64,000 bases of DNA, taken from the NCBI RefSeq assembly GCF_003751945.1, contig NZ_RJKL01000001.1, positions 2,480,001 to 2,544,000 of the forward strand, in the 5' to 3' direction. The stretch is from Couchioplanes caeruleus (GTDB lineage: Bacteria; Actinomycetota; Actinomycetes; Mycobacteriales; Micromonosporaceae). Numbering within the stretch: the first letter of the stretch is position 1; each line of letters opens with the position of its first letter. The position numbers and the translations under genes are program-made. Positions 1 to 64,000 of the stretch are shown piece by piece. The notes beneath the pieces are model-generated. The model saw only the letters and a program-made list of their open reading frames with translations, was not told where the DNA came from and searched no databases.

Positions 1-808
1 AGCCGTCAGCCGCGACGGGGACATCTTCGGGCGACCCGCCGTCCAGGAGAACGGTGCAGCTCTTGATTCCCGCCGCCGCATCGACGGCTTTTCCGGCCAC
101 ATTCAGAGTCGCCGTACCCTCGGCGGACAGGGTCAGCGACATCGCCTCGGACGGGTCGTCCACGGTCAGGCTCGGCGGTGTCGTGTTCGGCGACGGCGGT
201 GTGGTGAGCTGTCGAACCTCGACCGAGCGTGGTGCGAGCGTAGCGAATTCCGTATCGGCAAGCATCAGGCGTGCCGAGATCGAGACCGGGCCGGGGCGTA
301 CGGAGACCGCCGCGCTGTACTCTCGCACGCTGCCCGACGGACTGCCCGCCGCCTCGGCGGAGTAATCAGTGCCGTTCACGGTGATGGTGGCGTTCGAGGG
401 TCGGACGCTCGTGTGCGTGAACGTCGCCTGGACGGCGACCCGCAGGTCGAAGCCGTCCGGGCCGCTGTCGAAGGTCGAGCCCTGAGCGGGCTCGGCGACC
501 CGCAGGACCGCCTGCGGCTCCGGCGGGTCGTGCATCGGGCCCTCGCCGTCCCCTCCGTTCGGCGGCCGTAGCTGCGGCGCCATCCTGCCGCGCACGGTGG
601 ACGGCAACGCGAACGACGGCACGGCGGTCGGCGTCGCGGCGTCCAGCGAGACGGCCTGCGCGTGGAACGGATCGTTCGAGCCGAAGTCCAAGGTGATGTA
701 GCTGCGCCCAGGAAAGCTGGTCGGATCGGGCACGTTGTACGACAGGCCGGGAGCGTTGCCGGCGTCGGAGCTGTCCAGGCGCACCAGTGGCGCCACGTTG
801 TCGGTCAT
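1..808 (-). CDS. Beta-rich (Ig-like) protein, N-terminal 269 residues, runs off the left edge
   Basis: The reading frame is open from an ATG at 808 to the window edge, so only the N-terminus is seen and no stop is present. An AAAGGACGAGGAA stretch just upstream supplies the ribosome site. The protein begins MTDNVAPLVRLDSSDAG and has no signal peptide. Residues about 100-180 and about 195-269 read as alternating beta strands with Thr/Ser/Pro linkers ('TTPPSPNTTPPSLTV'), in the style of Ig-like or bacterial Ig domains. It lies 27 bp after the stop of the 630-aa gene and probably shares its operon. A structural or surface role is inference; no family was recognised with certainty. Confidence 0.6.
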   Translation of the reverse strand, partial: MTDNVAPLVRLDSSDAGNAPGLSYNVPDPTSFPGRSYITLDFGSNDPFHAQAVSLDAATPTAVPSFALPSTVRGRMAPQLRPPNGGDGEGPMHDPPEPQAVLRVAEPAQGSTFDSGPDGFDLRVAVQATFTHTSVRPSNATITVNGTDYSAEAAGSPSGSVREYSAAVSVRPGPVSISARLMLADTEFATLAPRSVEVRQLTTPPSPNTTPPSLTVDDPSEAMSLTLSAEGTATLNVAGKAVDAAAGIKSCTVLLDGGSPEDVPVAADG

Positions 809-835
809 TTCCTCGTCCTTTCCTATCGGCCTGAA

Positions 836-2728
836 TCAGACCCCTTGTGGTGTGCGGAACCGTTCCTGCAGACCCAGTGGCGCACCGGTTTCTGGGTCTA
901 TGAAGACGAATGGAGCGGTGAGCGAGGTCGCCGCTCTCCCCGCGCCCTGCGCGAGAACCGCCAGCCACTTGGCAACCGGGCTCAGCGCCTCCCACAACTT
1001 CGTGGCAGCCAACGTCCCGGCACCGACGGCGGCCGCGCCGGCGAGCCATCCGGCCATGTCCTCACCGTTGGCCGCGTGGTCTCCAGCCGCTCGGGCCAGG
1101 GCTTCCACGCCCGCCGGACCGCCCGTTTGCCTCGCCGCGTCGGCCAAGGCATGGGCGAGGACCAGTCCGAGCAGGGTGAGGCTGATGTCTCGCTCATCGA
1201 CCGGCTTACCGGCGGCGCTGTCGTCATCCTTCCGGCTGCCCAGGATCTGATAGCACAGCACGCCCGGGATGGGCACCTCCACATCCATCACGCGGCCGTC
1301 CCAGAGGAGCACCCGCCGCGGTGGAGTCCACGATCCGGGCTCCCAAAACCTGACCGGTCCAATCTTGGACAGGTCGACGTGGTCGGGCACCGGACGGGTC
1401 ACGAAGCGGGCGAACTCGGCGAGCACCTTCGCGGACCACGCCAGCGCGCGCCGTGCAGGAATCGCGTCCACCGTATTGAAGATCTCCCATGCGTTCAGGA
1501 ACAGTAGATATCGGCCGTACAGTTGCTTGGCTCCGCGCACCGCCTGAGCCTTCGGCTTGATCTCGTAGACGTGCCGGAGCGCGGGGTCGAGGATGTCGGG
1601 CTGACCGACCGCTCCGGTGACGACGCTGAGCAGCGCCGTCCTCACCGTCTCCCACAGCGAGTCGGCCGCGGCCACGTCGGAGAGGGTCTTGTCCCCGACC
1701 CGGAATCCCGCCAGTATGTTCTCGGCGACCGTCTTGCGGTCCAGCAGGTACAGCGCGAGGAGGGTTCTTTCGGCGATGAAACCGTCCGTTGGCGAGTGCC
1801 GCCGGATCTCGCCAGCGCTTCGGCGTTCCCGTACCCACGCGTTCAGCTCCGCTCGCTTCGCCGCGGGCAGGCCGAATTTCAGTAGCCGCTTCCAATTGAG
1901 CCTGCTGAGCGGTCGCAGCAGGCGCAGTGTCTTCGGCGGGGGTGCCGCGCCCGCGGCCGCCTCGGACCGGATGCCGGGCGCGGTCGGTGGACCGGCAGCG
2001 GCGATCAGTGCCACGATCCAAGGGTCGGTTTCGGGAGGGTCCGGCTCTGTCTCGAACATGGCCGGATCGACGGCGTCGTCATCGGGCTCGCTCCAGAACT
2101 CGTCGGCTGCGTTGTCGAACTGGCCCTCCGCCTCCGGATCCGGCGGGTCGTCCTGGTGAGCTGGCGCGGCCTTGCCCAGCATCCAGGTCAGGGCCTGCTG
2201 GTTCATCCCGAGCGACGACAGCGCGCGGGAGACGACCTGACCGCACAGCTCTTGCGCTTCTTCCCACGTTGGCGGGCCTTCCCGGGAGACCCCCACGGCG
2301 GTGCGTAGCAGGACGGTCAGAGGCCCCGCGCCGTCCCGGGACGGCGGCTCTGCGGCGACCGGGGCCGGTGACAGCCGGGCATGCGGTACGACAAGTGCGT
2401 GCGCATAGACGGCATCGACAAGATCCCCCGCGACGCGCGCGGATCCGGGAGCACCACGCTCGACACCGAGTGCGCTCATCAGTACGTCCACCAAAGTGAG
2501 CACCGTGACGAGATCCGGATCGAACGACTGCGCTGCGTCCTCGCCGGTTGCCGTGTCCCGGGTGAGCACGGCGGCCCCGTCGAGGGCGCGCTCCCTCTCG
2601 ACTGGACGGCCCTGGACGCAACGCAGGGATGCCGAATCGACCGCTGGGCAGGCCAGCAGGATCGGTTCTCCGTCGGTGATCCGCGATGTCGTTGCCGTGC
2701 CGCTGTGGGCTCGGGAATTCTCGGCCAT
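836..2728 (-). CDS. Unrecognised 630-aa acidic protein
   Basis: Start at 2728 is fixed by an AAGGAGGGCGAAGCA site directly upstream; a longer frame to 3142 overlaps the LysM gene and is rejected. I recognise no domain. Residues about 170-220 form an Asp/Glu/Pro-rich stretch ('PDDDAVDPAMFETEPDPPE'), the middle is Arg/Leu-rich and helical, and the last 100 residues include an Ala/Gly-rich hydrophobic segment ('LAGAAAVGAGTLAATKL') that could be membrane-associated or packed inside an assembly. There is no signal peptide. Its position between a LysM cell-wall protein and a beta-rich protein suggests a shared structure or export route, but this is inference. Confidence 0.7.
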   Translation of the reverse strand: MAENSRAHSGTATTSRITDGEPILLACPAVDSASLRCVQGRPVERERALDGAAVLTRDTATGEDAAQSFDPDLVTVLTLVDVLMSALGVERGAPGSARVAGDLVDAVYAHALVVPHARLSPAPVAAEPPSRDGAGPLTVLLRTAVGVSREGPPTWEEAQELCGQVVSRALSSLGMNQQALTWMLGKAAPAHQDDPPDPEAEGQFDNAADEFWSEPDDDAVDPAMFETEPDPPETDPWIVALIAAAGPPTAPGIRSEAAAGAAPPPKTLRLLRPLSRLNWKRLLKFGLPAAKRAELNAWVRERRSAGEIRRHSPTDGFIAERTLLALYLLDRKTVAENILAGFRVGDKTLSDVAAADSLWETVRTALLSVVTGAVGQPDILDPALRHVYEIKPKAQAVRGAKQLYGRYLLFLNAWEIFNTVDAIPARRALAWSAKVLAEFARFVTRPVPDHVDLSKIGPVRFWEPGSWTPPRRVLLWDGRVMDVEVPIPGVLCYQILGSRKDDDSAAGKPVDERDISLTLLGLVLAHALADAARQTGGPAGVEALARAAGDHAANGEDMAGWLAGAAAVGAGTLAATKLWEALSPVAKWLAVLAQGAGRAATSLTAPFVFIDPETGAPLGLQERFRTPQGV

Positions 2729-2811
2729 TGCTTCGCCCTCCTTGATCGATGAGTTCGCGGCCGTCGGGGCCGGACCTGTGGACTCGATACCGGCCCGGCG
2801 CCGCCGAGGCC

Positions 2812-3492
2812 TCAGGTGAGTCGAAGGACCTGTCCGTCCGCGAGCACATCGGGATCCGAGATGTGGTTCAGCCGGCAGAGCGTGTTGACGGTGGTCCGGT
2901 ACCGACGTGCGATACCGGTCAATGTGTCGCCGGCCCGGACACGGTATGTCCGGGGACGGGTGACCGGCCTGGGGCCGTGCCCCCAGCGGCGTTGCCAATC
3001 GCCGAGTGACTCGCCGCCGAGGATCGAGACGATCGCGTCGATCGCCTCGCGGTCGTTCACATAGGCCCGTCGCACGCTGATGTGGATGTGCCACAGGTGC
3101 GAGTCGTCCGAGGTGGCCGCCTTGTCGCGGACGAAGTCCCATCCCTCCACGTCATGGTCGGCGTCGACGTTGCCATAGAACTCCCGCATCGCGTAGGTAC
3201 GGGGGTCTCTCACCCGGCCGGCGTCCAGCAGCCGCTTGCTGTACCGGGCGATGGTGGTGAAACGACCGGCCTGGGCGTCGGGGAATGTCCAGTCGATGGC
3301 GGCGGCCGCATCGCCCGGGCCTTTGCGGTCCCGGGGCAATCGGATGGAGTAGTCCCATCTCAAGCCCTGGGCCCGCAGACGGTTGCGAGTGTTGTGGTAA
3401 CCGGGCTTGTCAGCGAGAATCCCGCCGAGCTTCGAATCCGGTTCGAGTTTCTTCATTTCCGGCCAGAGCACGCTTTCGATGAGATAAGACAT
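2812..3492 (-). CDS. LysM-domain peptidoglycan-binding protein with endolysin-like N-terminal domain
   Basis: This 226-aa protein ends in one LysM domain (about residues 180-226, 'YRVRAGDTLTGIARRYRTT'), which binds peptidoglycan GlcNAc. The N-terminal ~160 residues contain 'GYHNTRNRL', 'DYSIRLPRDRKGPGDAAAA' and 'SHLWHIHIS', a pattern I associate with actinophage lysin and tail-lysozyme peptidase-like domains; the HxH pair could be a metal site, but catalysis is unproven. There is no signal peptide, which fits a phage-type or injection-structure component. GGAG lies nine bases before the ATG at 3492. It is the first gene of a minus-strand set with the next two genes, divergent from the histidine kinase. 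Confidence 0.75.
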   Translation of the reverse strand: MSYLIESVLWPEMKKLEPDSKLGGILADKPGYHNTRNRLRAQGLRWDYSIRLPRDRKGPGDAAAAIDWTFPDAQAGRFTTIARYSKRLLDAGRVRDPRTYAMREFYGNVDADHDVEGWDFVRDKAATSDDSHLWHIHISVRRAYVNDREAIDAIVSILGGESLGDWQRRWGHGPRPVTRPRTYRVRAGDTLTGIARRYRTTVNTLCRLNHISDPDVLADGQVLRLT

Positions 3493-3741
3493 GGCTTTCC
3501 GCTCCTGTCTGACGGTTTTTCGAACTGATGGGAATCGTTCTTACGTCGTGCGGCAGATCTGCGGCGCTGTTATGCCAGCGATTCTCGGGTCCGCGCTTTT
3601 CTGCATTCTCATTTCGCAGTTCTTACCGTGCCACTCGCCGTGGACCGCGCCGCCCCTGGTTTCCCTAACGCTGGAGGGGGGAAAACCCTACGAATAGCCA
3701 GATAACATTGCTAAACCGTCTATTGCGGGCCAAGATGGGGC

Positions 3742-5535
3742 ATGCTCAGGCGGTGGCAACAGGGTCGGCTCGGCCCGTGCCGGGCGGCTCCCCGGCTGGC
3801 GATGCGGTGGCCGCTCCGGAGCCGGATGCCCGCCGCGGCCGGTCCGGCGATGGCGGGATTTGTCGGGGTCGCCGCGGCGGCGGCCGGGTTCGCGCTCTCC
3901 GCAGTCAGCCATCCGTACCCGTGGTCCGTGTGGCTGCCGGTGCAGTGCGTGGGCCTGTCCTTCGTGGCTGCCGGCGTCGTCGGCTGGGCGCGGCAGCCGG
4001 AGAACGGCTCCGGCCGGCTGATGGCCGCGGTCGGAATCACCTGGTACGTCGGTGACCTGCAACTCAGTACGAACCAGGCGCTGTTCGCTGTCGGGTTCTG
4101 CCTCTTCTACGTGCCCGCGGCGGTCTTCGCACACATGATCCTGGCGCTGCCGACCGGGAGGCTGGCCGGACGCGCCGACTGTGCCGTGGTCGGTGCGCTG
4201 TACCTCGCCGTGTCGCTCCCCCAGGTCCCGCGGTACGTGTCCGAGTCGCCGGTCGAACCGCAGATCTGGGGCTCCATGGACAACATGTCGATGTGGGCCC
4301 CGGTGGGAAGCGTGTCGGGCGGCGTGTTGACGCTGGCAGCGTTCGGGCTGGTGGTGCGCCGCTGGTGGACCGCCGGGAGAGCGGCACGCCGCATGCTCGC
4401 CGCACTGTGGAGCACCGGGATCGTCGGCGGCGGGATTGCCCTGGTCTGGATCGGAGCGACCCTGGCCCACGTCAGTCCGGGCACGCAGCGAGCCCTGCTC
4501 TTTCTCTTCGCCGTGGCGTTGGTGTTCACACCGTTCGCGATCCTGACCGGGCTTCTGCGCGTGCGACTGGCCCGCCTTCAGGTGGCCAACCTGGTCCTGC
4601 AGGTGGAGGCCGCCGCCGAACCCCGGCGGCTGCGGGACGCCCTCGCCGAGACGCTGGGTGATCCGACGCTGCAGGTGTGGTTCCGGCTGCCCGACGGTGG
4701 CTACGCCGACCCTGACGGACGCGTACGCGAAGAGGTGCCGATCGACGGCCACGCCAGCACGGCGGTCGATTGCCGCGGCGAACGTCTGGCCGTGCTGGTC
4801 CACGATCCGGCACTGCGCGACCAAGGCAGTCTCGTCGAGGCCGTCGTCGCGACCGCCCGGCTGGCCCTGGAGAACGCCCGCCTGCTTGCTGCCCAACGCG
4901 CACAGCTGGAGGAGGTACGCGCCTCGCGGGGACGCATCGTCGCCGCCGCTGACGAGGAACGGCACCGCATCCAGCGCGACCTGCACGACGGCGCCCAGCA
5001 CAAATTGCTGGCGATCTCGCTGCTCATCGGCCGGGCGCGCAACGAGCTGCCGGTCACCACCACAACTGCCACCACGTTCCGGCATCTGGGCACTGCGGCC
5101 GTGCAGCTGCAGGATGTCATTCGAGAGCTGCGCCAGCTCATCGAGGGCATCGACCCGCCGGCCCTCACGGAGCAAGGACTCATGGCGATCGTCGAAACCC
5201 TGGCCGAACGCGCACCGATACCCGTCGAGTACGACGTACCACCGCAACGGTGGCCCGTGTCGGTCGAGCGCGCCGCATACTTCGTGATCAACGAAGGCCT
5301 GACCAACATCTACAAGCACGCCGGGGCCAGCCGCGCCGTCGTCCGGGTGGAGAGCACGGCCGATTCTCTGGTCCTGTCCGTCATCGACGACGGCACCGGC
5401 GAGGCAGACGTGGACCGCGGTAGCGGGCTGAGTGGTCTGCAGGACCGGGTCTCGGCCGTCGGAGGCACGCTTGTCATCGACAGCCGTCCCGGAGCGGGCA
5501 CATGCCTCAGGGCGGAGCTGCCATGCGGGTCGTGA
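3742..5535 (+). CDS. NarL-family sensor histidine kinase
   Basis: A 597-aa membrane sensor kinase. The first ~260 residues hold about six hydrophobic segments; then comes a GAF-like linker (about 290-385) and a HisKA_3 dimerisation domain with the phospho-acceptor H415 in 'RDLHDGAQHKLLAIS'. The HATPase domain shows an N-box ('NEGLTNIYKHAG') and glycine boxes ('DDGTGEADVDRGSGLSGL'). It autophosphorylates and should pass the phosphate to the response regulator, whose ATG overlaps this gene's 3' end. No strong Shine-Dalgarno is visible at 3742, so a start further in (for example 3850) is possible. The signal is unknown. Confidence 0.88.
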   Translation: MLRRWQQGRLGPCRAAPRLAMRWPLRSRMPAAAGPAMAGFVGVAAAAAGFALSAVSHPYPWSVWLPVQCVGLSFVAAGVVGWARQPENGSGRLMAAVGITWYVGDLQLSTNQALFAVGFCLFYVPAAVFAHMILALPTGRLAGRADCAVVGALYLAVSLPQVPRYVSESPVEPQIWGSMDNMSMWAPVGSVSGGVLTLAAFGLVVRRWWTAGRAARRMLAALWSTGIVGGGIALVWIGATLAHVSPGTQRALLFLFAVALVFTPFAILTGLLRVRLARLQVANLVLQVEAAAEPRRLRDALAETLGDPTLQVWFRLPDGGYADPDGRVREEVPIDGHASTAVDCRGERLAVLVHDPALRDQGSLVEAVVATARLALENARLLAAQRAQLEEVRASRGRIVAAADEERHRIQRDLHDGAQHKLLAISLLIGRARNELPVTTTTATTFRHLGTAAVQLQDVIRELRQLIEGIDPPALTEQGLMAIVETLAERAPIPVEYDVPPQRWPVSVERAAYFVINEGLTNIYKHAGASRAVVRVESTADSLVLSVIDDGTGEADVDRGSGLSGLQDRVSAVGGTLVIDSRPGAGTCLRAELPCGS

Positions 5536-6233
5536 TCGCGGAGGATTCCGGCCTGCTCCGCCAGATGCTCGTGGAGTTGCTCACCCGCCACGGACTGACC
5601 GTGGTCGGGGAAGCCACCACCAAGGACGAGATCCTGACCCTGGTCGACCGCACCTCACCGGACGTCGCGATCCTCGACATCCGCCTACCGCCCGGACAGA
5701 GTGACGAAGGACTGCAGGCCGCAAGGGCCATCCGCTCCCGCCATCCGGCTGTCGGTCTGCTCATCCTGTCCCACTACGCCGAAACCTCCTACGCCATGCG
5801 CCTGCTCGAGTACGGCGCGCGCGCGGTCGGCTACCTCGTCAAGGACCGGGTCCAGGACACCGACCGGCTCATCGACGGCATCCGACGCGTTGCCGCCGGG
5901 GATGTCGTCATCGACCCGGAGGTCGTCCACCAGGTGATGTTCCGCCGCCGCACCGTCGATCCCCTGGAACGGCTCACCGCTGCCGAACGGGAAGTGCTGG
6001 GCCTCGTCGCGGAAGGACTGTCCAACGCCGCGATCGCCAGGCGGCTCAACTACAGCCTCAAGACGGTGGAGAAACGGCTGACCTCCATCACGCACGCCCT
6101 CGATCTGCCGACGGCTGCCGCGGACAACGGCCGCAGCGAGGTCAACGTCCGCGTCCTGGCCGTGCTGACCTACCTGCGAAGCGCCGGCACCCACTTGACA
6201 CCCCCGCCGCCACGATCGGTCGCCGGCGGATAA
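5523..6233 (+). CDS. NarL/LuxR-family response regulator
   Basis: A 236-aa two-domain regulator. The receiver domain (residues 1-125) has the acidic pocket ED7-8 and phospho-acceptor D52 ('VAILDIRLPPG'), with K105-like 'LVKDRV'. The LuxR helix-turn-helix is at about 148-195 ('LTAAEREVLGLVAEGLSN', 'SLKTVEKRL'). The ATG at 5523 was preferred over 5502 because MRVVIAEDSG is the usual receiver start and a GGCGGAG site precedes it. It overlaps the kinase gene by 13 bases, so the two are probably co-translated. The C-terminus carries a short Pro-rich tail. Confidence 0.88.
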   Translation: MRVVIAEDSGLLRQMLVELLTRHGLTVVGEATTKDEILTLVDRTSPDVAILDIRLPPGQSDEGLQAARAIRSRHPAVGLLILSHYAETSYAMRLLEYGARAVGYLVKDRVQDTDRLIDGIRRVAAGDVVIDPEVVHQVMFRRRTVDPLERLTAAEREVLGLVAEGLSNAAIARRLNYSLKTVEKRLTSITHALDLPTAAADNGRSEVNVRVLAVLTYLRSAGTHLTPPPPRSVAGG

Positions 6234-6243
6234 CCTCGAACCG

Positions 6244-6270
6244 CTGGGGCGATAGCTGGCGCAGCCCCAG
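6244..6270 (+). terminator. Hairpin after the two-component pair
   Basis: CTGGGGC (6244-6250) and GCCCCAG (6264-6270) form a 7-bp stem with a 13-base loop, 11 bases past the response regulator stop. There is no T-run, so termination is only plausible. Confidence 0.3.
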
Positions 6271-6323
6271 GTCAGCAGTCGTCGGGTGCGGGTTCGGCGG
6301 CGGCGGCCGGTGCCGGGCTGTCA

Positions 6324-6467
6324 GTGGCGGACAAGGACGCCGAGATCGCCCGGCTGCGCGCTGCGGTAGCCGAGCTGCGGCAGGAGATCGGTATCAGACG
6401 CGTTTGCACTGGTGGGGGTCCTGTGGTGGGCGCGGCAGGTTTCGAACCTGCGACCCCTCGCTTGTAA
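6324..6467 (+). pseudogene. Possible transposase-like or coiled-coil gene remnant ending inside tRNA-Val
   Basis: A GTG-initiated frame reads LSVADKDAEIARLRAAVAEL and then QEIG before decaying into the tRNA sequence. The leucine heptads resemble the coiled coil of IS3-type OrfA proteins, but only about 28 residues look coding and there is no ribosome site. It may be a relic next to a tRNA gene or simple chance in GC-rich DNA. Confidence 0.2.
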
Positions 6468-6498
6468 GGCGAGTGCTCTCCCACTGAGCTACGCGCCC
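6424..6498 (-). tRNA. tRNA-Val (anticodon TAC)
   Basis: Read on the minus strand, the 5' GGGCGCG (6498-6492) pairs with CGCGCCC (6434-6428), giving a perfect 7-bp acceptor stem, followed by discriminator A and an encoded CCA (6426-6424). The D arm 'GCTCAGTGGGAGAGC', the anticodon stem CTCGC/GCGAG with loop CTTACAA (anticodon TAC, reading GTA valine codons), and the T arm 'GCAGGTTCGAAACCTGC' are all intact. It stands alone, between the two-component genes and ahpE. Confidence 0.95.
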
Positions 6499-6534
6499 GG
6501 CTTTTCCGACAGCCGGAGTGGTCATCCTACCCGG

Positions 6535-6999
6535 TCAGGCGAGCGCCTCGGCCAGCGCCTTCCGCCATGCTTCCTGGTCGCGCCGGTCGCCGGGGCCCTG
6601 CATTTCGGCGAAGCGGACGATGCCCGCCTTGTCGATGATGAAGGTTCCCCGGTTGGCGAAGCCTGCCTCCTCGTTGAAGATCCCGTACGCCTGGGCCACG
6701 CCGCCGTGGGGCCAGAAGTCGGCCAGGAGGGGGAAGTCGTAGCCTTCCCTCTCCGCCCAGATCTTGTGGCTGTAGGCGGAGTCGACGCTGATCGTGAGGA
6801 CCTGGACGTCGTCGTTGGCGTATGCCGGGAGGTTCTCCTTGATCTCGGCCAGTTCGCCCTGGCAGGTGCCGGTGAAGGCGAGGGGGTAGAAGACCAGCAG
6901 GACCGCCTTGCGGCCGCGGAAGTCCGCGAGGGTGATCTCCTGGTTGTTCTGGTCCTTCAGGGTGAAGTTGGGTGCTTCGGTGCCCGCGTCGATCAGCAT
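6535..6999 (-). CDS. ahpE: AhpE-type 1-Cys peroxiredoxin
   Basis: A 154-aa thioredoxin-fold peroxidase. The peroxidatic C46 sits in 'PLAFTGTCQGEL', matching the PxxxTxxC motif and closely resembling mycobacterial AhpE; there is no typical resolving cysteine, so reduction by an external thiol (mycothiol/mycoredoxin in actinobacteria) is expected. A later Arg ('FANRGTFIIDK') fits the catalytic arginine. It is cytoplasmic and detoxifies organic peroxides and peroxynitrite. It lies downstream of the DUF3052 gene on the same strand, the same neighbourhood as in mycobacteria beside aceE. Confidence 0.9.
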   Translation of the reverse strand: MLIDAGTEAPNFTLKDQNNQEITLADFRGRKAVLLVFYPLAFTGTCQGELAEIKENLPAYANDDVQVLTISVDSAYSHKIWAEREGYDFPLLADFWPHGGVAQAYGIFNEEAGFANRGTFIIDKAGIVRFAEMQGPGDRRDQEAWRKALAEALA

Positions 7000-7090
7000 C
7001 CGGTAACGATAGACGGCCGTGGTGCAGGGCCGCGCGGCGGCGGGTCCGCGCGGCGGGTGGCCGCGACGTGGCAGCGGCGGGTGCAGGTTC

Positions 7091-7522
7091 CTACTTCTTC
7101 TTGGCTCCGCGTGGGGAGACCAGCCGGGCCGCGGTCCAGTCCTTGCCGGCGTTCACCGTGGAGGTCTGCTGGAGGCCGGCCGTCGGTGCGCTCTCGCTGA
7201 CCTCGCTCGGTTCGACGTGGCCGTCACGGCCCGCCTTCGGGGTCAGGAGCCACACCACGCCACTGTCTGCGAGCGGGCCCAGTGCATCCGTGAGCAGTTC
7301 GAACAGGTCACCGTCGCCGTCGCGATACCAGAGCAGTACCGCGTCGACCACCTCGTCGGTGTCCTCGTCGACCAACTCGCCCACGCGTTCGGTCAGGGCG
7401 TCACGGAGATCCTCGTCGACGTCGTCGTCGTAGCCCATCTCCATGACCACCATGTTCGGCTCGAAGCCGAACCGGTCCGCCAGGCTGCGTACGCCGTCGG
7501 CCTGACCAGCGGTCGCGCTCAC
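7091..7522 (-). CDS. DUF3052 family protein
   Basis: The GTG at 7522 is preceded by AAGGAGGAATTCGACA, a near-ideal ribosome site, giving a 143-aa acidic protein. It belongs to the small actinobacterial DUF3052 family: 'ADRFGFEPNMVVMEMGYDDD', 'VVWLLTPKAGRDGHVEPSEV', and a basic C-terminal tail ending GAKKK. Function is unknown; the family is commonly found next to aceE and ahpE, as here, and is not membrane-bound. A huge overlapping frame upstream on the same strand is an artefact of GC bias. Confidence 0.88.
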   Translation of the reverse strand: MSATAGQADGVRSLADRFGFEPNMVVMEMGYDDDVDEDLRDALTERVGELVDEDTDEVVDAVLLWYRDGDGDLFELLTDALGPLADSGVVWLLTPKAGRDGHVEPSEVSESAPTAGLQQTSTVNAGKDWTAARLVSPRGAKKK

Positions 7523-7617
7523 TGTCGAATTCCTCCTTGCTGTTCCGGACGTTTCTGTGGGGGTAGTCCACACACTCAGGGGCTTGCGCGCAAGTGGCGC
7601 ACCGCGTGTGTGGCAAT

Positions 7618-9885
7618 TTACCGCGCCAGCAGGGCGTGGGCACCCTGTGTGATGGCATCTTCCCCGATCAGGACGTGGTGCGCTGCCGGACCGGGCGGAA
7701 CGAGCGAATCGGCGGCGGCGATCCGGCGGGCCGCGCCGACGAAACCGCCGTCCACCAGGGCCGCGAGGATTCCCTCGCCGACGCCGCCGGAACGCCTGGT
7801 CTCGTCGGCGATGAGGACGCGTCCGGTCGCCGACGCCTCGCGGAGCAGGTCGGCGGCCGGCAGCGGGTTCAGCCAGCGCAGGTCCACCACGCGGGATCCG
7901 TACCCGCCGGCGGCGAGCCGGGCCGCGACCCGCAGCGACATCCGGACGCCGTTGCCGTACGTGAGGATGGTCAGGTCCTCGGCGGACCCGAACGGATAGG
8001 TCCGGGCCCGGCCGATCGGGATGTGCGCGGCCGGCCACTGCGCGGGCGGCGCGTACGGCGCCAGCAACTCGCCGTCGCCCTGCTGGAACAGGTCGCGGGA
8101 GTGGTAGAGCGCGAGCGGCTCCAGGAAGACGCTGACCGTGCCGTCGACGGCCGCCGCGGCCAGGCAGGAGCGCAGCATCGGCGCGGCGTCGGCGGCGCGG
8201 GCGGGCACGGCCAGGACCAGTCCGGGTACGTCGCGCAGCACGGCGACCGAGTTGTCGTTGCGGAAGTGGCCGCCGAACCCCTCCGGGCCGGCGAGCCCGG
8301 CGACCCGGACGACCATGGGGTTGCGGAAAGCCCCCTGCGAGAAGAAGGACATTGTGGCGGCCTCGCCGCGGAGCTGGTCTTCCGCGCTGTGCAGGCGGGC
8401 GAGATACGGGATCTCGGGGATGGGGAGGATTCCCTTGAAGCCTTTGTCTCGGTTTTCCGCCGCGGGCAAGCTCAGTGCGGCGCCGAGGCCCAGGCCCAGG
8501 ATGGACGTCTCGTCGAGCAGGGTGTCGAAGACCCGCTCGTCGCCGAAGCGCTCGTGCAGGTCCCTCGTGATGCCGTGGACGCCGCCGTGGACCGCGACCT
8601 GCTCCCCGTACAGGATGGCGCCCGGGATGGTGAGCAGCGCGTCCGTGAGGGTGGCGGTGATCGTCTGGGCGAGGGTGAGCGGTCCGCTCTGCTCGGGCAG
8701 CCTGCCGTCGAAGGCGCGGGCGCGGGCCGTCGAGCCGGCGCCGCCGGCCCGGGTCGCGGCGTCGGCGACGTGCCGGGCCGCCCGCAGCGGGCGGCGGGGG
8801 GCCAGCGGAGCGACGATCTCGGCCGTGCCGGCGAGCCGGGGTTCGCCGAGGACGTCCTCGGCGATCTTGCGGACCTGCCAGCCCAGCTCGTCGTAGCGGG
8901 TGAGCAGTTCCTCTCCGGTGGCGAAGCCGCCCCCCACCAGCAGGCGGGCCGTGGCGACCAGCGGATCGCGGTCCACGTCGGCCGTGGCCCCGGGGTTCGC
9001 GGCGGCGGATCCCAGGAGCCGGACCGTCCGCAGATGCAGCACGGCGGGCCGGCGCTGCTCGCGGACCCAGTCCACGGCGGCCCGCGCGGTGTCGTATGCG
9101 GTCGCCGGCTCGCACCCGTCGGCGGCCAGATACCGCAGGCCGGGCCGGGCCCGCAGGGTGTCGGCGACCCATCCCGTCGGCGAGGTGTCCTCGCAGACGA
9201 GCAGCAGCGGGAGGTGCCGGCCGGTGTGCGCGTACCAGCCGATGGTGTTGAGGGCCGCGGTGGCGCCGACGTGGTCGACGGCGGCGCCGTCGAAGGAGGC
9301 GACCGCGATGGCGTCGGCGGGCCAGGGCGACTCGACGCCGCGCAGCTCGGGGACGGCGCTGATGGCGTACGCGATGCCGACGGCGCGCGGCAGATGCGCG
9401 GCCGCGGTCGAGGCGACCGGGATGATCCTCAGGTCGGCCCGGCCGAGGACCTGGTGCCGGCCGCCGGCGAGCGGTTCGGCGGCCGACGCGACGACGCCGC
9501 GCAGCACGTCCCGGGCCGCCTCGGCGAGCGGGTCCGGGTCCGGGGAGTCCGGGCACGAGGCGGCGCGGACACAGTAGAACGCCCCGGAGCGGTGGTGCAG
9601 CAGGGCCGGATCGTCCGGGCGCAGGGCGGCGGCGACGGCCGCGTTTCCCTCGTGGCCGGACGAGCCGAGCGTGGAGAAGCCCTCGTGGAAGCCGCGCAGC
9701 CAGCGCGCGGCGAGATCGAGGTGGCGGCTGGTCGACTGGGCGTCGAAGAGTTCCCGGGCGCGGGCGCCGGTGAGCGCGGAACCGTCGCGCACCGCCTCGG
9801 CGCCGTCAGGGCGGCGGGACCCTTCCGGCCGCAGAGCCGAGACGGCGTCTCGGAAACGCTCGTCGAGGTTCTGCGGGGTGGTCAC
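7618..9885 (-). CDS. Fused alpha-beta E1 thiamine-diphosphate enzyme (2-oxoacid dehydrogenase/transketolase-like)
   Basis: A 755-aa protein joining an E1-alpha-like half (about 1-400) to an E1-beta/transketolase pyrimidine and C-terminal half (about 430-755: 'GEQVAVHGGVHGIT', 'NDNSVAVLRDVPGLVLAVPA', 'YPFGSAEDLTILTYGNGVR'). Fused E1 enzymes decarboxylate 2-oxoacids. The usual diphosphate motif GDG...NN is altered to 'SFDGAAVDHVG...VCEDTS', so cofactor binding may differ. Start GTG at 9885 (MTTPQNLDERF) is preferred because GATGCT ends seven bases before it; an ATG at 9897 is possible. It is convergent with nothing and divergent from the YjbQ gene; substrate unknown. Confidence 0.75.
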   Translation of the reverse strand: MTTPQNLDERFRDAVSALRPEGSRRPDGAEAVRDGSALTGARARELFDAQSTSRHLDLAARWLRGFHEGFSTLGSSGHEGNAAVAAALRPDDPALLHHRSGAFYCVRAASCPDSPDPDPLAEAARDVLRGVVASAAEPLAGGRHQVLGRADLRIIPVASTAAAHLPRAVGIAYAISAVPELRGVESPWPADAIAVASFDGAAVDHVGATAALNTIGWYAHTGRHLPLLLVCEDTSPTGWVADTLRARPGLRYLAADGCEPATAYDTARAAVDWVREQRRPAVLHLRTVRLLGSAAANPGATADVDRDPLVATARLLVGGGFATGEELLTRYDELGWQVRKIAEDVLGEPRLAGTAEIVAPLAPRRPLRAARHVADAATRAGGAGSTARARAFDGRLPEQSGPLTLAQTITATLTDALLTIPGAILYGEQVAVHGGVHGITRDLHERFGDERVFDTLLDETSILGLGLGAALSLPAAENRDKGFKGILPIPEIPYLARLHSAEDQLRGEAATMSFFSQGAFRNPMVVRVAGLAGPEGFGGHFRNDNSVAVLRDVPGLVLAVPARAADAAPMLRSCLAAAAVDGTVSVFLEPLALYHSRDLFQQGDGELLAPYAPPAQWPAAHIPIGRARTYPFGSAEDLTILTYGNGVRMSLRVAARLAAGGYGSRVVDLRWLNPLPAADLLREASATGRVLIADETRRSGGVGEGILAALVDGGFVGAARRIAAADSLVPPGPAAHHVLIGEDAITQGAHALLAR

Positions 9886-9991
9886 GCGACCCAGCATCGC
9901 CGACCCCGGCCACCTCTGCCACCGCGCGGGGACCGGGTGACGGCGCGTGATTCGGCTGCGGGCGCCCGGACGAGCGTGCTCGGCTGGGCGG

Positions 9992-10087
9992 ATGACGGTG
10001 TGGGCCGGTGTGGGCCGGGTCGTGCTCTGCGGACTGTGGTTCCTGGTCGTGGGGGCGTCCTTCCTGGCCATGGACCTCTACATGTAA
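9992..10087 (+). CDS. Possible 31-aa hydrophobic membrane peptide
   Basis: MTVWAGVGRVVLCGLWFLVV continuing to GASFLAMDLYM is almost one transmembrane helix, and nearly every third codon position is G or C, which argues for coding. It ends 11 bases before the YjbQ start. No clear ribosome site precedes it, so expression is uncertain. Confidence 0.35.
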   Translation: MTVWAGVGRVVLCGLWFLVVGASFLAMDLYM

Positions 10088-10098
10088 GACTCCCGGTC

Positions 10099-10503
10099 AT
10101 GGACACCATGGTGATCACCGTCCGGACCGGCGGCCGCCCGGTCGTGTGTGACATCACGCGGGAGGCCGAGCGGTTCGCCGAGGGCCGGGGTGACGGCCTG
10201 CTGCACGTGTTCGTCCCGCATGCCACCGCCGGGCTGGCGGTCATCGAGACCGGCGCGGGTTCCGACGACGACCTGCTCACCGCGATCGACGACCTGTTGC
10301 CCGCCGAGGACAAGTGGCGGCACCGGCACGGCTCGCGCGGGCACGGCCGCGACCATGTCCTGCCCGCCTGGATTCCGCCGTACGCGACGCTGCCGGTGAT
10401 CGACGGCCGCATCGCGCTGGGCACCTGGCAGTCCATCTGCCTCGTCGATCCGAACGGCGACAACCCCGAGCGTCAGGTGCGGTTCAGCTTCCTGCGGGGA
10501 TGA
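10099..10503 (+). CDS. YjbQ / UPF0047 family protein
   Basis: A 134-aa single-domain protein with the family signatures 'HATAGLAVIETG', the His-rich 'HRHGSRGHGRDHVLPAWI' and 'LGTWQSICLVDPNGDN'. Members show secondary thiamine-phosphate synthase activity in vitro and have a conserved metal-binding His cluster; the physiological role is unsettled. A TAAGAC hexamer ends eight bases before the ATG at 10099, suggesting a leaderless message, although the 31-aa frame just upstream could instead be co-transcribed. aceE follows 148 bp later on the same strand; its thiamine-diphosphate dependence is a suggestive but unproven link. Confidence 0.85.
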   Translation: MDTMVITVRTGGRPVVCDITREAERFAEGRGDGLLHVFVPHATAGLAVIETGAGSDDDLLTAIDDLLPAEDKWRHRHGSRGHGRDHVLPAWIPPYATLPVIDGRIALGTWQSICLVDPNGDNPERQVRFSFLRG

Positions 10504-10651
10504 GCCGAAGTTACTGGTCAGTACCTGTGTCGAGCGTCGCGTAGCCGGGCCGTAGGCGTGACGCAAGCCGCCGCAAGGGGGCAGGATGGAACCATTCACG
10601 TGCGGTTCACACGATGGGCGCACGGTCCGACTCCCGACAAGAGGAATGCCT

Positions 10652-13390
10652 GTGGCCACGGAACGCAAGCGCCCGGTGATCAGTGACGGCCTGCCGAGCC
10701 AGCTTCCGGACATCGACCCCGACGAGACGAACGAGTGGGTCGAGTCGCTCGACCAGGTCATCGACTCGCGCGATGCCAAGCGAGCCCGTTACGTGATGTT
10801 GCGCCTGCTCGAGCGGGCCCGGGAGCGACAGGTCGGGGTGCCGCCGCTGACCTCCACCGACTACATCAACACCATCCCGCCGGAGCGGGAGCCGTGGTTC
10901 CCCGGTGACGAGTTCGTGGAGCGGCGCATCCGGGCGTACATCCGGTGGAACGCGGCCATGCTGGTGCACCGGGCGCAGCGGCCCGAGATCGGCGTCGGCG
11001 GCCACATCTCGACGTACGCGTCGAGCGCCAGCCTCTACGAGGTCGGCATGAACCACTTCTTCCGCGGCAAGGATCACCCGGGCGGCGGCGACCACATCTT
11101 CTTCCAGGGCCACGCCTCCCCCGGCATGTACGCGCGGGCGTACCTCGAGGGCCGCCTGAGCACCGACCAGCTCGACGGCTTCCGGCAGGAGCTGAGCCAC
11201 CCGGGCGGCGGCCTGCCCTCCTACCCGCACCCTCGGCTGATGCCGAACTTCTGGGAGTTCCCGACGGTCAGCATGGGCCTGGGCCCGCTGAACGCGATCT
11301 ACCAGGCCCGCTTCAACCGCTACCTGCACAACCGCGGGGTCAAGGACACCAGCCAGCAGCATGTCTGGGCGTTCCTCGGCGACGGCGAGATGGACGAGGT
11401 CGAGTCGCTCGGCGCGATCGGCCTGGCCGCCCGCGAGGAGCTCGACAATCTGACCTTTGTGATCAACTGCAACCTGCAGCGGCTCGACGGCCCGGTGCGC
11501 GGCAACGGCAAGGTCATCCAGGAGCTCGAGGCGTTCTTCCGCGGCGCCGGCTGGAACGTCATCAAGGTCATCTGGGGCCGGGAGTGGGACCCGCTGCTCG
11601 CGGCCGACACCGACGGCGCCCTGGTCAACCTGATGAACGTCACGCCGGACGGCGACTACCAGACCTACAAGGGCGAGTCCGGCGCGTACGTGCGGGAACA
11701 CTTCTTCGGGCGCGACCCGCGCACCCGCAAGATGGTCGAGCACATGAACGACGACGAGGTGTGGAACCTCAAGCGCGGTGGGCACGATTACCGCAAGCTC
11801 TACGCGGCCTACAAAGCGGCCATGGAGCACACCGGCCAGCCGACGGTGATCCTCGCCAAGACGATCAAGGGCTGGACGCTGGGCTCGCACTTCGAGGCGC
11901 GCAACGCCACGCACCAGATGAAGAAGCTGACCCTGGACGACCTCAAGGGCTTCCGGGACCGGCTCTACCTGGAGATCAGCGACAAGCAGCTCGAGGAGAA
12001 CCCGTACCTTCCGCCGTACTTCCACCCCGGCGAGGGTTCGGACGAGATGGAGTACCTCCGCGAGCGGCGCCGGGAGCTGGGCGGCTTCCTGCCCTCGCGG
12101 CGCACCACGACGATCCCGCTGACGATCCCGCCGTCGGACACGTTCGGCGGCGTCAAGCGGGGCTCGGGCAAGCAGAAGGTCGCCACCACGATGGCGTTCG
12201 TCCGCCTGCTCAAGGACATCATGAAGGACAAGGACTTCGGGGCCCGCTGGGTGCCGATCATCCCGGACGAGGCGCGGACGTTCGGCATGGATTCGCTCTT
12301 CCCGACGCGGAAGATCTACTCGCCGCACGGCCAGACCTACACCTCGGTCGACCGGGAGCTGTTCCTGTCCTACAAGGAAGCCACCAACGGGCAGATCCTG
12401 CACGAGGGCATCAACGAGGCCGGCTCCACCGCCAGTTTCATCGCCGCAGGTACGTCGTACGCGACGCACGGCGAGCCGATGATCCCGCTGTACATCTTCT
12501 ACTCGATGTTCGGCTTCCAGCGCACCGCGGACGAGCTGTGGGCGGCGGCGGACCAGATGACCCGCGGCTTCCTGCTCGGCGCGACCGCCGGGCGGACCAC
12601 GCTCAACGGCGAGGGCCTGCAGCACGAGGACGGCCACTCGCTGCTGATCGCGGCGACCAACCCGGCGGTGGTCGCGTACGACCCGGCGTTCGCGTTCGAG
12701 ATCGCGCACATCATCGAGAATGGCCTGCACCGCATGTACGGCGAGAAGCAGGAGAACATCTTCTACTACCTGACGATCTACAACGAGCCGATCCTGCAGC
12801 CGGCCGAGCCCGCCGGGGTCGACGTGGACGGTCTCCTCAAGGGCATCTACCGGTACGCTCCGGCGCCGGAGACCAGCGGCCCCAGGGCGCAACTGCTCGC
12901 GTCGGGCACGGGCATGCAGTGGGCGCTCAAGGCCCAGCAGTTGCTCGCCCAGGACTGGGGCGTGGCCGCGGACGTGTGGTCGGTGACCTCGTGGACCGAG
13001 CTGCGCCGCGACGCGGTCGCGGCGGAGGAGCACAACCTGCTCCACCCGGGCGACCAGCCGCGCAAGCCGTACATCCAGACCAAGCTGGAGGGTACGGAGG
13101 GCCCGGCGATCGCGGTCAGCGACTGGATGCGGGCCGTGCCGGACCTGATCAGCCGCTGGGTGCCGAACGACTACACGTCGCTGGGCACGGACGGCTTCGG
13201 CATGAGCGACACCCGGCACGCGCTGCGCCGCCACTTCCACGTGGACGCGGAGTCGGTGACGGTGGCGACGCTGCGCCAGCTCGCGCTGCGCGGCAAGGTG
13301 CCGTCGCACGTGCCGGCCGAGGCCGCCAAGAAGTACGCGATCGACGACGTCAACGCCGCACCGGTCGGCGAGACCGGCGGAGACAGCTAG
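10652..13390 (+). CDS. aceE: Pyruvate dehydrogenase E1 component, homodimeric
   Basis: A 912-aa AceE-type E1, about the usual length. It decarboxylates pyruvate with thiamine diphosphate and passes the acetyl group to E2 lipoyl domains to give acetyl-CoA. The cofactor motif is intact ('[10 protein letters not shown]' to '[17 protein letters not shown]'), the His-rich loop '[20 protein letters not shown]' and the pyrimidine domain '[19 protein letters not shown]' are present. The GTG at 10652 is chosen because AGAGGA stands six bases upstream; the ATG at 10646 abuts that site. E2 and E3 genes are not in the window. It sits upstream of the fatty-acid operon that consumes acetyl-CoA, as in mycobacteria. 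Confidence 0.95.
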
Positions 13391-13398
13391 GAAGAGCG

Positions 13399-13434
13399 GA
13401 ACGGGGGTGGCCGGAGTTCCGGCTACCCCCGTTC
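13399..13434. terminator. Bidirectional terminator between aceE and the RibD-like gene
   Basis: A 16-bp stem GAACGGGGGTGGCCGG / CCGGCTACCCCCGTTC with a 4-base AGTT loop and one G-T pair. It separates two convergent genes. Confidence 0.75.
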
Positions 13435-13444
13435 TACGTGTTGA

Positions 13445-13978
13445 TCAGGCCGGAACGTAGGTGACGACCTCGACGCCGGTCGTGGTGGTCCAGGTGCCGG
13501 TGTGCCGCAGCGCCACCTTGGTGCCCTCGTGCCAGAGCCGGCGGCCCTCGCCGACCACCACCGGGTAGATCATGATCCGGTACTCGTCGACGAGGTTGTG
13601 CCGGGTCAGATAGTTGAGCAGGTCGGCGCTGCCGTTGAGCAGCAGGTTGCCGGGCTCGGTCTTCAGCTTGGCCACCGCGTCGGCGACCTCGCCCCGTAGG
13701 AAGGTCGCGTTCCACTCGGGCTCGGTGAGCGTGGTGGTGGCGACGTGCTTGGGCATGGAGTTCATCTTCTTGCCGAAGTCGCCGGTGCTGGCCTCCATCT
13801 GCGGCCATGCCGCCTTGAAGCCCTCGTAGGTCTTGCGGCCGAGCAGGAGCGCGTCGGCCTCGGCGAGGTTGGCGTCCTGCCAGTTGCCCAGCTCGTCGTT
13901 GAAGTAGGGGCCGCTCCAGGCCGGCTCCTCGAAGACGCCGTCGAGGGTCACGTAGGAGACCGCCACCAGCTTGCCCAT
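13445..13978 (-). CDS. Dihydrofolate reductase / RibD C-terminal family protein
   Basis: A 177-aa protein of the RibD_C superfamily: N-terminal 'VAVSYVTLDGVFEEP', 'ADALLLGRKTYEGF', 'LLLNGSADLLNYL' and 'DEYRIMIYPVVVGEGRRL' are the family landmarks of an NADPH-dependent reductase fold. Members of this stand-alone group rarely have a known substrate, so the activity is not assigned. GAGGGAGCTGAGGAC precedes the ATG. It is divergent from gltX and convergent with aceE. Confidence 0.85.
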   Translation of the reverse strand: MGKLVAVSYVTLDGVFEEPAWSGPYFNDELGNWQDANLAEADALLLGRKTYEGFKAAWPQMEASTGDFGKKMNSMPKHVATTTLTEPEWNATFLRGEVADAVAKLKTEPGNLLLNGSADLLNYLTRHNLVDEYRIMIYPVVVGEGRRLWHEGTKVALRHTGTWTTTTGVEVVTYVPA

Positions 13979-14008
13979 GTCCTCAGCTCCCTCTTACTTT
14001 ACGATTTC

Positions 14009-14018
14009 GTTAATTAAC
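14009..14018. promoter_or_regulatory. AT-rich palindrome between the RibD-like gene and gltX
   Basis: GTTAATTAAC is a perfect 10-bp palindrome inside an AT-rich island (about 13994-14036) of otherwise GC-rich DNA, just upstream of the RibD-like start. It could be an operator or a -10 region; the binding factor is unknown. Confidence 0.35.
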
Positions 14019-14135
14019 TGAGGGGTAAATTACCGAGTTCATCACGGCCGGTCAAGCGATCCTCCCGAAGGGGACGCGGTCGAGGTGGCACGGATCCGCC
14101 CGGTGCCCGGCCGGACGGCCGGACAATCGGCGCCG

Positions 14136-14141
14136 TACGCT
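14136..14141 (+). promoter_or_regulatory. gltX -10 element, leaderless
   Basis: TACGCT ends six bases before the gltX GTG at 14148, and no ribosome site exists, so transcription probably starts at the start codon. The -35 is weak. Confidence 0.45.
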
Positions 14142-14147
14142 TGTCCC

Positions 14148-15557
14148 GTGACTGTACGAGTACGCTTCGCCCCCTCTCCGACCGGAATGTTCCACGTCGG
14201 CGGCGCCCGCTCGGCGCTGCAGAACTGGATCGTCGCCCAGCAGAGCGGCGGCGCCTTCGTCCTGCGCATCGAGGACACCGATGCGGCCCGCAACCGTCCG
14301 GAATGGACCGAGGGCATCATCTCCGCGCTCGACTGGATCGGCATCGAGCGCGGCACGTACGAGGGCCCGCACTTCCAGTCGTCGTACGCGGGCGAGCACA
14401 CCGCCGCCGCCACCCGGCTCTACGGCGAGGGTCGCGCGTACTACTGCGACTGCAGCCGCGACGACGTCGTGCAGCGCTCCGGCAACACCCACACCGGCTA
14501 CGACGGTTTCTGCCGCGACCGCGCGCTCGGCCCGGGCGAGGGTCGGGCCCTGCGCTTCCGTACGCCCGACGAGGGCGCGACCGTCGTCGTCGACCTGGTC
14601 CGCGGCGAGCCGACCTTCGAGAACAAGCTCATCGAGGACTTCGTCATCGCCCGCAGCGACGGCTCGGCGGTCTTCCTGCTCGCCAACGTGGTCGACGACA
14701 TGACCATGGGCATCACCCACGTCATTCGGGCCGAGGAGCACCTGCCCAACACCCCCAAGCAGCAGTTGCTCTGGGAGGCGCTGGGCGTGAAGCCGCCGGT
14801 GTGGGCGCACGTGCCGGTCATCGTCAACGAGAAGCGGCAGAAGCTGTCCAAGCGCCGCGACAAGGTCGCGCTGGAGTCGTACCGGGACGAGGGCTACCTC
14901 GCCGCCGCCATGCGCAACTATCTGATGCTGCTCGGCTGGGCGCCCAGCGGCGACCGGGAGATCGTGCCCTGGGAGACCGTCCTGCAGGAGTTCCGGCTGG
15001 AGGAGGTCAACCACTCCCCCGCCTTCTTCGACGTGAAGAAGCTGCGGGCGTTCAACGGCGAGTACATCCGCGCCCTGTCCTCGGAGGAGTTCGCGGCGGT
15101 GTGCGCGCCGTGGCTCTCCGGCACCGCCACGATCCCCGCGCCGCCGTGGGATCCGGCCGCCTTCGACACTCAGGTGTTCGCCGCCGTGGCGCCGCTGGCG
15201 CAGACCCGCATCGCGGTGCTCAGCGAGATCGTCGACTACGTCGACTTCCTCTTCCTCGACGAGCCCGTCTCCGACGAGCAGTCCTGGAACAAGGCGATGA
15301 AGGAGGGTGCCGGCGACATCCTCGACGCCGCGGCGGCCGCCTTCGGCGCCCTCGACGAGTGGACGGCCGAGCCGCTGAAGGCCGCGCTCGAGCGGGTCGG
15401 CGAGGAGCGCGGGCTCAAGCTGGGCAAGACCCAGGCACCGGTACGGGTCGCGACCACCGGCCGGACGATCGGACTGCCGCTCTTCGAGTCCCTCGAGGTC
15501 CTGGGGCGGGAGCGCAGCCTCGCCCGCCTCGCGGCCGCCCGCGCGAAGCTGGGCTGA
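14148..15557 (+). CDS. gltX: Glutamyl-tRNA synthetase
   Basis: A 469-aa class I synthetase that charges tRNA-Glu (and often tRNA-Gln before amidation in actinobacteria). The HIGH-type motif appears as '[17 protein letters not shown]' and the KMSKS-type loop as '[15 protein letters not shown]'; '[15 protein letters not shown]' is also typical. The CxC-type zinc motif is partly present ('YYCDCSRDD' with C at 'GFCRDR'). The C-terminal half is the helical anticodon-binding domain. Start GTG at 14148 follows a -10 hexamer by six bases. No second gene for glutaminyl charging is seen nearby. Confidence 0.95.
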
Positions 15558-15612
15558 GCCGCCTCGCTTTTCGGCGCTGACGCCGAAGCGTGCGCTGCCG
15601 CACCGCGCCGAC

Positions 15613-15643
15613 ATGCGCGCGCCGGGGTTCCCGGCGCGCGCAT
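15613..15643 (+). terminator. Strong hairpin after gltX
   Basis: ATGCGCGCGCCGGG (15613-15626) and CCCGGCGCGCGCAT (15630-15643) form a perfect 14-bp stem with a 3-base loop, 56 bp past gltX. No T-run follows. It lies in the 346-bp gap 15558-15903, in which a 70-codon frame (from an ATG at 15690) lacks a ribosome site and is not called. Confidence 0.6.
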
Positions 15644-15903
15644 TACCGTATCCGGCCAGGTCCCGCCATCGCTGAACGTCGTACCGGTATGACTGTCAGC
15701 AGCACGGGTGACGTGATGATCCATGGGTTGCGGTCGCTGGGTACTATTCGCGCGCTGATCAGCGCTTGCCCCACCTTCCCGCCACCGATTCCGGATAGCT
15801 CCAAAGGCCACGGCCTCGGGATGCGCCCGGACGGCTCCGCGGGGAGGCTGGAGGAAGCGCGCGGCGGAGCAGTGTCCATCACGTTGGCGGGGGAGGCCTG
15901 ACG

Positions 15904-16596
15904 GTGGCTCGAGGAATGTGGGGAAGGCTGGTCTCGGCGACCGGCATACTGGTCGCGGCGGCGGTCCTGGGTGCCGGGATGGCACCGGCCGCACACGCCA
16001 CGCCACCTCTGCTGAGGGAGGAGTCTCCGGCCGCGGCCCCGAAGGCGGCGGCGAAGCCCACCACCCTCGAGATCTCCGGCACGGACAACAGCAAGATCGT
16101 CATCCAGCAGGCCGAGCGCCCGGAGCTGTTCCAGCGCGTCCTCAGCGAGGTCAACTGGCTCTCCGGCGCGGAGCCGACGACGACCAGGCCCAAGGCGGAC
16201 AAGCTCGGTCCGAAATACACCGTCACCGTCCTGGCCAAGGACAAGGCCACCCAGCTCTACGACCTCTACCCGCTCGCCTCCGGCGGCCCGCGGGCGTTCC
16301 GGCCGGAGCGGCAGCCGACCGGCCGCAAGAGCGCCGGCTGGTTCTACGGCCGGCTCACCATGTCCGAGTCGCTGCGCGTGAGCGGCGTCCCGCTCGAGGA
16401 GAAGCCGGACGTGGTCAGCGGCGGCATCGGCGGCGGCATCGGCGAGGAGGTCGACTCGTCGGAGATCGACCCGGTGGCCGTCGGCAACGACGTGTTCCAC
16501 CAGATGCGGCGGCCGTTCCTCATCAACGTGGCCGTGCTGCTGGTGGTCCTGGCGGGGCTGGGCGGCGTCGCCTACCTGATCCGCCGCCGGGTGTAG
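15904..16596 (+). CDS. Secreted, C-terminally membrane-anchored protein of unknown function
   Basis: GGAGGCCTGACG precedes the GTG at 15904, giving 230 aa. Residues 1-32 are a signal peptide ('LVAAAVLGAGMAPAAHA'), residues about 35-200 an extracytoplasmic domain ('TTLEISGTDNSKIVIQQAER', 'YTVTVLAKDKATQLYDLYPL'), and residues about 207-226 a transmembrane helix followed by RRRV. The topology is a type I membrane protein exposed at the cell surface. I recognise no family. It is convergent with the membrane-protein/sigma pair, so the two are not an operon. Confidence 0.75.
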   Translation: MARGMWGRLVSATGILVAAAVLGAGMAPAAHATPPLLREESPAAAPKAAAKPTTLEISGTDNSKIVIQQAERPELFQRVLSEVNWLSGAEPTTTRPKADKLGPKYTVTVLAKDKATQLYDLYPLASGGPRAFRPERQPTGRKSAGWFYGRLTMSESLRVSGVPLEEKPDVVSGGIGGGIGEEVDSSEIDPVAVGNDVFHQMRRPFLINVAVLLVVLAGLGGVAYLIRRRV

Positions 16597-16615
16597 CGGC
16601 CCGGCCGCCGGGCCG
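16597..16615. terminator. Short bidirectional hairpin
   Basis: CGGCCCGG and CCGGGCCG form a perfect 8-bp stem with a CCG loop, in the 20-bp gap between convergent genes. Confidence 0.45.
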
Positions 16616-16616
16616 G

Positions 16617-17381
16617 TCAGCCCGACGTGCGGACCGGGATCTTGAAGATCGGGCAGGCCGGTGCGGGCGGGTTACAGCGCTCCCCCAGGCCGAAGGCGTC
16701 CGGCAGGCGCGGATCGGTCGCCGCGTCGGCCAGCTCGCGGGTCGTCAACGGCGGCTCGCCGAGCTCGCCGTCGCCGGTTCCGCGCTCGCCCGTGGCCTGG
16801 ACCGCCACGGTGCGGCCGTCCACCGCCCGGCGGGCGATCACCTGGCGCACCTGCCAGTCCTCGTCGGCGGTGTCGCCGTACCGGGCGTACTCGATGCCCG
16901 CCCGGGTCCGGTCGGGACGCGCGCAGGCGGTCTCGTCGGCGAGCACCGGCAGGCAGATCCCGGCCGGGGCGTCGAAGACGGCCACCTCGATCAGGCCGCG
17001 GGACCGCCCCTCGGCGTCCGTCACCGCGTACTGCCGCCAGCCGGAACCCGACGCCGGCGGATGCGGCAGGATCTGGTACTCCTTCGCGTCGATGGGCGGC
17101 GCCAGCACCTTCAACACCGGGTCGAGCTCCGCGGACGGGCGGGGCTGGGCGACCGGGACCGCGGCGGCCGAGCGGGGTTTCGGGCCGGGCAGCAGGACGG
17201 TGGTGAGCGCGTACCCGAGCAGCACGACGATCACCACGGCGACCAGGCCCGCCATGATCACCGAGCGCGCGCGGCGGCGGCGCAGCCGGTCCGCACGCCG
17301 GAAGATGTCCTCGACCGCGTCGCCGAGGGGCGGCTCGCTCGCGCACGCCCGCTCCAGCACGGCGGTCATGGCGGCACTCAT
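16617..17381 (-). CDS. Membrane protein, probable regulator of the adjacent sigma factor
   Basis: A 254-aa protein with a short cytoplasmic N-terminus (about 1-38, Arg-rich), one transmembrane helix ('SVIMAGLVAVVIVVLLGYAL', about 40-62) and a large extracytoplasmic domain with several Cys ('GICLPVLADETACARP', 'CNPPAPACPIF'). Its ATG shares one base with the sigma-factor stop (TGATG), so the genes are translationally coupled. The topology matches anti-sigma factors, but no ZAS or RskA motif is visible, so the role is inferred from context only. Confidence 0.7.
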   Translation of the reverse strand: MSAAMTAVLERACASEPPLGDAVEDIFRRADRLRRRRARSVIMAGLVAVVIVVLLGYALTTVLLPGPKPRSAAAVPVAQPRPSAELDPVLKVLAPPIDAKEYQILPHPPASGSGWRQYAVTDAEGRSRGLIEVAVFDAPAGICLPVLADETACARPDRTRAGIEYARYGDTADEDWQVRQVIARRAVDGRTVAVQATGERGTGDGELGEPPLTTRELADAATDPRLPDAFGLGERCNPPAPACPIFKIPVRTSG

Positions 17382-17857
17382 CACGCCACCGCCGGCTGGG
17401 TCGCCCGGAGCAGGGCGTCGAAGGCCGCCAGTCCTTCCGCCTCGTACTCGGTGACCTTGTTGCCGTCCAGGCTCAGGACGTCCGCGGTCTCGGCGACCGC
17501 GAGGTGGCAGAAGTGGTGCAGCACCAGCACCGCGCGGCACTTCGGGGACAGGCGGCGCAACGCGTCGAGCACCAGCACGGTGTAAACGTCGCCCAGGGCG
17601 GCGTCCACGTCGGATGCGCCCCGGTCGGCGGCCTCGGGCGGGGCGACGAAGACGTGCTCGCGGCGGCCGTGGGAGGGCTTGAACGCCGCCATCAGGTCCC
17701 CGTACGCCCACAGGTCCAGGTCACCGACGTCCGGATCGGTCAGCGCCCGGGCGAGCGTGGCGCGGGCGAGGTCACCGGCCCGCTCCCAGTCGCCGCACAT
17801 CAGGAACGCGGCGCGGCGCAGGTGGACGTATCGCTGTGCCACGTAGTCGTCGATCAT
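17381..17857 (-). CDS. ECF-type sigma factor, divergent
   Basis: A 158-aa protein opening 'MIDDYVAQRYVHLRRAAFLM' and 'GDWERAGDLARATLARAL', the region 2 pattern of SigE-like actinobacterial ECF factors. Region 4 is recognisable as 'LSPKCRAVLVLHHFCHLAVA' followed by a helix-turn-helix, but its recognition helix ('DGNKVTEYEAEGLAAFDALL') is acidic rather than basic, which is unusual for DNA contact. GGAGGGCGCG precedes the ATG at 17857. The coupled membrane protein downstream is the likely partner. The factor may recognise an unusual promoter or be partly degenerate. Confidence 0.7.
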   Translation of the reverse strand: MIDDYVAQRYVHLRRAAFLMCGDWERAGDLARATLARALTDPDVGDLDLWAYGDLMAAFKPSHGRREHVFVAPPEAADRGASDVDAALGDVYTVLVLDALRRLSPKCRAVLVLHHFCHLAVAETADVLSLDGNKVTEYEAEGLAAFDALLRATQPAVA

Positions 17858-17922
17858 CGCGCCCTCCGTACCTTTTGCACCTTTATAGGGCACGAGGGCG
17901 GGGGCGCGGCGCGGAACGGCGG

Positions 17923-18699
17923 TCACTCGACCCGGACGGTGACCTCCACGAGGCGGATCAGGTCGTCGAGATCGGCATCGAACTCGGCATCGGCCGTCGG
18001 CCCGAGCTCGATCGAAGATGACGGCTCGGACAGGGACAGCGGCTCGGGCAGGGAGGCCGGCTCAGAGAGGGAGGCCGGCTCAGAGAGGGAGGCCGGCCCA
18101 GAGCGGGAGGGCGGCTCGGACAGGGAGGGCGGGGAGGGGGACGGGTCTGGTTCCGGCTGCGGCGGACGGCCGGGCGGGAGGCCTCCGGTCACCTCGCCGG
18201 TCGTGTAGCCGAGCAGGAAGGCACAGATCATCCGGGTCAGCCGCGGCACCTCGGCGGCGGGCACCCCGGCGTCGTGCAGCGTGCCGCGCAGGGCCGCGGT
18301 CAGCCACGATCCCCCGGGCGACGGGCGGTTGAGCAACAGCGGATAGGCGGCGGGATGCCGCCGGGACAGCGCGCGGACCGCCCGGCCGAGCGCCCGCAGG
18401 CGCTGCCGCCAGTCGATGTCCGCCGGGTCGTCGCCGTAGGCCGAGCCGAGTTCCAGATGCAGCAAGTCGACCAGGCCGTCGAGCAGCGCGTCCTTGCCAC
18501 CCACGTACGGATAGAGCGCCATCGAGGTGAGCCCGACCCGTTCGGCCACGGCTCGCATGGACATGGCGGCCAGCCCACGCTCGTCGACGAGGGCCAGGGC
18601 CTGGTCGAGGATCAGCCGTCTCTTGTCGTCCACCCGCACACCGTGTCGGCAGCGGACGGGCCGGGCCGCCGGACGCGCCGGAGCACGGCCGTCAGTCAC
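17923..18699 (-). CDS. TetR-family regulator with a repetitive Ser/Glu/Pro insert
   Basis: The N-terminal helix-turn-helix is clear ('LVDERGLAAMSMRAVAERVG', 'ALYPYVGGKDALLDGLVDLL'), followed by a TetR_C ligand-binding domain ('RRHPAAYPLLLNRPSPGGSW', 'MICAFLLGYTTGEV'). Between about residues 176 and 232 lies a low-complexity tract with tandem SEPASL units, then an acidic helix that resumes the normal C-terminus. The frame opens at 18699 (GTG) but a start at 18633 (VDDKRRL) is equally plausible. The gene lies 65 bp upstream of the sigma factor on the same strand. The ligand is unknown. Confidence 0.8.
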   Translation of the reverse strand: MTDGRAPARPAARPVRCRHGVRVDDKRRLILDQALALVDERGLAAMSMRAVAERVGLTSMALYPYVGGKDALLDGLVDLLHLELGSAYGDDPADIDWRQRLRALGRAVRALSRRHPAAYPLLLNRPSPGGSWLTAALRGTLHDAGVPAAEVPRLTRMICAFLLGYTTGEVTGGLPPGRPPQPEPDPSPSPPSLSEPPSRSGPASLSEPASLSEPASLPEPLSLSEPSSSIELGPTADAEFDADLDDLIRLVEVTVRVE

Positions 18700-18747
18700 T
18701 CCCCCGGGTGAGCACCCGGGGGACCGATCGCGACGTCGGGTGGGGGC

Positions 18748-18990
18748 TCAGCACCAGCGGCCGGGCGGGCGGCCACGGCCCGCCGCGCGACGCCGGGGCC
18801 GCACGGCGCCGTGCAGATGGGCTCCCGCCCAGCCGCGCAGCTCCGACCGGCAGCCGACCCGGTGCGGGACGTCGTCCGACGACTCCTCGCCGCCCGGCGC
18901 CACGGCAAGCACAGCAGCGTCAGGCGCGGAGGACTGCCTCTCCTCCGAGTCGTGCTCCGTGTCGGGGCGTCCGCCCTCGTGGTCCGTCAC
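18748..18990 (-). CDS. Small 80-aa protein, unknown
   Basis: An AAGGAGGCGGCA ribosome site stands immediately before the GTG at 18990. The N-terminal half is acidic and polar (MTDHEGGRPDTEHDSEERQ), the C-terminal half Arg/Gly-rich and ends PPGRWC. There is no membrane segment and no recognisable family. The good ribosome site is the main argument that it is real. Confidence 0.45.
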   Translation of the reverse strand: MTDHEGGRPDTEHDSEERQSSAPDAAVLAVAPGGEESSDDVPHRVGCRSELRGWAGAHLHGAVRPRRRAAGRGRPPGRWC

Positions 18991-19216
18991 TGCCGCCTCC
19001 TTCCGCCGGTCGCCGGTACCCCGGTCTGATCGGCACCGCGAAGCCCGGGTTGACCCTCTGCGGGCCGCCGGTCCGCGGTGTTAGGACGACACCATGCCAG
19101 GTCACCGACCGGAACTGGGGGCAAGGCGCACCGCTATTACGGACAAAGTTCTCAAAAGGTGCGGCAATGTGGTCCGCGACACCCCCGGCCCGTCGGGCCC
19201 CTGCCATGCTGGGCGG

Positions 19217-20413
19217 GTGGCAGAGCGCGACAGAACCGGTGGTACGGCGAAGCGCCCGCCCCTGGCCGCGACCCTGCGCCGCGTCGAACGCAGTGCCGGC
19301 GCGCTCGCCTCGGCGAGCGTGGCCCGGATGGACGAGACGCTGCCGTGGTTCCGGGCGCTCCCGGCCGACCAGCGCTCCTCGATCATGCTCGTCGCCCAGG
19401 CCGGCGTGCGGTCGCTGGTCGAGTGGCTGCGCTCGGGCGGCACGGCGGCCGGCACCCAGGAGATCTCCGACGAGGTCTTCGCCGCGGCGCCGCGCGCGCT
19501 GGCCCGCTCGATCACGCTGACCCAGACCGTCCAGCTCATCAAGGTCACCATCGACGTCGCCGAGGCCCAGGTCGCCCACCTGGCCGCCGCCGGCGAGGAG
19601 GACGCCCTCGCCGAGGCCATCCTCAAGTTCTCGCGGGAGATCGCGTTCTCCGCCGCCCGGGTGTACGCCCGCCACGCCGAGTCGCGCGGCGCCTGGGATG
19701 CCCGATTGCAGGCCCTGCTCGTCGACGCCCTGCTGCGCGGCGACTCCTCCGACGTGCTCGCCAGCCGGGCGGCGGCGCTGGGCTGGGCCGACGCCCCGCC
19801 GGTCGCGGTCGTGGTCGGGCGGTCCCCCGGCGGCGACCACACCGCCGTGCTGCACACCGTCTACCGGGCCGCCCGGCGCGCCCGGGTCGAGGTCATCGGC
19901 GGCGTGCACGGCGACCGGCTGGTGGTGGTGATGGGCGGCGCCGCGGATCCGATGGCCATCGCGGGGCAGCTCGCCGCCGCCTTCGGGGAGGGGCCGGTCG
20001 TCGTCGGGCCCGCCGTACCGTCGCTGGACCATGCCACGGAATCGGCTCGCGCGGCGCTCGCGGGTTTCCGGGCCGCGCCCGCGTGGCCCGGCGCGCCCAC
20101 CCCGGTGTCCGCGGACGCCCTGCTTCCCGAGCGCGCCCTGGCCGGCGACTCCGAGGCGCGCCGGGCTTTGCGGCACGACGCGTACGGGGCCCTGGCGCGC
20201 GCCGGCGGCGGCCTGCTCGAGACCCTCGACGCGTTCTTCGCCGCGGGCGGCGTCCTGGAGAGCGCGGCACGGGAACTGTTCGTGCATCCGAACACTGTGC
20301 GATACCGGCTCAAGCGGGTCGCCGAAGTAACCGGATTGTCCCCATTGGACGGCCGAGACGCCTTCGCGCTGCGGATGGCGCTGACCATCGGCAGGCTCGA
20401 CCCTGCGAGCTAA
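19217..20413 (+). CDS. fasR: PucR-family activator of fatty-acid synthesis
   Basis: A 398-aa regulator starting at GTG 19217 (longer frames upstream lack support). It has the FasR-like N-terminus 'LRRVERSAGALASASVARMD', a central helical/GGDEF-like region and a C-terminal PucR helix-turn-helix ('GGVLESAARELFVHPNTVRY', 'RLKRVAEVTGLSPLDGRDAF'). In actinobacteria FasR binds upstream of fabD and activates the fab operon in response to long-chain acyl-CoA. It sits directly upstream of fabD with a 164-bp gap, the same order as in streptomycetes and mycobacteria, so it very likely controls the next five genes. Confidence 0.9.
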   Translation: MAERDRTGGTAKRPPLAATLRRVERSAGALASASVARMDETLPWFRALPADQRSSIMLVAQAGVRSLVEWLRSGGTAAGTQEISDEVFAAAPRALARSITLTQTVQLIKVTIDVAEAQVAHLAAAGEEDALAEAILKFSREIAFSAARVYARHAESRGAWDARLQALLVDALLRGDSSDVLASRAAALGWADAPPVAVVVGRSPGGDHTAVLHTVYRAARRARVEVIGGVHGDRLVVVMGGAADPMAIAGQLAAAFGEGPVVVGPAVPSLDHATESARAALAGFRAAPAWPGAPTPVSADALLPERALAGDSEARRALRHDAYGALARAGGGLLETLDAFFAAGGVLESAARELFVHPNTVRYRLKRVAEVTGLSPLDGRDAFALRMALTIGRLDPAS

Positions 20414-20495
20414 ATCACCTCAACGATCGACGGTACGGCCCGTGGCGACAGCCCGGGAAAAACCCCACCAAAGGGACGAATCAGGGGGTGGTTTG

Positions 20496-20501
20496 TAGGA
20501 T
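20496..20501 (+). promoter_or_regulatory. Candidate fabD operon -10 and FasR target region
   Basis: TAGGAT lies 77 bp before the fabD start, after an unusual tract of A and C runs then G runs (20456-20494, AACCCCACC and GGTGGTTT in loosely inverted order). This is the only gap between fasR and fabD, where FasR is expected to bind. Confidence 0.35.
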
Positions 20502-20577
20502 CCCCACAACGCGAGTCGTAGGGTTTGGTCTCCCGCGGCAACCGCGGAACCCACCCGCATCCGGAAGAGTCGAGGTC

Positions 20578-21750
20578 GTGCTCGCCGTACTCTCGCCCGG
20601 CCAGGGCTCCCAGAAGCCCGGCTTCCTCTCACCGTGGCTCGAACTCCCCGGCGCCGAGGCCCGCCTCAAGTGGTGGTCCGCCCTCGCCGGCCTCGACCTG
20701 ATCCACCTCGGCACCCAGGCCGACGCCGACGAGATCAAGGACACCGCGCGCACCCAGCCGCTGCTCGTCGCCGCCGCCCTGCTCGCAGCCGAACACCTTC
20801 CGATGTACGACGTCGGCCTGGTCGCCGGCCACAGCGTCGGCGAGCTCGGCGCCGCCGCGCTCGCCGGGGTGCTGCCCGCCGAGGCGGCGATCACCCTCGC
20901 CGGTGTCCGCGGCCGTGAGATGGCCGCCGCCTGCGCGCTCGAGCCGACCGGCATGAGCGCCGTGCTCGGCGGCGACGCCGAGACCGTGGTAGCCGCGATC
21001 GAGCAGCACGGCCTCTACCCCGCCAACCGCAACGGCGCCGGCCAGATCGTCGCCGCGGGCGCCGTCGACGCGCTCGCCAAGTTCGCCGCCGAGCCTCCGG
21101 AGGGCGCCCGGGTGCGGGCGCTGGCCGTCGCCGGCGCGTTCCACACTCCGTACATGGCCCCCGCCGAGCAGGCGCTGGCCGCCGTCGCCGGCGGCGTCAC
21201 CGTGGCCGACCCCGCCCGCATCCTGCTGTCGAACCTGGACGGCTCCGCCGTCATCCACGGCCGCGAGATGGTGCAGCGCCTGGTCCGCCAGGTGACCGCG
21301 CCGGTGCGCTGGGACCTGGTGATGCGGACCCTGCGCGACCTCGGGGTCACCGGGATCATCGAGCTGCCACCGGCCGGCACCCTGGCCGGCCTGGTCAAGC
21401 GGGAGCTCAAGGGCGAGCAGGCGCCGGAGATCGTCACCCTCAACACCCCGGACGATCTGAGCGCCGCCCGCGACCTCATCGCCCGGCACGGCGTGGTGCC
21501 CAGCCTCGAGCCGACGCCGGTGTTCCGCGTGGTCGTGGCCAGCAGCGCCGGCACGTTCGAGCCGGCCGAGGGCCTCGACGAGGGCACGGCCGTCCGCAGC
21601 GGCCAGGTGATCGGCAAGGTGGTGACCCGGCAGGGCCCCGTCGAGGTGAGCGCCCACGCCGCCGGCGTGCTGACCGAGTGGCTCGCGCACCACGACGACC
21701 CGGTGGCTCCCGGCCAGCCGGTCGCCCGCATCGGCGGGCACCAGGAGTGA
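20578..21750 (+). CDS. fabD: Malonyl-CoA:ACP transacylase with an extra C-terminal lipoyl-like domain
   Basis: Residues 1-300 are a standard FabD, moving malonyl from CoA to ACP: 'SPGQGSQ', nucleophile S86 in 'GHSVGEL', R111 and catalytic H189 ('GAFHTPYM'). The protein is 390 aa, about 75 longer than usual. Residues about 315-386 have the rhythm of a biotinyl/lipoyl barrel (...'SGQVIGKVV'...'GVLTEWLAHHDDPVAPGQPV'), but the modified lysine position is Q352. The GTG at 20578 begins the canonical 'VLAVLSPGQGSQ'. First gene of the fab operon. Confidence 0.93.
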   Translation: MLAVLSPGQGSQKPGFLSPWLELPGAEARLKWWSALAGLDLIHLGTQADADEIKDTARTQPLLVAAALLAAEHLPMYDVGLVAGHSVGELGAAALAGVLPAEAAITLAGVRGREMAAACALEPTGMSAVLGGDAETVVAAIEQHGLYPANRNGAGQIVAAGAVDALAKFAAEPPEGARVRALAVAGAFHTPYMAPAEQALAAVAGGVTVADPARILLSNLDGSAVIHGREMVQRLVRQVTAPVRWDLVMRTLRDLGVTGIIELPPAGTLAGLVKRELKGEQAPEIVTLNTPDDLSAARDLIARHGVVPSLEPTPVFRVVVASSAGTFEPAEGLDEGTAVRSGQVIGKVVTRQGPVEVSAHAAGVLTEWLAHHDDPVAPGQPVARIGGHQE

Positions 21751-21781
21751 CCCCGCCAATCGCGGCCGAAGGAGGAGCACC

Positions 21782-22738
21782 ATGACAGCGGGTTCCCGCA
21801 TTGTCGCGATGGGCCACTACCAGCCCTCGCGTGTCGTCACCAACGACGACCTGGCCACGATCGTCGACACCAACGACGAGTGGATCCGCGACCGGGTCGG
21901 CATCGCCGAGCGCCGGATCGCGGATTCGGAGTCGGTCGCCGACATGGCCACCTTCGCCGCGGAGAAGGCGCTCGCGAACTCGGGGCTGACCGCCGCCGAC
22001 ATCGACATGGTCGTCGTCGCCACGTGCTCCTCGGTCGACCGCTGCCCGAACGTCGCCACCCGGGTCGCCGCCCGGCTCGGGATCGCCGCGCCGGCCGCGT
22101 TCGACCTCAACACCGCCTGCTCCGGGTTCTCGTACGGGCTGGCCGCCGCCGACCACGCGATCCGCGCCGGCGCCACCCGCAACGCCATCGTGATCGGCGC
22201 CGAGAAGCTCTCCGACCTGATCGACTGGAGCGACCGCAGCACCGCCGTACTCTTCGGTGACGGTGACGGTGCCGGCGCCGCGGTGGTCACCGGCGTCGCC
22301 GACGGCGAGGAGGCCGGCGTCGGCCCGGTGCTCTGGGGTTCCGCCCCGGAGAAGGGCGACGTGCTGCGCATCGAGGGCTGGCGGCCGTACATCCAACAGG
22401 AGGGCCAGAGCGTCTTCCGGTGGGCCACCACCGCGCTCGCCCCCTTCGCCCTGCAGACCTGCGAGCGGGCCGGGGTCAGGCCCGAGGAGCTGGCGGCGTT
22501 CGTGCCGCACCAGGCCAACACCCGCATCATCGACGGCATCGTCAAGCGGCTGGGCCTGGGCCCGGACGTGGTCGTCGCCAAGGACCTCGTCGAGTCGGGC
22601 AACACCTCCGCGGCGAGCATGCCGCTGGCCCTGTCCAAGCTGATCGAGCGCCGCGAGGTGCCCTCGGGCGCCCCGGTGCTGCTGTTCGGCTTCGGCGGCG
22701 GCCTCACGTACGCCGGGCAGGTCGTCCGCTGCCCCTGA
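21782..22738 (+). CDS. fabH: Beta-ketoacyl-ACP synthase III
   Basis: A 318-aa KASIII that condenses an acyl-CoA starter with malonyl-ACP to begin fatty-acid synthesis. The catalytic triad is complete: C113 ('LNTACSGFSYG'), H241 ('VPHQANTRIID') and N272 ('ESGNTSAASM'). Actinobacterial FabH commonly takes branched starters. GAAGGAGGAGCACC precedes the ATG, 31 bp after fabD. Mycobacteria lack fabH at this position, streptomycetes have it, so the locus is streptomycete-like here. Confidence 0.95.
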   Translation: MTAGSRIVAMGHYQPSRVVTNDDLATIVDTNDEWIRDRVGIAERRIADSESVADMATFAAEKALANSGLTAADIDMVVVATCSSVDRCPNVATRVAARLGIAAPAAFDLNTACSGFSYGLAAADHAIRAGATRNAIVIGAEKLSDLIDWSDRSTAVLFGDGDGAGAAVVTGVADGEEAGVGPVLWGSAPEKGDVLRIEGWRPYIQQEGQSVFRWATTALAPFALQTCERAGVRPEELAAFVPHQANTRIIDGIVKRLGLGPDVVVAKDLVESGNTSAASMPLALSKLIERREVPSGAPVLLFGFGGGLTYAGQVVRCP

Positions 22739-22794
22739 GCAGCGGCTCCACGTCCGTCGAGTTCTCACCCACCATCGAGAGGAACCACCGAACA

Positions 22795-23037
22795 ATGGCT
22801 ACCCGCGCTGAGATCACCTCCGGCCTCGCCGAGATCCTGGAGGAGGTCGCCGGGGTGAACCCGGACGACGTCGCCGAGGAGAAGTCCTTCACCGACGACC
22901 TGGACGTGGACTCGCTCTCCATGGTCGAGGTCGTGGTGGCCGCCGAGGAGAAGTTCGGCGTCAAGATCCCCGACAACGAGGTGCAGAACCTCAAGACCGT
23001 CGGCGACGCCGTCTCCTTCATCGAGGCGAACCACTGA
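22795..23037 (+). CDS. acpP: Acyl carrier protein
   Basis: An 80-aa acidic four-helix protein. S40 in 'DLDVDSLSMVE' is the phosphopantetheine attachment site. It carries the growing acyl chain between FabD, FabH and FabF. GAGAGGAACC is about nine bases upstream of the ATG. The stop is separated from fabF by one base. Confidence 0.95.
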   Translation: MATRAEITSGLAEILEEVAGVNPDDVAEEKSFTDDLDVDSLSMVEVVVAAEEKFGVKIPDNEVQNLKTVGDAVSFIEANH

Positions 23038-23038
23038 C

Positions 23039-24265
23039 ATGAGCTCCACTGACGTCGTCGTCACCGGGCTCGGCGCGACGACCCCGCTCGGCGGGGACGT
23101 CGCGTCCACCTGGGACGCCATGCTCAACGGCCGCTCCGGGGTGGGTGCCCTCACCCAGGAGTGGGCCGGGCAACTGCCCGTACGCATCGCCGCCGCCCTC
23201 GCCGTCGACCCCTCCGAGGTGCTGGAGCGGGTGCGCCTGCGCAAGCTCGACCGCTCCGAGGCGATCGCCCTGATCGCCGCGCACCAGGCCTGGGCCGACT
23301 CCGGCCTGGCCGACTCCGGCCTCGACCCCGAGCGGCTCGCCGTCAGCTTCGGCAGCGGCATCGGCGGCGCGACCACACTGCTCAACCAGGACGACATCCT
23401 GGAGGCCTCCGGGCCCCGCCGGGTCAGCCCGCACACGGTGCCGATGCTCATGCCCAACGGTCCCGCCGCCTGGGTCGGCATCGACCTCGGCGCGCAGGCC
23501 GGCGTGCATTCCATGGCCAGCGCCTGCGCCACCGGCGCGGAAGCGGTGTCGCTGGGTCTCGACCTCATCCGCTCCGGCCGCGCCGACGTGGTGGTCGCCG
23601 GAGGCACCGAGGCGGTCATCCACCCGCTGCCCATCGCCGGCTTCGCCTCGATGCGCGCCATGTCGACGCGCAACGACGACCCGGAACGGGCCTCGCGCCC
23701 CTGGGACAAGGGCCGCGACGGCTTCGTCCTGGGTGAGGGCGCCGGTGCGCTCGTCCTCGAGCGCGCCGACCACGCCGCCGCGCGCGGCGCGCGCGTGTAC
23801 GCCCGCCTCGCCGGCGCCGGCATCACCTCGGACGGTTTCGACATCGTCCAGCCGGACCCGGAGTGCCGCGGCGGCATCCGCGCGATGACCAAGGCGATCC
23901 GCGACGCCGGGTTGACCGGCGCCGACATCGCGCACGTCAACGCCCATGCCACCTCGACCCCGGTCGGCGACATGGGCGAGATCCGGGGAATCCGGGCCGC
24001 GCTCGGCGACCACCCGGTGCTCACCTCCACCAAGTCGATGTCCGGTCACCTGCTCGGTGCCGCGGGCGCGCTCGAGTCGATCGCCACCATCCTGGCGATC
24101 CGCGACGGCGTCGTCCCGCCGACGATCAACCTGGATGACCCGGACGACCGGCTCGACCTCGACGTGGCCGCCCACAAGGCGCGCCCGCTCGAGATCAATG
24201 CCGCGATGAACAACTCGTTCGGCTTCGGCGGCCACAACGTGGCGCTCGTCTTCACCCGCGCGTGA
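23039..24265 (+). CDS. fabF: Beta-ketoacyl-ACP synthase II
   Basis: A 408-aa elongating ketosynthase. The Cys-His-His triad is complete: C163 ('MASACATGAEAV'), H303 ('VNAHATSTPVGD') and H337 ('KSMSGHLLGAAG'), with K332 in place. It condenses acyl-ACP with malonyl-ACP. One base separates it from acpP, so translation is probably coupled. In mycobacteria the equivalent position holds kasA/kasB, which serve mycolic acid synthesis; only one copy is present here. Confidence 0.95.
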   Translation: MSSTDVVVTGLGATTPLGGDVASTWDAMLNGRSGVGALTQEWAGQLPVRIAAALAVDPSEVLERVRLRKLDRSEAIALIAAHQAWADSGLADSGLDPERLAVSFGSGIGGATTLLNQDDILEASGPRRVSPHTVPMLMPNGPAAWVGIDLGAQAGVHSMASACATGAEAVSLGLDLIRSGRADVVVAGGTEAVIHPLPIAGFASMRAMSTRNDDPERASRPWDKGRDGFVLGEGAGALVLERADHAAARGARVYARLAGAGITSDGFDIVQPDPECRGGIRAMTKAIRDAGLTGADIAHVNAHATSTPVGDMGEIRGIRAALGDHPVLTSTKSMSGHLLGAAGALESIATILAIRDGVVPPTINLDDPDDRLDLDVAAHKARPLEINAAMNNSFGFGGHNVALVFTRA

Positions 24266-24291
24266 CCCCTCATCCCAGCTTGGAGAACGCC

Positions 24292-25716
24292 GTGACCACC
24301 ACCTCAACCTCGGCCGACGCGGCCGTCGTCGACCACCGCGATCCGGAGGCGCGCCTGCGCGCGCTCTTCGACAGCGGCTCCCTGCGCCTGCTCGCGCCCA
24401 AGGACGACTCGGGTGTGCTGTACGCACGCGGCGAGGTCGACGGCACGCCGGCGATCGCCTTCGCCACCGACGCCACCCGCCAGGGCGGCGCGATGGGCAT
24501 GGAGGGCTGCCGGCACGTCGTCGACGCCATCGACACCGCGGTCCGCGAGCGGGTGCCGGTGCTCGGCCTCTGGCACTCCGGCGGCGCCCGCCTCGCCGAG
24601 GGTGTGGTCGCCCTCGACGGCGTCGGCCAGGTGTTCGCGGCGATGGTGCGGGCCTCCGGGCGCGTACCGCAGATCTCCGTGGTGCTCGGCCCGGCGGCCG
24701 GCGGCGCCGCGTACGGCCCGGCGCTGACCGACATCGTGATCATGAGCAAGGGCGGCCGGATCTTCGTGACCGGTCCCGAGGTGGTCCGCAGCGTCACCGG
24801 CGAGCAGGTCGACATGGAACGGCTCGGCGGTCCGGAGCCGCATGGCCGCCGCTCCGGCGTCGTGCACATCACCACCAAGGACGACGCCGCCGCCCTCGAC
24901 CAGGCGCGCAAGCTCACCGTGCTGCTCGGCCACCAGGGCCGGCTCACCCCCGCCGACGTCCCCGAGGGCGCCGAGGAAGACCACGACCTGGGTGCCGCGA
25001 TGCCGGCCGAGGCCAACCGGGCGTACGACGTGAAGCCCGTGGTCAAGGCGCTGCTCGACGAGCCGGGCGTGGAACTGCACGGCAAGTGGGCGCCGAACGT
25101 CGTCACGACCTTGGGCCGGTTCGCCGGTCGTACGGTCGGCGTCATCGCCAACAACCCGCTGCGCCTCGGCGGCTGCCTCGACGCGTCCAGCGCCGAGAAG
25201 GCGGCCCGGTTCGTGCGGATGTGCGACTCGCTCGGCGTGCCGCTGATCGTGCTGGTCGACGTGCCCGGCTACCTGCCCGGTCTGGGCCAGGAGTGGGACG
25301 GCGTCGTGCGCCGCGGCGCGAAGCTGCTGCACGCGTTCGCCGAGGCCGTCGTCCCGCGGGTCACGCTGGTGACCCGCAAGGCGTACGGCGGCGCGTACAT
25401 CGCGATGAACTCGCGCTCGCTCGGCGCGACCGCGGTCTTCGCCTGGCCGAACGCCGAGGTGGCGGTCATGGGCGCGAGCGCGGCCGTGAACATCCTGCAC
25501 CGCAAGAAGCTGGCGGCGGCACCGCACGAGGAGCGCGACGCGCTGCGCGAGCGGCTCATCCAGGAGCAGATCACCACGGCGGGCGGCGTCAACCGGGCGC
25601 TGGAGATCGGCGTCGTGGACGACGTCATCAAGCCGGAGGAGACCCGCCGCCGGGTGGCGGAGGCGCTGGCCGCGGCCCCGGCCGCCCGCGGTGCGCACGG
25701 CAACATCCCGCTCTGA
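24292..25716 (+). CDS. accD6: Acyl-CoA carboxylase carboxyltransferase (beta) subunit
   Basis: A 474-aa carboxyltransferase of the AccD/PccB type that moves CO2 from carboxybiotin to acetyl-CoA (or propionyl-CoA). The two acyl-CoA/biotin oxyanion regions are visible: 'LGLWHSGGARLAEGV' with 'GPAAGGAAYGPALTD', and 'VDVPGYLPGLGQEWDGVVRR' with 'RKAYGGAYIAMNSRSLG'. GGAG lies six bases before GTG 24292. Length and position after the ketosynthase match mycobacterial accD6, so malonyl-CoA supply is the likely job; the biotinylated alpha subunit is not in the window. Confidence 0.88.
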   Translation: MTTTSTSADAAVVDHRDPEARLRALFDSGSLRLLAPKDDSGVLYARGEVDGTPAIAFATDATRQGGAMGMEGCRHVVDAIDTAVRERVPVLGLWHSGGARLAEGVVALDGVGQVFAAMVRASGRVPQISVVLGPAAGGAAYGPALTDIVIMSKGGRIFVTGPEVVRSVTGEQVDMERLGGPEPHGRRSGVVHITTKDDAAALDQARKLTVLLGHQGRLTPADVPEGAEEDHDLGAAMPAEANRAYDVKPVVKALLDEPGVELHGKWAPNVVTTLGRFAGRTVGVIANNPLRLGGCLDASSAEKAARFVRMCDSLGVPLIVLVDVPGYLPGLGQEWDGVVRRGAKLLHAFAEAVVPRVTLVTRKAYGGAYIAMNSRSLGATAVFAWPNAEVAVMGASAAVNILHRKKLAAAPHEERDALRERLIQEQITTAGGVNRALEIGVVDDVIKPEETRRRVAEALAAAPAARGAHGNIPL

Positions 25717-25729
25717 CGAAACACCGGTG

Positions 25730-25758
25730 AAGGGGCGCCCGCTGGGGGCGCCCCTTTT
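25730..25758. terminator. Terminator ending the fab operon
   Basis: AAGGGGCGCCC and GGGCGCCCCTT make a perfect 11-bp stem with a 5-base loop, ending in four Ts. It also lies between convergent genes. Confidence 0.85.
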
Positions 25759-25781
25759 CCATGCGGCCTGTTCGACGGTTC

Positions 25782-27521
25782 CTATCCGCAGGCGCTGCGG
25801 GGCAGGCCCTTCACCGCGACCGGCGACCGGCCCGGCGCCTTCGCCTTGCCGGCGATCACCGCCGCCAGCGCGGTCAGCGACGCCCGGCTCGACGAGTACG
25901 TGGCCATGAGCACCGGCGAGCGCGCCGCGGCCAGCAGGTACGGAGTGTCCATCACCACCGTGACGGCCGCCCCGACGCTCAGATCCGCGGCGCTGTCGCC
26001 GTACCCGACGAGGTGCACGACCTTGCCACCCACGGCCTGGACCGGGACGCCGGCCTGCCGCAACGCGTCGGCGAGCGCGGCCCGCGAGCTCTCCCGGCCG
26101 CCGGAGGCGGTGACGGTGACCGGGCCGCTGACCAGCGGCCCGGAGCAGCGCCCCTTGAGGACGGTGACCGCCGCGGCGTTCAGCTCCGCGACCGCCCGCA
26201 GATGCCCGGGCGACTCCAGGACGGACAGCGCGGGCTGGGCCGGGCCGGTGCGGAACTTGAGCGTGAGAATGCGGGTGACCGCCTCGACCAGCCGCTCCCG
26301 CTTGAGGTCCCCGCTGCGCACGGCCGCCAGGATGCCGTCACGCGCGGCGGCGATGTCGGGCGGCATGAGCAGAATGTCATTGCCCGCGTTGAGGGCCCGC
26401 ACCGCCGCCACGCCGGGCGGCAGCTTCATCGCCGGCGCCATGTTCATCGCATCGGTGATCGCCACCCCGCCGAACCCGAGCCGGCCGCGCAGCACATCCG
26501 TCATGATCTTGCGCGAGAACGTCGCCGCGACGCCCTTGTCGAGACCCTTCACGTCCAGATGGCCGGACATGACCACATCCGCCCCCGCGGCGATGCCCGC
26601 ATCGAACGGCGGACGGTCCGCCTTCTCCCACGCCGCCGCGCTCTGCCCCACGACCGGAAGCTCGTCGTGACTGTCGCCGGTGGTGTGGCCATGCCCCGGA
26701 AAGTGCTTCAGGGTGGCGGACACCCCGGCCGCCCGCAGACCCCGCACGGCGGCCCCCACCTGCGCACCGTTGGCGACCGGATCGGCGCCGTACGCGCGCG
26801 AGCCGATGACCGAACTGCCCGCGGGTCCCAGGGTGTCGGCGACCGGGGCAAAGTCGAGGTTGACACCCATCGCGGCGAGCTCCGTGCCGGCGGCACGCCA
26901 GGCGGCCTCCGTGAGATCGGGACGGCCGGCGGCCCCGAACGCCATCGCCGACGGCAACTGCGTGGTGCGGGTCCTGATCCGGGTAACCACCCCGAACTCC
27001 TGGTCCGTGCCGATCAGCAGCGGCACTGCCCCGGGCTGATCCCGCGCTGCCGCCTGCAGGCCGTCGGTGAGCGCCCGCACCTGTTGCGGCGTGTCGACAT
27101 TGGTCGCCGGATTGGTGGCACCGGTCGGATCGTCGGGCACGAACCCGACGAGGATCAGGCCGCCGAGATGGAACTTCGCGATCATCTGGGCGGGGGTGTC
27201 CACCCCGGCCAGGCGCTGGTTGCCGGCGGTGGCCGCGGCATCCACCCGGTCGGCCTTGTCCCCGTACGCATAGGGCATCAGCACCTGGCCCGCGAGCTGG
27301 ACGTCGCTCATCGTCTTGACCGCCTCCCGCGCGCGAAGGGCGGGATCGGCGACGGACGCCACGCTGGCGGGCGCGCGCGCGGAGGCGGATGCGGCGGCGG
27401 GTGCGGACGCCGCGGCGGTGCCGGCTTGCGGCGGGGAGGGCGAGTCACTGCCGCAGGCGGCCAGCACCAATCCGACGGGTACGGCCACAGCAACGCGAAA
27501 CGCCCTATTCACGCCCGCCAT
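25782..27521 (-). CDS. GH3-family beta-N-acetylhexosaminidase-like lipoprotein
   Basis: A 579-aa protein with a lipoprotein signal ('VGLVLAACGSD', lipidated C23) and an Ala/Ser/Pro-rich linker to about residue 58. The GH3 domain holds the NagZ-type loop 'KHFPGHGHTTGDSHDELP' (about residue 269; its His-Asp acts as acid/base) and the nucleophile Asp in 'GGVAITDAMNM' (about residue 356). A second C-terminal domain extends past 430. It probably cleaves GlcNAc-containing muropeptides outside the membrane. The ATG at 27521 has GGAG eight bases upstream. The 296 bp beyond it show nothing else. Confidence 0.88.
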   Translation of the reverse strand: MAGVNRAFRVAVAVPVGLVLAACGSDSPSPPQAGTAAASAPAAASASARAPASVASVADPALRAREAVKTMSDVQLAGQVLMPYAYGDKADRVDAAATAGNQRLAGVDTPAQMIAKFHLGGLILVGFVPDDPTGATNPATNVDTPQQVRALTDGLQAAARDQPGAVPLLIGTDQEFGVVTRIRTRTTQLPSAMAFGAAGRPDLTEAAWRAAGTELAAMGVNLDFAPVADTLGPAGSSVIGSRAYGADPVANGAQVGAAVRGLRAAGVSATLKHFPGHGHTTGDSHDELPVVGQSAAAWEKADRPPFDAGIAAGADVVMSGHLDVKGLDKGVAATFSRKIMTDVLRGRLGFGGVAITDAMNMAPAMKLPPGVAAVRALNAGNDILLMPPDIAAARDGILAAVRSGDLKRERLVEAVTRILTLKFRTGPAQPALSVLESPGHLRAVAELNAAAVTVLKGRCSGPLVSGPVTVTASGGRESSRAALADALRQAGVPVQAVGGKVVHLVGYGDSAADLSVGAAVTVVMDTPYLLAAARSPVLMATYSSSRASLTALAAVIAGKAKAPGRSPVAVKGLPRSACG

Positions 27522-27817
27522 TGGACCAGCTCCGCCCGGACATCGACAAACCGGCCACACGGTCCGGCCGTCGCCCACCCTACGTCGCGGACGGCGGTTC
27601 CTGCCGGGCCGGTAGCCCTCCCGCCGCCCCGGCATCTCCCGGCGTTTCCGGGTCCTTCCCGGCGTTTCCGGGCGACCACTCGCGTTCCTGCCGCCTCGAG
27701 CTTCCCGGCGTTTCTACGCTTCCCGGCGTTTCTCCGCGCCCTGTCCGCCGGCCGCATGTTCACGGCGCCGCCGTGGGCCCGCCTCCGGCCGTCGTGTGCC
27801 GCCGGGGCGGCCGCGGA

Positions 27818-28309
27818 TCAGCCGACGCGGGTGAGGAGGGTGACCGGGGCGCCGTCGCCGGCGTAGCGGTAGGGCTCCAGTTCGGCGTCCCATGCGGTGC
27901 CCAGCGCCTTGTCCAGGGCGTGCGACAACGCCTCCGGAGCGCGCGCCGAGGCCATGATCGCGCGGAGGCGGTCCTCGCCGATCTGGATGTCGCCGGAGGC
28001 GCCGATCGTGCCGCGGAACAGGCCGCGGCCCGGGACGTGCATGAAGCGTTCCCCGTCCATGCCGGGGCTCGGCTCCTCGGTGACCTCGAAACGGATCATG
28101 GGCCACTGCCGGAGGGCAGCAGCCAGCTCAGCGCCAGTGCCGGGCCTTCCGGTCCAGCCGCACTCGGACCGCCGCATGCCGGGATCGACCGGCTGCGCAG
28201 TCCAGTGCAAGGTGACCGGCGCGGTCAGGACGCGCGCGATCGCCCACTCGACGTGCTGGCACACGGCGAGTGGGGTCGAGTGGACGTATACGACGCCACA
28301 CGTTGGCAC
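27818..28309 (-). CDS. DUF3145 family protein
   Basis: A 163-aa actinobacterial protein of DUF3145, recognised from 'GVVYVHSTPLAVCQHVEWAI', 'LHWTAQPVDPGMRRSE' and 'RFMHVPGRGLFRGTIGASGD'. Function is unknown; it is soluble and nearly always single-copy. GGGAGGTCACC directly precedes the GTG at 28309. It is divergent from the 109-aa gene across 243 bp. Confidence 0.85.
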   Translation of the reverse strand: MPTCGVVYVHSTPLAVCQHVEWAIARVLTAPVTLHWTAQPVDPGMRRSECGWTGRPGTGAELAAALRQWPMIRFEVTEEPSPGMDGERFMHVPGRGLFRGTIGASGDIQIGEDRLRAIMASARAPEALSHALDKALGTAWDAELEPYRYAGDGAPVTLLTRVG

Positions 28310-28497
28310 GGTGACCTCCCGGAGACCGAGGTGCGTCTTCCCCTACGACCTCGACCGCGGTTGATCGTGCTCCATGATGCCGGGTGGTACGGATGGTGCG
28401 CCAGAGAAACCGCAATATCGACATGTGAATGGCCGTAGTGGCACACCTGACCTAACGGACCAGCCCGCTCCCGCGGTGCGGCCCAGCGACGGTCGTG

Positions 28498-28503
28498 TAG
28501 GAT
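28498..28503 (+). promoter_or_regulatory. Candidate -10 for the 109-aa gene
   Basis: TAGGAT preceded by TG, 49 bp upstream of the start; the -35 is not clear. Confidence 0.35.
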
Positions 28504-28552
28504 TACTCCGGCGTTTTATGCCGACACCCGTTCTTTCCCAAGGAGTACCGCC

Positions 28553-28882
28553 GTGGCGAGCAACACCTCAAAGACCGCCCGCGCATCCGTCCGCGCCGGC
28601 CAGGCAGGCCAGGGTGGCGCCCTCAGCGTGCTCGGTGAGTTCAAGTACCTCATCCCGCTGGCGAACGGCCGGTTCGCTTACGTGCGCAACCTGACCAACG
28701 GCAAGACCGCGCACCTCAAGACCGACTCGGACGCCTTCGTCGAGGAGATCCGCATCCTCGCCGCGGCGGGCCACGGCGCCAAGATCCGCGCGGAGCTGCA
28801 GAGCTACGAGCAGAACTTCCCGGAGCACGGCTGGGCCGCCACCGAGAAGCGCCTCGTCGACGCGGGCGTCTTCGAGGGCTGA
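28553..28882 (+). CDS. Conserved-looking 109-aa protein, unknown
   Basis: AAGGAGTACCGCC precedes the GTG at 28553. After a polar, Ala/Gly-rich N-terminus ('KTARASVRAGQAGQGGALS') it has a compact mixed domain ('FKYLIPLANGRFAYVRNLTN', 'HLKTDSDAFVEEIRIL') and a helical C-terminus ending 'VDAGVFEG'. No family was recognised, but the start signal, its own promoter-like element and a strong downstream terminator all indicate a real single-gene unit. Confidence 0.75.
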   Translation: MASNTSKTARASVRAGQAGQGGALSVLGEFKYLIPLANGRFAYVRNLTNGKTAHLKTDSDAFVEEIRILAAAGHGAKIRAELQSYEQNFPEHGWAATEKRLVDAGVFEG

Positions 28883-28935
28883 TCCCTTCCTCGAGGATCG
28901 AGCCTCTCGCCGAGGGCTCGACCGCACAGGCTTTC

Positions 28936-28971
28936 AGGCGCTCCCGGGCATGAAGCCCGGGAGCGCCTTTT
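28936..28971 (+). terminator. Rho-independent terminator
   Basis: AGGCGCTCCCGGGC and GCCCGGGAGCGCCT form a perfect 14-bp stem with a 5-base loop, followed by TTTT, 54 bp past the 109-aa gene. Confidence 0.9.
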
Positions 28972-29140
28972 GGCATTTCAAAGCTGTTCCGGCACTCCCA
29001 TGCGGCACCCACGGTCGCCCGGGAGTCGCTCGCCTACCTGCGGGCCGCCAGGCAGCGCCGGACTGGACTGCCCGGCCTCGGCGCGCAGACCTGGGCTGCC
29101 GACCGGGGAGCACGGCGGCGTGGTGCCGCCACCCCGCACC

Positions 29141-29240
29141 GCGCTCAGAGACATCGCACCGCGCTGAGCGACATCGCACCGCGCTGAGCGACATCGCACC
29201 GCGCTGAGCGACATCGCACCGCGCTGAGCGATATCGCACC
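29141..29240. repeat. Five tandem copies of a 20-bp unit
   Basis: The unit GCGCTGAGCGACATCGCACC is repeated five times head-to-tail, the first and last copies with one to two substitutions, and a partial sixth follows. The copies abut with no spacers. It lies in the 422-bp gap 28883-29304, otherwise featureless apart from the terminator. Confidence 0.9.
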
Positions 29241-29304
29241 GCGCTGCGTGGGGCTCGGCCGAGCCAGGCCGAGCCGGCCCGGGCGGAACTGGGACGCGCT
29301 GGGC

Positions 29305-30282
29305 TCAGGTCAGGAGGTCGACCCAGCCGGTGTCGAGGTCGTAGACCCCTCCCGCGATGCTCACCGTGCCCGCCGCCACCGATTCCTGGATGCCTGCCAC
29401 GTGTCGGATGCGACGTACGGTGCGGGCGACGTGTGCGCGCATCGCCTTCGCCGCGACGTCGGGGTCGTCGAGGCCTATGCCGCGGACCGCCGGGGAGATC
29501 TCGTCCACCAGGTAGCCGACGTCGCCGTCCGGTCGGGTGCCGGTGCGCAGGGCGTTGACGGTCGCATCCACGGCGCCGCAGCGGACGTGGCCGAGGACCA
29601 TGATCAGCGGCACCTTCAGGGCGGAGACCGCGAAGCCGATGGAGCCCAGCACCGCACGGTCGACGACGTGGGCTCCGGAGCGGATCACGCAGATCGAGCC
29701 GAAGGTCTGGTCGAAGATCGCCTCGAGCGGGACCCGGGAGTCGATGCAGCCGATCACGACCGCGTGCGGAAGCTGGCCTCCGGAGGCGGCCGCGGCGGCG
29801 GCCACGTCATGACCGTGCTCCGGGCGGCCGGACACGAAGCGGCGGTTGCCGGCGATCAGCTCCGCCAGCGCATCGGCGGGACGCGTGATCCGAGCCGGCG
29901 TCGGCTCGGGCGAATCGGCCCGCCCACGCGGCGAGTGCGCCGCCGGGAGTCCGGCAGGGCCGCCACCCACGGCCGGCGACACCGACACCGCAGGCGACAC
30001 CGGCACCGCCGGTGGTACCGATACCGCAGGCAAAGCCGGCATTGCCGGCGAAACCGGCACTGTGGGCGAAACTGGCAGTGGGTGCGAAGCTGACACAGGG
30101 GGCGAAACCGGCGCGGCGTCGGTCGTGGCCGTGGAGCCGGTCAACGGGGACGCAACATTGTCCATCACGCCCGAAGCATCTCCTATGGCGGTCGAAACAT
30201 CGTCCAGCACGGCGGGCACGACCACCGAAGAGTCGTCAGCGGTCGGCGGCACGGGGGTAGAGGCAGGTGTAGGACCCGACAT
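29305..30282 (-). CDS. Beta-class carbonic anhydrase with a long Pro/Val/Ser N-terminal extension
   Basis: Residues about 135-325 are a beta-carbonic anhydrase (CO2 to bicarbonate) with complete zinc ligands: Cys-Asp-Arg in 'VIGCIDSRVPLE' and His-Cys in 'VLGHVRCGAVDA'. Residues 1-130 are unusual: a Thr/Ser/Pro leader then near-repeats of PAVPVSP and VSPAV units, encoded by degenerate DNA repeats at about 29977-30117. No signal peptide is evident. The start at 30282 has only a weak AGAGAA site, so translation could begin later (for example the Met at residue 40), but the repeat tract would still be in frame. Confidence 0.85.
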   Translation of the reverse strand: MSGPTPASTPVPPTADDSSVVVPAVLDDVSTAIGDASGVMDNVASPLTGSTATTDAAPVSPPVSASHPLPVSPTVPVSPAMPALPAVSVPPAVPVSPAVSVSPAVGGGPAGLPAAHSPRGRADSPEPTPARITRPADALAELIAGNRRFVSGRPEHGHDVAAAAAASGGQLPHAVVIGCIDSRVPLEAIFDQTFGSICVIRSGAHVVDRAVLGSIGFAVSALKVPLIMVLGHVRCGAVDATVNALRTGTRPDGDVGYLVDEISPAVRGIGLDDPDVAAKAMRAHVARTVRRIRHVAGIQESVAAGTVSIAGGVYDLDTGWVDLLT

Positions 30283-30464
30283 GACACCGATTCTCTACGA
30301 ATAGCCGCCGTCGAGCAGACGCTGCGAGGCACATCACGTTTTCGCGGGACACCCACCTGTCAGATACACGAAACAAGTTCGTCGTCCGGTGGCAATTTTC
30401 GTCTCGACGCGTGATGATTGTTACCCGTGGGTACAACGGGGCCGTGCGATACACGGAGGTGCCC

Positions 30465-31418
30465 ATGCTCGAGCGCTCGGAGTTCACCCTCGCCGACGGC
30501 GTACGGCTGCACGTCGAGACGTCCGGTCCGGCCGACGCACCGGTGACCGTCGTCTTCCTGCACGGATGGTGCCTGGACCGGCGCACGTGGCACTACCAGA
30601 TCCGTGCCCTCGAGGGCACGAACACCAGAGTGATCTCGTATGACGCGCGCGGGCACGGCCGGTCCAGCACGACCCGCCGGTGCTCGGCCACGCTGCGGCA
30701 GCTCGGCGACGACCTGGCGGAGGTGATCGACGCGTATGCCCCAGCCGGCCCGGTCGTCCTGGCCGGGCACTCGCTGGGCGGTATGACGATCATGGAGTAC
30801 GCGGACTCGTACCCGCAGGAGTTCGCCGAGCGCATCGCCGGGTTGCTGTTCGTCTCCACCACCGCCGAGGGCGCCACTCACACCTGTTACGGCCTGCCGA
30901 CGCCGTTGACCCCGTTCCTGCGGGCGGCGGAGCAGACCGGCGCCGGCCTTCTCGCCCGGCTCGGCGCGTGGCGTCCGCACCGGGCCGTGCTGCCCGCCCT
31001 GCGGCCGGGGGTGCGCTGGCTGCTCTTCGGCGACGAGCACGAGCCGGGAGACCTCGCGCTGACCATGTCCGCGGTCGGCCGGGCTTCGCTGCGGTCGATC
31101 GGCGGCTTCCGGGCTTCGGTCGGTGCCCAGCAGCGCCTGCACACGCTCGCCGCGCTGGGTGACGTACCCGCGGCGGCCCTGGTCGGCGACAAGGACCGGC
31201 TGACCCCGCCCGCCTGTGCGGAGTCGATCGCCGAGGCCCTGACCGGCACCGAGCTGACCGTCTGCGAGGGCGCGGGGCACATGCTGATGATGGAACGCCC
31301 GGCCGAGGTCACCGCGGCGCTGACCGCCGTCGTCGCCAAGGCGGCCCGGAGCACCCGCGCGCAGCGTCGCGGCCGCGGCATCCGGGCCCGCCGAGAAGGC
31401 TACGACCAGGCCGCGTAA
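30465..31418 (+). CDS. Alpha/beta-fold hydrolase
   Basis: A 317-aa hydrolase with the oxyanion 'FLHGWCLDRRTW', nucleophile Ser in 'LAGHSLGGMTIM', acid Asp in 'VGDKDRLTPP' and His in 'GAGHMLMMERP'. The lid region is at about 140-225. The ATG at 30465 is preceded by GGAGGTGCCC, and an upstream in-frame start is rejected. The Arg-rich C-terminus (after about 295) is an extra tail. Substrate unknown; it may be an esterase or an epoxide/lactone hydrolase. Confidence 0.82.
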   Translation: MLERSEFTLADGVRLHVETSGPADAPVTVVFLHGWCLDRRTWHYQIRALEGTNTRVISYDARGHGRSSTTRRCSATLRQLGDDLAEVIDAYAPAGPVVLAGHSLGGMTIMEYADSYPQEFAERIAGLLFVSTTAEGATHTCYGLPTPLTPFLRAAEQTGAGLLARLGAWRPHRAVLPALRPGVRWLLFGDEHEPGDLALTMSAVGRASLRSIGGFRASVGAQQRLHTLAALGDVPAAALVGDKDRLTPPACAESIAEALTGTELTVCEGAGHMLMMERPAEVTAALTAVVAKAARSTRAQRRGRGIRARREGYDQAA

Positions 31419-31577
31419 CACCGCACCCGGCCGGACCGAAGGCCCGTAACACGGCGACCGGCCGGGGCCGATCACCGTCGGGCTGTGGGGGACCTCGACG
31501 AAGGCATGGTCGCCGACGGGACGGGAGTTCCTGCACCTCCGGTGCGACGCTGCCGGCCCGGTCCTGTAGCTCGTGGT

Positions 31578-31817
31578 TCATCGGCCGCCTCGCCGGGTGA
31601 CCGCGTCGCCGGCCATGCCCACCGCGATGCCGAGGACGATCATGACGACGTAGCTGTAGATCTCGTAGCCGTCAGGGACGAGAAAACGCACGAAACCCAT
31701 GAACCGGACCCAGCCGAGCCACTCGTGAAGCAGGCCGCTCGTGCCGCCGACGACCAGGACGAAACAGAGCAGACCCGTGAGGGCGGCCAAGGGAGACTTC
31801 GAGGTCTTCGTACTCAT
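31578..31817 (-). CDS. Small two-helix membrane protein, unknown
   Basis: A 79-aa protein with two hydrophobic segments ('LAALTGLLCFVLVVGG' and 'SYVVMIVLGIAVGMAGDAV') separated by 'LHEWLGWVRFMGF', ending RRGGR. The start at MSTKTSKS (31817) was chosen over 31892 because the longer N-terminus is Pro/Arg-rich and atypical. Function unknown. It is divergent from the kinase at 31973. Confidence 0.6.
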   Translation of the reverse strand: MSTKTSKSPLAALTGLLCFVLVVGGTSGLLHEWLGWVRFMGFVRFLVPDGYEIYSYVVMIVLGIAVGMAGDAVTRRGGR

Positions 31818-31960
31818 GAGGCGACGGTAGGCCGGCGGTGCCGGGCGGCGGATCGGGCTTGGGTCTGACGGACTGTGACCGAAGTTGGCCATGCGTGGCC
31901 AGCGGTCGTACTTAAGTATCTCGTCGCGGCCGGGATGTTCGGCGGTGAGCGGGACGCTCG

Positions 31961-31966
31961 TAGATT
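31961..31966 (+). promoter_or_regulatory. Leaderless -10 of the second histidine kinase
   Basis: TAGATT ends six bases before the ATG at 31973, with no ribosome site; the transcript probably begins at the start codon. Confidence 0.5.
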
Positions 31967-31972
31967 GCCGGC

Positions 31973-33148
31973 ATGCGCCGCATCCACCGCACCCGCCGGG
32001 ACCGGGCCGCTGACCTCGGGCTGTTCCTGTTCGCCGCCTGCTTCGCGGCCGTGAGCTCGCAGTCCGTGCCGGTTGCGCAGGACGTCAGTCCCCTGTGGCG
32101 GGCCGCCGATCAGGTGGTCGGCGGCCTGGGGTGCGCGGCGGTGCTGCTGCGCCGGCGGTGGCCGGTGCCGCTGGCGGTGGTGCTGCTGGTGGCGGGCGCC
32201 CGGGCACACTACCTGACCGGTCCGGCGATGGTGGCGGTGTTCACGGTGGCCGCGACCAGGCCGTGGCGGACCACGGCGTGGGTGACGGCGCTGGCCTTCG
32301 CGCCGCTGCCCGTCTTCCTGTGGCGGCTTGCGGAGCTGCCCGGAGGCCGGGCCGGCTCGGCGCTGACGTACTTCGCGCTGATTGCCGGAGCAGTCGGATG
32401 GGGACTGTTCCGGCGCTCCCGGCAGCAGCTCATCGCGTCGCTGCGGGCACGCGCGGAACTCGCGGAGGCCGACGCCGAGTTGCGGGCCGAGCGGGCGCGG
32501 CGGGAGGCACGAGAGGAGATCGCCCGTGAGATGCACGACGTGCTCGGGCATCGGCTGTCGCTGCTGAGCGTGCATGCCGGGGCCCTGGAGTTCAACCTGC
32601 AGGCGCCCCGGGAGGAGATCGCGAGGGCCGCCGGGGTGATCCGGGAGAGCGCCCATTCGGCGCTGAGCGACCTGGCCGACGTCATCGGCGTGCTTCGCGC
32701 GGCGCCCGCGGACGGCGAGCGTCCGCAGCCGACCCTTGCGGACGTGACCCGGCTCGTGGCGGAGGCCCGGGCGACGGGCGGCCGGATCGAGCTGATCGGT
32801 CCGCCGGACGAGCCGGCGCCGCCCCTGGTGGGGCGCACCGCCTACCGGATCGTGCAGGAAGCGCTGACCAACGCCCGCAAGCATGCCCCCGGCGCGGCCG
32901 TCGCGGTACGGGTGAGCGGGAGCCCCGCGGACAGACTGACCGTGGAGGTCCGCAACGCGACGCCGCTCGGGCCGGTCCCGGACACAGGCCTCGGCGCAGG
33001 CGGCGGGCAGGGACTGATCGGGCTGGCCGAACGGGTGCGGCTGGCCGGCGGCGACCTGAGCGTGGGCCCCATCGACGGCGGGTTCCGGGTCCGCGCCTGG
33101 CTACCCTGGCCGGCAGCGGACGCCGCACCCGCCGTGACCCGTGGATAA
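31973..33148 (+). CDS. NarL-family sensor histidine kinase
   Basis: A 391-aa kinase with about four to five hydrophobic segments in residues 10-150, a HisKA_3 domain with H188 in 'REMHDVLGHRLSLLSVHAG' and a HATPase domain ('QEALTNARKHAPGAAV', 'GGGQGLIGLAERVRLAGG'). The coiled Ala/Glu/Arg helix just before the H-box is typical of DesK-like kinases. It should phosphorylate the regulator 61 bp downstream. The start is set by a leaderless -10. Signal unknown. Confidence 0.9.
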   Translation: MRRIHRTRRDRAADLGLFLFAACFAAVSSQSVPVAQDVSPLWRAADQVVGGLGCAAVLLRRRWPVPLAVVLLVAGARAHYLTGPAMVAVFTVAATRPWRTTAWVTALAFAPLPVFLWRLAELPGGRAGSALTYFALIAGAVGWGLFRRSRQQLIASLRARAELAEADAELRAERARREAREEIAREMHDVLGHRLSLLSVHAGALEFNLQAPREEIARAAGVIRESAHSALSDLADVIGVLRAAPADGERPQPTLADVTRLVAEARATGGRIELIGPPDEPAPPLVGRTAYRIVQEALTNARKHAPGAAVAVRVSGSPADRLTVEVRNATPLGPVPDTGLGAGGGQGLIGLAERVRLAGGDLSVGPIDGGFRVRAWLPWPAADAAPAVTRG

Positions 33149-33209
33149 GGCCGTGGCCGGTGAATGACGCCGTGGCCCATGGAGGCCGTAGCCGAGGGAT
33201 GAGGAAGAG

Positions 33210-33869
33210 GTGACGGGAGTGATCCGCGTCCTGCTCGTCGACGACGATGCGATCGTGCGGGCAGGGCTGCGCCTGATGCTCGGCGGCGCTCCCGACATCG
33301 AGATCGTCGCGGAGGCCGCCGACGGAGCGCAGGTGCCCGCGCTGGTCACCACGCACCGGCCCGATCTGGTGCTCATGGACATCCGGATGCCGGGCGTCGA
33401 CGGGCTGACCGCCACCGAGACCCTTCGGGCCCGTTCCGGCGCTCCGGAGGTGCTGGTCCTCACCACCTTCCACACCGACGCGCACGTTCTCGGCGCGCTG
33501 CGCGCCGGGGCTGCCGGGTTCTTGCTGAAGGACACGTCGCCGCAGGACATCGTCGCCGCCATCCGGACCGCATCCGTCGGGGATCCGGTGCTTTCGCCCG
33601 CCGTCGCCCGCCGGCTCATCGAGCATGTGACGGGCGGCTCCGGCAAGGAAGCCCGGGCCGCTACCGCCCGAGCACGCCTGGCGTTGCTGGGCGAGCGGGA
33701 GCGGGAGGTGGCCCTGGCGGTCGGCCGTGGCCACTCCAACGCCGAAATCGCGCGGGAACTGCACCTTGCCCTGCCCACGGTGAAGACGCACGTGTCACGG
33801 ATCCTCACCCGGCTCGACCTCAACAACCGGGTCCAGATCGCCCTGCTGGTCCACGACGCGCACGCCTGA
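33210..33869 (+). CDS. NarL/LuxR-family response regulator
   Basis: A 219-aa regulator with acidic residues DDD11-13, phospho-acceptor D57 ('LVLMDIRMPGVDG'), the switch Thr/Phe region ('VLTTFHTDAHV') and Lys in 'FLLKDTSP'. The LuxR helix-turn-helix occupies about 160-210 ('GHSNAEIARELHLALPTVK'). GAGGAAGAG abuts the GTG at 33210. It forms an operon with the kinase and likely controls genes not identifiable here. Confidence 0.9.
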   Translation: MTGVIRVLLVDDDAIVRAGLRLMLGGAPDIEIVAEAADGAQVPALVTTHRPDLVLMDIRMPGVDGLTATETLRARSGAPEVLVLTTFHTDAHVLGALRAGAAGFLLKDTSPQDIVAAIRTASVGDPVLSPAVARRLIEHVTGGSGKEARAATARARLALLGEREREVALAVGRGHSNAEIARELHLALPTVKTHVSRILTRLDLNNRVQIALLVHDAHA

Positions 33870-34032
33870 ACGCCGGATGCCCGCCCGTACGCCGGGCAGT
33901 ATGGGGAGAAGCCGCCAGGCGCGTCGACGGGCGTGCCGCCGTCGACTGCGCGTACGGGCAGGAGTAAGTTCGATTGCCCCCTTCGCCGTCTGGACGTGGG
34001 GCGGCAGCCAGTCTGATCCACAAGCGGGGAGC

Positions 34033-36195
34033 ATGACCGACTTGAGCGACGCCCACGTCCTGCAGCAGGAGATCGCCGTCGAGCAGAAGCACGTCGACCG
34101 GGTGTACGCCCGCCTCGCCGAGCTCCGCCGGGAGGCGACCCGCGCCGAGAAGGAGGGCTACCAGCTCGCCGGGGTCGGCACGTTCGGCGCCCTGGTCGAA
34201 CGCGACGCGATGGTCTTCCACGCGGCGCGGCGCCGGCACGCCCTCGACACGGAGTACGAAGGCCTGGTCTTCGGGCGCCTCGACATGAAGGCCCCCGACA
34301 TGAAGCGCGGAGCGGTGCACTACGTGGGCCGGATGGGCATCCGCGACGAGGACTCGCAGTCCCTGGTGGTCGACTGGCGTGCGCCGGCCGCCGCCGCCTT
34401 CTACCGGGCCACACCCGCCGATCCACAGGGGGTGGTCCGGCGCCGGATGATCCAGTCGACGCGGGAGCGGGTCACCGGCATCGAGGACGACCTGCTCGAC
34501 CCGGAGGCGGCGCCGGCGGACCTGCGGGTGGTCGGCGACGGCGCGCTGCTGGCCAGCCTCTCCAAGGCCACCGGCCGCGGCATGCGCGACATCGTCGCCA
34601 CCATCCAGCGCGAACAGGACGAGGCGATCCGCTCCCCCGCGTCCGGCGTGACGATCGTGACCGGCGGGCCGGGTACGGGCAAGACCGCGGTCGCGCTGCA
34701 CCGCGCCGCGTACCTGTTGTATTCCGACCGCAGCCGCTTCGCCGGCGGCGGGATCCTCGTGGTCGGGCCGTCCGGCGTCTTCGTCGACTACATCGCCACG
34801 GTGTTGCCGTCGCTCGGCGAGGAGACCGCGACGCTGCGCTCGCTCGGCTCCCTGGTGCCGGGCTACGACACCGGCCGGGTCGATCCGACGGCGGTCGCGG
34901 CGGTCAAGGGTTCGTTGCGGATGCGCCGGGTGCTCGAACGAGCCTCGCACGACGCGGTGCCAGGCGGCCCCACCGAGCTGCGCCTGCTCTACCACGGCAC
35001 GCTGCTACGCCTGGACGCGGCCGAGCTGGACCGGATCCGGCGCAAGGCGCTGCCCCGCGGCGCCCGCCGTAACGAGGTCCGCGGCCACGGCTTCGACCGG
35101 ATCTTCGACGCGCTGTGGGCGCAGGCCCGCCAGACGATCCGCAACCTGCCCGAGAAGCGGGAGTTCGAGTCGGAGCTGGCCGACCGCGCCGACTTCCGGG
35201 ACTTCCTGCGCGCGTGGTGGCCCCGGTTCACCCCGATGCGGGTGCTGCGGTGGCTGGCCGATCCGGGCCGGCTGCGGGCGTACGGGAACGGCCTGTTGTC
35301 GAAGGAAGAGATCGCGCTGTTGCAGGGGTCGTTCGACGGTCTCGCCGAGCACGGCCCCACGATCGCCGACGTGGCGCTGCTCGACGAGCTCGACGAGCTG
35401 ATGGGGCGCCCCCGCAAGCCGCAGCAGAAGACCAAGAACCCGTTCCACGTGCGCGATGGGGTGCAGGAGGTCAGCACGTACGCCGACCGCCAGGCCGCCG
35501 CCCGCGCGCAGGCCGTGCGCCGCGAGGAGGACTACCGCGACTATGCGCACGTGGTGGTGGACGAGGCGCAGGACGTGTCCCCGCTGCAGTGGCGGATGAT
35601 CGGCCGGCGCGGCGCGTACGCGTCCTGGACGATCGTCGGCGACCCGGCCCAGACGGCCTGGCCGGGCGATGTCGCGGAGCTGGACCGCGCCCGCGACCGG
35701 GCCCTGGGCTCCCGCAAGCGCAACACCTACGCGCTGACCACGAATTATCGCAACTCGTCGGAGATCTTCGCGGTCGCGGCCGGGGTGATCCGCACGATCA
35801 TGCCGGATCTGCCGCTGCCCCGGGCGGTGCGCAGCACGGGCGTGGAACCGATCGATCAGATCGTCGCCGCGGCGGATCTGCCGGACGTGGTCCGGCATGC
35901 GACGGAGAAGCATGTGGCCGACGTCGACGGCACCATCGGCGTGATCACGCCGGTACCGCGCCGCGACGAGATGGCGGCGTGGGTGGCCGGGCTGCCGGAA
36001 CGGGTGCGGGTGGTGACCGCGCTCGAGGCCAAGGGCATGGAGTACGACGCCGTGGTGCTGGTGGAACCGGCCGAGATCGCCACGGACGCCAGTGGGGTGC
36101 GCACGCTCTATGTCGCCCTGTCGCGCGCCACGCAGCGGCTCACGACGATCGGCACGGCGCGCTGGGACACCGGACGATCACCATCAAGATCTTGA
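34033..36195 (+). CDS. helD: HelD-like UvrD/Rep-family ATPase
   Basis: A 720-aa SF1 helicase-fold protein. It opens with a coiled coil ('LQQEIAVEQKHVDRVYARLA', about 8-40) as in HelD, an RNA-polymerase-binding factor that frees stalled polymerase. Walker A 'GGPGTGKT' is at 211-218, Walker B 'VVVDEAQDVSP', and the later motifs 'TTNYRNSSE', 'ALEAKGMEYDAV' and 'LYVALSRATQRL' are present. A GGGGAGC site precedes the ATG at 34033. HelD proteins of actinobacteria can counter rifampicin-type inhibition; whether this copy does is untested. Confidence 0.85.
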   Translation: MTDLSDAHVLQQEIAVEQKHVDRVYARLAELRREATRAEKEGYQLAGVGTFGALVERDAMVFHAARRRHALDTEYEGLVFGRLDMKAPDMKRGAVHYVGRMGIRDEDSQSLVVDWRAPAAAAFYRATPADPQGVVRRRMIQSTRERVTGIEDDLLDPEAAPADLRVVGDGALLASLSKATGRGMRDIVATIQREQDEAIRSPASGVTIVTGGPGTGKTAVALHRAAYLLYSDRSRFAGGGILVVGPSGVFVDYIATVLPSLGEETATLRSLGSLVPGYDTGRVDPTAVAAVKGSLRMRRVLERASHDAVPGGPTELRLLYHGTLLRLDAAELDRIRRKALPRGARRNEVRGHGFDRIFDALWAQARQTIRNLPEKREFESELADRADFRDFLRAWWPRFTPMRVLRWLADPGRLRAYGNGLLSKEEIALLQGSFDGLAEHGPTIADVALLDELDELMGRPRKPQQKTKNPFHVRDGVQEVSTYADRQAAARAQAVRREEDYRDYAHVVVDEAQDVSPLQWRMIGRRGAYASWTIVGDPAQTAWPGDVAELDRARDRALGSRKRNTYALTTNYRNSSEIFAVAAGVIRTIMPDLPLPRAVRSTGVEPIDQIVAAADLPDVVRHATEKHVADVDGTIGVITPVPRRDEMAAWVAGLPERVRVVTALEAKGMEYDAVVLVEPAEIATDASGVRTLYVALSRATQRLTTIGTARWDTGRSPSRS

Positions 36196-36317
36196 TGTCG
36201 TAGGTCCGTGCGTGGTGCTGACCGTCGCTCCCGCCGAGGCCGGGCCCGGAGATCCATTGGCCTGGCGCCTCATGGGCGGATCCCCGGACCTTCATTCCGC
36301 GTGAGTGGATGAACCCG

Positions 36318-37277
36318 TCACGGGCGACGGATCGCGACGGCCGTGTAGGGCGTGGTCGGGGTCGGCTCGGTGGTGAAGCGGGCGTTCGGCAGGTAGAAGC
36401 GCTTGCCGTACTCCGCGATCGTCGTCGGTACGTCGAACTTCGGGCTGGTCGTGCGGCTGACGACCGTACCCTTGGTGGCTCGCTTGTCGAGTTCGATCTT
36501 CGTGATCGTGTGGAGGCGGTTCTGCACGACGTAGAGGGTCCTGCCACGCAGCCACATGCCGTCGCCGAACTCCACCGACTCGCCGCCCAGGTCGATCTCG
36601 GTGGTGACGCCCGCGTACGTGGTCCGGAAGAGCTTGCCGGTGTTGGACTGGACGACGATCAGGCCCCGGCCGTCCGGCGTGGCCGTGATGCCGTTGGCGT
36701 TGTTGCCGGTGGTGTAGACCATGTCGCCGCTGATCGGCACGCGTACGGCCTGCGACGGCGGCGCGCCGTGCCGGCCCAGCGGAAGCTTGAACAGCACCGG
36801 GTTGGCGGAGTCGGTGTACCACGCGGCGCGCCCGGTCAGCACGACGTCGTTGATGAAGGCTGGGTCCGTCTGGAGGGTGTAGGACCTGAGCACCCGGCCC
36901 GAGGCGGTCAGCACGCGCGCGTCGCCGCCGCGGCCACCGGCGACGAAGAGCCGGCCGCGGCCGTCGAGCTTGAGGCCGAGCGACGGGGTGCCGGGACCCT
37001 GGCTGATCACCTTTGCGCGGCCGGTCAGCAGGCTCGCGCGATAGATGTCGCCGTCCACCCGTGAGCCGAAGTAGGCGTACGGGAGCTTGCCGATGGCGAT
37101 GCCCTCGGGCTGGAAACCGTCCGGCAGACGGATGACGTCCGGTGCGAAACCACCGTGGGAGGCGGTCGGGCCTCCAGAGTGATGGGTGCCGGCGGGCACC
37201 GCGGATGCGGGTGCGGACGGCGCGGCGGTGACCGCGAGGGTGGTCAGGGCAACGATCGCGAGGGCGAGTCTGGACAC
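36318..37277 (-). CDS. Secreted beta-propeller (ScyD/ScyE-like) protein
   Basis: A 319-aa protein starting at GTG 37277 (GGAGGG nine bases upstream; the ATG at 37286 abuts that site). Residues 1-27 are a signal peptide ('LALAIVALTTLAVTAAPSAP'). The rest is an SMP-30/NHL-like propeller with repeated 'GIAIGKLPYAYFGS', 'SLGLKLDGRGRLFVAGG', 'ANGITATPDGRGLIVV' and 'ESVEFGDGMWLRGRTLYVVQ' blades. Enzymatic activity cannot be told from sequence. Convergent with helD and divergent from the CDF transporter. Confidence 0.8.
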   Translation of the reverse strand: MSRLALAIVALTTLAVTAAPSAPASAVPAGTHHSGGPTASHGGFAPDVIRLPDGFQPEGIAIGKLPYAYFGSRVDGDIYRASLLTGRAKVISQGPGTPSLGLKLDGRGRLFVAGGRGGDARVLTASGRVLRSYTLQTDPAFINDVVLTGRAAWYTDSANPVLFKLPLGRHGAPPSQAVRVPISGDMVYTTGNNANGITATPDGRGLIVVQSNTGKLFRTTYAGVTTEIDLGGESVEFGDGMWLRGRTLYVVQNRLHTITKIELDKRATKGTVVSRTTSPKFDVPTTIAEYGKRFYLPNARFTTEPTPTTPYTAVAIRRP

Positions 37278-37347
37278 GGGTGTCATCCCTCCACACGGGG
37301 TCGGTTGTCGTCGATTGCATACCGCCGGGATGACAATCAGGTTCAAG

Positions 37348-37376
37348 TTGCATACATAGCGATGTGAACATATATT
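37348..37376 (+). promoter_or_regulatory. Sigma-70-type promoter of the CDF transporter
   Basis: TTGCAT (37348-37353) and TATATT (37371-37376) are separated by exactly 17 bp, in an AT-rich island of a GC-rich window; the start codon is at 37412. Confidence 0.6.
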
Positions 37377-37411
37377 GGCGAGGGCTGGACGCCGCGACGG
37401 AAGGTGGGCTC

Positions 37412-38329
37412 ATGGGAGCCGGGCACGACCACGGAGGTCAGGCACTGCGCGCCGGCGAGCGGCATCGGCCGCGGCTCTGGTGGGCCGCGGGGCTGCTGGC
37501 CGGCTTCATGGCCGTGGAGGCGGTCACCGCGCTGCTCACCGGCTCGCTCGCGCTGCTCTCCGACGCGGGTCACATGTTCACCGACGTCCTCGGCATCGCC
37601 ATGGCCCTCGCGGCGATCCACGCCGCCGGCCGCGCGCGCACCGACTCCCGGCGTACGTTCGGGCTCTATCGTCTCGAGGTCCTCGCCGCGCTGGCGAACG
37701 CCCTCCTGCTCACCGGCGTCGCGATCTTCGTGCTGGTCGAGGCGGTCCGGCGCTTCAGCGAGCCGCCGCACGTCCCCGCCGGCCCGATGCTGATCGTGGC
37801 CACCGGCGGCCTGGTGGTCAACCTCGTCGCCTTCGCGCTGCTGCGCTCGGGCGCACAGGAGAGCCTCAACGTGCGCGGCGCCTACCTGGAGGTGATCGGC
37901 GACCTGCTCGGCTCCGCGGGCGTGATCGTCGCGGCCGGCGTCATCGCGATCACCGGCTGGTCCTACGCCGACCCGATCGTCGCCGTCGTCGTCGCCCTGA
38001 TGATCCTGCCGCGCACGTTCGCCCTCGGCCGCTCGGCGGTGCGCATCCTGGTCCAGGCCGCCCCGAAGCATCTCGACATGACCCGGGTCCGCGACCGGCT
38101 CGCCGCCGTGCCCGGCGTCTCCGACGTCCACGACCTGCACGTCTGGACGCTGACCTCCGGCATGGACGTCGCCTCGGCGCACCTGAGCCTGGAGCCGGCC
38201 GCCGAGCTCGGCACGGTGCTCGCCTCCGCCCGCGAGGCCCTGCACCACGACTTCCACATCGACCACGCGACGCTGCAGGTGGAGCCGGTCGGTGCCGACG
38301 GCCGCTCCTGCACCCCCGCAGGCTGGTGA
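37412..38329 (+). CDS. CDF-family cation efflux protein (CzcD-like)
   Basis: A 305-aa divalent-metal/proton antiporter with six predicted helices. The TM2 metal motif is intact ('LLSDAGHMFTDVLG', HxxxD) while the TM5 motif reads 'YLEVIGDLLGSAG', with Glu replacing the usual first His. The cytoplasmic domain contains 'VHDLHVWTLTSGMDVASAHL' and a His-rich 'EALHHDFHIDHATLQ'. An N-terminal 'GAGHDHGGQ' is a small metal-binding tail. GGAAGG is placed well for the ATG at 37412. It likely exports zinc or a similar ion. Confidence 0.88.
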   Translation: MGAGHDHGGQALRAGERHRPRLWWAAGLLAGFMAVEAVTALLTGSLALLSDAGHMFTDVLGIAMALAAIHAAGRARTDSRRTFGLYRLEVLAALANALLLTGVAIFVLVEAVRRFSEPPHVPAGPMLIVATGGLVVNLVAFALLRSGAQESLNVRGAYLEVIGDLLGSAGVIVAAGVIAITGWSYADPIVAVVVALMILPRTFALGRSAVRILVQAAPKHLDMTRVRDRLAAVPGVSDVHDLHVWTLTSGMDVASAHLSLEPAAELGTVLASAREALHHDFHIDHATLQVEPVGADGRSCTPAGW

Positions 38330-38371
38330 CCCTTCCTACACTGGGTGATTAGCGGACAGCGGAGGGGCGTC

Positions 38372-38683
38372 ATGGGTCAGCCGGTCATCCACCATGCGCG
38401 GGTCGCCTGGGACGCCGCCCGCGCCTTCGTCCGGGCGGCCGGCGGGCCGGACCACGAGGCCTTCTCCGGCCGCGTCCTCAGCCGCCTCGGCGCGGACATG
38501 TACGGCGAACTGGCCAACACGCGCCAGCGCCTCCTGTCGTGCTCGGCGGAGAGCAGCGACAGCGACCGCTTCACCACCGACGTCGAGGCCGGCAAGTGGC
38601 GCGTCCGCCTCGAGGACCTGCTGCGCGGCCGTCCCGACCTGATCACCGCGCTGCGCGAACTCACCGAAGTCGCACCCCGCTGA
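38372..38683 (+). CDS. 103-aa soluble protein, unknown
   Basis: GGAGGGGCGTC precedes the ATG at 38372. The protein is mostly helical: 'VIHHARVAWDAARAFVRAAG', 'LSRLGADMYGELANTRQRLL', 'WRVRLEDLLRGRPDLITALR'. No membrane segment, no known family recognised. It follows the CDF gene by 42 bp and may be in its transcription unit. Confidence 0.6.
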   Translation: MGQPVIHHARVAWDAARAFVRAAGGPDHEAFSGRVLSRLGADMYGELANTRQRLLSCSAESSDSDRFTTDVEAGKWRVRLEDLLRGRPDLITALRELTEVAPR

Positions 38684-38788
38684 GGCGCGCTTCTCCCCCG
38701 CGGACCGAGGCTGTGCATGATCGCCGTCGGCGGGCCGTAAATTCCGGATCAGGCCCACACTCCTGGCCAATGACGTAAGACTGTGCGC

Positions 38789-39727
38789 ATGGGTAACAAA
38801 GGGGTCATGGTGTTCGTGCCTGCGCCCCAGCTCACCGTGACCATCGAGCAGCAGCACGACAAACCCGAGCTGCACGTGCATCCCGGCGGCCAGGGCGTCT
38901 GGCAGGCCCGGATGATCACCTTGCTGGGTGCCCAGGTCACTCTCTGCGCGGCCGCCGGCGGCGAGGTCGGCCGGGTGCTGGAGCCGCTGCTCAAGTTCCA
39001 CGGTGTCACGCTCAAGACCATAAAGCGCGAGTCGGGTACGGGCTGGTATGTGCACGACCGCCGCAGCGGCAAGCGCCAGGAGCTCGCCGAGGACCCCGGT
39101 CAGCCGCTGTCCCGCCACGAGATGGACGAGCTCTACAGTCTCGCGCTGGCCGAGGGCCTGCGGGCGGGCATCGCCGTGCTCAGCGGGCCGGCGCATCCGT
39201 CCGTCGTACCCGCGGAGGTCTACCGGCGCCTCGCCACCGACCTCGGAGCCAATGGCTGCAAGGTGATCATCGACCTCTCCGACGCCCACCTGACGGCCGC
39301 CCTGGAGGCGCGCCCGCACGTGGTCAAGGTCAGCCACGAGGAACTCCTGCGCGACGGCCTGATCCCCGACGACTCGACCGAGTCCATCACCAAGGCCCTG
39401 TACAAGCTGCACGACGACGGCGCCGAGGTGGCCCTGGTGTCGCGCGCCGACCAGGGTGCGCTGGCCTTGATCGAGGACACGATCTACGAAGTCGACATGC
39501 CCCGGATGGTGGCCGCCGAGTCTCGCGGCGCGGGTGACTCGATGACCGCGGGAGTGGCCGCTGTACTGGCACAGGGCGGAACGCTGTGTGACGCTGTCCG
39601 TACGGGCGCCGCCGCCGGCGCCCTCAACGTCACCCGCCACGGACTCGGGACGGGCCGCATCGACGCCGTCCAGGTGCTCACCGAGCGGGTGCGGCTGACA
39701 CCCGTCGACGCGAAGGTGCCCGCATGA
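38789..39727 (+). CDS. PfkB-family sugar kinase (1-phosphofructokinase-like)
   Basis: A 312-aa ribokinase-fold kinase with the N-terminal substrate motif 'HPGGQGVWQARMITLLGAQV' and the C-terminal 'SRGAGDSMTAGVAAVL', whose GAGD holds the anion hole and catalytic base Asp. PfkB enzymes of this type phosphorylate fructose-1-P or tagatose-6-P; the substrate here is unknown and no transporter lies nearby. A TAAGAC hexamer ends seven bases before the ATG, favouring 38789. Its stop overlaps the first mini-ORF by ATGA. Confidence 0.8.
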   Translation: MGNKGVMVFVPAPQLTVTIEQQHDKPELHVHPGGQGVWQARMITLLGAQVTLCAAAGGEVGRVLEPLLKFHGVTLKTIKRESGTGWYVHDRRSGKRQELAEDPGQPLSRHEMDELYSLALAEGLRAGIAVLSGPAHPSVVPAEVYRRLATDLGANGCKVIIDLSDAHLTAALEARPHVVKVSHEELLRDGLIPDDSTESITKALYKLHDDGAEVALVSRADQGALALIEDTIYEVDMPRMVAAESRGAGDSMTAGVAAVLAQGGTLCDAVRTGAAAGALNVTRHGLGTGRIDAVQVLTERVRLTPVDAKVPA

Positions 39728-39813
39728 CCGACTGCACCGAACCCCACCGGCGTCCGTCGCCGACGGCCGCGACCGTGAGGGCCAGGAGGGCATGCCAGGA
39801 GGACACAGCATGA
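39724..39813 (+). CDS. Mini-ORF 1 (29 aa) in the pfkB-surE junction
   Basis: Starts MTDCTEPHRRPSP and ends ARRACQEDTA. Its ATG overlaps the pfkB stop, and its own stop overlaps the next ATG, both as ATGA. It is one of two diverged copies of the same ~86-bp segment. No known function; probably a product of duplication. Confidence 0.4.
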   Translation: MTDCTEPHRRPSPTAATVRARRACQEDTA

Positions 39814-39893
39814 CCGACTGCACCAGACCCCGACCACGCTCGCAGTCAGCGGCCGTCACGGCCAGGAGGGCATGCCAGGGGGGCACCGCATGA
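39810..39893 (+). CDS. Mini-ORF 2 (27 aa) in the pfkB-surE junction
   Basis: Starts MTDCTRPRPRSQS and ends ARRACQGGTA. It overlaps mini-ORF 1 and surE by ATGA at each end. Same repeat as mini-ORF 1; its AGGAGG probably serves the surE start. Confidence 0.4.
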   Translation: MTDCTRPRPRSQSAAVTARRACQGGTA

Positions 39894-40732
39894 CGCCACG
39901 CATCCTGATCACCAACGACGACGGCATCGACGCCCCCGGCATCCGATGGCTGGCCCGGGCCACGGCGCGCCAGGGCTTCGACGTGGTGGTGGCCGCGCCG
40001 ATGACCGAGGCGAGCGGCACCAGCGCGGCCATGACCGCGGTCGAGAAGAACGGCCAGATCTGCGTGGAGCCCCGCGAGCTGCCTGGGGTCAAGAACGTCC
40101 CCGCGTACGGGGTAGCGGCCTCGCCCGCCTTCATCGTCCTGCTGGCCCTGCGCGGCGCCTTCGGCCCGCACCCCGACGTGGTGCTCTCGGGCATCAACCG
40201 CGGCGCCAACGCGGGCGCGGCGGTGGTCCACTCGGGCACGGTCGGCGCGACCCTGACGGCCTCGCACGCCGGACTGCACGGGCTGGCGGTCTCCCTGGAC
40301 GTCCTCTCCCCCTCCAACGGCACGGCGGCCAGCGGTGGTCAGGCGATCGCCGACCTGGACAAGGCGGACGACGAGAAGCGCCACTGGGGCAGCGCGGCGG
40401 AGCTCGCGGTGAAGCTCCTCCCGACGCTGACCCACACGCCGACGGGCACCGTGCTGAACGTGAACGTGCCGGACCTGCACGTCGACGGCATCCGGGGCCT
40501 GCGCCGGGCCCGCCTGGCCCGCTTCGGCCAGGTGCAGATGAGCATCGCGGAAGCGGGCGAGGGCTTCGTCCGCACGGCGGTCCAGGCGGCGGACGAACCG
40601 CTCGAACCGGGCACCGACCTGGCGGCGCTGGCCGAGGGGTACGCGGTGGTGACGCCGATCAGGGCGCCCGGGGAGGCCACGGACGTGAAGATCAATCTGG
40701 AGAACATCGTCGTCCAGACCCCGGCCTTCTAG
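39890..40732 (+). CDS. surE: 5'/3'-nucleotidase SurE
   Basis: A 280-aa phosphatase acting on nucleoside monophosphates. The metal site begins 'ILITNDDGIDAPGI' (Asp-Asp), with Ser in 'EASGTSAAM' and Asn in 'SGINRGANAGAAVVHSGTV'. The C-terminus is the oligomerisation arm. The ATG at 39890 overlaps mini-ORF 2 and has AGGAGG/AGGGGGG sequence in front. Likely co-transcribed with the sugar kinase. After it, 40733-40841 holds only diverged GC-rich repeats (CCGGAGACGCC). Confidence 0.9.
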   Translation: MTPRILITNDDGIDAPGIRWLARATARQGFDVVVAAPMTEASGTSAAMTAVEKNGQICVEPRELPGVKNVPAYGVAASPAFIVLLALRGAFGPHPDVVLSGINRGANAGAAVVHSGTVGATLTASHAGLHGLAVSLDVLSPSNGTAASGGQAIADLDKADDEKRHWGSAAELAVKLLPTLTHTPTGTVLNVNVPDLHVDGIRGLRRARLARFGQVQMSIAEAGEGFVRTAVQAADEPLEPGTDLAALAEGYAVVTPIRAPGEATDVKINLENIVVQTPAF

Positions 40733-40841
40733 ATCCCGGCCGGCATCACCCGGCCCCGGCGACGCCGGCCATATACAGCCCGGCCGGTATCACCCAGTGC
40801 CGGAGACGCCGGCCTTTTCAGGCGCCGGAGACGCCAGCTTC

Positions 40842-41210
40842 TCAGGCGCCGGAGACCATCGGGCGGTGGGCGGGATCCCCGCAACCCGTGCACGGCTCCG
40901 GCGCGCCGAAGAGTCCCAGCAGACCCGTCACCCACAACTGCCGGTGAGCGAACCGGCTCGGACGGGTGACGACCAGCTTCACACCGCTCACGCTGGCGAG
41001 CTGGAATGCCGCCACGAGGGCGGAGATGCCCACGGAGTCGATGAAGGTGACGCCATGCATGTCGAGCTCGATGCGTTGCGCCGTGCCCGCGGCCAACTGC
41101 TGCGCCACGGCGTCCTTGATCTCGTACGCGTTCTCGACGTCGATCTCACCCTGGGGCGAGACCTCCACCACTCCGGTGGACCTCATCGACGTCGCTATCG
41201 ACAACGTCAC
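40842..41210 (-). CDS. STAS-domain anti-sigma-factor antagonist
   Basis: A 122-aa STAS protein with the phospho-Ser loop 'GVTFIDSVGISALVAAF'. Antagonists of this kind bind anti-sigma kinases when unphosphorylated and release the sigma factor. GGAGG lies seven bases before the GTG at 41210. The C-terminus ends in a Cys-containing tail ('EPCTGCGDPAHRP'), unusual for the family and possibly redox-active. No partner kinase or sigma factor is adjacent. Confidence 0.85.
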   Translation of the reverse strand: MTLSIATSMRSTGVVEVSPQGEIDVENAYEIKDAVAQQLAAGTAQRIELDMHGVTFIDSVGISALVAAFQLASVSGVKLVVTRPSRFAHRQLWVTGLLGLFGAPEPCTGCGDPAHRPMVSGA

Positions 41211-41320
41211 GCCATTACCTCCACCCACCCGGGATGCCCCGGGCGTCATCTCCTCGCACGAGGGGCTCCACTGAACTGCGGAGTCTCCTCGCCGGGGGCG
41301 GCGTTAACTACCCCCGTGGG

Positions 41321-41342
41321 GTTCGGTGAAACTGCACCGAAC
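41321..41342. promoter_or_regulatory. Dyad operator candidate between the STAS gene and the 172-aa gene
   Basis: GTTCGGTG AAACTG CACCGAAC is a perfect 8-bp inverted repeat with a 6-base spacer. A second dyad (GGTGGC/GCCACC) sits at 41363-41379. The gap 41211-41549 is otherwise empty. Confidence 0.5.
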
Positions 41343-41549
41343 AGTAGTGCTCAAACCTGACAGGTGGCTGTGTGCCACCCGTGGAACCGCACCAAGCGTA
41401 CCCAGTGAGGTCTACCGGTTATCGGTCCCAGGGCCGTCCACACCCGACGGACCACTGCTGTTCACGGCACGTTTGCGCGCCGTCCGGGCTGGGCACCTCC
41501 CAGGGCAGTGACCGAGCGCCGGATTCGGCGATCGCAGGAGGTAGAGACG

Positions 41550-42068
41550 ATGTTCTCCCGCAAGAGCACGGCCGAGCGCACCGCCGCCGAGGCCTGGGAC
41601 TACCTGTCGTCGGCCATGGCGTCGGCCGGCGAGAGCGCCAGAGACGCCGGAAGGACCACCGCGGACTTCGCGGGCGCGAAAGCCGCCGAACTGGCCGGAA
41701 AGGCATCGAAGCAGGCCGGCAAGGCGTCGAGGCACGGCCATGAACTGGCGGGCCGGGCGTCCAAGCGGAGCCACAAGCTCGCGGGCAGGGCGTCCAAGCG
41801 GAGCCAGAAGCTGACAGGCAAGGCCGGTGCCCGGATGAACGCGGTGACCGACGAGGCCTGGATCCGGGCGCACCGGGCCGCCGACGCCCTCGCGGGCCGC
41901 AAGCCCGGTCTGCCCTGGGGCCTGATCCTCGGTGCCAGCCTGCTCGGCGCGGCCCTGGGCTGGACCGCGGCGGCGACCGCCCGGGCCGCGGCCGAGCGCC
42001 GGGCCGAGAACGAGCAGCTCGAGATGGCCGAGACCGCCATCGTCGCGACGCCCACGTACGGGAGCTGA
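41550..42068 (+). CDS. Membrane protein with basic tandem repeats, unknown
   Basis: AGGAGG lies eight bases before the ATG at 41550 (172 aa). Residues about 48-92 are tandem ~12-residue units of the kind 'LAGRASKRSHK' and 'LAGRASKRSQK', highly basic and probably helical. One transmembrane helix follows ('GLILGASLLGAALGWTAAAT', about 131-150) and then an acidic tail. The basic repeats could contact DNA, nucleotides or the membrane face; function unknown. It is divergent from the STAS gene, with shared dyads between them. Confidence 0.65.
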   Translation: MFSRKSTAERTAAEAWDYLSSAMASAGESARDAGRTTADFAGAKAAELAGKASKQAGKASRHGHELAGRASKRSHKLAGRASKRSQKLTGKAGARMNAVTDEAWIRAHRAADALAGRKPGLPWGLILGASLLGAALGWTAAATARAAAERRAENEQLEMAETAIVATPTYGS

Positions 42069-42232
42069 GGCCCCGGCCGGTGACCGCCGGACGGAGCCCT
42101 TTGCCGCCCGGCGGTCACCGGCAGACCCGCACCTCGGCAGCCCCGCCCGCTCCCCCGGGCAGGCCCGCCGTCGGTTCCGGTGCCGGCCCTGCCGGGCTGA
42201 GCCGCGGGGCCGGTTCTGTCGTACCCCGGGCC

Positions 42233-42238
42233 TAGGGT
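42233..42238 (+). promoter_or_regulatory. Leaderless -10 of the YdeI-like gene
   Basis: TAGGGT ends seven bases before the ATG at 42246; no ribosome site is visible. Confidence 0.45.
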
Positions 42239-42245
42239 CCACCGC

Positions 42246-42821
42246 ATGGAACCCGTGTTCTTCGCGTCCGAGGCAGAGTTACGCGCCTGGTTCGCACGCC
42301 ACCACGCCGACGAGCCCGAGCTCCTGGTCGGCTACTACAAGAAGCACACCGGCCGCCCTACCGTCACCCACACCGAGGCCATCGCCCAGGCGCTGTGTTT
42401 CGGATGGATCGACAGCATCGGCCGGCGCATCGACGAGGACCGCTACCAGGTCCGCTTCACGCCCCGCCGCAAGGGCAGCGTCTGGAGCGCGGTCAACGTC
42501 GCCACGGTCGCGAGGCTGACCGAGGCCGGACTGATGCATCCGGCCGGCCTCCGCGCGTTCGAGGAGCGCAAACCCGACAAGGTCGCCATCTATTCGTACG
42601 AGCAACCGGCCGACGCCGTGCTCGACCCCGACCAGGAAGCACGTTTTCGCAGCGAGGAGGCGGCGTGGCAATGGTTCTCCACACGACCGGCGTCCTACCG
42701 GCGGGCCGCGGTCCACTGGGTGGTCAGCGCGAAGCGAGCGGACACCCGGGAGCGCAGGCTGTCCCAGCTCATCGCGGACTCGGCCGCCGCACGGACCGTC
42801 CCACCCCTGACTCGTCGCTGA
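42246..42821 (+). CDS. YdeI/OmpD-associated family protein
   Basis: A 191-aa soluble protein with the family pattern 'SEAELRAWFARHHADEPELL', 'IAQALCFGWIDSIGRRIDED', 'RRKGSVWSAVNVATVARLTE' and a C-terminal 'WVVSAKRADTRERRLSQLI'. The molecular function of YdeI proteins is poorly known. It has its own leaderless promoter-like signal. Confidence 0.82.
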   Translation: MEPVFFASEAELRAWFARHHADEPELLVGYYKKHTGRPTVTHTEAIAQALCFGWIDSIGRRIDEDRYQVRFTPRRKGSVWSAVNVATVARLTEAGLMHPAGLRAFEERKPDKVAIYSYEQPADAVLDPDQEARFRSEEAAWQWFSTRPASYRRAAVHWVVSAKRADTRERRLSQLIADSAAARTVPPLTRR

Positions 42822-42901
42822 CCCGCCCCGGCCCGCCGCGGATCTCCCCTGGCCCGTCGCTGACCCACCCCGGCCCGCCGCTGACCAACCCTGGCCCGCC
42901 G
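42818..42901. repeat. Four tandem 21-bp units overlapping the ydeI stop
   Basis: Units CTGACCCGCCCCGGCCCGCC plus G, three more diverged copies following. The first overlaps the stop codon at 42819-42821. They sit in a 443-bp gap (42822-43264) with no gene; no other structure was seen there. Confidence 0.75.
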
Positions 42902-43264
42902 CTGACCTCGGTGTGTCGGTCGGGCCATCACATCGCTGAGCCGATGGGCTGCCCGGTTACGCCGGACACACTCGTGAGGTGCGCGAGCCGGCTCGCGGTC
43001 GGCGGCAGGCCGCTTCGTTTCGGTCGTATCACACCTTCTCGCCACGGCGAGTCACCCTCCCTGTTCGGTGGGTTGCGAGAGGCGGTGGAACGGACCGGAT
43101 TCTGGCCTTTCCGCCGGGTTGACGACGCCGTTCGGTGTGTACTTTCCGCCACGCACCGACCTCGCCGGGAGCAGCGAGGAATCTGTATCGTGGGGCGCGG
43201 CCCGAGCCCCCCGTCGAGCCGTCATGATCCGGTTGTGGCGACACCCGAGTAGATAGGTCCGCTG

Positions 43265-44806
43265 GTGCTCAGTTCGGGAAGTCTCCTGGACAATCGCTAC
43301 CGGTTGGACGAGCGCATCGCCACCGGTGGAATGGGTGACGTGTGGCGGGGCACCGATGTGGTGCTCGGCCGGACGATCGCCGTCAAGGTGCTGCGCCCCG
43401 CCATGCTCACCGATCCGGAGTTCGCCGCCCGCTTCTACGGCGAGGCGCGGATGATGGCCGCGTTCCGGCACCCCGGCGTCGTCGAGGTGTACGACTACAG
43501 CGCCGGTGACGCCGACGACGAGAACCGGTGCGCCTACCTGGTCATGGCCTTCGTCGACGGGGAGCCGCTCTCTGCCCGGCTCAAGCAGCAGAGCCGGCTC
43601 GGTGTCGCCGAGACCATGTCGATCGTGGCCCAGGCCGCCGACGCCCTGCACGCCGCCCACGAGAACGGCACCGTCCACCGTGACGTGAAGCCCGGCAACC
43701 TCATCGTCAAGCCGAACGGCGCGGTGATCCTCGTCGACTTCGGCGTGGCCCGCTCCGCCGCCGTGACCAGCGTGACCGGCCTCAACGCCATCGTCGGCAC
43801 CGCCCTCTACATGGCGCCCGAGCAGGTGGCGAAGGGCAACGTCACCGCTGCGACGGACATCTACGCCCTCGGCGCGGTGGCGTACCACTGCATCGCCGGT
43901 TTTCCGCCGTTCGACGGCGACAACGCCCTGCAGGTGGCGCTGCATCACCTGGAGGACGATCCCGAGCCGCTGCCCGAAAGCCTCGCGCCGCAGCCGGTCC
44001 GCGACCTGATCGCCAAGGCGATGGCCAAGACGCCGGCGGCGCGGTTCGCCAGCGCCGCCGAGTTCGCCGAGGCCGCGCTGGCCGCCGCGGGGAGTCTGGA
44101 CTGGCAGGCGCAGACCGGCACGAGCCTGACCCGTACGGCACTAGTGCGGCCCGCCGTGACCGGCGCCGCGCTGAGCGGTCCCGCCGTGCCCGGCGCCCGC
44201 ACGGACGGGCAGTCCCTCACCGGCACCGCGCTGACGCGTCCGATAAGCCCGGCCGCCGCCGGCCGCACCATGCCGGTGCAGCGCAACCTGCTGGAGGCGG
44301 CGCCGGCTGCCGCACCGGCACCGCGGCGGCAGTCGAAGAGCCAGCTCGCCGTGCTGTTCACCGTGATCGTCCTGTTCCTGCTGGCCGGCGGCCTGGGCAC
44401 GGCCATCTGGCTCTCCGAGACGGGCGAGAACAAGCGGAAGGGTCCCGCGCCCGCCGTGGCACCCGGCGATTCGCCACCGGCCGACGAGACCGACGAACCG
44501 CTCTCGCCGACGGAGGACGAGCCCACCGTCGCCCCGCCGCAGCAGGGCGGGACGCAGCCGCAGACCAACGTGCCGACCAAGAGCACCCGGCCCACGGCCA
44601 AGCCGACCGCTACCCGCCCGCCGACGACCGTCCCGACGACGTCGACCACGAAACCGCCCGTCACCGATCCGACGGAGCCCTCGGAACCGCCGGTGGACCC
44701 CGAGCCCACCACGACCGACGACACCGGCGGCGGCTCGGGCGACGGCTCGGGCGGCGACGCCGGCGGCGACGCCGGCGCCGGTGGGGCAAACCCGGCCTCG
44801 AACTGA
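43265..44806 (+). CDS. Transmembrane Ser/Thr protein kinase without PASTA domains
   Basis: A 513-aa PknB/PknA-like kinase. Residues about 11-280 form the kinase domain with the Gly-loop 'IATGGMGDVWRGTD', K41, catalytic D139 ('VHRDVKPGNL') and D157 ('VDFGVARS'), and 'GTALYMAPEQ'. A transmembrane helix is at about 361-382. The extracellular part is a Thr/Pro-rich tail ('TKSTRPTAKPTATRPP') ending in a Gly/Ser/Asp tract, with no PASTA repeats, so ligand sensing is unclear. The GTG at 43265 has no strong site. It sits alone, but the next gene is also a repetitive membrane protein. Confidence 0.9.
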   Translation: MLSSGSLLDNRYRLDERIATGGMGDVWRGTDVVLGRTIAVKVLRPAMLTDPEFAARFYGEARMMAAFRHPGVVEVYDYSAGDADDENRCAYLVMAFVDGEPLSARLKQQSRLGVAETMSIVAQAADALHAAHENGTVHRDVKPGNLIVKPNGAVILVDFGVARSAAVTSVTGLNAIVGTALYMAPEQVAKGNVTAATDIYALGAVAYHCIAGFPPFDGDNALQVALHHLEDDPEPLPESLAPQPVRDLIAKAMAKTPAARFASAAEFAEAALAAAGSLDWQAQTGTSLTRTALVRPAVTGAALSGPAVPGARTDGQSLTGTALTRPISPAAAGRTMPVQRNLLEAAPAAAPAPRRQSKSQLAVLFTVIVLFLLAGGLGTAIWLSETGENKRKGPAPAVAPGDSPPADETDEPLSPTEDEPTVAPPQQGGTQPQTNVPTKSTRPTAKPTATRPPTTVPTTSTTKPPVTDPTEPSEPPVDPEPTTTDDTGGGSGDGSGGDAGGDAGAGGANPASN

Positions 44807-44878
44807 GCCTCCGCGCTCGACCTGAACGCCCACGCTCAAGCTCAACCCCCACGCTCGGACTGAACCCCCACGCTCTCA
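44803..44878. repeat. Four tandem 19-bp units overlapping the kinase stop
   Basis: CTGAACCCCCACGCTCTCA and three relatives, one spanning the TGA stop. Within the 484-bp gap 44807-45290 nothing else beyond scattered GC-rich sequence was found. Confidence 0.7.
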
Positions 44879-45290
44879 CCGAGCCCCTGCGACAGAAGCG
44901 GCCGCAACCTACCGGCTCCCGTCGGTGCCGGGCACCGGCTCCGGCGGCGACAGGTAGCGATTGATCCTCCGCGCCGAGGGTCCGCCGCCAAGGGCGGAAG
45001 GCGGGAAGGGATCGACGAACGCCTCGGCCGGGGGCGGCGCGGGGGCCACGCGCGCCGATGGACGCCACGTGTTCGACAGGGCCTCTACCTGCGGATTTGC
45101 TTCGGCGAGGCCGTGTCACCGCAGTTTCGGTGTCGGGCTTCGGCTATCCGACCCGGCCCTGGGCGCCCGGGTCCGGTGCGTTCCGGCCCGGTGGGCGGCC
45201 TCCGCCAAGTACTCAAGTCGGGATTGTGGCAGCCGATGGAGGGGACCTGGCACGCGCTGCACCCGAGCTGCTACCGGAGAGGCCCCCTGG

Positions 45291-46565
45291 ATGACGACGC
45301 AGACCCCGTACGGCCCCGCGAGCGCGGAAAACCCGCAGCTCGCCTGGGGTCATGCGCAGTATCCGCCGGCCGAATACCAGCACATGGAGTACCCGCAGCA
45401 GGCCGCGCCGGCATACCCGTCCCAGGACTCACCGGCATACCCGCAGCCGAGCGCCCCAGCCTCCGCCGAGCAGGGTGCACCGGCCTACTCGCAGCAGGCC
45501 GCCGCGGGCTATCCGCAGCAGGCCACGCCGGGCTACTCGCAGCACGCCACGCCGGGATACCAGCAAGCCACGCCGGGCTATCAGCACGCCGCGCCGGCAT
45601 ACGCGCAGCAGGCCACGCCGAGCTATCAGCACGCCGCGCCGGCATACCCGCGGATCGATGCGGCGGGTTACCCGCAGCAGGCCACGCCGGCATACCCGCA
45701 GCCGGGCGCGCCGCTCTACCCGCAGGAGGGTGCGACGGGCTACCCGGAGCCTGTCGCATACGCCGAGCCGACCGTGCCCGGCGAGATGGAGCCCGCCTAT
45801 CCGGTCGCGGACTGGTATCAGGAGCAGCAGGAGGCCACCGGCGTCAGCGCTCCGGACACGACGGGCTTTCCCGGCATTCAGCACCCCGGTGAGAGCGCCT
45901 ACTCCGACGTCGCGCACGAGGTGGAGCGCGCGCCGCAGCAGCAGGCCGCCTATCCGCCGAGCGCCTACCCGACCGCTCCCCCGTGGGCCGCGCCGAACGC
46001 CGCGCCGCCCGCCGCGCCGGTCGCGGGCGAGGAGGCCGATGCGCTGGTAGTCACCCCGTACGGTGTGGTGCCGCAGGTCGGTGGCCTGCTGGTGCCGTAT
46101 CCGGAGGAGATGCGGAATGCGCCGCGGGCGCAGGCGCCGGCGGTCTGGCCGGTGGCCGCCTTCACGTTCTTCTTCTGGGTGCTCGGTGCGATCTCGGCGG
46201 CCCGCCGGTCGGATCACGCCCGGCGGGGACGCAACAGTGTGGCGCCCTACTGGGTCACCTATGGGATCGTGCTGGCCGTCAGCGCCTTCTTCTGGGGGGT
46301 GATGGGCCTGGCCGTCGGTAAGCCCTTGCTCGAGAGCATGCGGGAGAGTGCGACGGTCGCGGCGCTCGAGGAGAACGTGCTGCACGACGGGCAGCTCGAG
46401 AAGGCGAACATCAGTGCGAGCTCGGCCGACTGCCGGGCCGCGGGCGACTGGACCGGCGGCCGGCGCGACTTCCTGTGCGAGTTGAAGCTCAGCGACGGGC
46501 GCACCGGCCGGGTACTGGTCAACGCCGACGAGCAGGGGAGCTGGAGGCCGCTCGAGGACAAGTGA
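45291..46565 (+). CDS. Tyr/Pro/Gln-rich membrane protein with a C-terminal domain
   Basis: A 424-aa protein. Residues about 30-160 are low-complexity 'PAYPQQATPGYQ' units repeated many times, with an acidic/Pro region to about 240. Two membrane helices follow ('VWPVAAFTFFFWVLGAISAA' and 'YGIVLAVSAFFWGVMGLAVG', about 285-340). The last ~65 residues ('SADCRAAGDWTGGRRDFLCE') form a small extracytoplasmic domain with two Cys, possibly disulfide-linked. A GGAGAGG site precedes the ATG. Unknown function; Tyr/Pro/Gln repeats of this kind often act as sticky interaction regions. Confidence 0.7.
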   Translation: MTTQTPYGPASAENPQLAWGHAQYPPAEYQHMEYPQQAAPAYPSQDSPAYPQPSAPASAEQGAPAYSQQAAAGYPQQATPGYSQHATPGYQQATPGYQHAAPAYAQQATPSYQHAAPAYPRIDAAGYPQQATPAYPQPGAPLYPQEGATGYPEPVAYAEPTVPGEMEPAYPVADWYQEQQEATGVSAPDTTGFPGIQHPGESAYSDVAHEVERAPQQQAAYPPSAYPTAPPWAAPNAAPPAAPVAGEEADALVVTPYGVVPQVGGLLVPYPEEMRNAPRAQAPAVWPVAAFTFFFWVLGAISAARRSDHARRGRNSVAPYWVTYGIVLAVSAFFWGVMGLAVGKPLLESMRESATVAALEENVLHDGQLEKANISASSADCRAAGDWTGGRRDFLCELKLSDGRTGRVLVNADEQGSWRPLEDK

Positions 46566-46576
46566 CCGCGGACTTG

Positions 46577-46612
46577 TCGTGGCGCACCCTGGGGGGCCGG
46601 GGTGCGCCACGA
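46577..46612. terminator. Hairpin between convergent genes
   Basis: TCGTGGCGCACCC and GGGTGCGCCACGA form a perfect 13-bp stem with a 10-base loop, followed by CTCATGTTTT. Confidence 0.8.
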
Positions 46613-46632
46613 CTCATGTTTTCCGGCGAATG

Positions 46633-48420
46633 TCAGAAGACCGGGACTCCCTCGCGGACCAGGCGCCAGTTCGGCGTGAAGAAGTCCGCCGGGTTGATCT
46701 CGCCCTTGGCCTGGGCCCAGTCGATGAGGAGCTGGCGGATCTCCTGCTGGGCGTTGTAGACCTGCTCCTTCACGATGCCCGGGAAGTTGCCGCCGCCGCT
46801 GCGCCGGTAGTTGTTCACCGCCACCACGAAGCGGGCGTCCGCCGCCACCGGGGCGCCGGCGATGTCGAGGCGGGTGATGCGCGAGCCGACCGGCTTGCTG
46901 ATGTCGATGTCGTAGTCGACGCCCGAGAACACGTCGTAGTTGTAGTCGGGCACCGCCGGGTCGTTGATCGTCGCCGGGTCCGGGGTTCCGCCGACCGGCA
47001 GCGTCACGAAGTACCGGGCCGAGAACTCCAGGTACGTCCGCAGCTCCGCGCCCGTGAGCACGACCGCTTCGAGCGTGTTGTCGTAGATGTACAGCCCGGC
47101 CACGTCCTTGATCTTGACGTCGCCCTTCGGGAAGACCGCCGTGCGGCTGAACGGCGCCGTGATCGACAGCACCGGCAGCGACGCGTGCGGGGTGCCGGCC
47201 AGCGCCGCGGTCACCGTGTCCGTCTGCACCTTGTTGATGTAGTCGAGGATCGCCGTGTCCTTGTGCCGCGACTCGGCGGCGGACAGCTCCTCGGTGGACG
47301 TCGCGACGACCTGGTTGACGTACGCGACGGTCTTGTTGTGCTGTGACCGCACCGCCGCGAGCACCTTCGGGTCCTCGGCGATGGTGTTGGTGTTGAGCGA
47401 CTCCGCCTTCTTCTCCGTGATGGTCCACCGGCCGCGCTCGCGGACCAGCGTGAAGTCCATCCGGGTGAGCCGCTGGCCCCACTTCGACGGCTCGGCGAGC
47501 AGCACCTGCGCGCCCGTCTGCGTGTTCGTCACGAAGCGCTGCGCGACTTCGCGGTGCGCGTGGCCGAAGAGGATCGCGTCGATGCCCGGGACCTGCTCGG
47601 CGATCAGCGCGCTCGGGTTCTCGATCGGCAGCTCGGGACCGTAGCTGCTGGTGCCGCTGTCGCCGCCGTGCGCGGAGATCAGCACGAGGTCGGCGCCGCG
47701 GGCACGCATGACCGGCACCCACGTGGCCGCCGTCTCGATCATGTCCTTGAAGACGAGCTTGCCCTCCACGTTGGCCTTGTCCCAGATGGCCACGCCCGGG
47801 TTGGTGAGACCCAGGATGCCCACGCGCAGGGTCGGCGCGCCCGGGCCCGGGCAGACCTTCTTGATCACGTACGGGGTGAAGGCAGGCCGCCCGGTCTTCG
47901 CGTCGACGGCGTTGGCCGCGAGCGCCGGGAAGCCGAGCTGGCGGATCCACAGGTGGAGCAGGGGCAGGCCGTAGTTGAACTCGTGGTTGCCCAGCGTGAC
48001 GGCGTCGTAATGCAGGACGTTCATCGCCCGCGCCATCGGGTGCCGCTCGCCGGTCTCGGTGATCGGCTCCTGCTTCGCGTAGTACGTGGCCAGCGGCGTG
48101 CCCTGGATCGTGTCGCCGGCGTCGAGCACCAGCGTCGCCTTGCCCCGCCGCTCGGCGCGGATCCGGTTGACCAGCGCGGCCAGCTTGGCGACGCCGACGT
48201 CGTTGTGCGCGCTGTCGTCGTACTCGAGATCCTTGTAGTAGTCCCAGTTGTAGACGTTGCCGTGGGTGTCGGACGTGCCGAGCACCGTCAGGTCGTATGT
48301 CTTGGCGCGGGGGCCGCCGGTGTGTGCGTCGGCGGCGCCGGAGGCGACGACGGGTGCGGCCGCACCGACGGCGGCAGCGGCGAGCACGCTGCGCCGCGAG
48401 ACGCCTGCGGGAAGGGTCAT
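46633..48420 (-). CDS. Tat-exported 5'-nucleotidase / cyclic-phosphodiesterase
   Basis: A 595-aa protein starting MTLPAGVSRRSVLAAAAVGA, a Tat signal with SRRSVL. Residues about 40-285 are a metallophosphatase ('LGTSDTHGNVYNWDY', 'LDAGDTIQGTPL', 'TLGNHEFNYGLP', 'ISAHGGD', 'LFGHAHREVAQ'), and about 330-560 the C-terminal 5_nucleotid domain ('VAVNNYRRSGGGNFPG'). It hydrolyses extracellular nucleotides to salvage nucleosides. The start at 48420 is preferred since the Tat motif begins there. Confidence 0.92.
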   Translation of the reverse strand: MTLPAGVSRRSVLAAAAVGAAAPVVASGAADAHTGGPRAKTYDLTVLGTSDTHGNVYNWDYYKDLEYDDSAHNDVGVAKLAALVNRIRAERRGKATLVLDAGDTIQGTPLATYYAKQEPITETGERHPMARAMNVLHYDAVTLGNHEFNYGLPLLHLWIRQLGFPALAANAVDAKTGRPAFTPYVIKKVCPGPGAPTLRVGILGLTNPGVAIWDKANVEGKLVFKDMIETAATWVPVMRARGADLVLISAHGGDSGTSSYGPELPIENPSALIAEQVPGIDAILFGHAHREVAQRFVTNTQTGAQVLLAEPSKWGQRLTRMDFTLVRERGRWTITEKKAESLNTNTIAEDPKVLAAVRSQHNKTVAYVNQVVATSTEELSAAESRHKDTAILDYINKVQTDTVTAALAGTPHASLPVLSITAPFSRTAVFPKGDVKIKDVAGLYIYDNTLEAVVLTGAELRTYLEFSARYFVTLPVGGTPDPATINDPAVPDYNYDVFSGVDYDIDISKPVGSRITRLDIAGAPVAADARFVVAVNNYRRSGGGNFPGIVKEQVYNAQQEIRQLLIDWAQAKGEINPADFFTPNWRLVREGVPVF

Positions 48421-48507
48421 GACGAGCCTTTCGGAGAAATTTCCGGGCGCCTCGTGGGCGCCCACCGACGCACCATAACCGTCGATGCCCGACGACCAGC
48501 AGGGACG

Positions 48508-51500
48508 TCACTGCGTGCCGAGCGCCAACAGACCTCGGTCCAGGCCGACGATCAGGACATCTCCGACGTACGCGCACGCCAGAGCGCGGTGGTGCACCGG
48601 GATGATGCGCAGCAGCCGGCCCGTCCCGGCGTCCCAGATCCGCACGGTGCGGTCGAGGCTGGCCGAGGCCAGGGCGGCACGGCCCGCGAACCGCATCGGG
48701 CAGACCCCGGTGACCGCGGCCGTGTGCCCGGTCAGCACTCCGCGGGGAGTGAGGCCGGTCAGGTCCCAGAGCCGGACGGTCCGGTCGGCGCCCGCGGACA
48801 CCAGGATCTCCCGGCCGGCGAGCGGGAAGCAGGCCAGGGCGTTGACCGCGTCGTGGTGCCCCTGCCGCTCGGTGAGCAGTTCCCCCGCCGGATCCCAGAG
48901 CCGCAGCATGCCGTTCTTGTCCGCCGAGACGAGCAGGTCGTGGGCGGCGGCGAGCGCGGTGACCCAGGTAGCGTGCCCGAGCAGCGGCCGGACGACGTCG
49001 CGGTGCAGGTCCCAGACCCGGACGATGAGGTCGTCGGCGCCCGACGCCAGCAGCGCGCCGACGCCGCGGACCGCGTTGACCCGCTCGTGATGTCCCTTCA
49101 ACTCCCGGTAGAGCTGGCCGTGGTCGACGTCCCAGATCCGGACGGCGCGGTCCTCGCTGGACACTGCGATGAGGCGGCGCTCGTCGTCGGCCACGGCGGT
49201 CACATCCGTGACCGTCGTCCCGTACGCGACGAGGGCGAGCCGCTCCTCTCCGGTCGACGGCTCCCACAACCGGACCGTGCCGTCGCCGCCGGTGGAGGCG
49301 ACCAGGGTGCCGTCCGCCGCCGGGATCGCGGCCAGCGCGCCGACCGCGCCGAGCCGGCCGCCGTCCATCACCGTCTCGGCCCGGCCGGTGGCCGGGTCCC
49401 AGAGCCGGACGGTGCCGTCGTCCCCGGCCGTGGCCAGCAGGTTGCGGTCGCCGACCGGCAGCTCGCAGATGGCGCGGATCCAGCTCGCGTACCCCTCGAT
49501 GGGCTGCCGCGACCGGCCGGTGTGCATGTCCCAGAGGCGGATCGTGCCGTCCTCGTCGGTGGCCGCGAGCAGCAGGGCGTCGTCCGCCTCCAGGGTGCAC
49601 AGGTCGGTGAGCGGGCCGGCCTGGGTGTCGAACACGGCGACCGCCTCGGTCCAGCGCGCGTCCCAGAACCTGACGGTGCCGTCGTAGCCGGCGGAGGCCA
49701 CCATGTCGCGGACCGGGTACAAAGTGGTCACCCAGCCCGTGTGCCCGGCGAACGTCGCGATCTGAGCGCCGGTCGCCGGATCCCAGAGCCGCACCGTGCC
49801 GTCGAACCCGGCGGAGGCCACGAACCGGCCGGCCCGGCAGACCGCGGTGACCCAGCCGGTGTGTCCCTCCAGCGTACGGATCAGGTCGCCGGTGGCCGGA
49901 TCCCAGAGCCGGACCGTACGGTCGTCGCTGCCGGAGACGAGCAGCTCGTGGCCGTCCGGCAGCACGACCGTGCAGAGGTTGCGCACCCAGTCGCGGTGGC
50001 CGGTGAGCGTACGGACGAGCCGGCAGCCCCGGGGATCCCACAGCTTGATCGTCCGGTCATGGCTGGCCGTGGCCAGCAGGTGCACGTCGCCCACCCGGAC
50101 CGCGGCGAGTCCCCGGACGCAGTCGTCGTGGCAGTCGATGACGTGCTCGGTCTGGCTGGTCAGCGGGTCCCAGAGCCGCACCGTGCCGTCGTCGGCGGCG
50201 GAGGCGAGCATGCTGCGTCCGTCCACCGCGAGGGCGGCGACGTCGTAGACGGCCTCCGAGTGTCCCTCCAGGACCGTGCGCTCGAGGCGCCTCGGCGTGC
50301 GCGCCCAGCGGGCCGCGTAGGGGGCTCCGGGCACCGGTCGCAGCCCACCGGGCAGCGCGTCGATCTTCTCCACCACGGAGAACAGCGCGGCCCGCTCCAG
50401 CGCGGGGGCCCGCAGGGCTTGCGGCGTGCGCTGCAACAGTTGCGCGCGGGCGGCGCCGAGCTCCGTGCGGGCGGCATCGGCGGCGGGCAACAGCCGGTCG
50501 AGATGGGCGTGCAGCACGTAGCCGTCGTCGGCGAGCAGGTCGTCGACCAGGCCGGTACGGGCCGCGTGCCGCGGAAGCGCCCGGAGGAGGTATTCCGGCG
50601 CGGCGGCCCAGCCCGCGGTCCTCGCGTACCGCAGCCAGGCCGCGACGATCCGGCTCTCCTCCCGCTCCTTCCCGTCGGCGAGCAGTGCCTCGTTGAGCGC
50701 CTGGTGGAAGAGCCGGTAGGTGGGCGCCTCGGCGGTGCCGCTCTCCACCAGGAAGTTCGCGGCGGACGTCCGCGCGAAGAACGTCAGCTCCTCCTCGGTG
50801 GCCCGGCCGCCGAGCGCCGCGGCGGCGACCTGCCAGAGGCTGATGGGCAGCCCGGGCGTCTCGGCGTGGGCGAGGGCGGTCAGCGCCAGCCGGGCCGGCG
50901 CCCCTCCCGCGGCGGGCAGGCCGTCGACATAGCGGTCCAGCGCGTCGGCGACCGTCGCGGAGAAGGTGACCTCGTCGGGGTGGGCCGGGCGGGCGTCGCG
51001 CAGGCCCCGGGCGCGGGCGACCAGGCCGGCGACGAGGAAGTTGCCCTGCGAGAGCACGGCGATCCGGCGGGCCACCGGCTCGGCGAGCCGCTCGTCCGCG
51101 TACGGGTTCCCGGGCCGTTCCGCGCCGGCGAGGGTGGCGAGCGCATAGCCGGCGAGGTCGGACTCGGAGAAGTACTGCGCGGCGTCCAGGTCGACGACCT
51201 CGGCGGCGGGGCCGAACTCCGCCAGCAGGTCGCCGTGGTCGTCGGCCCGCCGGGTGCCGACCACCACCTGGACGCCGAGCGGCGCGAGGTGGCGGGTCAG
51301 CGGCAGGACGACGTCGCGGACGAGCCGGCGCGCCTGGGCCGGCGACACGGCCTCGTCCAGGGCGTCGACGACGAGGTTGAACCGCGCCGGGCGCCGGGTC
51401 AGCCGCTCGCGCAGGGCCGGCATCAGGTCGGCCGGATCCGCCGGCAGGCCGACGGCCGCCGCCCGGGCGATCTCGGCGGCGATCTCCAGCGCGGTCTTGC

Positions 51501-52467
51501 CCTTGGCGTGCACGGCGCAGGAGACCGAGCCGGGCGTCGCCGCCTCGGCGGTGTCGTCGGTCGGCAGCGCCGCCCGGGCGCCGGGATCCGCGGTGGTGAC
51601 GATCCGGCCCAGCACGGCGGACTTCCCGACACCGGGCGATCCGGTCACGACCAGCGGCCGGTCGTGGGCCTCGGGCGCGTCCAGCCAGGACACGATGGTG
51701 CGCAGAGCCGCCGTACGCCCGCGGAAGCGCGAGCCGCGCTCGGTGTGCACGGCGACGCCGCGGGCCCGCGGCAGCCAGTGGCGCCGGGCCTCCTCGTCGT
51801 TCTCCAGCGCCCAGCCCCAGGCCGCGAGGGCCGCATCGTCGGCGTCCCCGGCCTGCCACTGGGCGAGCATCGAGAGCTTCAGCTCCGGTAACTGCTCGTC
51901 GGCGTGGTGCAGGGTGAGCGCATATCCGTCGCCGTCGCCGGCCGCGACGACCAGCCCCACGACGGCGTCGTACTCCTCCGACCACAACGCGCCGCCGCTG
52001 AAGCCGGTGCGCAGGCCGGGGGCGGACTCGCTGGCCAGGTGGATCCGGCCGTAGGTGAGCGGATCGCCGACCACGCCCTCGGCCGAGCCGCCGTGCTCGG
52101 CGCCGTCGGGGAAGCCGAAGGCCCACCAGGAACGGCCGCTGAGCTCGGCGGGCGGCGCGCAGCGCAACCGGGCGGGCCGCACCGACGGCGGCACCGGCTC
52201 GGCGAGCTCGAGGAGGGCGACGTCGACGTTCTTGACGTCCTCGCCGGTGTGGGCGAGCACCGCCACGCGACGTTCGCCGTATCCGACGCCGGGCGCCTTG
52301 GGGAACGCGATCCAGATCTCGCCGAGCACCTCGCCGTCCCGGCGCAGGACGTGCGCGCAGGTCAGCACCTGGTTGCGGTCGATCACCACGCCGGTGCCGA
52401 GCGGGTGGCAGTCGTCCGGGCCCGCGTGGATGGCCACCGTCCAGGTGTCGACGGGCGCCCTGGTCAC
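48508..52467 (-). CDS. Trypsin-like protease + STAND NTPase + 14-repeat WD40 protein
   Basis: A 1319-aa cytoplasmic protein. Residues 1-205 are a trypsin-fold domain with an intact triad: H39 ('LTCAHV'), D82 ('NVDVALLEL') and S157 ('RTGFSGGALW'). Residues 245-600 are a STAND NTPase with Walker A 'GSPGVGKS' (276-283) and Walker B 'NLVVDALDEA' (D368, D371-E372). A helical linker leads to WD40 repeats from 732 to the end; I count 14 'VRLWD'-type units, enough for two seven-blade propellers. Such sensor-switch-protease proteins are typical of conflict systems: the propeller may sense a target and activate the protease. It follows the Trypco1 gene by 12 bp. Confidence 0.9.
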   Translation of the reverse strand: MTRAPVDTWTVAIHAGPDDCHPLGTGVVIDRNQVLTCAHVLRRDGEVLGEIWIAFPKAPGVGYGERRVAVLAHTGEDVKNVDVALLELAEPVPPSVRPARLRCAPPAELSGRSWWAFGFPDGAEHGGSAEGVVGDPLTYGRIHLASESAPGLRTGFSGGALWSEEYDAVVGLVVAAGDGDGYALTLHHADEQLPELKLSMLAQWQAGDADDAALAAWGWALENDEEARRHWLPRARGVAVHTERGSRFRGRTAALRTIVSWLDAPEAHDRPLVVTGSPGVGKSAVLGRIVTTADPGARAALPTDDTAEAATPGSVSCAVHAKGKTALEIAAEIARAAAVGLPADPADLMPALRERLTRRPARFNLVVDALDEAVSPAQARRLVRDVVLPLTRHLAPLGVQVVVGTRRADDHGDLLAEFGPAAEVVDLDAAQYFSESDLAGYALATLAGAERPGNPYADERLAEPVARRIAVLSQGNFLVAGLVARARGLRDARPAHPDEVTFSATVADALDRYVDGLPAAGGAPARLALTALAHAETPGLPISLWQVAAAALGGRATEEELTFFARTSAANFLVESGTAEAPTYRLFHQALNEALLADGKEREESRIVAAWLRYARTAGWAAAPEYLLRALPRHAARTGLVDDLLADDGYVLHAHLDRLLPAADAARTELGAARAQLLQRTPQALRAPALERAALFSVVEKIDALPGGLRPVPGAPYAARWARTPRRLERTVLEGHSEAVYDVAALAVDGRSMLASAADDGTVRLWDPLTSQTEHVIDCHDDCVRGLAAVRVGDVHLLATASHDRTIKLWDPRGCRLVRTLTGHRDWVRNLCTVVLPDGHELLVSGSDDRTVRLWDPATGDLIRTLEGHTGWVTAVCRAGRFVASAGFDGTVRLWDPATGAQIATFAGHTGWVTTLYPVRDMVASAGYDGTVRFWDARWTEAVAVFDTQAGPLTDLCTLEADDALLLAATDEDGTIRLWDMHTGRSRQPIEGYASWIRAICELPVGDRNLLATAGDDGTVRLWDPATGRAETVMDGGRLGAVGALAAIPAADGTLVASTGGDGTVRLWEPSTGEERLALVAYGTTVTDVTAVADDERRLIAVSSEDRAVRIWDVDHGQLYRELKGHHERVNAVRGVGALLASGADDLIVRVWDLHRDVVRPLLGHATWVTALAAAHDLLVSADKNGMLRLWDPAGELLTERQGHHDAVNALACFPLAGREILVSAGADRTVRLWDLTGLTPRGVLTGHTAAVTGVCPMRFAGRAALASASLDRTVRIWDAGTGRLLRIIPVHHRALACAYVGDVLIVGLDRGLLALGTQ

Positions 52468-52479
52468 GACGGGCTCCCG

Positions 52480-52794
52480 TCAGCCCCGGCCGCCGAGGGG
52501 CTCCGGCCGCCAGCTCATGGTGACCTCGAAGTTCGCCTCCGTCGCCGCCTTGGCCACCACCCAGTTGGCCGTGCCGGTCACCTTGATCCCGAACTTGACC
52601 TCGACCGAGTCGGGGGCCATGTCACGGACCTGGTCCAGCAACACCTTGGCCGCCGCCAACGCCGGCCCCACGGACTCCTTGACCGTTCCGGCGATGTCAC
52701 CGGCGCCGGCCGGCCGGAAGCCGGCGACCGGTGCGATCTCGATCTGGGCGACCGTCTCGGCGTCGACGCGATAACGGACGACCTCGGACGACAT
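52480..52794 (-). CDS. Trypco1 (CU044_2847-like) small protein
   Basis: A 104-aa protein with 'YRVDAETVAQIEIAPVAGF', then 'VKESVGPALAAAKVLLDQVR', 'VEVKFGIKVTGTANWVVAKA' and 'EANFEVTMSWRPEPLGG', the pattern of the trypsin-co-occurring domain 1 family found beside trypsin genes in actinobacteria. GGAGG lies nine bases before the ATG at 52794. It precedes the trypsin-STAND-WD40 gene by 12 bp and is surely in one operon. Likely substrate, inhibitor or regulator of the protease; which one is inference. Confidence 0.8.
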   Translation of the reverse strand: MSSEVVRYRVDAETVAQIEIAPVAGFRPAGAGDIAGTVKESVGPALAAAKVLLDQVRDMAPDSVEVKFGIKVTGTANWVVAKAATEANFEVTMSWRPEPLGGRG

Positions 52795-52929
52795 CGACGC
52801 CAGCCTCCAGCGGGAAAATGACTTCACAATCCGGCGGCGCACCGGCACCGCAGTGCAATGTCGCACGTCCCGCACATGGGGGCAATACACCTACCAAGAT
52901 CCCTTTTCGAAGAATGGCGAACATATGTG

Positions 52930-52983
52930 CGACAGCGGCGGTGGACCAGCATTTCCGAAGATCGTCGATCATGTCCGCTGTCG
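52930..52983. promoter_or_regulatory. Nested dyads in the divergent gap of the conflict locus
   Basis: CGACAGCGG (52930-52938) and CCGCTGTCG (52975-52983) are inverted; between them GATCG-T-CGATC (52960-52970) is a perfect palindrome, and ATTTCCGAA occurs at 52951 and 52985. The whole gap is 52795-53077. The winged-helix protein encoded downstream is a candidate binder. Confidence 0.45.
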
Positions 52984-53077
52984 GATTTCCGAATCCACAC
53001 AGTGGACCTTGCCACCACCGCCGTACCTCGGCAGAATCGGGCCCGACGCGTGGACCCCCTCCCTCAAGGAGCGCCGA

Positions 53078-53707
53078 ATGCCGGACGACAAGCTCACGCT
53101 CGTCGAGACCTGTGCGCTGCTGACCCTGCTCAAGGAAGGGCAGGAGATAGCCAATGCGGATCTTAAGAATGAGCGCGGATTCGAGCTCAAGTCTCCCCAC
53201 CGGAATCGCCTCGAAAAGCTTGGGCTCATCGACGTCCGCAAGGAGAAGAACCGGATCTTCCTGGGCGTGAGCGAGAAAGGCTGGGCCGGCGCGCTCGAGG
53301 CCATCGGCAGTGTTCCACCGGCCCGTTCCGGCTATGCGGGAGCGACCATATATGCGCAGGTGGCGGCCATCCGGCAATTCCTGGAGACGTCCGGGCTGGC
53401 GCTGTCCGAGTTCTACGCACCCGCACCGCGACGACCCGCCGCCGAGCCCGGGGAGGTCGTCGCGCTGGTGCGCAAGGCCTACGACGAGCTCGCGCAGGCA
53501 CCCGGCGACGCCGTAAGGCTGGCACGGATCCGCGCCGCCCTGCCGGAGATAGGCCGGGACGACCTCGACGCGGCCCTGATCGCCCTGCACCGCGAGGACG
53601 GCGTGCGGGTCTTCGCCGAGGCGAACCAGAAGACCCTCACCGACGCGGACCGGTCCGCCGCGGTCAGCATCGGCAACCAGGACAAGCATCTGCTGCAGAT
53701 CAGATGA
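53078..53707 (+). CDS. Winged-helix protein coupled to the dual ATPase
   Basis: A 209-aa protein. Residues about 5-70 look like a winged helix ('TLVETCALLTLLKEGQEIAN', 'SPHRNRLEKLGLIDVRKEK'), the middle 80-150 is helical/linker and the C-terminus ends 'NQDKHLLQIR'. AAGGAG sits six bases before the ATG at 53078. Its stop overlaps the next start (ATGA). It probably directs the ATPase to DNA or regulates the locus; neither is proven. Confidence 0.75.
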   Translation: MPDDKLTLVETCALLTLLKEGQEIANADLKNERGFELKSPHRNRLEKLGLIDVRKEKNRIFLGVSEKGWAGALEAIGSVPPARSGYAGATIYAQVAAIRQFLETSGLALSEFYAPAPRRPAAEPGEVVALVRKAYDELAQAPGDAVRLARIRAALPEIGRDDLDAALIALHREDGVRVFAEANQKTLTDADRSAAVSIGNQDKHLLQIR

Positions 53708-56700
53708 TCAGCGAGGCCGAGCGGAGGGCGCTCTCCGCATTGCGGTTCAACTGGGCGCCGACCGCCGACGACGTCTGGCGGCCGCCGCCCTTCCACGTCG
53801 CCGGGCTGCACCGGGCCGCGCTGGACCTGGTGCTGCAGGGTTTCGCCGAGGCGGGCGAGCAGCAGGAGTCGAGCCCGGTCGGGGTGGCCCTGCTGGGCGA
53901 GCGCGGCACCGGCAAGACGCATCTGCTCGGCGCCGTCCGCGAGCAGGTGCAGGCCCGGGACGGCTACTTCTTCCTGATCAGCCTGCTCGACGCCAGCGCC
54001 TTCTGGAGCAGCGCGGCGCTGTCCGTCGTGGAGGGCCTGACCCGGGTCCCCGAGCAGGGTGAGAGCCAGCTCGTGGTCTTCCTGCGCCGGCTCGCGGATT
54101 CCTGCGGCGCCCCCCGGGGCGTACGGCGGGCGGTCACCGGTGCGACGGCGGTGAACCGGGCCACCCTCGACGCCTTCATCGACCTGCTGCGCAAGCGCAA
54201 CCGGCAGGTCGGGGTGGAGGCTCAGGACACCGCGCGGGCCCTGGTGCTGCACGCCGCCGAGGACCCGCGTGCGCAGGACGTCGGCTACGAGTTCCTCTGC
54301 TCGAACGACGAGGTGGAGCCGGGCGAGCGGGCGGGATGGGGCATGCGCCGCGGACGGCGCTCCGCGCAGGAGGTCGTCCGTGACATCTCCCGCCTGCTCG
54401 CCCTCACCGGTCCCGCGGTGATCGCCGTCGACCAGATCGACGCGCTCGTGCACCAGTCCGCGACGTCCAGCGAGTCCGCGACGTCCAGCGGGTCCGCGAC
54501 GTCCAGCGGGTCCGCGAACCGTCCGGACTGGAGCGGTTCGCTGCTGCTGGAACACATTGCGGGCGGCCTGATGGCGCTGCGGGAGACGACGCGGCGCACC
54601 CTGTCCGTGGTGAGCTGCCTGCCGACGGTGTGGGAGCTGGTCAAGTCCACCGCGACCAATACGGTCCAAGACCGGTTCCGCGAGGCGATCGACCTCAAGG
54701 AGATACCCACCGCCGAGATCGGGCACGAGCTGGTGGCCCGGCGCTTCGCCGCGAAGTTCGCCGAGGCCGGGTTCACCCCGCCGCACCCGACGTGGCCCGT
54801 GGCGAGCGCCGCGTTCGCGGAGGCGGTGCAGTTCACGCCGCGCGAGCTGCTGAGGACCGTCGACAATCATGTACGGGAATGCCTGCGCGCCGGCGAGGTG
54901 CACGAGCTGGACCATCTGTTGCACCAGCACCGCGGGGCACCCGCCGCCGCGGCCGAGCCGGCGCGGATCGCCGACGACGACCGGCGGATGTTCGACTCTC
55001 GCTACGCCGAACTACTCGCGGCGGCGAACCCCGGCCGGGCCCTCGATCCGGCCACCGAGGACGAGACCGTGCCCGCTCTGCTGCGCGCCGGGCTCGAGGC
55101 CTGGATCGGCGAACGGGACGAGCCGGAGGGCACCTTCGGCGTCGACCCTCCACCGGGCGCCAAGCCGGCGCTGCACGCGCGGCTGCGCCGCAGCCTGGAC
55201 GACCGGACCGAGGACGAGGCCCACTGGGCGTTCCGGGCGATCGCCCATCCCAACCCCATCGCCGTGCTCAACCGCATCCGCAACGCGCACACCGCGGCCG
55301 GACTGACCGAGGGCCAGAGCCGGCGACGGCTGGTGCTGCTGCGCAACGAACCGTTCTCCAAAGGCGCCCGCACTCAGGACGCGCTCAAGGCGCTCATCGC
55401 GGCGGGCGGCTCGTGGACGGCCTTTCCCGAGTCCGACGTGCTCAGGCTGCTGGCCCTGCGCGGCCTGCTCGACGAGTACGGCTACGACAAGCTCCAGCCG
55501 TGGCTGCGCGAACGCCGCCCCACGTCCTCGATCGAGTTCCTCCGCACGACGTTCGAGGCGGTCACGCCGGCGGACGCCGACGGGAACGACACGACCGGGC
55601 CGCCGGGCCGGATCGTGCTGGGCGCCGCGGTGGGCACCGGCGATGCCGTCGGCGTGGAGCCGGCGGCGCTGCGCAAACACACCGCCATTTTCGCCGGATC
55701 CGGGTCGGGCAAGACCGTGCTGATCCGCCGGCTCGTCGAGGAGTGCGCGCTGCAGGGCGTGTCCGCGATCGTGCTCGACCCCAACAACGACCTCTCCCGG
55801 CTCGGCGACCCCTGGCCGGAACCGCCGCCCGGCTGGGACGACGCCGACACCGCCCGCTCCGCCGACTATCTGCAGAGCACCGACGTGGTGGTCTGGACGC
55901 CACGCCTGCAGAGCGGGCGCCCGCTGAGCTTCCAGCCGTTGCCCGACTTCACCGAGATGCTGGACGACCCGGACGTCTTCGCGGCGGGCATCGACTCGGC
56001 GGTCGCCGCGCTCGCCCCGCGGGCCAAGGTCGACGGCTCCACCGGCAGGGCGCAGCTCGGCCAGGCCGTGCTGCGGGAGGCGCTGATCGGCTACGCGCGT
56101 ACGGGACCCGGCGATCTGAAGGACTTCATCGGGCTCCTCGGCGACCTGCCCGAAGACCTGAGCCGGATCGAGGACGCGCCGCGGATCGCCGCCGGGATGG
56201 CGCAGTTGCTGACGGCCACGACCGTCAACGATCCGCTGTTCGGCGGGCGGGGCGCCCCCACCGATCCCGGCCTGCTGCTGACCCCGCGGCCCGGATACCG
56301 CGCCCGGGTGTCGGTCATCAACTTCGCCGGGCTCACCGACGACGGCCAGCGGCAGAGCTTCGTCAACCAGTTGCAGTTGGCCCTGTTCGCCTGGATCAAG
56401 CGGAACCCCGCCGGCGACCGGCCGCTGGGCGCCCTGTTCGTGATGGACGAGGCGCAGACGCTGGCGCCCTCCGGGCCGATGACGGCCTGCACGCACAGCA
56501 CGCTGGCGCTGGCCTCGCAGGCCCGCAAGTACGGCCTCGGCCTGGTGTTCGCCACCCAGGCTCCCAAGGGCCTGCACAACCGCATCCCCGGCAACGCGGC
56601 GACGCAGTTCTTCGGGCTGCTCAACCACCCGACCCAGATCGCCGCGGCCCGCGAGCTGGCCCGCGCCAAGGGGAGCGACGTTTCCGACATCGCCCGGTTG

Positions 56701-56832
56701 CGGGTGGGTCAGTTCTACGCGGCCATCGAGGGCGGCGAGTTCGTCAAGATGCAGGCGCCGTGGTCGCTGTCGCACCATCCGCAGAGCCCGCCGACGGTCG
56801 AGGAGGTGCTCGAGCGCGCTCGGGAGAGATGA
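53704..56832 (+). CDS. Dual ATPase: AAA/ORC-like N-terminus plus HerA/FtsK-like C-terminus
   Basis: A 1042-aa protein with two NTPase modules. The first has Walker A 'GERGTGKT' (65-72) and Walker B 'AVIAVDQIDAL' (D243), followed by sensor-like 'VVSCLPTVWELV' and a helical region with 'FTPRELLRTVDNHVRE'. The second has Walker A 'GSGSGKT' (665-671), 'IVLDPNNDLSRLG', Walker B 'ALFVMDEAQTLAP' (D915-E916) and 'ARKYGLGLVFATQAPKGLH', typical of HerA/FtsK pumps that move along DNA. A Thr/Ser/Gly repeat interrupts the first module at 252-269. It probably forms a ring that works on DNA in a defence system. Confidence 0.85.
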   Translation: MISEAERRALSALRFNWAPTADDVWRPPPFHVAGLHRAALDLVLQGFAEAGEQQESSPVGVALLGERGTGKTHLLGAVREQVQARDGYFFLISLLDASAFWSSAALSVVEGLTRVPEQGESQLVVFLRRLADSCGAPRGVRRAVTGATAVNRATLDAFIDLLRKRNRQVGVEAQDTARALVLHAAEDPRAQDVGYEFLCSNDEVEPGERAGWGMRRGRRSAQEVVRDISRLLALTGPAVIAVDQIDALVHQSATSSESATSSGSATSSGSANRPDWSGSLLLEHIAGGLMALRETTRRTLSVVSCLPTVWELVKSTATNTVQDRFREAIDLKEIPTAEIGHELVARRFAAKFAEAGFTPPHPTWPVASAAFAEAVQFTPRELLRTVDNHVRECLRAGEVHELDHLLHQHRGAPAAAAEPARIADDDRRMFDSRYAELLAAANPGRALDPATEDETVPALLRAGLEAWIGERDEPEGTFGVDPPPGAKPALHARLRRSLDDRTEDEAHWAFRAIAHPNPIAVLNRIRNAHTAAGLTEGQSRRRLVLLRNEPFSKGARTQDALKALIAAGGSWTAFPESDVLRLLALRGLLDEYGYDKLQPWLRERRPTSSIEFLRTTFEAVTPADADGNDTTGPPGRIVLGAAVGTGDAVGVEPAALRKHTAIFAGSGSGKTVLIRRLVEECALQGVSAIVLDPNNDLSRLGDPWPEPPPGWDDADTARSADYLQSTDVVVWTPRLQSGRPLSFQPLPDFTEMLDDPDVFAAGIDSAVAALAPRAKVDGSTGRAQLGQAVLREALIGYARTGPGDLKDFIGLLGDLPEDLSRIEDAPRIAAGMAQLLTATTVNDPLFGGRGAPTDPGLLLTPRPGYRARVSVINFAGLTDDGQRQSFVNQLQLALFAWIKRNPAGDRPLGALFVMDEAQTLAPSGPMTACTHSTLALASQARKYGLGLVFATQAPKGLHNRIPGNAATQFFGLLNHPTQIAAARELARAKGSDVSDIARLRVGQFYAAIEGGEFVKMQAPWSLSHHPQSPPTVEEVLERARER
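54457..54510 (+). repeat. Three in-frame 18-bp repeats in the dual ATPase gene
   Basis: TCCGCGACGTCCAGCGGG three times (the first with one change), encoding SATSSES then SATSSGS units just after Walker B. Multiples of 3 keep the frame, so copy number could vary without destroying the protein. Confidence 0.8.
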
Positions 56833-56870
56833 ACGGCGGCGGCGCCCGGCCGGGGGCCGCCTCGATCGCC

Positions 56871-56876
56871 TAGGAT
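56871..56876 (+). promoter_or_regulatory. Leaderless -10 of the MoxR-operon membrane gene
   Basis: TAGGAT ends seven bases before the ATG at 56884, in the 51-bp gap after the dual ATPase; a new transcription unit is likely. Confidence 0.5.
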
Positions 56877-56883
56877 CGCCGCC

Positions 56884-57708
56884 ATGCCCGCGCAGCCCGA
56901 CCTGCCGCTGCGTCCCATGACGCTCGGTGAGCTGCTGGACGCCGCCATGACCCTGTTGCGGGCCCGGGCGCTGCCCCTGCTGCTCACCGCCGGCGTGCTG
57001 GCGGCGCTCGAGCAGGCCCTGCTCATGCCGCTGCGGCACGCCGCCTCCGCCAGTCCTCCGCTCTACGGGCCGGCGGAGGACGACTTCGAGAGCTGGTGGC
57101 TGCTCGTCGCCGCCGGGTTCGCCACCGAGGGCTTCATCGTCTGCGTGCTCGGCGCGCTCGCCGCCGCGGCCGCGGGACCCGCGCTGCTCGGGCGGCCGGT
57201 GCGCCACCGGGAGCTGTGGGCCCGGACCCGCCCGGTCCCCACGCTGCTCGCGGCCCTCGCGCTGGGCGCCGCCTGCGGGGTCGCCGCGTTCGCCGGTTTC
57301 GTCGGCTGGATCGTCGTGTACGGGTTCTTCGGCCTGGTCAGCGCCGTCATCGTGATCGAACGGTCGGGGTCGTTCCTGCGCTCGGCGCGGCTCGCCGCCC
57401 GCGGCGGGATGCGGGGCGTGTGGACGCGGCTCACGGCGTACCTGACCTGGCTGGCGGTGCGGGTCGTGCTCGGCGCCGGCTGGGTCGCCATCTTCGCGAC
57501 GGTCACCGGGGACCGGCCGGGCTGGCTCGACTGGATCACGCCGGTCGCGTGGGGGGCCGCCAACGCGGTGGCGTACGCCGCGCTGGGATGCGTCGACGCC
57601 GTGCTGCTGCTGGAGACGCGGATCCGTACGGAAGGCCTCGACATCGCCGTCGCCCGGATCCGCAGCCGGGGCGGGGACCCGGCCGCCGCGCTGGTGCACG
57701 TGCCGTGA
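56884..57708 (+). CDS. Polytopic membrane protein, first gene of the MoxR operon
   Basis: A 274-aa protein with about six hydrophobic segments ('LPLLLTAGVLAALEQALLMP', 'LLVAAGFATEGFIVCVLGAL', 'FVGWIVVYGFFGLVSAVIVI'), and the amphipathic 'MTLGELLDAAMTLLRARAL' start common to this class of DUF-type membrane proteins in actinobacterial MoxR clusters. No catalytic motif is seen. GTGA overlaps it with the next gene. A leaderless -10 precedes it. Confidence 0.8.
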   Translation: MPAQPDLPLRPMTLGELLDAAMTLLRARALPLLLTAGVLAALEQALLMPLRHAASASPPLYGPAEDDFESWWLLVAAGFATEGFIVCVLGALAAAAAGPALLGRPVRHRELWARTRPVPTLLAALALGAACGVAAFAGFVGWIVVYGFFGLVSAVIVIERSGSFLRSARLAARGGMRGVWTRLTAYLTWLAVRVVLGAGWVAIFATVTGDRPGWLDWITPVAWGAANAVAYAALGCVDAVLLLETRIRTEGLDIAVARIRSRGGDPAAALVHVP

Positions 57709-58304
57709 CCCGCGTGTGGGACGAGTTCGCGGCGTCGGTCTTCGACTGGATCCCGCCGTCGCTGCTGCTGCTGATCCTGCTCGCGGCGGCCGGGCTGATC
57801 GGTGCGCTCTGGTACTGGTTCCCGGCCTGGGTGCCGCGACGAATGCCCCGGCTGCGGCTGCCCCGGCTCCGGATGCCCCGGTGGCGGCTGCCGCGATGGC
57901 GCCGGCCGCGGTTCTCCCGGCGCCGGCGGAGCACCGCCGCCGGCGCCTCCTCGGAGGCCACGACCGCGTTCGAGCCCAGCGTCGTGCTGAGCGACGGCAC
58001 GCTGCTGGCCGACCGCCTCGCCGCCGAGGGCCGCTACGCGGAGGCGGTCCGGCAGCGGCTGCGCGACATCGTCGGTGATCTCACCGCCGCCGGCGTCATC
58101 TCGCCGCTGCCCGGCACGACCGCCGCGGAGGTCGCGGCGGCGGCCGCCGTCCAGCGTCCGGCGGTGGCGGCCCCGCTCGGCGGCGCGACCGAGCTGTTCT
58201 CCCAGATCTGGTACGGCAACCGCCCGGCGGACCGCGCCCACGACGAGCACATGCGCGCCCTGACCGGCGAGGTCCGCGCCCGGATGAGCGGTGGTACGCC
58301 GTGA
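57705..58304 (+). CDS. DUF4129 family protein with a basic repeat segment
   Basis: A 199-aa protein: one transmembrane helix ('PPSLLLLILLAAAGLIGALW'), then a striking basic tract with five-residue units 'MPRLRLPRLRMPRWRLPRW' (about 43-65), and the DUF4129 C-terminal domain ('EGRYAEAVRQRLRDIVGDL', 'PGTTAAEVAAAAAVQ'). Its GTG overlaps the preceding stop and its stop overlaps DUF4350's start. DUF4129 proteins co-occur with MoxR and are likely chaperoned or protease-linked; role uncertain. Confidence 0.82.
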   Translation: MTRVWDEFAASVFDWIPPSLLLLILLAAAGLIGALWYWFPAWVPRRMPRLRLPRLRMPRWRLPRWRRPRFSRRRRSTAAGASSEATTAFEPSVVLSDGTLLADRLAAEGRYAEAVRQRLRDIVGDLTAAGVISPLPGTTAAEVAAAAAVQRPAVAAPLGGATELFSQIWYGNRPADRAHDEHMRALTGEVRARMSGGTP

Positions 58305-59619
58305 AGAACCTCCGCCGCCTGCGCCTGATCCTGCCCTTCGCCGTGGTGCTCGGGCTCGCCACGCTCACCGGCATCGCGCACGCCGTGCAGCAGAGCGACC
58401 CCACCGACGCCTCGTTCCTCTCCCCCACCAGCCAGGAAGGCGACGGCGCGAAGCTGCTCGCGGACAGGTTGACCCGGCTCGGCGTCACCGTGGACGTCCG
58501 TACCCGCAGCGACGAGGCCCTGTCCGCGGTCGCCACCGGCGGCGCGACGACCCTCTTCGTGACCACGCCGGAGTTGGTGCATCCCGCCTATCTGCGCACG
58601 TTCGCCGCGCTGCCGTCGCAGGTCCGGATCGTCCTGGTGGCACCCGGCCCGAACGAGCTGAACGACGCGCGGCTCGGCGTCGTCGCCCGCGGGCCGCGCT
58701 GGACCGCCGCCGCGCCCCCGCCCGGTTGCGCGGTGGAGCCCGCCGTCGCGGGCGGCCCGGCGGCGGCGCTGCGCTGGCAGTACGAGGCCACCCAGCTCTC
58801 GCCACTGAGCTGCTACGACGGCGGGCTCGTCGAGCTGGAGCCCCACGGGTTCGGCCCGGTGACCCTGATCGGCGCGGCGGATCCGTTCCGCAACGACCGC
58901 GCCGGCGAGCACGGCAATGGGCGGCTCGCCTCCGGCCTGCTCTCCCGGGCTCCCCGGGTCGTCTGGCTCGACCTGCACGAGCGCGAGTCGGCCCCGGCAC
59001 CCTCCGCGCCTGCGCCCGGCACCGGGACCCCGGACAGAACCGGTGAACCCGGTGATTCCGGCGAGGACGGCTCGGGACCCGGCGGCGGGCGGTCCGACGA
59101 CGAGCAGCCCGGCGAAGCGCCGCCCGGCGAAGCGGGCGACGACAGCGGGGCGGCGGCCGACAACCCGCTGGCCCGGGCCTTCCCGCCGGGGGTGTGGGCG
59201 GCACTGGCGCTGCTGGTACTCGCGGCAATCGCGCTGGCCCTGGCGTCGGCCCGGCGGCTGGGCGCGCCCGTCGCCGAGCCGCTTCCGGCGCGGGTGCGGG
59301 CCGCGGAGACGGTCCGCGGCCTCGGCGGCCTGTACCGCAGGGCGGGCGCGCGCGGCGCGTCGCTGAGGACCGTACAGTCGGCGGCACGGACCCGGTTGAT
59401 CGAGCACTTCGACCTGCCGGGCGACACCGACGTCGACGAGCTGGCCGCACGGGTGGCGGCGGACACCGGGCAGCCGGAGGACGACATCCGGCACGTGCTC
59501 GGCGGCGGGGTCGAGGACAGCGACGAGGAGCTGGTCCGCGCCGCGACCGCCGTGCAGGAGCTGGTCCGGCTCGTGACCGGGCGGCAGAACTGGCAACACA
59601 GCGACGAGGGGAATCTGAC

Positions 59620-59623
<4 letters not shown>
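58301..59623 (+). CDS. DUF4350 family membrane protein
   Basis: A 440-aa protein with an N-terminal signal/anchor ('LRLILPFAVVLGLATLTG'), an extracytoplasmic DUF4350 domain (about 40-235: 'LLADRLTRLGVTVDVRTRSD', 'TLFVTTPELVHPAYLRTFAA'), a Gly/Pro/Asp-rich linker, a transmembrane helix ('GVWAALALLVLAAIALALAS', about 298-320) and a cytoplasmic tail. Overlapped at both ends by GTGA. Its pairing with DUF4129, MoxR and DUF58 is the usual actinobacterial arrangement. Confidence 0.85.
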
Positions 59624-60594
<971 letters not shown>

Positions 60595-60601
60595 GCCGGC
60601 C

Positions 60602-61921
60602 GTGGTCACCAGGCGCTTCGCGCTGCTGCTGGCGCTGGGCGTTCCGCTGCCGGCGCTGCTGCCCTCGCCCTGGCTGCTGACCCTCGCCGTCGCCGGCCTG
60701 GCTATCGGCGCGGCGGTGCTGGACGTGCTGGTCGCGGCCCCGCTGACCGGCGTGACGCTGCGGCGCCACGGCGACGAGACGGTGTGGCTCGGCGAGACGG
60801 CGACCACGACCCTGACCGTCGCGAACACCTCCGGGCGGCCGATGTGGCTGCGGCTGCGGGACCGCTGGGTGCCGTCGGCCGGCGCGGATCGCACCGCGCA
60901 CCGGCTCAACCTCCTCGCCGGCGAGGAGCGGGAGGTCACCACCACGCTGACCCCGACGCGGCACGGCGACCGGGCCGCGGTACGGGTGACGCTGCGCTCG
61001 CACGGGCCGCTGGGGCTCGCGTACCGGCAGCGCCGGCAGCGGTGGAACGAGGCCGTGACGCCGGCGTGGACGTTGCGGGTGCTGCCGCGCTTCCCGTCCC
61101 GGCGGCTGCTGCCGGAGAAGCTGGCGAAGTTGCGCGTCTTCGACGGCGCCGTGGTCACCCGCGGGCGGGGGCAGGGCACCGAGTTCGACGTGCTGCGCGA
61201 GTACGTCGTCGGCGACGATGTGCGCTCGATCGACTGGCGGGCCTCCGCGCGGACGCATGACGTGGTGGTCCGGACCTGGCGCCCGGAGCGCGACCGCCGC
61301 GTGGTGTGCGTGCTGGACACCGGCCGCACCTCGGCGGCGCGGATCGGCGACGAGCCCCGGCTGGACGCCGCGATCGACGCGGCCCTGCTGCTGGCCGTGC
61401 TGGCGTCGAAGGCCGACGACCGGGTCGATCTGCTCGCGGTGGACACCGCCGTACGCGCCAAGGTCGAGGGCGGCGGCCACCGCACCAAGCTGCCGCGGCT
61501 GATCAGCTCGCTGGCTGCGCTGGAGCCGGCCCTGGTGGAGACCGACTTCGGCCTGGCCGCCGGCGATCTGCTGCGCCGCGGCCACAAGCGGGCCCTCGTG
61601 GTGATCTTCTCGGCGCTGGACGCCGCGCCCATCGTCGAGGGTCTGCTGCCGCTGCTGTCCCGGCTGACCACCCGGCACCGGGTGGTGCTGGCCAGCGTGC
61701 GCGACCCGGAGACCGCCGAGTTGGCGCGGCTGCCGGCGAGCGGTGCGACCGCGGAGGACGTCCATCTCGCCGCGGCCGCCGAGCTGGCGCTGGCGGAACG
61801 CGACCGGGTCCGGGCCCTGCTCACCCAGCAGGGTGTCATCGTGGTCGACGAGCCCCGCGAGTCGTTCGCCTCCAAGGTCTGCGACGTCTACCTCATGCTG
61901 AAGGCGGCCGGCCGGTTGTGA
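60602..61921 (+). CDS. DUF58 family protein
   Basis: A 439-aa protein with two N-terminal hydrophobic segments, a beta-rich middle and a vWA-like C-terminus. The DUF58 signature is present ('YVVGDDVRSIDWRASAR'), and the vWA-like core reads 'VCVLDTGRTSAARI' and 'ALLLAVLASKADDRVDLLAV'. It is the standard partner of MoxR, seven bases downstream of its stop. The pair is thought to act in cell-envelope maintenance; no direct evidence here. Confidence 0.88.
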   Translation: MVTRRFALLLALGVPLPALLPSPWLLTLAVAGLAIGAAVLDVLVAAPLTGVTLRRHGDETVWLGETATTTLTVANTSGRPMWLRLRDRWVPSAGADRTAHRLNLLAGEEREVTTTLTPTRHGDRAAVRVTLRSHGPLGLAYRQRRQRWNEAVTPAWTLRVLPRFPSRRLLPEKLAKLRVFDGAVVTRGRGQGTEFDVLREYVVGDDVRSIDWRASARTHDVVVRTWRPERDRRVVCVLDTGRTSAARIGDEPRLDAAIDAALLLAVLASKADDRVDLLAVDTAVRAKVEGGGHRTKLPRLISSLAALEPALVETDFGLAAGDLLRRGHKRALVVIFSALDAAPIVEGLLPLLSRLTTRHRVVLASVRDPETAELARLPASGATAEDVHLAAAAELALAERDRVRALLTQQGVIVVDEPRESFASKVCDVYLMLKAAGRL

Positions 61922-61934
61922 CCGCGGCCCGGCG

Positions 61935-62924
61935 TCAGACGGTGGGGACCTCGGCGGCGGGATGCTCCGGCTCCGAGCTGTCCCCGCGCCGCTCCGCGGC
62001 GGCGCCGACGATCAGGGCATAGGCCAGGAAGGCGAGCCAGACCAGGAACCCGATGCCCACTCGGACCGCGTCCGGCCAGCCCGACGGCGTCACGTACGCC
62101 TCCAGAATGCCCGAGACCAGCAGCATGGCGACCAGACCGAGCGCCACCAGCATGCCCGCGCGGGCCCGCTCGGCGAGCGCACGGCCGCGGGTGCGGTGCG
62201 GGCCGGGCGCGATCCAGGCCCAGCCGATGCGCAGGCCCACCCCGGCCGCGACGAAGATGGCGGTCAGCTCCAGGAAGCCGTGCGGCAGGATGTAGACGAA
62301 GAAGGTCTCGCCGTAGCCGCGGTCGATCATCAGACCGCCGATCAGGCCGATGCCGAACGTGTTCTGGGCGAGGACCCACAACACCGGCACGATGAGGACG
62401 CCGGAGGCGAGGCACTGCCCGGCGATCATGGCGTTGTGCGTCCAGACGTTGGCCGCGAAGTTCTGGGCCTGGAACTCGCTGTAGTAGGCGACGAAGTCCT
62501 CCCCGGCGTACCGCTCGGCGGCCGCCGGGGGCACGAAGGTCTCCACGATCTCGGGATGGGCCGCGAAATATCCCATCAGTACCCCGGCGACCAGCACGTC
62601 GAGCACCATCACCGCCAGCCACCAGCGCCGGGCCCGGTAGAGCTCGAGCGGCAGCGTGGTGGTGAAGAAGCGGGCCACCGGGCGCCAGGAGAAGCGGCGG
62701 CCGCCGGTGACCGCGGAACGCCCCGCGATCACGAGCTGCGACAGCGATGCCAGCAGGATCGGGTCGGGCGAGTGGCTGCGCACCACGGAGAGATGGGTGG
62801 CCGCGCGCTGGTAGAGCAGCACCAGCTCGTCGGCCTCGGCGGCGGACAACCGGCGGCGGCGGGTCAGGGCGTCGAGCCGGCTCCACTCCCCGCGGCGCTC
62901 GGCGACGTACGCGTCCAGGTCCAC
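61935..62924 (-). CDS. SpoIIM-family (DUF95) membrane protein
   Basis: A 329-aa protein starting at GTG 62924; the hexamer TACGCT ends six bases before it on the minus strand (62931-62936), so it is probably leaderless. A soluble N-terminal helical region ('LDAYVAERRGEWSRLDALTR', 'LVLLYQRAATHLSVVRSHSP') precedes about six membrane segments, with the SpoIIM-typical 'NTFGIGLIGGLMIDRGYGET' and 'VYILPHGFLELTAIFVAAG'. In actinomycetes it accompanies RDD and the MoxR cluster. It is convergent with DUF58 and divergent from RDD. Confidence 0.85.
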   Translation of the reverse strand: MDLDAYVAERRGEWSRLDALTRRRRLSAAEADELVLLYQRAATHLSVVRSHSPDPILLASLSQLVIAGRSAVTGGRRFSWRPVARFFTTTLPLELYRARRWWLAVMVLDVLVAGVLMGYFAAHPEIVETFVPPAAAERYAGEDFVAYYSEFQAQNFAANVWTHNAMIAGQCLASGVLIVPVLWVLAQNTFGIGLIGGLMIDRGYGETFFVYILPHGFLELTAIFVAAGVGLRIGWAWIAPGPHRTRGRALAERARAGMLVALGLVAMLLVSGILEAYVTPSGWPDAVRVGIGFLVWLAFLAYALIVGAAAERRGDSSEPEHPAAEVPTV

Positions 62925-62964
62925 CGGCGCAGCGTAGCGGGCGGCGATCGGGTTAACTAACCGC

Positions 62965-63900
62965 ATGACAACGGCGGCGGACGGCGGGCATCGCGAGCAG
63001 CTCGTCAACGGCGAGGCCGTCGAGGTCGACGTCCGGCACGCCCGGATCGGCTCGCGAGGGCTGGCGCTGCTGCTCGACATGATGGTGCAGGCGGCGCTGG
63101 CGCTCGTCCTGCTCATCGGCGCCCAGGCCGTCTTCCTGCTCGGCGACGCCGCGGACGAGGCGCTGGCCGCGGCGATCGTCACCGTCGTCGTGATCGCCGT
63201 GTTCGTCGCGTACCCCACCGTGACCGAGACGCTCACCGACGGCCGCAGCCTCGGCAAGCGGGCGATGGGCCTGCGCGTCGTCCGGGAGGACGGCGGCCCG
63301 ATCCGGGTCCGCCACGCCCTCGTGCGCAGCCTCGTCGGCCTCGCCGTGGAGTGGCCCGGCCTGCTCTTCCCGCCCTTCACCTGGGCGGTCGCGCTGACCA
63401 CGATGCTGTTCCAGCGGCAGGGCCGGCGCCTGGGCGACCTGGCGGCCGGCACCTTCGTGATCCACGAGCGGTCCCCGGCGCCGTGGGGCTGGGTGCCGGC
63501 GATGCCGCCGCCGCTCGCGGCCTGGGCCGCGCGGCTCGACCTGACGAACCTCGACGACGACCTGGCCCTCGCCGCGCGGCACTACCTGGCCCGCGCGGCC
63601 GACATCCGCCCGCCGATGAACGCCCGGTTCGCGCACACCCTCGCGGCCGAGGTGAGCGAGAAGATCACCCAACCGATCCCGCCGGGCGTGCCACCCTGGG
63701 CCTTCCTCAGCGCGGTCCTCGCCGAACGCCGCCGCCGCGCCGGCGGCCGGGCCGAGGCCACCCGGGCTCTGACCCAGCGCATCTGGCCCGGCTTCGGCCG
63801 CCTCGAGTGGGCCCGCGCCGCCGGCCCCACCTGGGACCCGGCCGGCATCAACCCACCCCTGCTCGGCGTGATGAAGGAAGAGGGCATCACAGGGAGGTAG
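62965..63900 (+). CDS. RDD-family membrane protein
   Basis: A 311-aa protein with the RDD signature ('VRHARIGSRGLALLLDMMVQ', then 'DGRSLGKRAMGLRVV', 'RRLGDLAAGTFVIHERSP'), about three hydrophobic helices and a soluble C-terminal half. TTAACT ends six bases before the ATG at 62965, a possible leaderless -10. Function unknown, though RDD proteins have been linked to ion or solute handling. Its last 14 bases overlap argS on the other strand. Confidence 0.85.
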   Translation: MTTAADGGHREQLVNGEAVEVDVRHARIGSRGLALLLDMMVQAALALVLLIGAQAVFLLGDAADEALAAAIVTVVVIAVFVAYPTVTETLTDGRSLGKRAMGLRVVREDGGPIRVRHALVRSLVGLAVEWPGLLFPPFTWAVALTTMLFQRQGRRLGDLAAGTFVIHERSPAPWGWVPAMPPPLAAWAARLDLTNLDDDLALAARHYLARAADIRPPMNARFAHTLAAEVSEKITQPIPPGVPPWAFLSAVLAERRRRAGGRAEATRALTQRIWPGFGRLEWARAAGPTWDPAGINPPLLGVMKEEGITGR

Positions 63901-64000
63901 GAGCGGCCATCCCCAGCAGGTCGAGTCCCTGCCGCAGGGTGCGCCCGGTCAGCACGCACAGTGCCAGCCGGCTCGCCCGGACGTCGTCGGGCGCCTTGAG
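63887..64000 (-). CDS. argS: Arginyl-tRNA synthetase, C-terminal 37 residues only
   Basis: The fragment reads LKAPDDVRASRLALCVLTGR and then TLRQGLDLLGMAAPTSL before a TGA at 63889-63887. Pattern RLALC...TLRQGLDLLG is the end of the ArgS anticodon-binding domain. The rest of the gene lies past the window edge. Overlaps the RDD gene tail by 14 bases. Confidence 0.8.
   Translation of the reverse strand, partial: LKAPDDVRASRLALCVLTGRTLRQGLDLLGMAAPTSL

Follow-up and report, generated by a model that had tools for sequence, protein, structure and literature searches.

The nearest described counterparts of the locus analyzed here are the "HerA/FtsK capture systems" predicted by Rakesh, Aravind, and Krishnan in 2024 (PMC10853773), which combine an ORC/CDC6 ATPase, a HerA/FtsK motor, a wHTH, and an REase. 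The authors propose that these systems intercept the DNA of invaders as it is segregated, transferred, or packaged, and the class is described as having an inactive REase between the AAA core and a C-terminal wHTH, with an active REase "usually" nearby. Neither "trypsin" nor "protease" occurs in the main text, where the single "peptidase" is a cell-wall enzyme of another system, and we found no protease variant of the capture systems in the literature searched. A pair formed by a trypsin-like peptidase and Trypco1 is reported from vWA-MoxR ternary systems by Kaur et al. 2020 (PMC7159879).

In a window of 64,000 nucleotides from Couchioplanes caeruleus (by which we mean the whole stretch of DNA analyzed), the original prediction recognized a winged-helix gene overlapping an AAA/HerA gene by ATGA, and read the two as a possible undescribed defense pair: a DNA-binding partner and a fused double ATPase, with no nuclease in either protein and a neighboring trypsin as candidate effector. 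The overlap, the fused double ATPase with its DNA-binding partner, and the lack of any nuclease domain in the winged-helix and AAA-HerA proteins all hold up, and the defense-like character stands as a reading (defense itself we infer). "Undescribed" is too strong, since an ORC/CDC6-HerA/FtsK-wHTH-REase class had been predicted in 2024 (PMC10853773); and the supposed two-gene system is a four-gene cassette (trypsin-STAND-WD40, Trypco1, winged-helix, and AAA-HerA; Table 1) that soil bacteria carry as a single block, and whose insertion as a unit bears out the trypsin as candidate effector. Specifically, matches to the genes flanking the cassette are adjacent in seven relatives, 57-163 bp apart, whereas the same genes are separated in the window by 8.3 kb holding the four genes, which therefore represent one 8.3-kb insertion; and at an empty site in genome G030, homology ends at 48488 and restarts at 56821. 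The HerA gene extends past the cassette end, and a DUF58 gene lies downstream, outside the inserted block.

Table 1. Features of the four-gene cassette, in window coordinates.
Feature	Position	Strand	Basis
Whole inserted cassette, about 8.33 kb	48489..56820	.	Comparison with the empty site in G030
1319-aa trypsin - STAND NTPase - WD40 protein	48508..52467	-	Domain matches
Trypco1 (trypsin-co-occurring domain 1) protein, 104 aa	52480..52794	-	PF19493, NCBIfam
Promoter-like element TTGCCA-17-CAGAAT, upstream of winged-helix gene	53009..53037	+	Sequence pattern
209-aa protein, two predicted winged-helix units	53078..53707	+	AF2 pLDDT 94.2; conserved family
1042-aa AAA - middle domain - HerA chain	53704..56832	+	Domain search and model
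N-terminal AAA module, residues about 56-396	53869..54891	+	AAA_22 above cut-off
Middle alpha/beta domain, residues about 424-620	54973..55563	+	Secondary structure of model only
HerA motor domain, residues 632-1033; Walker A K670/T671, Walker B D915/E916	55597..56802	+	

Residues 2-106 of the 209-residue protein are modeled as MarR-type winged helices, and the second unit is predicted by secondary structure alone; because the model shows winged helices, the calmodulins (best 9.2e-5) among PDB sequence matches to the winged-helix profile were set aside as spurious. The N-terminal AAA module of the partner chain appears to be ORC/STAND-like: it scores 15.2 of 27 bits against an ORC-CDC6-like family and above cut-off against AAA_22, carries Walker A (K71/T72) and Walker B (D243-Q244-I-D246) motifs, and, as modeled, has a helical insert ahead of Walker B; searching 60 genomes with PF24389 yielded short matches close to the profile start, of no help in classifying the module. 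Where Walker B usually has Glu, 101 of the 102 rows aligned have Gln (Q244) and one has a gap. In STAND-type motifs a later Asp may serve in Walker B, and since D246 may serve instead of Q244, we do not claim that the AAA module is hydrolysis-dead. The middle alpha/beta domain, as modeled, is possibly an inactive REase.

The large protein of the opposite strand matches Trypsin_2 (6.3e-13), AAA_16 (9.8e-8), and nSTAND1 (1.3e-7), contains 13 WD40 stretches, and retains a trypsin triad (H39, D82, S157) as well as Walker A (K282) and Walker B (D368) residues; its three further match places in its own genome cover WD40 residues only. Its small neighbor matches PF19493 (3e-18, for the longer ORF 52480-52890) and NCBIfam CU044_2847 (3.9e-18). 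When residues of the trypsin protein were compared in 13 aligned members and 4 further ones, Trypco1 was present in 14/14 members with H39/D82/S157 and in 0/3 (L047, L049, and L187) in which H39 and S157 are replaced; judging from the tree, this paired loss of Trypco1 and the protease active site occurred independently two or more times. The four-gene block is otherwise kept in these three members and, as their protease looks dead, proteolysis is not its whole function there.

Relatives of the HerA core carry an exchangeable partner. A first count of 104 HerA hits in 103 loci found a nuclease at 55, trypsin at 13, an HTH-NTPase-TPR-like protein at 6, and DUF4365 plus a partner at 3, the remainder being other arrangements (20), contig ends (2), and hits with no winged-helix gene directly before them (5). 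The HerA tree has 102 rows, L144 and L145 (HerA-less AAA proteins shorter than 900 aa) having been left out; nuclease genes were sought in these homologous loci and found, a DUF559 nuclease lying within three genes of 56 of the 102 HerA genes, with trypsin near 13, the HTH-NTPase-TPR-like protein near 6, DUF4365 and its partner near 3, no known effector near 22, and 2 unreadable. Fourteen of the 22 rows without a known effector are labeled mycobacterial. The nuclease, encoded just before the core in many relatives, consists of an N-domain and DUF559 (2e-11 to 4e-13 in six members scanned), matches PDB 3hrl at 4.4e-12, has invariant residues D270, E281, D283, H287, R299, and D300 (27 of 43 aligned), and is fused to a TIR domain in L133 and L141. 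The DUF4365 protein and its partner correspond to PADLOC PDC-M02A/B: the gene pair that precedes the winged-helix/HerA core of L123, L131, and L134 matches PDC-M02A (best E-values 6.9e-61 to 1e-100) and PDC-M02B (best E-values 2.6e-69 to 4.8e-141).

We favor, with moderate confidence, the interpretation that these four genes form a counter-invader (phage/plasmid) cassette whose DNA-engaging pump is teamed with a protease rather than a nuclease. Alongside the DNA-binding winged-helix protein, the AAA-HerA chain would assemble on double-stranded DNA, the AAA part placing or gating the complex and the HerA part pumping. The weapon in many relatives would be a nuclease, DUF559 or less often DUF4365; in the clade of the window the nuclease would have gone, and the divergent trypsin-STAND-WD40 protease, normally with Trypco1, would do both the sensing and the killing. 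The WD40/NTPase part may recognize the invader, alone or via the DNA-bound core, whereupon the trypsin protein would oligomerize and release the protease; Trypco1 may be an inhibitor, chaperone, or substrate. More tentatively, and at present as a doubtful proposition, the DNA-bound winged-helix/AAA-HerA complex might itself trigger or localize the trypsin-STAND-WD40 protein, so that invader DNA is answered by proteolysis with Trypco1 as a dedicated partner.

Two independent defense systems could instead have moved together, a trypsin-STAND-WD40/Trypco1 suicide system and a winged-helix/AAA-HerA DNA restriction system, each working alone. Trypsin-like peptidases and Trypco1 do neighbor each other in other conflict systems (PMC7159879), the two gene pairs are separate, divergent transcription units, and the block is retained where the protease looks dead. 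Divergence of trypsin (r 0.85) and of the winged-helix protein (0.76) correlates with that of HerA, but the former correlation may reflect only shared descent. We consider the two-system explanation rather unlikely on three grounds: i) the trypsin gene is at the core in 13/13 tree members of the clade of the window with readable flanks (L053 is cut), at about 11 sites as judged by outer flanks, and in 4 further genomes (L184-L187), for 17/17 in total; ii) a full-length nuclease gene is absent in 12/12 trypsin-type genomes (5 of them show nothing more than DUF559-end matches at other places), whereas the same search found the nuclease at the core in 11/11 positive-control genomes chosen for having it; and iii) the promoter-like pattern precedes the core in 9/13 trypsin-type upstream regions but 0/89 others. 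The effectors thus exclude each other, the nuclease being absent where trypsin is present, and in our reading the HerA family has a constant DNA-handling core and an exchangeable effector; judging by a FastTree that is unrooted and has some long branches, the nuclease would appear to be the older effector.

A non-defense chromosomal function (for instance segregation, the repair of DNA, or DNA pumping linked to sporulation) would accord with the numerous homologs in Micromonosporaceae and with their surroundings. For the latter, PADLOC (E<=1e-20) was applied to 139 of 431 neighboring genes from 61 non-redundant HerA rows (window excluded), these being what remained of 145 draws after six that fell on L142 (4 distinct genes, two of which came up twice) were set apart, and to 139 control genes out of 231 called in 20 regions picked by the analyst. 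(Two of the four L142 genes begin like protein kinases.) Among the families listed (the first 25 of 37), the neighbors gave 4 kinase-like genes of the generic PD-T4-6/mad6 type and one LmuB (L108); among those listed for the controls (the first 25 of 30) were 3 mad3, 1 kinase, and single WYL, IetA, and subtilase genes. Defense genes are thus not generally enriched among the families listed, and we therefore claim no defense island around the HerA homologs; the expectation that homologs lie near defense genes holds for some, those with PDC-M02A/B and those in L108 and L114 that adjoin Lamassu LmuA/LmuB genes, but not as a general rule. Ordinary chromosome maintenance is argued against by the 10 of 60 same-genus genomes (that of the window among the 60) without a match and 1 more with only a trace. 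The patchy presence, with several copies in some genomes (three full-length in G001), the match at E<=1e-20 in only 32/296 class genomes, the block insertion, and the nuclease, TIR, and protease partners likewise make a chromosomal function quite improbable. Less probable still is a mobile element using the pump for its own transfer with the protease as maintenance toxin, for despite the clean insertion and the use of HerA-fold motors in conjugation (VirB4 and TrwB are among the matches), none of the four genes is a recombinase, relaxase, or transposase by Pfam, the cassette ends share only a 7 bp direct and a 9 bp inverted repeat and no longer terminal repeats, and homologs occur nowhere in the phage and viral collections and in only 3/72,556 plasmid records (one 11.9 Mb long, one with ribosomal protein genes).

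If the pump gates the protease, one HerA core family would exchange nuclease, TIR-nuclease, and protease weapons. Our analysis gives an anatomy to a large family annotated merely as "ATP-binding", "DUF87", or "HerA domain-containing" in the sources consulted; the trypsin-type clade offers a natural experiment, with a protease module in place of a nuclease, and because Trypco1 and the active site were lost together, what Trypco1 does can be tested directly.

Comparison with known systems places the cassette as follows. No Dnd family is among the PADLOC matches of the four proteins, although DndH, the HerA-domain protein of DndFGH, weakly matches two relatives (E 0.01 and 0.024); within PADLOC the HerA domain matches mad8 of MADS best (2.4e-17), but no other mad family is matched by the four proteins; and none of the matches listed for the tested winged-helix or HerA proteins belongs to PDC-M02, a phage defense candidate. 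The trypsin domain weakly resembles the Avs1b (9.3e-7) and Lamassu LmuA (4e-4) proteases in PADLOC, but the STAND and WD40 parts do not match these families and the partner genes of both systems are absent from the block. HerA-SIR2, HerA-DUF4297, and NurA-HerA, whose solved complexes are among the matches, likewise join a HerA motor to an effector enzyme; their partner enzymes differ, and their HerA chains, among matches listed, are roughly 410-700 residues and so leave no room for an AAA module of this size. The systems of PMC7159879 share the trypsin-like peptidase with adjoining Trypco1 but are reported to include vWA and MoxR, which are absent from the four-gene block, where the pair is joined to a HerA core. 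Closest are the capture systems of PMC10853773: an AAA module (here possibly ORC-like), a HerA/FtsK motor, a wHTH, and (in relatives) an REase share one neighborhood, and the window itself has the HerA/FtsK motor domain and the wHTH protein. The active REase of that class is absent from the block of the window, whose genome also yields no match when searched with the nuclease profile built from relatives, although one lies near 56/102 HerA genes of the family; the window fuses AAA and HerA in one chain and has a separate wHTH protein with two predicted units; and where relatives have a DUF559 or DUF4365 REase, the window has a trypsin-STAND-WD40 protease.

The genes for trypsin-STAND-WD40 protein, trypsin-co-occurring domain 1 protein (Trypco1), two-winged-helix protein (WH, 209 aa) and AAA-HerA chain (1042 aa) probably form one unit, for which insertion as a block is the strongest evidence. 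The genes flanking this block lie 8.4 kb apart in the window; the right-hand one was found in 24 of 60 genomes searched, and both are close together in 9 of these 24. The block lies between them in the window's own genome and in G017, only 57-163 bp separate the flanking-gene matches in seven genomes (G030, G012, G001, G006, G025, G018 and G005), and the other 15 are uninformative, the flanking genes not being adjacent. Homology between the window and G030 (flank identity 95.6% and 90.0%) ends at 48488 and restarts at 56821; thus the insert consists of four genes and little else. The outer flanks of 13 trypsin-type loci, those with the trypsin gene beside the WH/HerA core, are of about 11 different kinds. 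Downstream of the insertion and outside it (window 56884-61921) are genes for DUF4350 and DUF58 proteins, and one for what we take to be a MoxR-like ATPase.

Features located by coordinate in the window and in homologous loci (L-numbers)
Feature	Location	Strand	Match
5'-nucleotidase gene, left of trypsin	window 46633-48465		
Promoter-like element TTGC...CAGAAT, before WH	window 53009-53037		
Gene right of HerA	window 56884-57708		
Lamassu LmuA + LmuB, divergent, beside WH/HerA core	L114:3406-7348	-	E 6.3e-156 to 4.3e-174 over both loci
Lamassu LmuA + LmuB, divergent, beside WH/HerA core	L108:3414-7366	-	E 6.3e-156 to 4.3e-174 over both loci
TIR domain, N-terminal, on DUF559 nuclease	L133:9197-11170	-	TIR_2 5.5e-34
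TIR domain, N-terminal, on DUF559 nuclease	L141:3941-6094	+	TIR_2 1.4e-33

We surveyed 80 named loci (flanks of up to 10 kb), 22 further loci and the window, calling genes with a home-made caller, clustering them, and scanning them with profiles built in this analysis. The core is constant and its partner exchangeable: WH lies immediately 5′ of HerA in 79 of the first 81 loci, and the gene preceding WH varies. In the alignment, HerA motor residues K670, T671, D915 and E916 are kept in 102/102 rows, as is D243 of the AAA module, and K71 in 101, the remaining row having a gap. The AAA module contains, near residues 252-271, a short in-frame repeat (ATSSxS units; window 54455-54525) in a loop of low confidence.

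The partner within three genes of HerA is an N-domain-DUF559 fusion nuclease in 56 of 102 rows, its gene overlapping WH in 34 of 43 cases. DUF559 was hit by all six members scanned, at 2e-11 to 4e-13; the nuclease profile finds 3hrl best in the PDB (4.4e-12), followed by a mobile-intron protein (0.013); and D270, E281, D283, H287, R299 and D300 (L057 protein numbering) are invariant in the aligned 27 of 43. Elsewhere the slot holds i) a DUF4365 protein plus a 335-366-aa protein, matching PADLOC PDC-M02A and PDC-M02B (L123, L131, L134); ii) a protein weakly resembling HTH, NTPase and TPR (6 rows); or iii) no known effector within three genes (22 rows, 14 of them mycobacterial). A Methylobacterium megaplasmid also carries the nuclease-WH-HerA operon; a search with its HerA protein found 275 relatives at E<=0.001, and among the best 120 those named are mostly Methylobacterium or Methylorubrum. 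In L125 and L129 the operon splits a ribosomal protein cluster between rpsQ and rplN (by annotation and by sequence likeness, respectively). Long AAA-HerA variants (L142, 1447 aa; L143, 1412 aa) have protein-kinase-like genes beside them and no adjacent WH gene; the AAA proteins of L144 and L145 (581 and 619 aa) match in the N-terminal part only and lack the HerA domain, and in L144 a WH gene precedes the AAA protein gene.

In the window the core's neighbour is a divergently transcribed gene for a 1319-aa protein with Trypsin_2 (6.3e-13), a STAND-type NTPase (nSTAND1, AAA_16) and WD40 repeats, and Trypco1 usually lies at the 5′ side of such genes. The 13 trypsin-type rows and L053 group at 100% local support amid nuclease-type rows (FastTree, 1033 columns, unrooted); all 13 members with a readable flank carry the trypsin gene, L053 being cut by a contig end, as do 4/4 additional genomes examined. 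A genome-wide nuclease-profile search found a full-length nuclease gene in 0/12 trypsin-type genomes, with DUF559-end matches elsewhere in 5 of them; it recovered the core-locus nuclease in 11/11 genomes picked because their loci had shown one. Conserved blocks lie between the trypsin/Trypco1 and WH/HerA units, and the TTGC...CAGAAT pattern occurs upstream in 9/13 trypsin-type regions versus 0/89 others. The H39/D82/S157 triad is intact in 14 of 17 trypsin proteins, all 14 with Trypco1. His39 and Ser157 are replaced in L047 (Pro, Ala), L049 (Pro, Thr) and L187 (Arg, Gly), where Trypco1 was not found (by profile in all three, and by tblastn in L047 and L049). On the tree L049 and L187 branch together, as sisters, away from L047, so the pairing represents two loss events, not three. 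Trypco1 and a predicted active protease go together.

Architecture, intact motifs, linkage and partner exchange are established computationally. By analogy with HerA systems of solved structure, HerA would form a ring and pump double-stranded DNA; WH may recognise or hold the DNA, and the AAA module may load or gate the ring. In relatives the nuclease would cut the DNA; in the trypsin clade the STAND protease, with Trypco1 as its putative dedicated partner, might sense through its WD40 repeats, possibly also through the core, and once released cleave proteins. Because general enrichment of defence genes was not found nearby, the block is retained in three loci with an apparently dead protease, and many mycobacterial loci have no visible effector, we consider a four-gene counter-invader cassette only somewhat favoured, and regard triggering or localisation of the protease by a DNA-bound core as a tentative proposal.

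A full-text literature search, mostly outside subscription papers and supplements, returned nothing for DUF87 with DUF559, and for Trypco1 with HerA only Kaur et al. (PMC7159879), whose text places trypsin and Trypco1 in vWA-MoxR systems. Rakesh, Aravind and Krishnan (PMC10853773) describe predicted neighbourhoods of ORC/CDC6 ATPase, inactive REase, active REase, HerA/FtsK and wHTH, which they name, also as a prediction, counter-invader 'HerA/FtsK capture systems', a theme that recurs in a 2026 BREX paper (PMC12839542); the word 'trypsin' is absent from both main texts. With the ORC type and the inactive REase as candidates only, the content of the nuclease-type operons fits the capture systems as PMC10853773 outlines them.
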